13,053 nt of DNA, taken from NCBI GenBank assembly GCA_007136585.1, contig SLGR01000150.1, positions 1-13,053 on the forward strand, given 5' to 3'. The notes beneath the pieces are model-generated. The model was not told where the DNA came from and searched no databases. It saw only the letters and a program-made list of their open reading frames with translations. Below, piece after piece: positions 1 through 13,053 of the stretch (positions are counted from its first letter, which is position 1; each line of letters begins with the position of its first letter). The position numbers and the translations under genes were made by a program. Source of the DNA: Candidatus Sumerlaeota bacterium (GTDB lineage Bacteria > CG03 > SLGR01).

Positions 1-2
1 GT

Positions 3-422
3 CTTGCTCTTAATATTCCTCTGCGCCCCCATACTGTTGAGGTCCGGGCGGACGGTTATGAGACGCGTGCGTATGAATACAGCAACCCCGTTCCGGGAGA
101 CGAGATTTCAATAACGGTCAGGGAGGATACCGAGGTCCGGACGGAGCCGGTTCCCGATGCCGTGGCAAGGGACCCGGGGGATCCTGAAGGGTACGCTGAA
201 CTTATTATAGACACGCGTCCTAATTTTCCGGGCGCTGTCATTTATCTTGACGGGGAGGAGATAGGCGAGACGGTAAGGAGAATATCGGATGTGCCGGCCG
301 GAAATCGCGATATAGCCATAGAGCATCCGTTTACAGGAAGGGTTGAGTCTGCGGTCAGTGTGGAACCCGGGCAGAGGCACATAATAAACTTCAACAGAAG
401 AGGAGAGGCGGTAATAAGATGA
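3..422 (+). CDS. PEGA-domain protein, C-terminal part (5' end outside window)
   Basis: The reading frame is open from the left edge to the TGA at 420-422, so 139 residues of a longer protein are seen and the true start lies upstream. Two beta-rich repeats of PEGA type are visible. The first is incomplete: hydrophobic strands around HTVEVRADGYET (residues 10-21), ending near ITVRED. A linker rich in Pro, Asp and Glu follows, then a complete repeat (about residues 62-130) with an IYLDGEEIGET strand-turn, a VPAGNRDIAIEHP core that matches the family signature in form, and a terminal strand near HIINFN. PEGA domains are small beta-sandwich modules common in exported or surface proteins and S-layer-associated proteins; no catalytic role is known for them. 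The stop overlaps the start of the following TPR gene (ATGA, 419-422), implying translational coupling. The N-terminal architecture (lipoprotein, kinase or TPR fusion) cannot be known from here. Confidence 0.8.
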   Translation, partial: LALNIPLRPHTVEVRADGYETRAYEYSNPVPGDEISITVREDTEVRTEPVPDAVARDPGDPEGYAELIIDTRPNFPGAVIYLDGEEIGETVRRISDVPAGNRDIAIEHPFTGRVESAVSVEPGQRHIINFNRRGEAVIR

Positions 423-2242
423 TAAAAATTAAAGCAATTATTAGACCGGCGGCGGTTGCAGCGGCAGTTTTTACGGTACTGGCGGCCGGGGCCGCCGCTT
501 CGGATTTTCCGGTTTTTTACAACGAAGGAGTTGAAAGGATCCAGGAGACCGAGTACAGGGACGGAAGACGTCAGCTGATGAGGATAATTGAAGCCGGTAA
601 CGCTCCGGTTGAACTAAGGTTCAAGGCGGCGCTCTGGTCTGCCCACTCCTATCTTGAAGAAGACAGAAGACGTGACGCTGCCGAGGTGCTGGATAAAATA
701 TTTGATATTGAAGGACATGAGAAAAGCGAAGAAGAGGTTCTGGAAGAACTCGATGAACTTAGAGGAGCCGTAAGGCTTTACACCAGGCAGAAACGGGCCC
801 GGGAAAGAGACCGGGAAAGCCGTATTAGAAATCTTGAAAGAAATCTAAGGAGAGCCAAAGACCTTATGGAAGCAGGCAGGATCCGCGAGGCCTCTGAGAT
901 CGCGCAGTCGGCTCTTGAGATTGACCCGGAAAGTGAAGAAGCGAAGGAGATTATCAGCAAGACAGAGAGTTTAACCAGGGAAATTGAAGAAAAAATTCCC
1001 GGTATTGAGTCACTTATAGAGGCGGGAGATTTTACGGAAGCAAGGCTCGGGATAAACGATCTGCTGGAGCTTGCCAGCGACCATGAGCGACTTAACGAGC
1101 TTGATGAAAAGGTCAAGGCTGAAGAGGTTAAAGCCCTGAGGATGTACGAAGAAGTTGAACGCAAGCTGGATAGGGCTTTTGAATTTTTTTCCGAAAGGAG
1201 ATATGATCGGGCCGAGGAAGAGCTTAATGCCGTGCTTGAGTATGCTGAAGACGAGCGTATCGCTGCCCACGTTCAGCGCCTCCGTGAGGAAAAACAGGAA
1301 CGTGCCGGGAAACCGGAACTTGAAGAAAACCCCGCGGAACTCCTTGAAACCGCCGCGGACGAGATTGAGGAGTATGAAATGAGCAGCGCCCTGCAGAAAC
1401 TTGAAAGACTGCTGGGCAGCTCCGGGGTTCCCGGTTTTATAAGGTACCAGGCATATTTTATGAGAGGTTTTGTTTATGATTTTAATGATGAGAAGGATTC
1501 GGCGAAGGAAAATTTTCTTGAGCTTGTAAGAAGCGGGCTTCACCTTGAGTATAATATTACCGAACTTCCTGAGAGCCTGGCGCAGAACTATCCGCTTATT
1601 GAGATATACAACCAGGCCCGCCGCCGACATGAGAGAGAAAGGGAAATAAAATATTACGAAAGTATCGCCTCCCTGATAGAAGAAGCCGGTAACCTGGCTG
1701 ATGAAATACAGTTCATTAGGGAGATCCGCATAGAAACCCAGAGGGATTTTATTGATTACGTATACGAAAGATCCAGGTATGCGTACAAGAGTGGAGATTA
1801 CGCTAACGCGGCCAGAAAGGCCGACCAGGTATTGCGTCTTAACCCTTCCAATCACCTGGCAAAATACATATACGACTCTTCTATGGAGAGGCTTTCCTCA
1901 ATTCTTGGACATGCGGGAAGAAGAGAGAATGATATCCTGCGCCAGGCCGTGGAGAGATATGTGGCGGGTAATTTTACGGCAGCGGCCCGTAGATTCAGAA
2001 GGATAAGGGATACGGCCCCTGCTGAACTTGATATTCTGATAGCCCAGTGCGAGATTCAACATACGCTTGAAAACAGCAGACGGAGATCCGCAAGGCTTCT
2101 TCGTGAGGCCGATACCGCGCTCAGAAGGCATTATTACGATGAGGCTCTGGAGAAAGCGATGGTAGCGCTCTCGCTGGATGATTATAATCTTGATGCCGCG
2201 GTGCTTATTGAAGAGCTAAGATATCTCAGAAGCCGGGAATGA
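419..2242 (+). CDS. exported TPR / helical-repeat protein
   Basis: A 607-residue protein with a clear signal peptide: basic start (MIKIK), an Ala/Val-rich core (residues 11-26) and a likely signal peptidase site in AAAS just before Asp29. The mature part is almost wholly helical and highly charged. TPR-like helix pairs occur at about 145-178 (EAGRIREASEIAQSALEIDP), 196-229, 250-280, 452-485 (YKSGDYANAARKADQVLRLN), 511-535 and 561-598. An Arg/Glu-rich stretch at 124-145 may be coiled coil. Residues 340-402 (tyrosine-rich helix, Leu-rich strand, then ESLAQNYPLIEIYNQAR) resemble the non-canonical TPR segment often found in proteins carrying PEGA domains, which agrees with the PEGA gene just upstream. 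A probable scaffold in the periplasm or on the outer membrane; no enzyme motif is visible. The start at 419 is supported by the signal peptide and a GGCGG element at 407-411. Its stop overlaps the next gene's start. The precise function is not recognised. Confidence 0.85.
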   Translation: MIKIKAIIRPAAVAAAVFTVLAAGAAASDFPVFYNEGVERIQETEYRDGRRQLMRIIEAGNAPVELRFKAALWSAHSYLEEDRRRDAAEVLDKIFDIEGHEKSEEEVLEELDELRGAVRLYTRQKRARERDRESRIRNLERNLRRAKDLMEAGRIREASEIAQSALEIDPESEEAKEIISKTESLTREIEEKIPGIESLIEAGDFTEARLGINDLLELASDHERLNELDEKVKAEEVKALRMYEEVERKLDRAFEFFSERRYDRAEEELNAVLEYAEDERIAAHVQRLREEKQERAGKPELEENPAELLETAADEIEEYEMSSALQKLERLLGSSGVPGFIRYQAYFMRGFVYDFNDEKDSAKENFLELVRSGLHLEYNITELPESLAQNYPLIEIYNQARRRHEREREIKYYESIASLIEEAGNLADEIQFIREIRIETQRDFIDYVYERSRYAYKSGDYANAARKADQVLRLNPSNHLAKYIYDSSMERLSSILGHAGRRENDILRQAVERYVAGNFTAAARRFRRIRDTAPAELDILIAQCEIQHTLENSRRRSARLLREADTALRRHYYDEALEKAMVALSLDDYNLDAAVLIEELRYLRSRE

Positions 2243-3786
2243 ATTTAAAAGGATCCGGCTTATATATCATACTGTTGATTTCCGCCGCTTTCCTTACGTA
2301 TTTTAATACGCTGGCCGGGGAGTTCACAACTGAAGACCATTACATTATTACCGGAAACCCCTTTATAGGGGATTTCAGAAACGCTCCGGTTCTTTTTGAC
2401 TTGAGGAATCTATTTAACCCTGTTCCTATCACAGTCGGGGCGCGTCCCATGACGGTCTTTTCCCTTATGGCTGACCATGTTTTTTGGGGTGAAAATCCAC
2501 GTGGCTACAGGTTTACAAATATAATTCTTCATTCCGTATGCGGAATCTTAGTCTTCCTAACTCTGGGAGCTATGAAAATAAGCCGGGAGGTCTCATTCCT
2601 GGGGGCTCTTATTTTTACACTACACCCTATTAACGCAGAGGTAGTGAATGTTCCCGGATTCCGCGGCGAGCTCCTGGTGACGGCATTTTACCTCTCCTGT
2701 TTTATTATTCTGCTGTATCTTTTTAATAACAGGGTGAGTGTGAAGAAAACTGCGCTTTTAGGTATATTATCTGCTGTTTTCCTTCTGTTTGCCCTTACCG
2801 CAAAAGAAATCGCGGCAACTTTTCCCGTACTTTTTCTTGTGCTTCTGGCGCTGAAACCCGGGAAAAATTTAAAGTTAAATCCCGTTCTGAAGCCGTTGGG
2901 AGGAGGGCTTCTGGTATCTTCCTTCTTATACGTTATTTTTTTTTGGATGCGGAGGTACTCTTATAACATGTTTCAGACAGTTTTTGTCAGCATACCCGGA
3001 GGGGTTCGGCCTTTTGACTCCCTGCTTGCTTATTTCAATACGATATTTGTAACTTTTTATATGTACATGCGGAATATATTTTTTCCGTTTTTCCTGAGTT
3101 ATGAATACCAGATAACCATAGATAGAATTACCGCAGCTTCTGTATTCGGGGCTCTTGCTGCGGCGGCAGTAATATTTATTCTTTTCAAGACCACCGACAG
3201 AAAGCTTAAGATATCACTGCTCTTCTTCATAATAACCTACCTTCCGGTCAGTAATATAATTCCTCTCCATAATACCCTTTCCGACAGATATATGTACCTT
3301 CCTTTAGCCGGCGCGGTATACGCGGTTTTCCGGCTTGCGGCCCTGCTATCGGGTCCTGTTGTGAAAAAGCTCAGGTTTCTGATTCCCGGAGTTCGTCCGG
3401 GGTACCTTGCAGTCTTATTCTTTATTGTGCTTTTAAACGGACTGACTTTTAACAGAAATTTCCGGTTTCTGAATACCCTGGGTCTATACGAACATTCCTA
3501 TAAACATGCTCCTCAAAACCCCCGGGCGGGGTATAACCTGGGCCTTGCATATTCGGAAAACGGTCTTTACGAAGATTCTAACAGGGTTCTTTTTGAGCTT
3601 AATGACAGGAATCCGCGTTACGCGGCGCCCCGGGTATGGCATATACTGGCCAGAAATTTTCTTATGATGGGTAATCCTGAAAAAAGCGCCTCTTATCTTA
3701 AAAAAACAGCGCTCTTAAACCCCACAAGAGAAATTATTGATGAACTGAGGTTTGTCCTGGAAACGGGGGGATTGAAACAATTGTAG
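2239..3786 (+). CDS. GT-C membrane glycosyltransferase, TMTC/DUF1736-like, with C-terminal TPR
   Basis: A 515-residue polytopic protein with roughly ten hydrophobic helices (first at 8-26, last at about 386-402) and a soluble tail. The layout matches the bacterial TMTC/DUF1736-like GT-C family. The first outside loop carries an acidic pair, Glu32-Asp33, in FTTEDHYIITGNP, the position of the family's usual Asp-Asp. Then come RPMTVFSLMADH (69-80), FTLHPINAEVV (126-136), the LTAKEIA motif (186-192) and SDRYMYLPLAG (348-358). Residues 412-500 form about two TPR units (NPRAGYNLGLAYSENGLYED and the next pair). Family members transfer a sugar from a polyprenyl-phosphate donor to protein on the outer face of the membrane; donor and acceptor here are unknown. 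The ATG overlaps the upstream TGA (2239-2242). The gene lies 30 bases before pilT, so pilin or the neighbouring exported TPR/PEGA proteins are candidate acceptors (inference). Glu in place of the first Asp is worth noting. Confidence 0.75.
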   Translation: MNLKGSGLYIILLISAAFLTYFNTLAGEFTTEDHYIITGNPFIGDFRNAPVLFDLRNLFNPVPITVGARPMTVFSLMADHVFWGENPRGYRFTNIILHSVCGILVFLTLGAMKISREVSFLGALIFTLHPINAEVVNVPGFRGELLVTAFYLSCFIILLYLFNNRVSVKKTALLGILSAVFLLFALTAKEIAATFPVLFLVLLALKPGKNLKLNPVLKPLGGGLLVSSFLYVIFFWMRRYSYNMFQTVFVSIPGGVRPFDSLLAYFNTIFVTFYMYMRNIFFPFFLSYEYQITIDRITAASVFGALAAAAVIFILFKTTDRKLKISLLFFIITYLPVSNIIPLHNTLSDRYMYLPLAGAVYAVFRLAALLSGPVVKKLRFLIPGVRPGYLAVLFFIVLLNGLTFNRNFRFLNTLGLYEHSYKHAPQNPRAGYNLGLAYSENGLYEDSNRVLFELNDRNPRYAAPRVWHILARNFLMMGNPEKSASYLKKTALLNPTREIIDELRFVLETGGLKQL

Positions 3787-3804
3787 TTAAGTTAATGTTG
3801 TAAA

Positions 3805-3811
3805 GGTGGAG
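3805..3811 (+). promoter_or_regulatory. ribosome binding site of pilT
   Basis: GGTGGAG lies five bases before the ATG at 3817 and fixes that start. The 30-base gap after the GT-C gene holds no visible terminator, so read-through from upstream is likely. Confidence 0.6.
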
Positions 3812-3816
3812 TAAAA

Positions 3817-4893
3817 ATGCAAAACACAGACAAGTATCTTAAGGAACTGCTGGTATTAATGAGACAGAAATTTGCCTCGGATCTGCACCTTTCAGTAGGA
3901 ACTCCGCCCTATATAAGGGTGGACGGGGAACTCAGCCCGCTGACTTTCCCTCCCTTGACGGAAGAAGAATGCAAAAGGATGCTTTACAGCATAATGTCCC
4001 GGGAGCTTCTGAGGAAGTTTACATCCAACAAGGTTGTTGATTTTTCCCACGGAGACGAGGAAGCCGGGCGTTTCCGGGTAAATATATACAAGCAGAGGAA
4101 CACGATGGCTGCCGCTATCAGGACAGTATCCGATGAAATCCCCAGCATGGAAGATCTCGGGCTTCCATCCGATGTTATTCAGTCTCTATGCAACCGTCCC
4201 AACGGACTTATTCTCGTTTCCGGTCCGACCGGAAGCGGTAAAACCACCTCTCTTGCTTCAATGATAAATTACATAAACCATACCAGGAGGAGTCATATAC
4301 TTACAATAGAGGATCCCATTGAGTATGTCCATAAGAATGATAACAGCCTTATCCACCAGAGAGAGGTCGGGATTGATACCCTGAGTTTCAGTAACGCTCT
4401 GAAATTCGGGCTGCGGGAGGATCCCGATGTCGTTCTGATAGGAGAGCTTAGGGATCTTGAGACAATACATTCGGCTATAACGATGGCCGAGACCGGACAT
4501 CTCATATTTTCCACGCTCCATACTGGAGAAACTTCGGAATCGCTCCAGCGTATGATCAATGTTTTTCCGGCCGAACAGCAGCAGCAGATAGCTATCCAGC
4601 TTTCATTTACCCTGGTGGGGGTTATAAACCAGCAGCTGCTGCCCCTGAAAGATGGCCCGGGAAGGGTTCTGGCTACCGAGGTTATGGTAGCCACCCCTGC
4701 AGTCAAGAACGTAATAAGAGAGAAGAAACTGGAAAGTGTCTATTCGCATATACAGATAGGCAGCCAGTACGGTATGAAAACAATGAACCAGTCTTTGTAC
4801 GAGCTTGCAAGGTCAGGGAAAGTAACGAAGGAGACGGCGCTCTCAAGGTCTTCAAGAATAAAGGAGCTCGGAAAGCTTATTGAGAAAGCCTGA
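3817..4893 (+). CDS. pilT: PilT, type IV pilus retraction ATPase
   Basis: A 358-residue cytoplasmic hexameric ATPase of the secretion superfamily that drives pilus depolymerisation and twitching. The N-terminal PAS-like domain has the typical ASDLHLSVGTPPYIRVDGEL opening (residues 20-39). Walker A is GPTGSGKT (136-143). The Asp box is LTIEDPIEYVH. Walker B is DPDVVLIGELRD (202-213) with the catalytic Glu210, and the His box is HLIFSTLHT (228-236). The C-terminal part holds the PilT-type segment PAVKNVIREKK, the counterpart of the AIRNLIRE motif, and YGMKTMNQSLYELARSGKV. Length and motif order fit PilT rather than the longer extension ATPase PilB, which has a tetracysteine zinc site not present here. 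A PilU-type accessory retraction ATPase cannot be fully excluded, but the sequence reads as PilT. It is followed 42 bases later by a pilC gene, its expected platform partner. Confidence 0.95.
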   Translation: MQNTDKYLKELLVLMRQKFASDLHLSVGTPPYIRVDGELSPLTFPPLTEEECKRMLYSIMSRELLRKFTSNKVVDFSHGDEEAGRFRVNIYKQRNTMAAAIRTVSDEIPSMEDLGLPSDVIQSLCNRPNGLILVSGPTGSGKTTSLASMINYINHTRRSHILTIEDPIEYVHKNDNSLIHQREVGIDTLSFSNALKFGLREDPDVVLIGELRDLETIHSAITMAETGHLIFSTLHTGETSESLQRMINVFPAEQQQQIAIQLSFTLVGVINQQLLPLKDGPGRVLATEVMVATPAVKNVIREKKLESVYSHIQIGSQYGMKTMNQSLYELARSGKVTKETALSRSSRIKELGKLIEKA

Positions 4894-4935
4894 GAGTAAA
4901 GCTTAAATGGGAGAATCAGACAGGATTAGATAACT

Positions 4936-6165
4936 ATGAAAACTTTTATTTATAAAGCCAGGGATCCCGGCGGGAACCTGGTAAAGGGTAATATGGAAGC
5001 GGCTTCACAGAAGGATGTCGCCAGGGCCCTTAATGAGGAAAACCTCATAGCTGTTCAGATATCTGAATACAAGGGAAGAAGACTGAAAAAGAAGAAAAAA
5101 AAGTCTGTAGCCCTTACAGGCAGGGTAAAGGATAAGGATATAGCCGTATTCTGCCGGCAGCTCTCAACGATGATAACCTCGGGAGTGAGCGTGGCTGAGT
5201 CACTTGAGGACCTCTCGCATACTCTTGATAACCCCAAGCTGCGGAAAGCGCTGGCAAAAATACTTGAATCCGTGAGGTCCGGGAGTTCCCTCTCGGACGG
5301 GTTTGCCCAGTACCCGCAGTTTTTCAGCAACCTCTTCGTTCATATGACAAGAGCCGGCGAGGAAAGCGGAAACCTCGGGCTGGTGCTGCGGGATATGTCG
5401 GAGTACCTGGAGAAGAAGGTCAAGCTGGCGGGTCAGCTTAGGTCGGCCAGTATGTACCCGATGTTTGTGGCGGGATTTTTTCTGCTCATAATTACGGCCC
5501 TGGTGCTTTTTCTTATTCCCCAGTTTACCCAGCTTTTTGCCTCCCTGGGGGCCGAGCTTCCTCTCCCTACCAGAATAGTAATGAGGATTAGCGAGATTCT
5601 GGTGCGGAACGCTCCGCTGCTGTTTATTTTACTGGTGCTCCTGGGCTTCGGCGTAAGTATTTTCTATAAGACCCTTCCGGGACGGTTTATTATAGATTCT
5701 CTGAAGCTGAGAGTCCCCATTTTCGGGAATTTGTACCTTAAGATATCGCTTGCGCGGTTTTTTCAGACACTGGCCACATTGCTTAAAAGCGGTGTTGACG
5801 TTGTATCTTCCCTTGATATAGCCTCAAAGGTTGTAAATAACGCCGTGATTGAGGGGAAGGCTAAGAAAATAAGAAAAGGGGTGATAGAAGGGTCAAGTTT
5901 CTCCGAGGAACTGAAAAAAGGCAGGCTTTTTCCGCCTATAACCGTGAGTATGACAGCTGTCGGAGAGAAATCTGGTTCCATTGACCGGATGCTCTTAAAA
6001 GTATCCGATTACTTTACCGATGAGGTTGATACGGAGGTGGAAGGGCTCAGTTCCCTCCTTGAGCCTGTTCTTATTATATCCCTGGGGCTGGTAGTGGGGA
6101 TATTTGTTGTTACTATGTACCTGCCGATATTCCAGATGGCGGGAGCCCTGATGGGAGGGTACTGA
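4936..6165 (+). CDS. pilC: PilC (copy 1), type IV pilus inner-membrane platform protein
   Basis: A 409-residue T2SSF/PilC family protein, the inner-membrane platform on which the PilB and PilT ATPases act to add or remove pilin subunits. The small N-terminal domain (residues 1-43) is followed by a basic linker with six consecutive lysines (51-56). Two T2SSF repeats follow: the first about 68-191 (VFCRQLSTMITSGVS, GEESGNL at 141-147, LRSASMYP) and the second about 271-393 (LARFFQTLATLLKSGVD, GEKSGS at 343-348). Three membrane segments are seen at about 174-194, 226-244 and 374-397, and the conserved end is TMYLPIFQ. No strong SD is seen; AGGA at 4922-4925 is a weak candidate. It matches the second PilC (8637-9866) along its whole length without gaps, at about 53% identity by hand count. 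Confidence 0.93.
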   Translation: MKTFIYKARDPGGNLVKGNMEAASQKDVARALNEENLIAVQISEYKGRRLKKKKKKSVALTGRVKDKDIAVFCRQLSTMITSGVSVAESLEDLSHTLDNPKLRKALAKILESVRSGSSLSDGFAQYPQFFSNLFVHMTRAGEESGNLGLVLRDMSEYLEKKVKLAGQLRSASMYPMFVAGFFLLIITALVLFLIPQFTQLFASLGAELPLPTRIVMRISEILVRNAPLLFILLVLLGFGVSIFYKTLPGRFIIDSLKLRVPIFGNLYLKISLARFFQTLATLLKSGVDVVSSLDIASKVVNNAVIEGKAKKIRKGVIEGSSFSEELKKGRLFPPITVSMTAVGEKSGSIDRMLLKVSDYFTDEVDTEVEGLSSLLEPVLIISLGLVVGIFVVTMYLPIFQMAGALMGGY

Positions 6166-6180
6166 TACGGGTAGCGTATC
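6164..6180 (+). other. small inverted repeat between pilC copy 1 and the large prepilin gene
   Basis: GATACG (6164-6169) and CGTATC (6175-6180) form a perfect 6-base stem around a 5-base loop. It begins inside the pilC stop codon and ends one base before the next gene's SD sequence. There is no T-tract, so it is not a rho-independent terminator. It could be an mRNA stabilising or processing hairpin, or could occur by chance. Confidence 0.35.
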
Positions 6181-6181
6181 C

Positions 6182-6188
6182 GGGGGAG
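6182..6188 (+). promoter_or_regulatory. ribosome binding site of the large prepilin gene
   Basis: GGGGGAG sits four bases before the ATG at 6193. It supports this start, which also gives a short basic prepilin leader. Confidence 0.5.
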
Positions 6189-6192
6189 AGCC

Positions 6193-7704
6193 ATGAAAAA
6201 AACAAGAGCTGATCTGAAGCGCGAGAACAGTGGGTTTGTCCTTCCGGCCGTAATAACAGCGGTAATAATCCTGACACTGACGGGTCTTGCCTTTGTGTAT
6301 ATGTCGGAAACAAGGAGAATAGAAGTCAATAACCGGATCGCCGCCGCCAGGGCTTTCTGGCTGGCGGAGGCGGGGCTGGAGAGGGGAAAGAGGCTTCTTA
6401 TAAATGAGTTTTCCTTAAGCGGAACCTGGGTCGGGCTGGACGAGATCTCGGGGTATGAGATAGAAAACGGTCCCGATAACGATGAGTTTTACTCTTTCAT
6501 ACCCCCGGAGGAGCTTGGAAACGGAACCTACGAGGTCTCATTGAGAAATATCCCTGACGGAACGGGAGGTTCTGTATCATACCTTATAACCGTAAGATCC
6601 ACCGGGGAATCGGGCGGGGTCAGAAGAACAGTTGAGTCCGAGATAGAGGCGGTTGATTTTGCTCCCGGGGAGTCCTCCATATTCGGCGCCGGAGCCGCCG
6701 GGAACCCCCTGACCGGAAACGTAATTTTGTGCGGTTCCATATACGTGGGCGGAGAGGGGTACGGGGAGGATGATGTGGTATTGGTTATCGGCGGAAATGC
6801 CCGTATATTAAACCATTACGAAAATATAGGAAATACGAATTACATAAAGAATCATATCCCGGAACCTCCTACGGTATTATATAACGGCGTTCCGGTAAAG
6901 ACTCTCAGGTCAAACGTCTGGGTAAGACGGGGAAAGGTTGAGATGAGCGGAACCGGAAGGATAGGCGCAGAGGGCACACCAGACGGCTTCAGGGGTAAGG
7001 TCGATGGAGTATACCTTCCCCGGGGGGAAGATGATTTAGTAAATGAGAGACACATTAATTCCGTCAGGGGGATAGGAAGAAGCACACTTTATGACCCCAT
7101 AGAGTTTCCCGATTCTAACCAGTACAATCAGGAGTTCATCCAGAATCCGGGTACTGTGGTTATACCCGGCCACGTGACAATAAGGCCCGGAGAGATTGTT
7201 ATTACTGAACTCTTTGATCCGGACTATGAATTTGATGAGGATTGTGTAGTTTTCAATATTGATGATTATGATAATTTAATTGTTAACGGCCGGGTTTTCG
7301 TGGAAGGGAACCTTACATTTGAAAGCATAGGCCCCGCCGCCCCCATCTGGTATTCTGGAAGAGGAACGATACTCGCAAACGGGACAGCGGAGATAAGAAA
7401 CAGTATTGTTACCACTAATTTCCGCGTTACAAATATACTTGCCCTTATAACCGAGGGCGATATAAAATGGAACGCGCCTCATCTGGAAGTAATGGGAGTA
7501 TTGTACTCGCACAGCGGTATAGAAGTATCCAATCCTGGTGGGAGGCTTGCCGGGTCAATAGGAACAAGCGGGGATTTTACTGTAAATAACCCTTTTACAA
7601 TATACCAGGTCCCTAACCTCTCCGGACACCTCTCCCAGCACATAGTGGCTTACACGCACAGCTGGCGTCCTATGGCAAACAGCTGGAGACTGGTGACTGA
7701 ATGA
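6193..7704 (+). CDS. large PilX/GspK-like minor prepilin with beta-rich C-terminal domain
   Basis: A 503-residue protein with a class III (prepilin) signal. A basic leader ends in ENSG14, followed by FVLPAVITAVIILTLTGLAF, so PilD-type cleavage after Gly14 is expected. Position +5 of the mature protein is Ala, not the usual Glu. Loss of Glu+5 is typical of GspK and of PilX-like tip subunits. The motif ARAFWLAEAGLERG (52-65) is the PilX N-terminal signature. The remaining ~400 residues are unusually large for a pilin: rich in Gly, Asn and Val with many short strands (for example NGRVFVEGNLTFES and GTILANGTAEIRNSIVT). They read like a beta-helix or bactofilin-like fold (inference). Only two cysteines were noted in this part (VILCGS and DEDCVVF). 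Probably an inner-membrane-assembled subunit displayed at the tip of the pilus or pseudopilus. Its stop overlaps the next prepilin gene (ATGA, 7701-7704). Confidence 0.75.
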   Translation: MKKTRADLKRENSGFVLPAVITAVIILTLTGLAFVYMSETRRIEVNNRIAAARAFWLAEAGLERGKRLLINEFSLSGTWVGLDEISGYEIENGPDNDEFYSFIPPEELGNGTYEVSLRNIPDGTGGSVSYLITVRSTGESGGVRRTVESEIEAVDFAPGESSIFGAGAAGNPLTGNVILCGSIYVGGEGYGEDDVVLVIGGNARILNHYENIGNTNYIKNHIPEPPTVLYNGVPVKTLRSNVWVRRGKVEMSGTGRIGAEGTPDGFRGKVDGVYLPRGEDDLVNERHINSVRGIGRSTLYDPIEFPDSNQYNQEFIQNPGTVVIPGHVTIRPGEIVITELFDPDYEFDEDCVVFNIDDYDNLIVNGRVFVEGNLTFESIGPAAPIWYSGRGTILANGTAEIRNSIVTTNFRVTNILALITEGDIKWNAPHLEVMGVLYSHSGIEVSNPGGRLAGSIGTSGDFTVNNPFTIYQVPNLSGHLSQHIVAYTHSWRPMANSWRLVTE

Positions 7705-8066
7705 TAAGGATGATGAAAGACCCCGGCCTGACTCTTTCGGAAGTTATAATCGGGCTGGTTATATTCAGTACAGTGGTTGTCTCGGGGCTTTATTTTTTTG
7801 TGACAGGCGCGGATTTCATTGAGAGGGCTTCAAGAAAAGAGACGGGTCTTAATATCGCTACGGCCCGTATTGAACGCCTGAGGGGAGATGATTACGAAGA
7901 CGTGGAGACCTCGGGGCCGTTTAATTTAAACGTAAACGGTACGGAGTACCAGGTTTCCGTTACTGTGGCAGAGGATACATCTGAAAACCTTAAAGAGGTT
8001 AACGTGACGGTCAGCTTTGATGACGGCGGACGGGAAGTAACCCTGGACTCCATTATAATACATTAA
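7701..8066 (+). CDS. small PilV/GspI-like minor prepilin
   Basis: A 121-residue prepilin-like protein. The short leader ends in KDPG9, followed by LTLSEVIIGLVIFSTVVVSG. The mature protein would begin with Leu rather than Phe and keeps Glu at +5. The first hydrophobic helix runs to about residue 30. A charged helix follows (RKETGLNIATARIERLRGDDY, typical of GspI/PilV-like proteins), then a small beta domain (EYQVSVTVAEDT, NVTVSFDDGGREVTLDSI). The length of about 120 residues fits GspI-type minor pseudopilins. Three in-frame ATGs (7701, 7710, 7713) are possible starts; 7701 gives the ATGA overlap with the large prepilin gene and 7713 the shortest leader. No clear SD is seen, so translation is probably coupled to the upstream gene. 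Likely a member of the same tip complex as the genes on either side. Confidence 0.8.
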   Translation: MIRMMKDPGLTLSEVIIGLVIFSTVVVSGLYFFVTGADFIERASRKETGLNIATARIERLRGDDYEDVETSGPFNLNVNGTEYQVSVTVAEDTSENLKEVNVTVSFDDGGREVTLDSIIIH

Positions 8067-8070
8067 AAGA

Positions 8071-8559
8071 ATGTTTTTAAGTAAAGATAGCGGGTTTACC
8101 CTTACCGAGTTTCTGGTGGCTTTTCTTATAAGCACATTCATACTCGTAACCGTAGGAATCATCATAAGCGATGCTTTTGTTAGCTGGGGGCGCGGGGAAA
8201 GAAAAGTCGCGCTTGACAGGGAATCCGCTTACGCGGTTATGACTATAGAAAGAGTTGTGCGGGAAAGCTCTGATTCACAGGTATCTGAAGACGAATCCGC
8301 GCTTGAGTTATATCTGGGAGGAAATGAGACGGGACGGTTCTGGGTTGAGGACGAGACCCTGCGGGCAAGTTTCGGAGGCGGAGATGCTTTTAACCTTACG
8401 GAGGAACGGGTGGAAAATTTTATTTTCGCCCTTGATGAGGAGCAGAGGACTGTAACTATAACAGAACTTACTCTTTTTCGCGAGGAGGAGTCCGCCAGGA
8501 GGTTCCCGTATCTTTCTTCAACAGTCTCTTCTACGACGCGACACCGTATTGACTGGTAG
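8071..8559 (+). CDS. PilW/GspJ-like minor prepilin
   Basis: A 162-residue prepilin-like protein. The leader MFLSKDSG8 is followed by FTLTEFLVAFLISTFILVTV, a textbook cleavage site with Phe at +1 and Glu at +5. After the helix comes SWGRGERKVALDRESAYAVMTIERVVRES (residues 38-66), the charged helix usual in PilW/GspJ-type proteins (Arg/Glu-rich with 'IERVVRES'). It is followed by beta strands (ALELYLGGNETGRFWVEDETL and a VTITELTLF strand near the end) and a C-terminal tail of Arg-His-Arg-Ile-Asp-Trp. It starts four bases after the previous stop. With the two genes before it, it completes a GspK-I-J-like (PilX-V-W-like) set; I assign family level only, since small pilins diverge quickly. Confidence 0.8.
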   Translation: MFLSKDSGFTLTEFLVAFLISTFILVTVGIIISDAFVSWGRGERKVALDRESAYAVMTIERVVRESSDSQVSEDESALELYLGGNETGRFWVEDETLRASFGGGDAFNLTEERVENFIFALDEEQRTVTITELTLFREEESARRFPYLSSTVSSTTRHRIDW

Positions 8560-8625
8560 GCGGAAGAGTTAAGTTTAAAAACAGCATAGGTGAAAAGTTG
8601 GGATGAAGGGTAGACAAAACAGTAT

Positions 8626-8629
8626 GGAG
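8626..8629 (+). promoter_or_regulatory. ribosome binding site of pilC copy 2
   Basis: GGAG lies seven bases before the ATG at 8637. The 77-base gap (8560-8636) between the prepilin block and this gene is the longest in the pilus block; I see no terminator and no convincing promoter in it. Confidence 0.5.
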
Positions 8630-8636
8630 TTTAAAA

Positions 8637-9866
8637 ATGCCAATTTACGAATATGAAGCAAGAAACCGTTTCGGGGAGCTGGTAAAGGGCAGGAAAACAG
8701 CCGATACCCAAAAGGAGCTGGTTCAGGCGCTTTCGGATGAGAACCTTCTTGTGGTTCGTATTAACGAGGCAAAGACAAAGAAAGACTCTAAAGGGAAAAA
8801 AGAACCCGAGGGGCTTTTTGAGAGGGTAAGCGACAGGGATGTAGCTGTTTTCTGCCGCCAGTTCTCTACAATGATATCCGCCGGGGTGAGCGTTTCGGAA
8901 GCCCTGGATCAACTTTCAATGGCCATAGATAACAGTAAGCTGAAAAGGGTTCTCGGAGATGTTCTTGAGCAGGTTCAGACCGGTCACTCTCTCTCCGAAT
9001 CATTTGCAAGGTACCCGTCGGTTTTCAGCGGTCTCTTTACTCAAATGATATCGGCTGCGGAAGAGAGCGGACAGCTCTCAGATACCCTCAGCGAACTGGC
9101 AGAATACCTGGAAAAGAAAGTAAAACTGAGAAACCAGCTCCGGTCTGCAAGTATGTATCCTATTTTCATAGGACTTTTCTTTGTAGCCGTACTTTTCGGA
9201 ATCATTTTTTTCCTGATACCCCGTTTCAGGGAACTATTTGACTCTCTTGGCGGAACCCTGCCGGCAACAACCCAGGCGGTGGTATCGGTAAGTGATTTTA
9301 TGATAGGTAATTTTCTTCTTCTTTTCGGGTTAGCGGCCGTTTTGATAGCAGCCCTGGTAATGGGAGGCAGAACAAAGAAGGGCCGGACTTTCATAGATGC
9401 GGTTAAGCTCAAAGTTCCTATCTTTGGTGATATTGTCCTTAAGGTCATACTGGCCAGGTTTTTTCAGACCTTCGCTGCGCTGATGAAAAGCGGGGTTGAT
9501 ATAGTCGCTTCGCTTGATATAGCGGGAAAGGTTGCCCGCAACATAGGTGTTGAAGAGACGGTAATGAAAATGAAGTTTGGTATTGTGGAAGGGTCCAGCC
9601 TTTCCGATGAGATGGAGAAGAGCGATCTTTTCCCGTGGCTGGCGGTCTGTATGACCTCTGTCGGAGAAAAATCAGGATCTTTATATGAGATGCTGCTTAA
9701 AATATCGGAGTATTATACAGAGGAGGTTGACGCACAGATAGACGGGTTAAGCACCCTGATAGAACCCGTGATGATAATTACTCTCGGTCTTGTTGTCGGC
9801 TTTTTCGTTATAACAATGTACCTGCCGATTTTTCAGCTGGCCGGTGCCGTCATGACCGGCGGTTAG
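8637..9866 (+). CDS. pilC: PilC (copy 2), type IV pilus / type II secretion platform protein
   Basis: A second 409-residue T2SSF-family platform protein. The N-terminal domain (1-43) is followed by a Lys/Glu linker of about 46-62 that lacks the hexalysine of copy 1. The first T2SSF repeat is about 68-191 (VFCRQFSTMISAGVSVSEAL, EESGQL, QLRSASMYP) and the second about 271-393 (LARFFQTFAALMKSGVD, GEKSGS at 343-348). The conserved end is TMYLPIFQ. Membrane segments match those of copy 1. The two proteins align residue for residue with no gap and about 217 of 409 identities by hand count. Divergence is highest in the N-terminal domain, the linker and the segment 211-250 around the central membrane helix, which might separate ATPase or pilin partners (inference). 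It lies just after the three minor prepilin genes and before a receiver-domain gene. Confidence 0.93.
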   Translation: MPIYEYEARNRFGELVKGRKTADTQKELVQALSDENLLVVRINEAKTKKDSKGKKEPEGLFERVSDRDVAVFCRQFSTMISAGVSVSEALDQLSMAIDNSKLKRVLGDVLEQVQTGHSLSESFARYPSVFSGLFTQMISAAEESGQLSDTLSELAEYLEKKVKLRNQLRSASMYPIFIGLFFVAVLFGIIFFLIPRFRELFDSLGGTLPATTQAVVSVSDFMIGNFLLLFGLAAVLIAALVMGGRTKKGRTFIDAVKLKVPIFGDIVLKVILARFFQTFAALMKSGVDIVASLDIAGKVARNIGVEETVMKMKFGIVEGSSLSDEMEKSDLFPWLAVCMTSVGEKSGSLYEMLLKISEYYTEEVDAQIDGLSTLIEPVMIITLGLVVGFFVITMYLPIFQLAGAVMTGG

Positions 9867-9893
9867 GGTAAGAGGATACCGAGTTAAGGTTAC

Positions 9894-9900
9894 AAGGAGG
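9894..9900 (+). promoter_or_regulatory. strong ribosome binding site of the receiver gene
   Basis: AAGGAGG, a full match to the anti-SD core, lies seven bases before the ATG at 9908. It is the best SD in the window and suggests the receiver is made in larger amounts than its neighbours. Confidence 0.75.
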
Positions 9901-9907
9901 TTTTAGT

Positions 9908-10267
9908 ATGGGAAAAAATATACTGATAGCGGATGATAACGTCAAGTTCTGTAATTCAGCGGAAATGATTCTTAAGAAAGAAGGGTACGAGGTTGATACC
10001 GCCCATAACGGGGAAGAGGCCCTCAAGAAGATGAAGGATAAGAAATATGATGCCGTGCTGCTGGATATAATTATGCCCGTCCTTACCGGGCTGGATACCT
10101 GTCAGAAAATTAAAAAGGACAGAAAACTCCGGGATACCATCGTAATAATGCTCTCAGGAAATGTTACGGAGATAGAGATAAGTTTTGATTACGGAGCGGA
10201 CGACTGTTTTCTCAAGCCCGTGGACTGGCAGAAGGTCCTTGAGAGAATGAGCTCCCTTATAAATTAA
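9908..10267 (+). CDS. stand-alone CheY-like receiver (response regulator)
   Basis: A 119-residue single receiver domain with no output domain. The key residues are present: acidic pair Asp9-Asp10, phosphoacceptor Asp53 (in YDAVLLDIIMP), Ser83 in MLSGN at the Thr/Ser switch position, and Lys103 in CFLKPVDW. The DIIMPVLTGLD segment and the YGADDCFLKPVD end are standard for the REC fold. It would accept phosphate from a histidine kinase, presumably the kinase encoded just downstream (inference), and act by protein-protein contact, as PilG/PilH or CheY do. The strong SD before it contrasts with the poor initiation regions of the two kinase genes. A partner in controlling the pilus motors is plausible from context but not shown by the sequence. 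Confidence 0.9.
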   Translation: MGKNILIADDNVKFCNSAEMILKKEGYEVDTAHNGEEALKKMKDKKYDAVLLDIIMPVLTGLDTCQKIKKDRKLRDTIVIMLSGNVTEIEISFDYGADDCFLKPVDWQKVLERMSSLIN

Positions 10268-10334
10268 TAAATATACCCGGTTTCCGCCCGGCCTGTACGC
10301 TATTGTCAGTTCCAAACCATTCAGTTAAAAACAA

Positions 10335-12143
10335 ATGAACATCTTTTCATTAGTTAATTATACAGCGTTTATGCTGTATGTATGGCTCCTGGTATTTGTA
10401 TTAAGGAAAAATCCCCGCTCAAGGCTCAATATCTCCTGCGCTCTTTTCATACTCTGCTTTGCAGTATGGAATTTCGGAGGGACCTTTATGAGGAGCGCTG
10501 AGAGCGCGAACCGGGCTATGATGTGGCAGAGCATAAGTTCTTTCGGATGGATCGGGTTCTCAGCTGTTTTTCTATGGCATACTCTGATCTTTACCGGGAA
10601 AACCAGGATCTCAAAGAACCCCCTTTTATGTATCTTTCTTTTTTTAATTCCCGCTCTGCTGATAACACGGCAGTGGCAGGGGTACCTCATAAATGATTTT
10701 GTAAAGCGCCCTTTCGGATGGAATAATATCTGGTCGGATACTTTCTGGCCCGCGGTTTTCTATGTATATTACATATCTTTTATTATGATATCTCTTCTGC
10801 TGCTGTTAAGATACAAAAAAAGGGCTCTTAATCCTCCCTTAAGGAAACAGGCTTCAATAATAATCAACTCTACCGTTATATATGTAGTTCTTGGGACCGC
10901 TACTGATGTTTTCTTTCCCCAGATAGGGTATTACCGTGTCCCGCCTCTGGGATCGGTCTTCACCCTTATATGGGCGGGAGGTCTTGTCCTTGCGATTACG
11001 AAATACGGTCTGATGAGCATTACCCCTGCTGCTGCCGCGGAGGATATACTGGAATCAATGGCCGATTCACTTGTTCTCATAGATCCGAAAGGGAGGATAG
11101 CCGCCCTTAATAAAGCTGCCTGCCGGATGACGGGTTACCGTGAAAAAGAGCTTAAGGGGAAACCCGTGGATATTATCTTCAGCCAGAAGGGGGGATTTTT
11201 TGAGAGCCCGGTCTTCAGGAAACTTCTAAACGAGGGGGTAACTTATGAGAGTAAGGTAACCTACCTTACCCGGGAAGGCCTGGAAATACCGGTTTCCTTT
11301 TCTGGTTCCCTTATGAGGGATAAATCCGGCTCTGTTATAGGAATAGTGGGTATAGCCCGGGATATGAGGGAATCTATAAGAAAGAAAAGACAGCTGGAGG
11401 AACTTTACCGGTACCAGGCCGATATAAGGGAGAGGCTGGTCAAGGCCCGAATGCAGGAGAAGATAGCCAGGAACGAGAAACTGGCAATGGTGGGAAGACT
11501 CGCGGGTTCCGTGAGTCACGAGATAAGAACCCCTCTTGCCAGTATACGGAACGCGGCTTTTTACCTTGAAAAATACGGCAGCATTGAAGATGAAGAATCA
11601 AAAAAATTCCTGGATATTATGCTGAGCGAGACAAAACAGGTGGAAGAGATTGTTCACTCCCTGCTTGATTTTTCACGTACAACGGAAATAAATATATCGG
11701 AAGTTGACATATCCGAAGTGCTTGATAAGGCAATAGCCTCAGTTAAGGAAGATAAAGATATAGAGTATATAAAAGAAATATCTCCCGATGCTGCTACGAT
11801 AAAAGCAGATCCGCTTAAATTGGGTCAGCTTCTGGGAAACCTTGTGAGAAACGCAGCCCAGGCTATTGGAGAAAAGGGTAGTATTACCGTAAGTTCATAT
11901 ACTGCAAACTCTTCCCATATAATAAAAGTTTCCGATACAGGCGAGGGTATGGATGACGAGACTCTTGATAAGATATTTGAACCTCTTTTTACCACCAAGT
12001 CAAGCGGTATAGGTCTGGGGATGGCTATTGTCAGGGATATAATAGAAGCTCACGGCTGGTCCATAGAGGTAAAAAGCGAGAAGGGAAAGGGGACGGAGTT
12101 TATCATAAAGGCCGGGCGCATCGGGGATAAAGTTTCTGAATAA
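10335..12143 (+). CDS. 7TM-PAS sensor histidine kinase (copy 1)
   Basis: A 602-residue membrane histidine kinase. The N-terminal ~225 residues hold seven hydrophobic segments (about 7-24, 34-52, 69-88, 97-113, 140-160, 176-195, 205-222), matching the 7TM N-terminal histidine kinase region. A PAS domain follows at about 235-345 ([20 protein letters not shown] and GIARDMRE). A HisKA helix has phosphoacceptor His395 in [20 protein letters not shown]. The HATPase domain has N-box Asn506 ([13 protein letters not shown]), DTGEGM (534-539) and GIGLGMAIV (558-566). It would sense a membrane or envelope cue and phosphorylate a receiver, perhaps the one encoded just before it. The start at 10335 is supported by the paralogue downstream, which aligns from its first residue (MNI), and by an in-frame stop at 10326-10328. 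No SD is visible. A PilS-like role is possible; no DNA-binding PilR partner is in view. Confidence 0.93.
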
Positions 12144-12155
12144 TAAACAGGCGGT

Positions 12156-13053
12156 ATGAATATCCTTCCTGTCCTTCACTTAACAGCTGCGTTAATATAT
12201 ATTAATCTGGTCGTTTTTGTCCTTTCAAAGAACCCGAGATCACCGGTTAATATTGTGAGTTCTCTTTTTATATTATGCTTTGCAGTATGGAATTTCGGCG
12301 ATGCCCTGCTGCATTTTTCTCAGGATAGAAGCATTGCTATGTTCTGGGAGAATATGGGTTCATTCGGGTGGATAGGGTTTGCCGGTTTTTTTCTCTGGCA
12401 GACAGCCGTTCTTACCGGAAGAAAAAAACTGCTGAAAAGTTTTCTTTTTTATCTGGCGGTATTTGCGGTCCCTGCTGTACTGATTTACGCGCAGTGGACG
12501 GGACGTCTCATAAACGACCTGGTCAGGCAGCCTTACGGCTGGGGGGTGGTCTGGTCAGAATCATTCTGGACCGTTTCTTATTACATTTATTATGTGACAT
12601 ACATAATTGTTTCTTTTTTACTGCTTCTTAATTACAGGAGAAAAACCGGGCACCGCTACAGACAAAAACAGGCGGCGGTAATTATCCTTACGGCTTCTGT
12701 TGTAGCTATAGCCGGAACTGTAACCAACGTGGCCCTTCCCCAGTTAGGAAACTACGATCTTCCGCCTGTTGCTCCGCTTCTCTCGCTCATATGGGCCGGA
12801 GGTCTGACGCTGGCGGTGACAAAATACGGGCTGATGAGTATAAATCCGGCAACGGCGGCATCGGATATAATAGCTACTATGGCCGATGCTCTTCTCCTCT
12901 TAAATCCTGAGGGAAATATTGCCGAAGTAAACACTGCGGCGGAAACGCTTCTGGGGTACAGACGCGTTGAGCTGCTCGGACGTCCGGTTGAAATGATATT
13001 ATCTTCCGGGTCCAGTCTTTTTAAAGGACCGGAGTTTGAAAAGCTTTTTGAGA
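12156..13053 (+). CDS. 7TM-PAS sensor histidine kinase (copy 2), truncated by window edge
   Basis: The frame runs from ATG 12156 to the right edge with no stop (299 codons). It aligns from residue 1 to 299 with the preceding kinase with no gap and about 143 identities (48%) by hand count. The seven membrane segments are conserved, with the motif C41-F-A-V-W-N-F-G48 at the same position in both and IWAGGL and TKYGLMSI near 212-230. A PAS domain begins at about 236 (MADALLLLNPEGNIAEVNTAAETLLGYRR) and is cut. The HisKA and HATPase parts must lie beyond 13053 if the gene is intact; this cannot be confirmed here. It begins 12 bases after the previous stop, so it is cotranscribed. GGCGG at 12150-12154 is too close to the ATG to be a good SD. 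The two linked paralogues suggest a local tandem duplication. Confidence 0.88.
   Translation, partial: MNILPVLHLTAALIYINLVVFVLSKNPRSPVNIVSSLFILCFAVWNFGDALLHFSQDRSIAMFWENMGSFGWIGFAGFFLWQTAVLTGRKKLLKSFLFYLAVFAVPAVLIYAQWTGRLINDLVRQPYGWGVVWSESFWTVSYYIYYVTYIIVSFLLLLNYRRKTGHRYRQKQAAVIILTASVVAIAGTVTNVALPQLGNYDLPPVAPLLSLIWAGGLTLAVTKYGLMSINPATAASDIIATMADALLLLNPEGNIAEVNTAAETLLGYRRVELLGRPVEMILSSGSSLFKGPEFEKLFE

Follow-up and report, generated by a model that had tools for sequence, protein, structure and literature searches.

The gene at positions 6193-7704 of the DNA analysed here (a stretch of 13,053 nucleotides, called the window below) encodes a protein of the ComZ family. Its 503-amino-acid product is a full-length homologue of ComZ from Thermus thermophilus (PDB 6QVI). 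It is probably the ligand-binding tip of a retractable pilus, and as such a cousin of the ComZ DNA receptor, though one that is unlikely to hold DNA in the same manner.

ComZ itself is a GspK-like minor pilin that holds a beta-solenoid between its last two pilin strands, and it has been argued on structural grounds to be the pilin at the pilus tip (PMC6561018). In the literature examined, ComZ is described from Thermus only. What is new here is the membership of this lineage in the family, the broader spread of that family, and the absence of the lysines associated with DNA.

The gene and its neighbors

The open reading frame (P0001) starts with ATG and encodes 503 amino acids without an internal stop. 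As judged from sequence comparison, it is a genuine gene, because a genome from another genus of the same family (G001) carries a full-length homologue, and because the frame overlaps the next pilin gene. The homologue is the best relative (36% identity over residues 11-501, E 4e-84), and it lies on a contig apparently identical to one deposited under the name of an Elusimicrobia MAG. The features of the region are as follows.

3817..4893, + strand: pilT, retraction ATPase of the PilT/PilU family (TIGR01420, 466 bits against a cut-off of 319)
4936..6165, + strand: pilC, first copy, platform protein (PF00482; PilC models below equivalog cut-offs)
6193..7704, + strand: ComZ-like beta-solenoid minor pilin, 503 aa (ORF, homology, AF2 model, fold search)
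6193..6234, + strand: class III prepilin leader, residues 1-14, with Gly at its end before F-V-L-P-A (sequence; putative cleavage)
6238..6420, + strand: long N-terminal pilin helix, residues 16-76 (AF2 model)
6445..6657, + strand: pilin beta-strands, residues 85-155 (AF2 model)
6547..6549, + strand: Asn119, aligned to ComZ Lys98 (12-member alignment, deduced numbering)
6655..7617, + strand: inserted beta-solenoid, residues ~155-475, with the topology of DUF3494 ice-binding proteins (AF2 model, fold search)
7003..7005, + strand: Asp271, aligned to ComZ Lys233 (12-member alignment)
7663..7695, + strand: final strand of the pilin, residues 491-501, which contains the conserved Trp498 (AF2 model, 12-member alignment)
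7701..8066, + strand: GspI-like minor pilin that has Glu5 and is the probable partner (TIGR01707, E 2e-5, below cut-off)
8071..8559, + strand: minor pilin of the GspJ/PilW kind, with Glu5 (N_methyl E 2.7e-4, marginally under the cut-off; its counterpart in the same place in G001 is 40% identical)
8637..9866, + strand: pilC, second copy (PF00482; PilC models below equivalog cut-offs)

These genes form a tight run on one strand, in the order pilT-pilC-comZ-like-gspI-like-gspJ-like-pilC, with small gaps and with a four-base overlap between the ComZ-like gene and the next pilin gene. The original prediction asked how often homologues sit beside pilC and pilT. In G001, the order from pilT through the first pilC and the homologue to the I- and J-like pilins is the same. 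In Thermus, the partner of ComZ is PilA2, which is GspI-like; the GspI-like pilin at 7701-8066 is, by analogy, the probable partner of the ComZ-like pilin. The wider setting differs. Thermus comZ lies at the pilA1-pilA4 locus, whereas the window gene lies with pilT and two copies of pilC, which flank the pilin cassette.

Directly 3' of the pilus genes (9908-13053) are a response regulator (Response_reg) and then two tandem open reading frames that resemble histidine kinases, as assigned by reading the sequence rather than by family search.

The N-terminus

The protein begins with the charged leader KKTRADLKRENSG^FVLPA..., in which Gly14 is the last residue and is followed by a hydrophobic helix. 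An alignment of family members shows Gly14 to be invariant in all 12. Residue 5 of the mature protein is Ala, and a Glu at this position is found in none of the 12 family N-termini, as read by eye from the alignment. This absence appears compatible with a pilin at the tip, where Glu5 seems dispensable, because ComZ and GspK also lack Glu at mature position 5.

The N-terminus had been described as PilX-type. A prepilin leader and helix lacking Glu5 are indeed present, and homologues of the protein match Pfam PilX_N (PF14341), albeit below the cut-off; the protein itself gives no PilX_N match at E 1. Thus, the kinship with PilX comes by way of the homologues. Searches of Pfam and NCBIfam with the 503-residue protein returned no useful family name.

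Homology to ComZ

A phmmer search against all PDB sequences gave ComZ (E 2.5e-8) as the sole match below E 1. A profile was then matched to the PDB from which the Thermus row was left out, because circularity was to be avoided. Its four rows were the window protein, its G001 homologue, a protein from a MAG labelled Clostridia (L014) and one from G039. This profile matched ComZ with E 3.4e-24 over positions 45-489 of 529; the next entry stood at 0.085. A far stronger match (E 3e-161) was discarded as circular, as the profile that gave it held a Thermus sequence. A profile of the solenoid only, built from an alignment that did include Thermus, found new members outside that alignment, including the L014 protein (E 2.6e-51) and one from an Acidobacteriota (5.8e-17).

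The window protein is only 21-22% identical to its Thermus homologues. What it shares with ComZ is homology over the full length, the invariant leader Gly, the lack of Glu5, a GspK-like fold with an inserted solenoid, and a GspI-like neighbor.

The predicted structure

A template-free AF2 model was obtained from six aligned sequences, two of them Thermus ComZ, and is of medium confidence (pLDDT 72, pTM 0.70); from the single sequence, AF2 gave an unusable model (pLDDT 33). In the model, solenoid strands span residues 177-471, after which the strand at 491-501 rejoins the pilin sheet. The solenoid is therefore predicted to be an insertion between the penultimate and the last strand, rather than a C-terminal tail, and the order of strands agrees with that described for ComZ.

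Fold comparison points the same way. Foldseek placed ComZ first by a wide margin (E 7e-14), and VIA aligned ComZ (6QVI) with residues 49-503 of the model (Z 27.5, 392 residues). The rmsd over the whole chain is 12 A, which may come from the relative placement of the domains. The training cut-off of AF2 is earlier than the release of 6QVI in May 2019; the match to ComZ is therefore unlikely to be AF2 memory.

The next neighbors of the solenoid are the DUF3494 ice-binding proteins (Z 13.7-15.8, rmsd 2.6-3.6 A, 182-205 residues, 9-14% identity), a neighbor fold that the authors of the ComZ structure also reported (PMC6561018). These share the topology of the solenoid but have no pilin part, and ice binding by the window protein is unsupported. 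The C-terminal domains of Caldicellulosiruptor tapirins (4WA0, 6N2B) share a beta-helix core (Z 9.8-10.2, 194-198 residues). Tapirins attach cells to lignocellulose (PMC9933333); their resemblance to the window solenoid is one of fold only, with no sequence match reported. The solenoids of pectate lyase and tailspike, on which an enzymatic role would be modelled, reach Z 4-5 only.

Thus, the parallel beta-solenoid proposed from composition and strand pattern is borne out by the model and by its two best classes of match (ComZ at Z 27.5, ice-binding solenoids at about 15). The further suggestion that it might be bactofilin-like fares less well: bactofilin 6RIA aligns over 88 residues only (Z 5.7), far under the ice-binding folds, and there is no bactofilin match in Pfam. 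The beta-rich body behind the N-terminus is oversized, as had been said, but the solenoid accounts for about 320 residues (155-475) rather than some 400, the rest being the pilin strands at 85-155 and 491-501. A plain alpha-helical insertion of the GspK kind, the outcome that would have told against a solenoid, was looked for with the model and the fold search and was not found; as a candidate for the module it is rejected on the strength of the predicted solenoid and its fold matches. Together with the adjacent GspI- and GspJ-like pilins, pilT and pilC, the full-length homology to ComZ supports the view of this protein as an oversized tip pilin.

The modular pilin is an established concept, and ComZ is one of its known cases (PMC8179133; PMC13234629). 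PilB and PilC of Streptococcus sanguinis likewise place a bulky functional module on a small pilin module (PMC8179133). The module of PilB, however, is C-terminal and sits on a loop (PMC8179133), while that of the window protein lies inside the pilin sheet. The tip minor pilins of the GspK/PilX kind are likewise oversized, lack Glu5 and sit beside I- and J-like pilins. Here, it is the insertion that differs: alpha-helical in GspK, a beta-solenoid in the window protein.

How the tip might work

From homology, gene order and predicted fold, we infer cleavage, tip position, ligand and coupling to retraction. Prepilin peptidase would cleave the ComZ-like protein, whose long helix would then pair up with those of the neighboring GspI- and GspJ-like pilins, giving the tip complex that initiates a type IV pilus, a step modelled on GspI/J/K and on ComZ/PilA2. 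These three proteins would assemble before the rest of the fiber. The solenoid of about 320 residues, whose place between the penultimate and the final strand of that sheet-forming pilin domain is supported by the model and by homology, would be too bulky for the body of the fiber, and would be displayed at its tip. PilC and an extension motor would push the fiber outward; the solenoid would bind an extracellular ligand, and PilT, encoded next door, would then retract the pilus. The preferred guess for the ligand is a surface polymer or a polysaccharide.

Is the ligand DNA?

The obvious alternative is that the protein functions as ComZ does, as a tip receptor for DNA in natural transformation, here by way of other residues. 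Full-length homology and a shared architecture are what such a receptor would have. Further, the ComEC domain is present in 10 of the 12 carriers examined, including the window genome. The window genome has DprA, ComEA-like HhH proteins and the N-terminal part of a ComEC cut by a contig end. In ComZ, however, the lysines protected by DNA are K98 and K233 (PMC6561018), and the 12-member alignment has neither in the window protein, where they are replaced by Asn119 and Asp271. (The positions of these lysines in 6QVI were set with an offset of two residues; this deduced numbering fits Asn71 and Ala301 of the paper and does not fit Asn39 and Glu216, which are also named there.) Outside Thermus, the K98 position holds N, A, E, D or S and the K233 position holds Asp in 7 of 10 members; neither is basic in any of the 10. 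The genome with the closest homologue, G001, is 97% complete, and in it ComEC was absent by domain and by protein query and no ComEA match was found. Conversely, all 14 genomes of the phylum without a ComZ-like protein still have ComEC. The soluble part of the protein is acidic (pI 4.7), a point that weighs less against DNA because the neighboring pilins are equally acidic.

DNA binding may persist despite the loss of two lysines, because ComZ itself binds DNA without an obvious positive patch and other residues are likely to be involved (PMC6561018). Nevertheless, with those lysines missing, it is unlikely that the window protein holds DNA in the manner of ComZ, or serves as such a receptor. 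Its membership in the ComZ family is a matter of descent, and is unaffected by their absence.

Two readings in which no pilus tip is involved are much less probable. The protein might be the tip pseudopilin of a pseudopilus like that of type II secretion, with a solenoid that engages secreted substrates. The GspI-like partner would fit, as would the finding that GspK is nearest to the pilin domain of ComZ (PMC6561018). Yet the pilT nearby is a strong match to TIGR01420, and the lone secretin match of the window genome lies in one cluster, on a separate contig, with pilM, pilN and pilO, parts of a type IV pilus; a pseudopilus is thus highly improbable. Alternatively, the protein might be a surface protein that is never assembled, anchored in the membrane by a borrowed pilin-like helix. 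The missing Glu5 and PilX_N match would suit this. A prepilin peptidase was not found in the window's draft genome (88% complete), which would suit it too and counts against the pilus-tip reading. Against it, the proposed tip pilins ComZ and GspK also lack Glu5, Gly14 is invariant across the family, the gene stands between pilC and the I- and J-like pilins, and G001 does have a prepilin peptidase. This reading is very improbable.

Two genomes, G003 (contig C54) and G007 (contig C11), have tandem HhH (ComEA-like) proteins and, some 10 kb away, a second ComEC-like protein of about 985 amino acids. The window genome (G000) also carries such a protein, on contig C214.

Distribution among bacteria

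Relatives of the ComZ-like protein are sparse across several bacterial lineages. Among 386 genomes across Bacteria, roughly a dozen, which belong to seven families, have a hit that extends over the solenoid section of the search model with E below 1e-12; one Acidobacteriota and the Clostridia-labelled MAG L014 are further carriers. In genome contigs, a scan with the single protein came back empty and a scan based on the alignment recovered the relatives. In the window's phylum, 2 of 16 genomes have the protein. Deep branching in the family tree is poorly supported.

The surroundings of the gene vary. GspI/GspJ-like pilins adjoin it in G039, G061, G156 and Thermus; pilM-pilN and the genes that follow adjoin it in L014, G124 and G259. 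A rare arrangement, with neither kind of neighbor, is found in G203. The gene of G156 (L134) is interrupted by one in-frame TAG, and this genome, 99% complete, also lacks ComEC. In G385 (L130:188-5971), an open reading frame of 1927 amino acids with a prepilin N-terminus that has Glu5 lies directly upstream of the ComZ-like gene.

Thus, the architecture of ComZ occurs in a candidate phylum and in other lineages without the DNA lysines, and once, in a near-complete genome, without the channel for DNA import. From this pattern of recurrence, the solenoid tip would seem to be a general means of grasping, for which the capture of DNA is one use.

Possible exchange of tip modules

Exchange of tip modules seems common in the window's phylum, because other pilins without Glu5 in that phylum carry Lcl_C or a PQQ-type propeller in place of the solenoid. 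A broader, tentative hypothesis, perhaps somewhat short of an even chance, is that solenoid tip pilins make up a broad but sparse family, so far undescribed, in which Thermus ComZ represents one DNA-binding branch and most members bind something else, and that in this phylum one kind of pilin base accepts exchangeable modules (the ComZ-type solenoid, Lcl_C, the PQQ-propeller, other repeats). Were this true, one genome could build pili with different tips.

Contig C9 of the window genome (L079:1-1140) encodes a PilX/GspK-type pilin without Glu5 that has an Lcl_C (DUF1566) module; it adjoins I- and J-like pilins and a gene resembling that of a major pilin, a second tip cassette in this genome. 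A pilin of the same type and module is found in G002 (L082:2524-4014). In G003 (L083:2459-4876), a PilX-type pilin of 805 amino acids, also without Glu5, carries a PQQ/beta-propeller module. Most other genomes of the phylum (L085, L086, L087, L088, L089, L091, L093, L094, L095) have a PilX-type pilin with an "SNV"-rich repeat, which is probably another solenoid and usually comes with an SWQE-like last strand.
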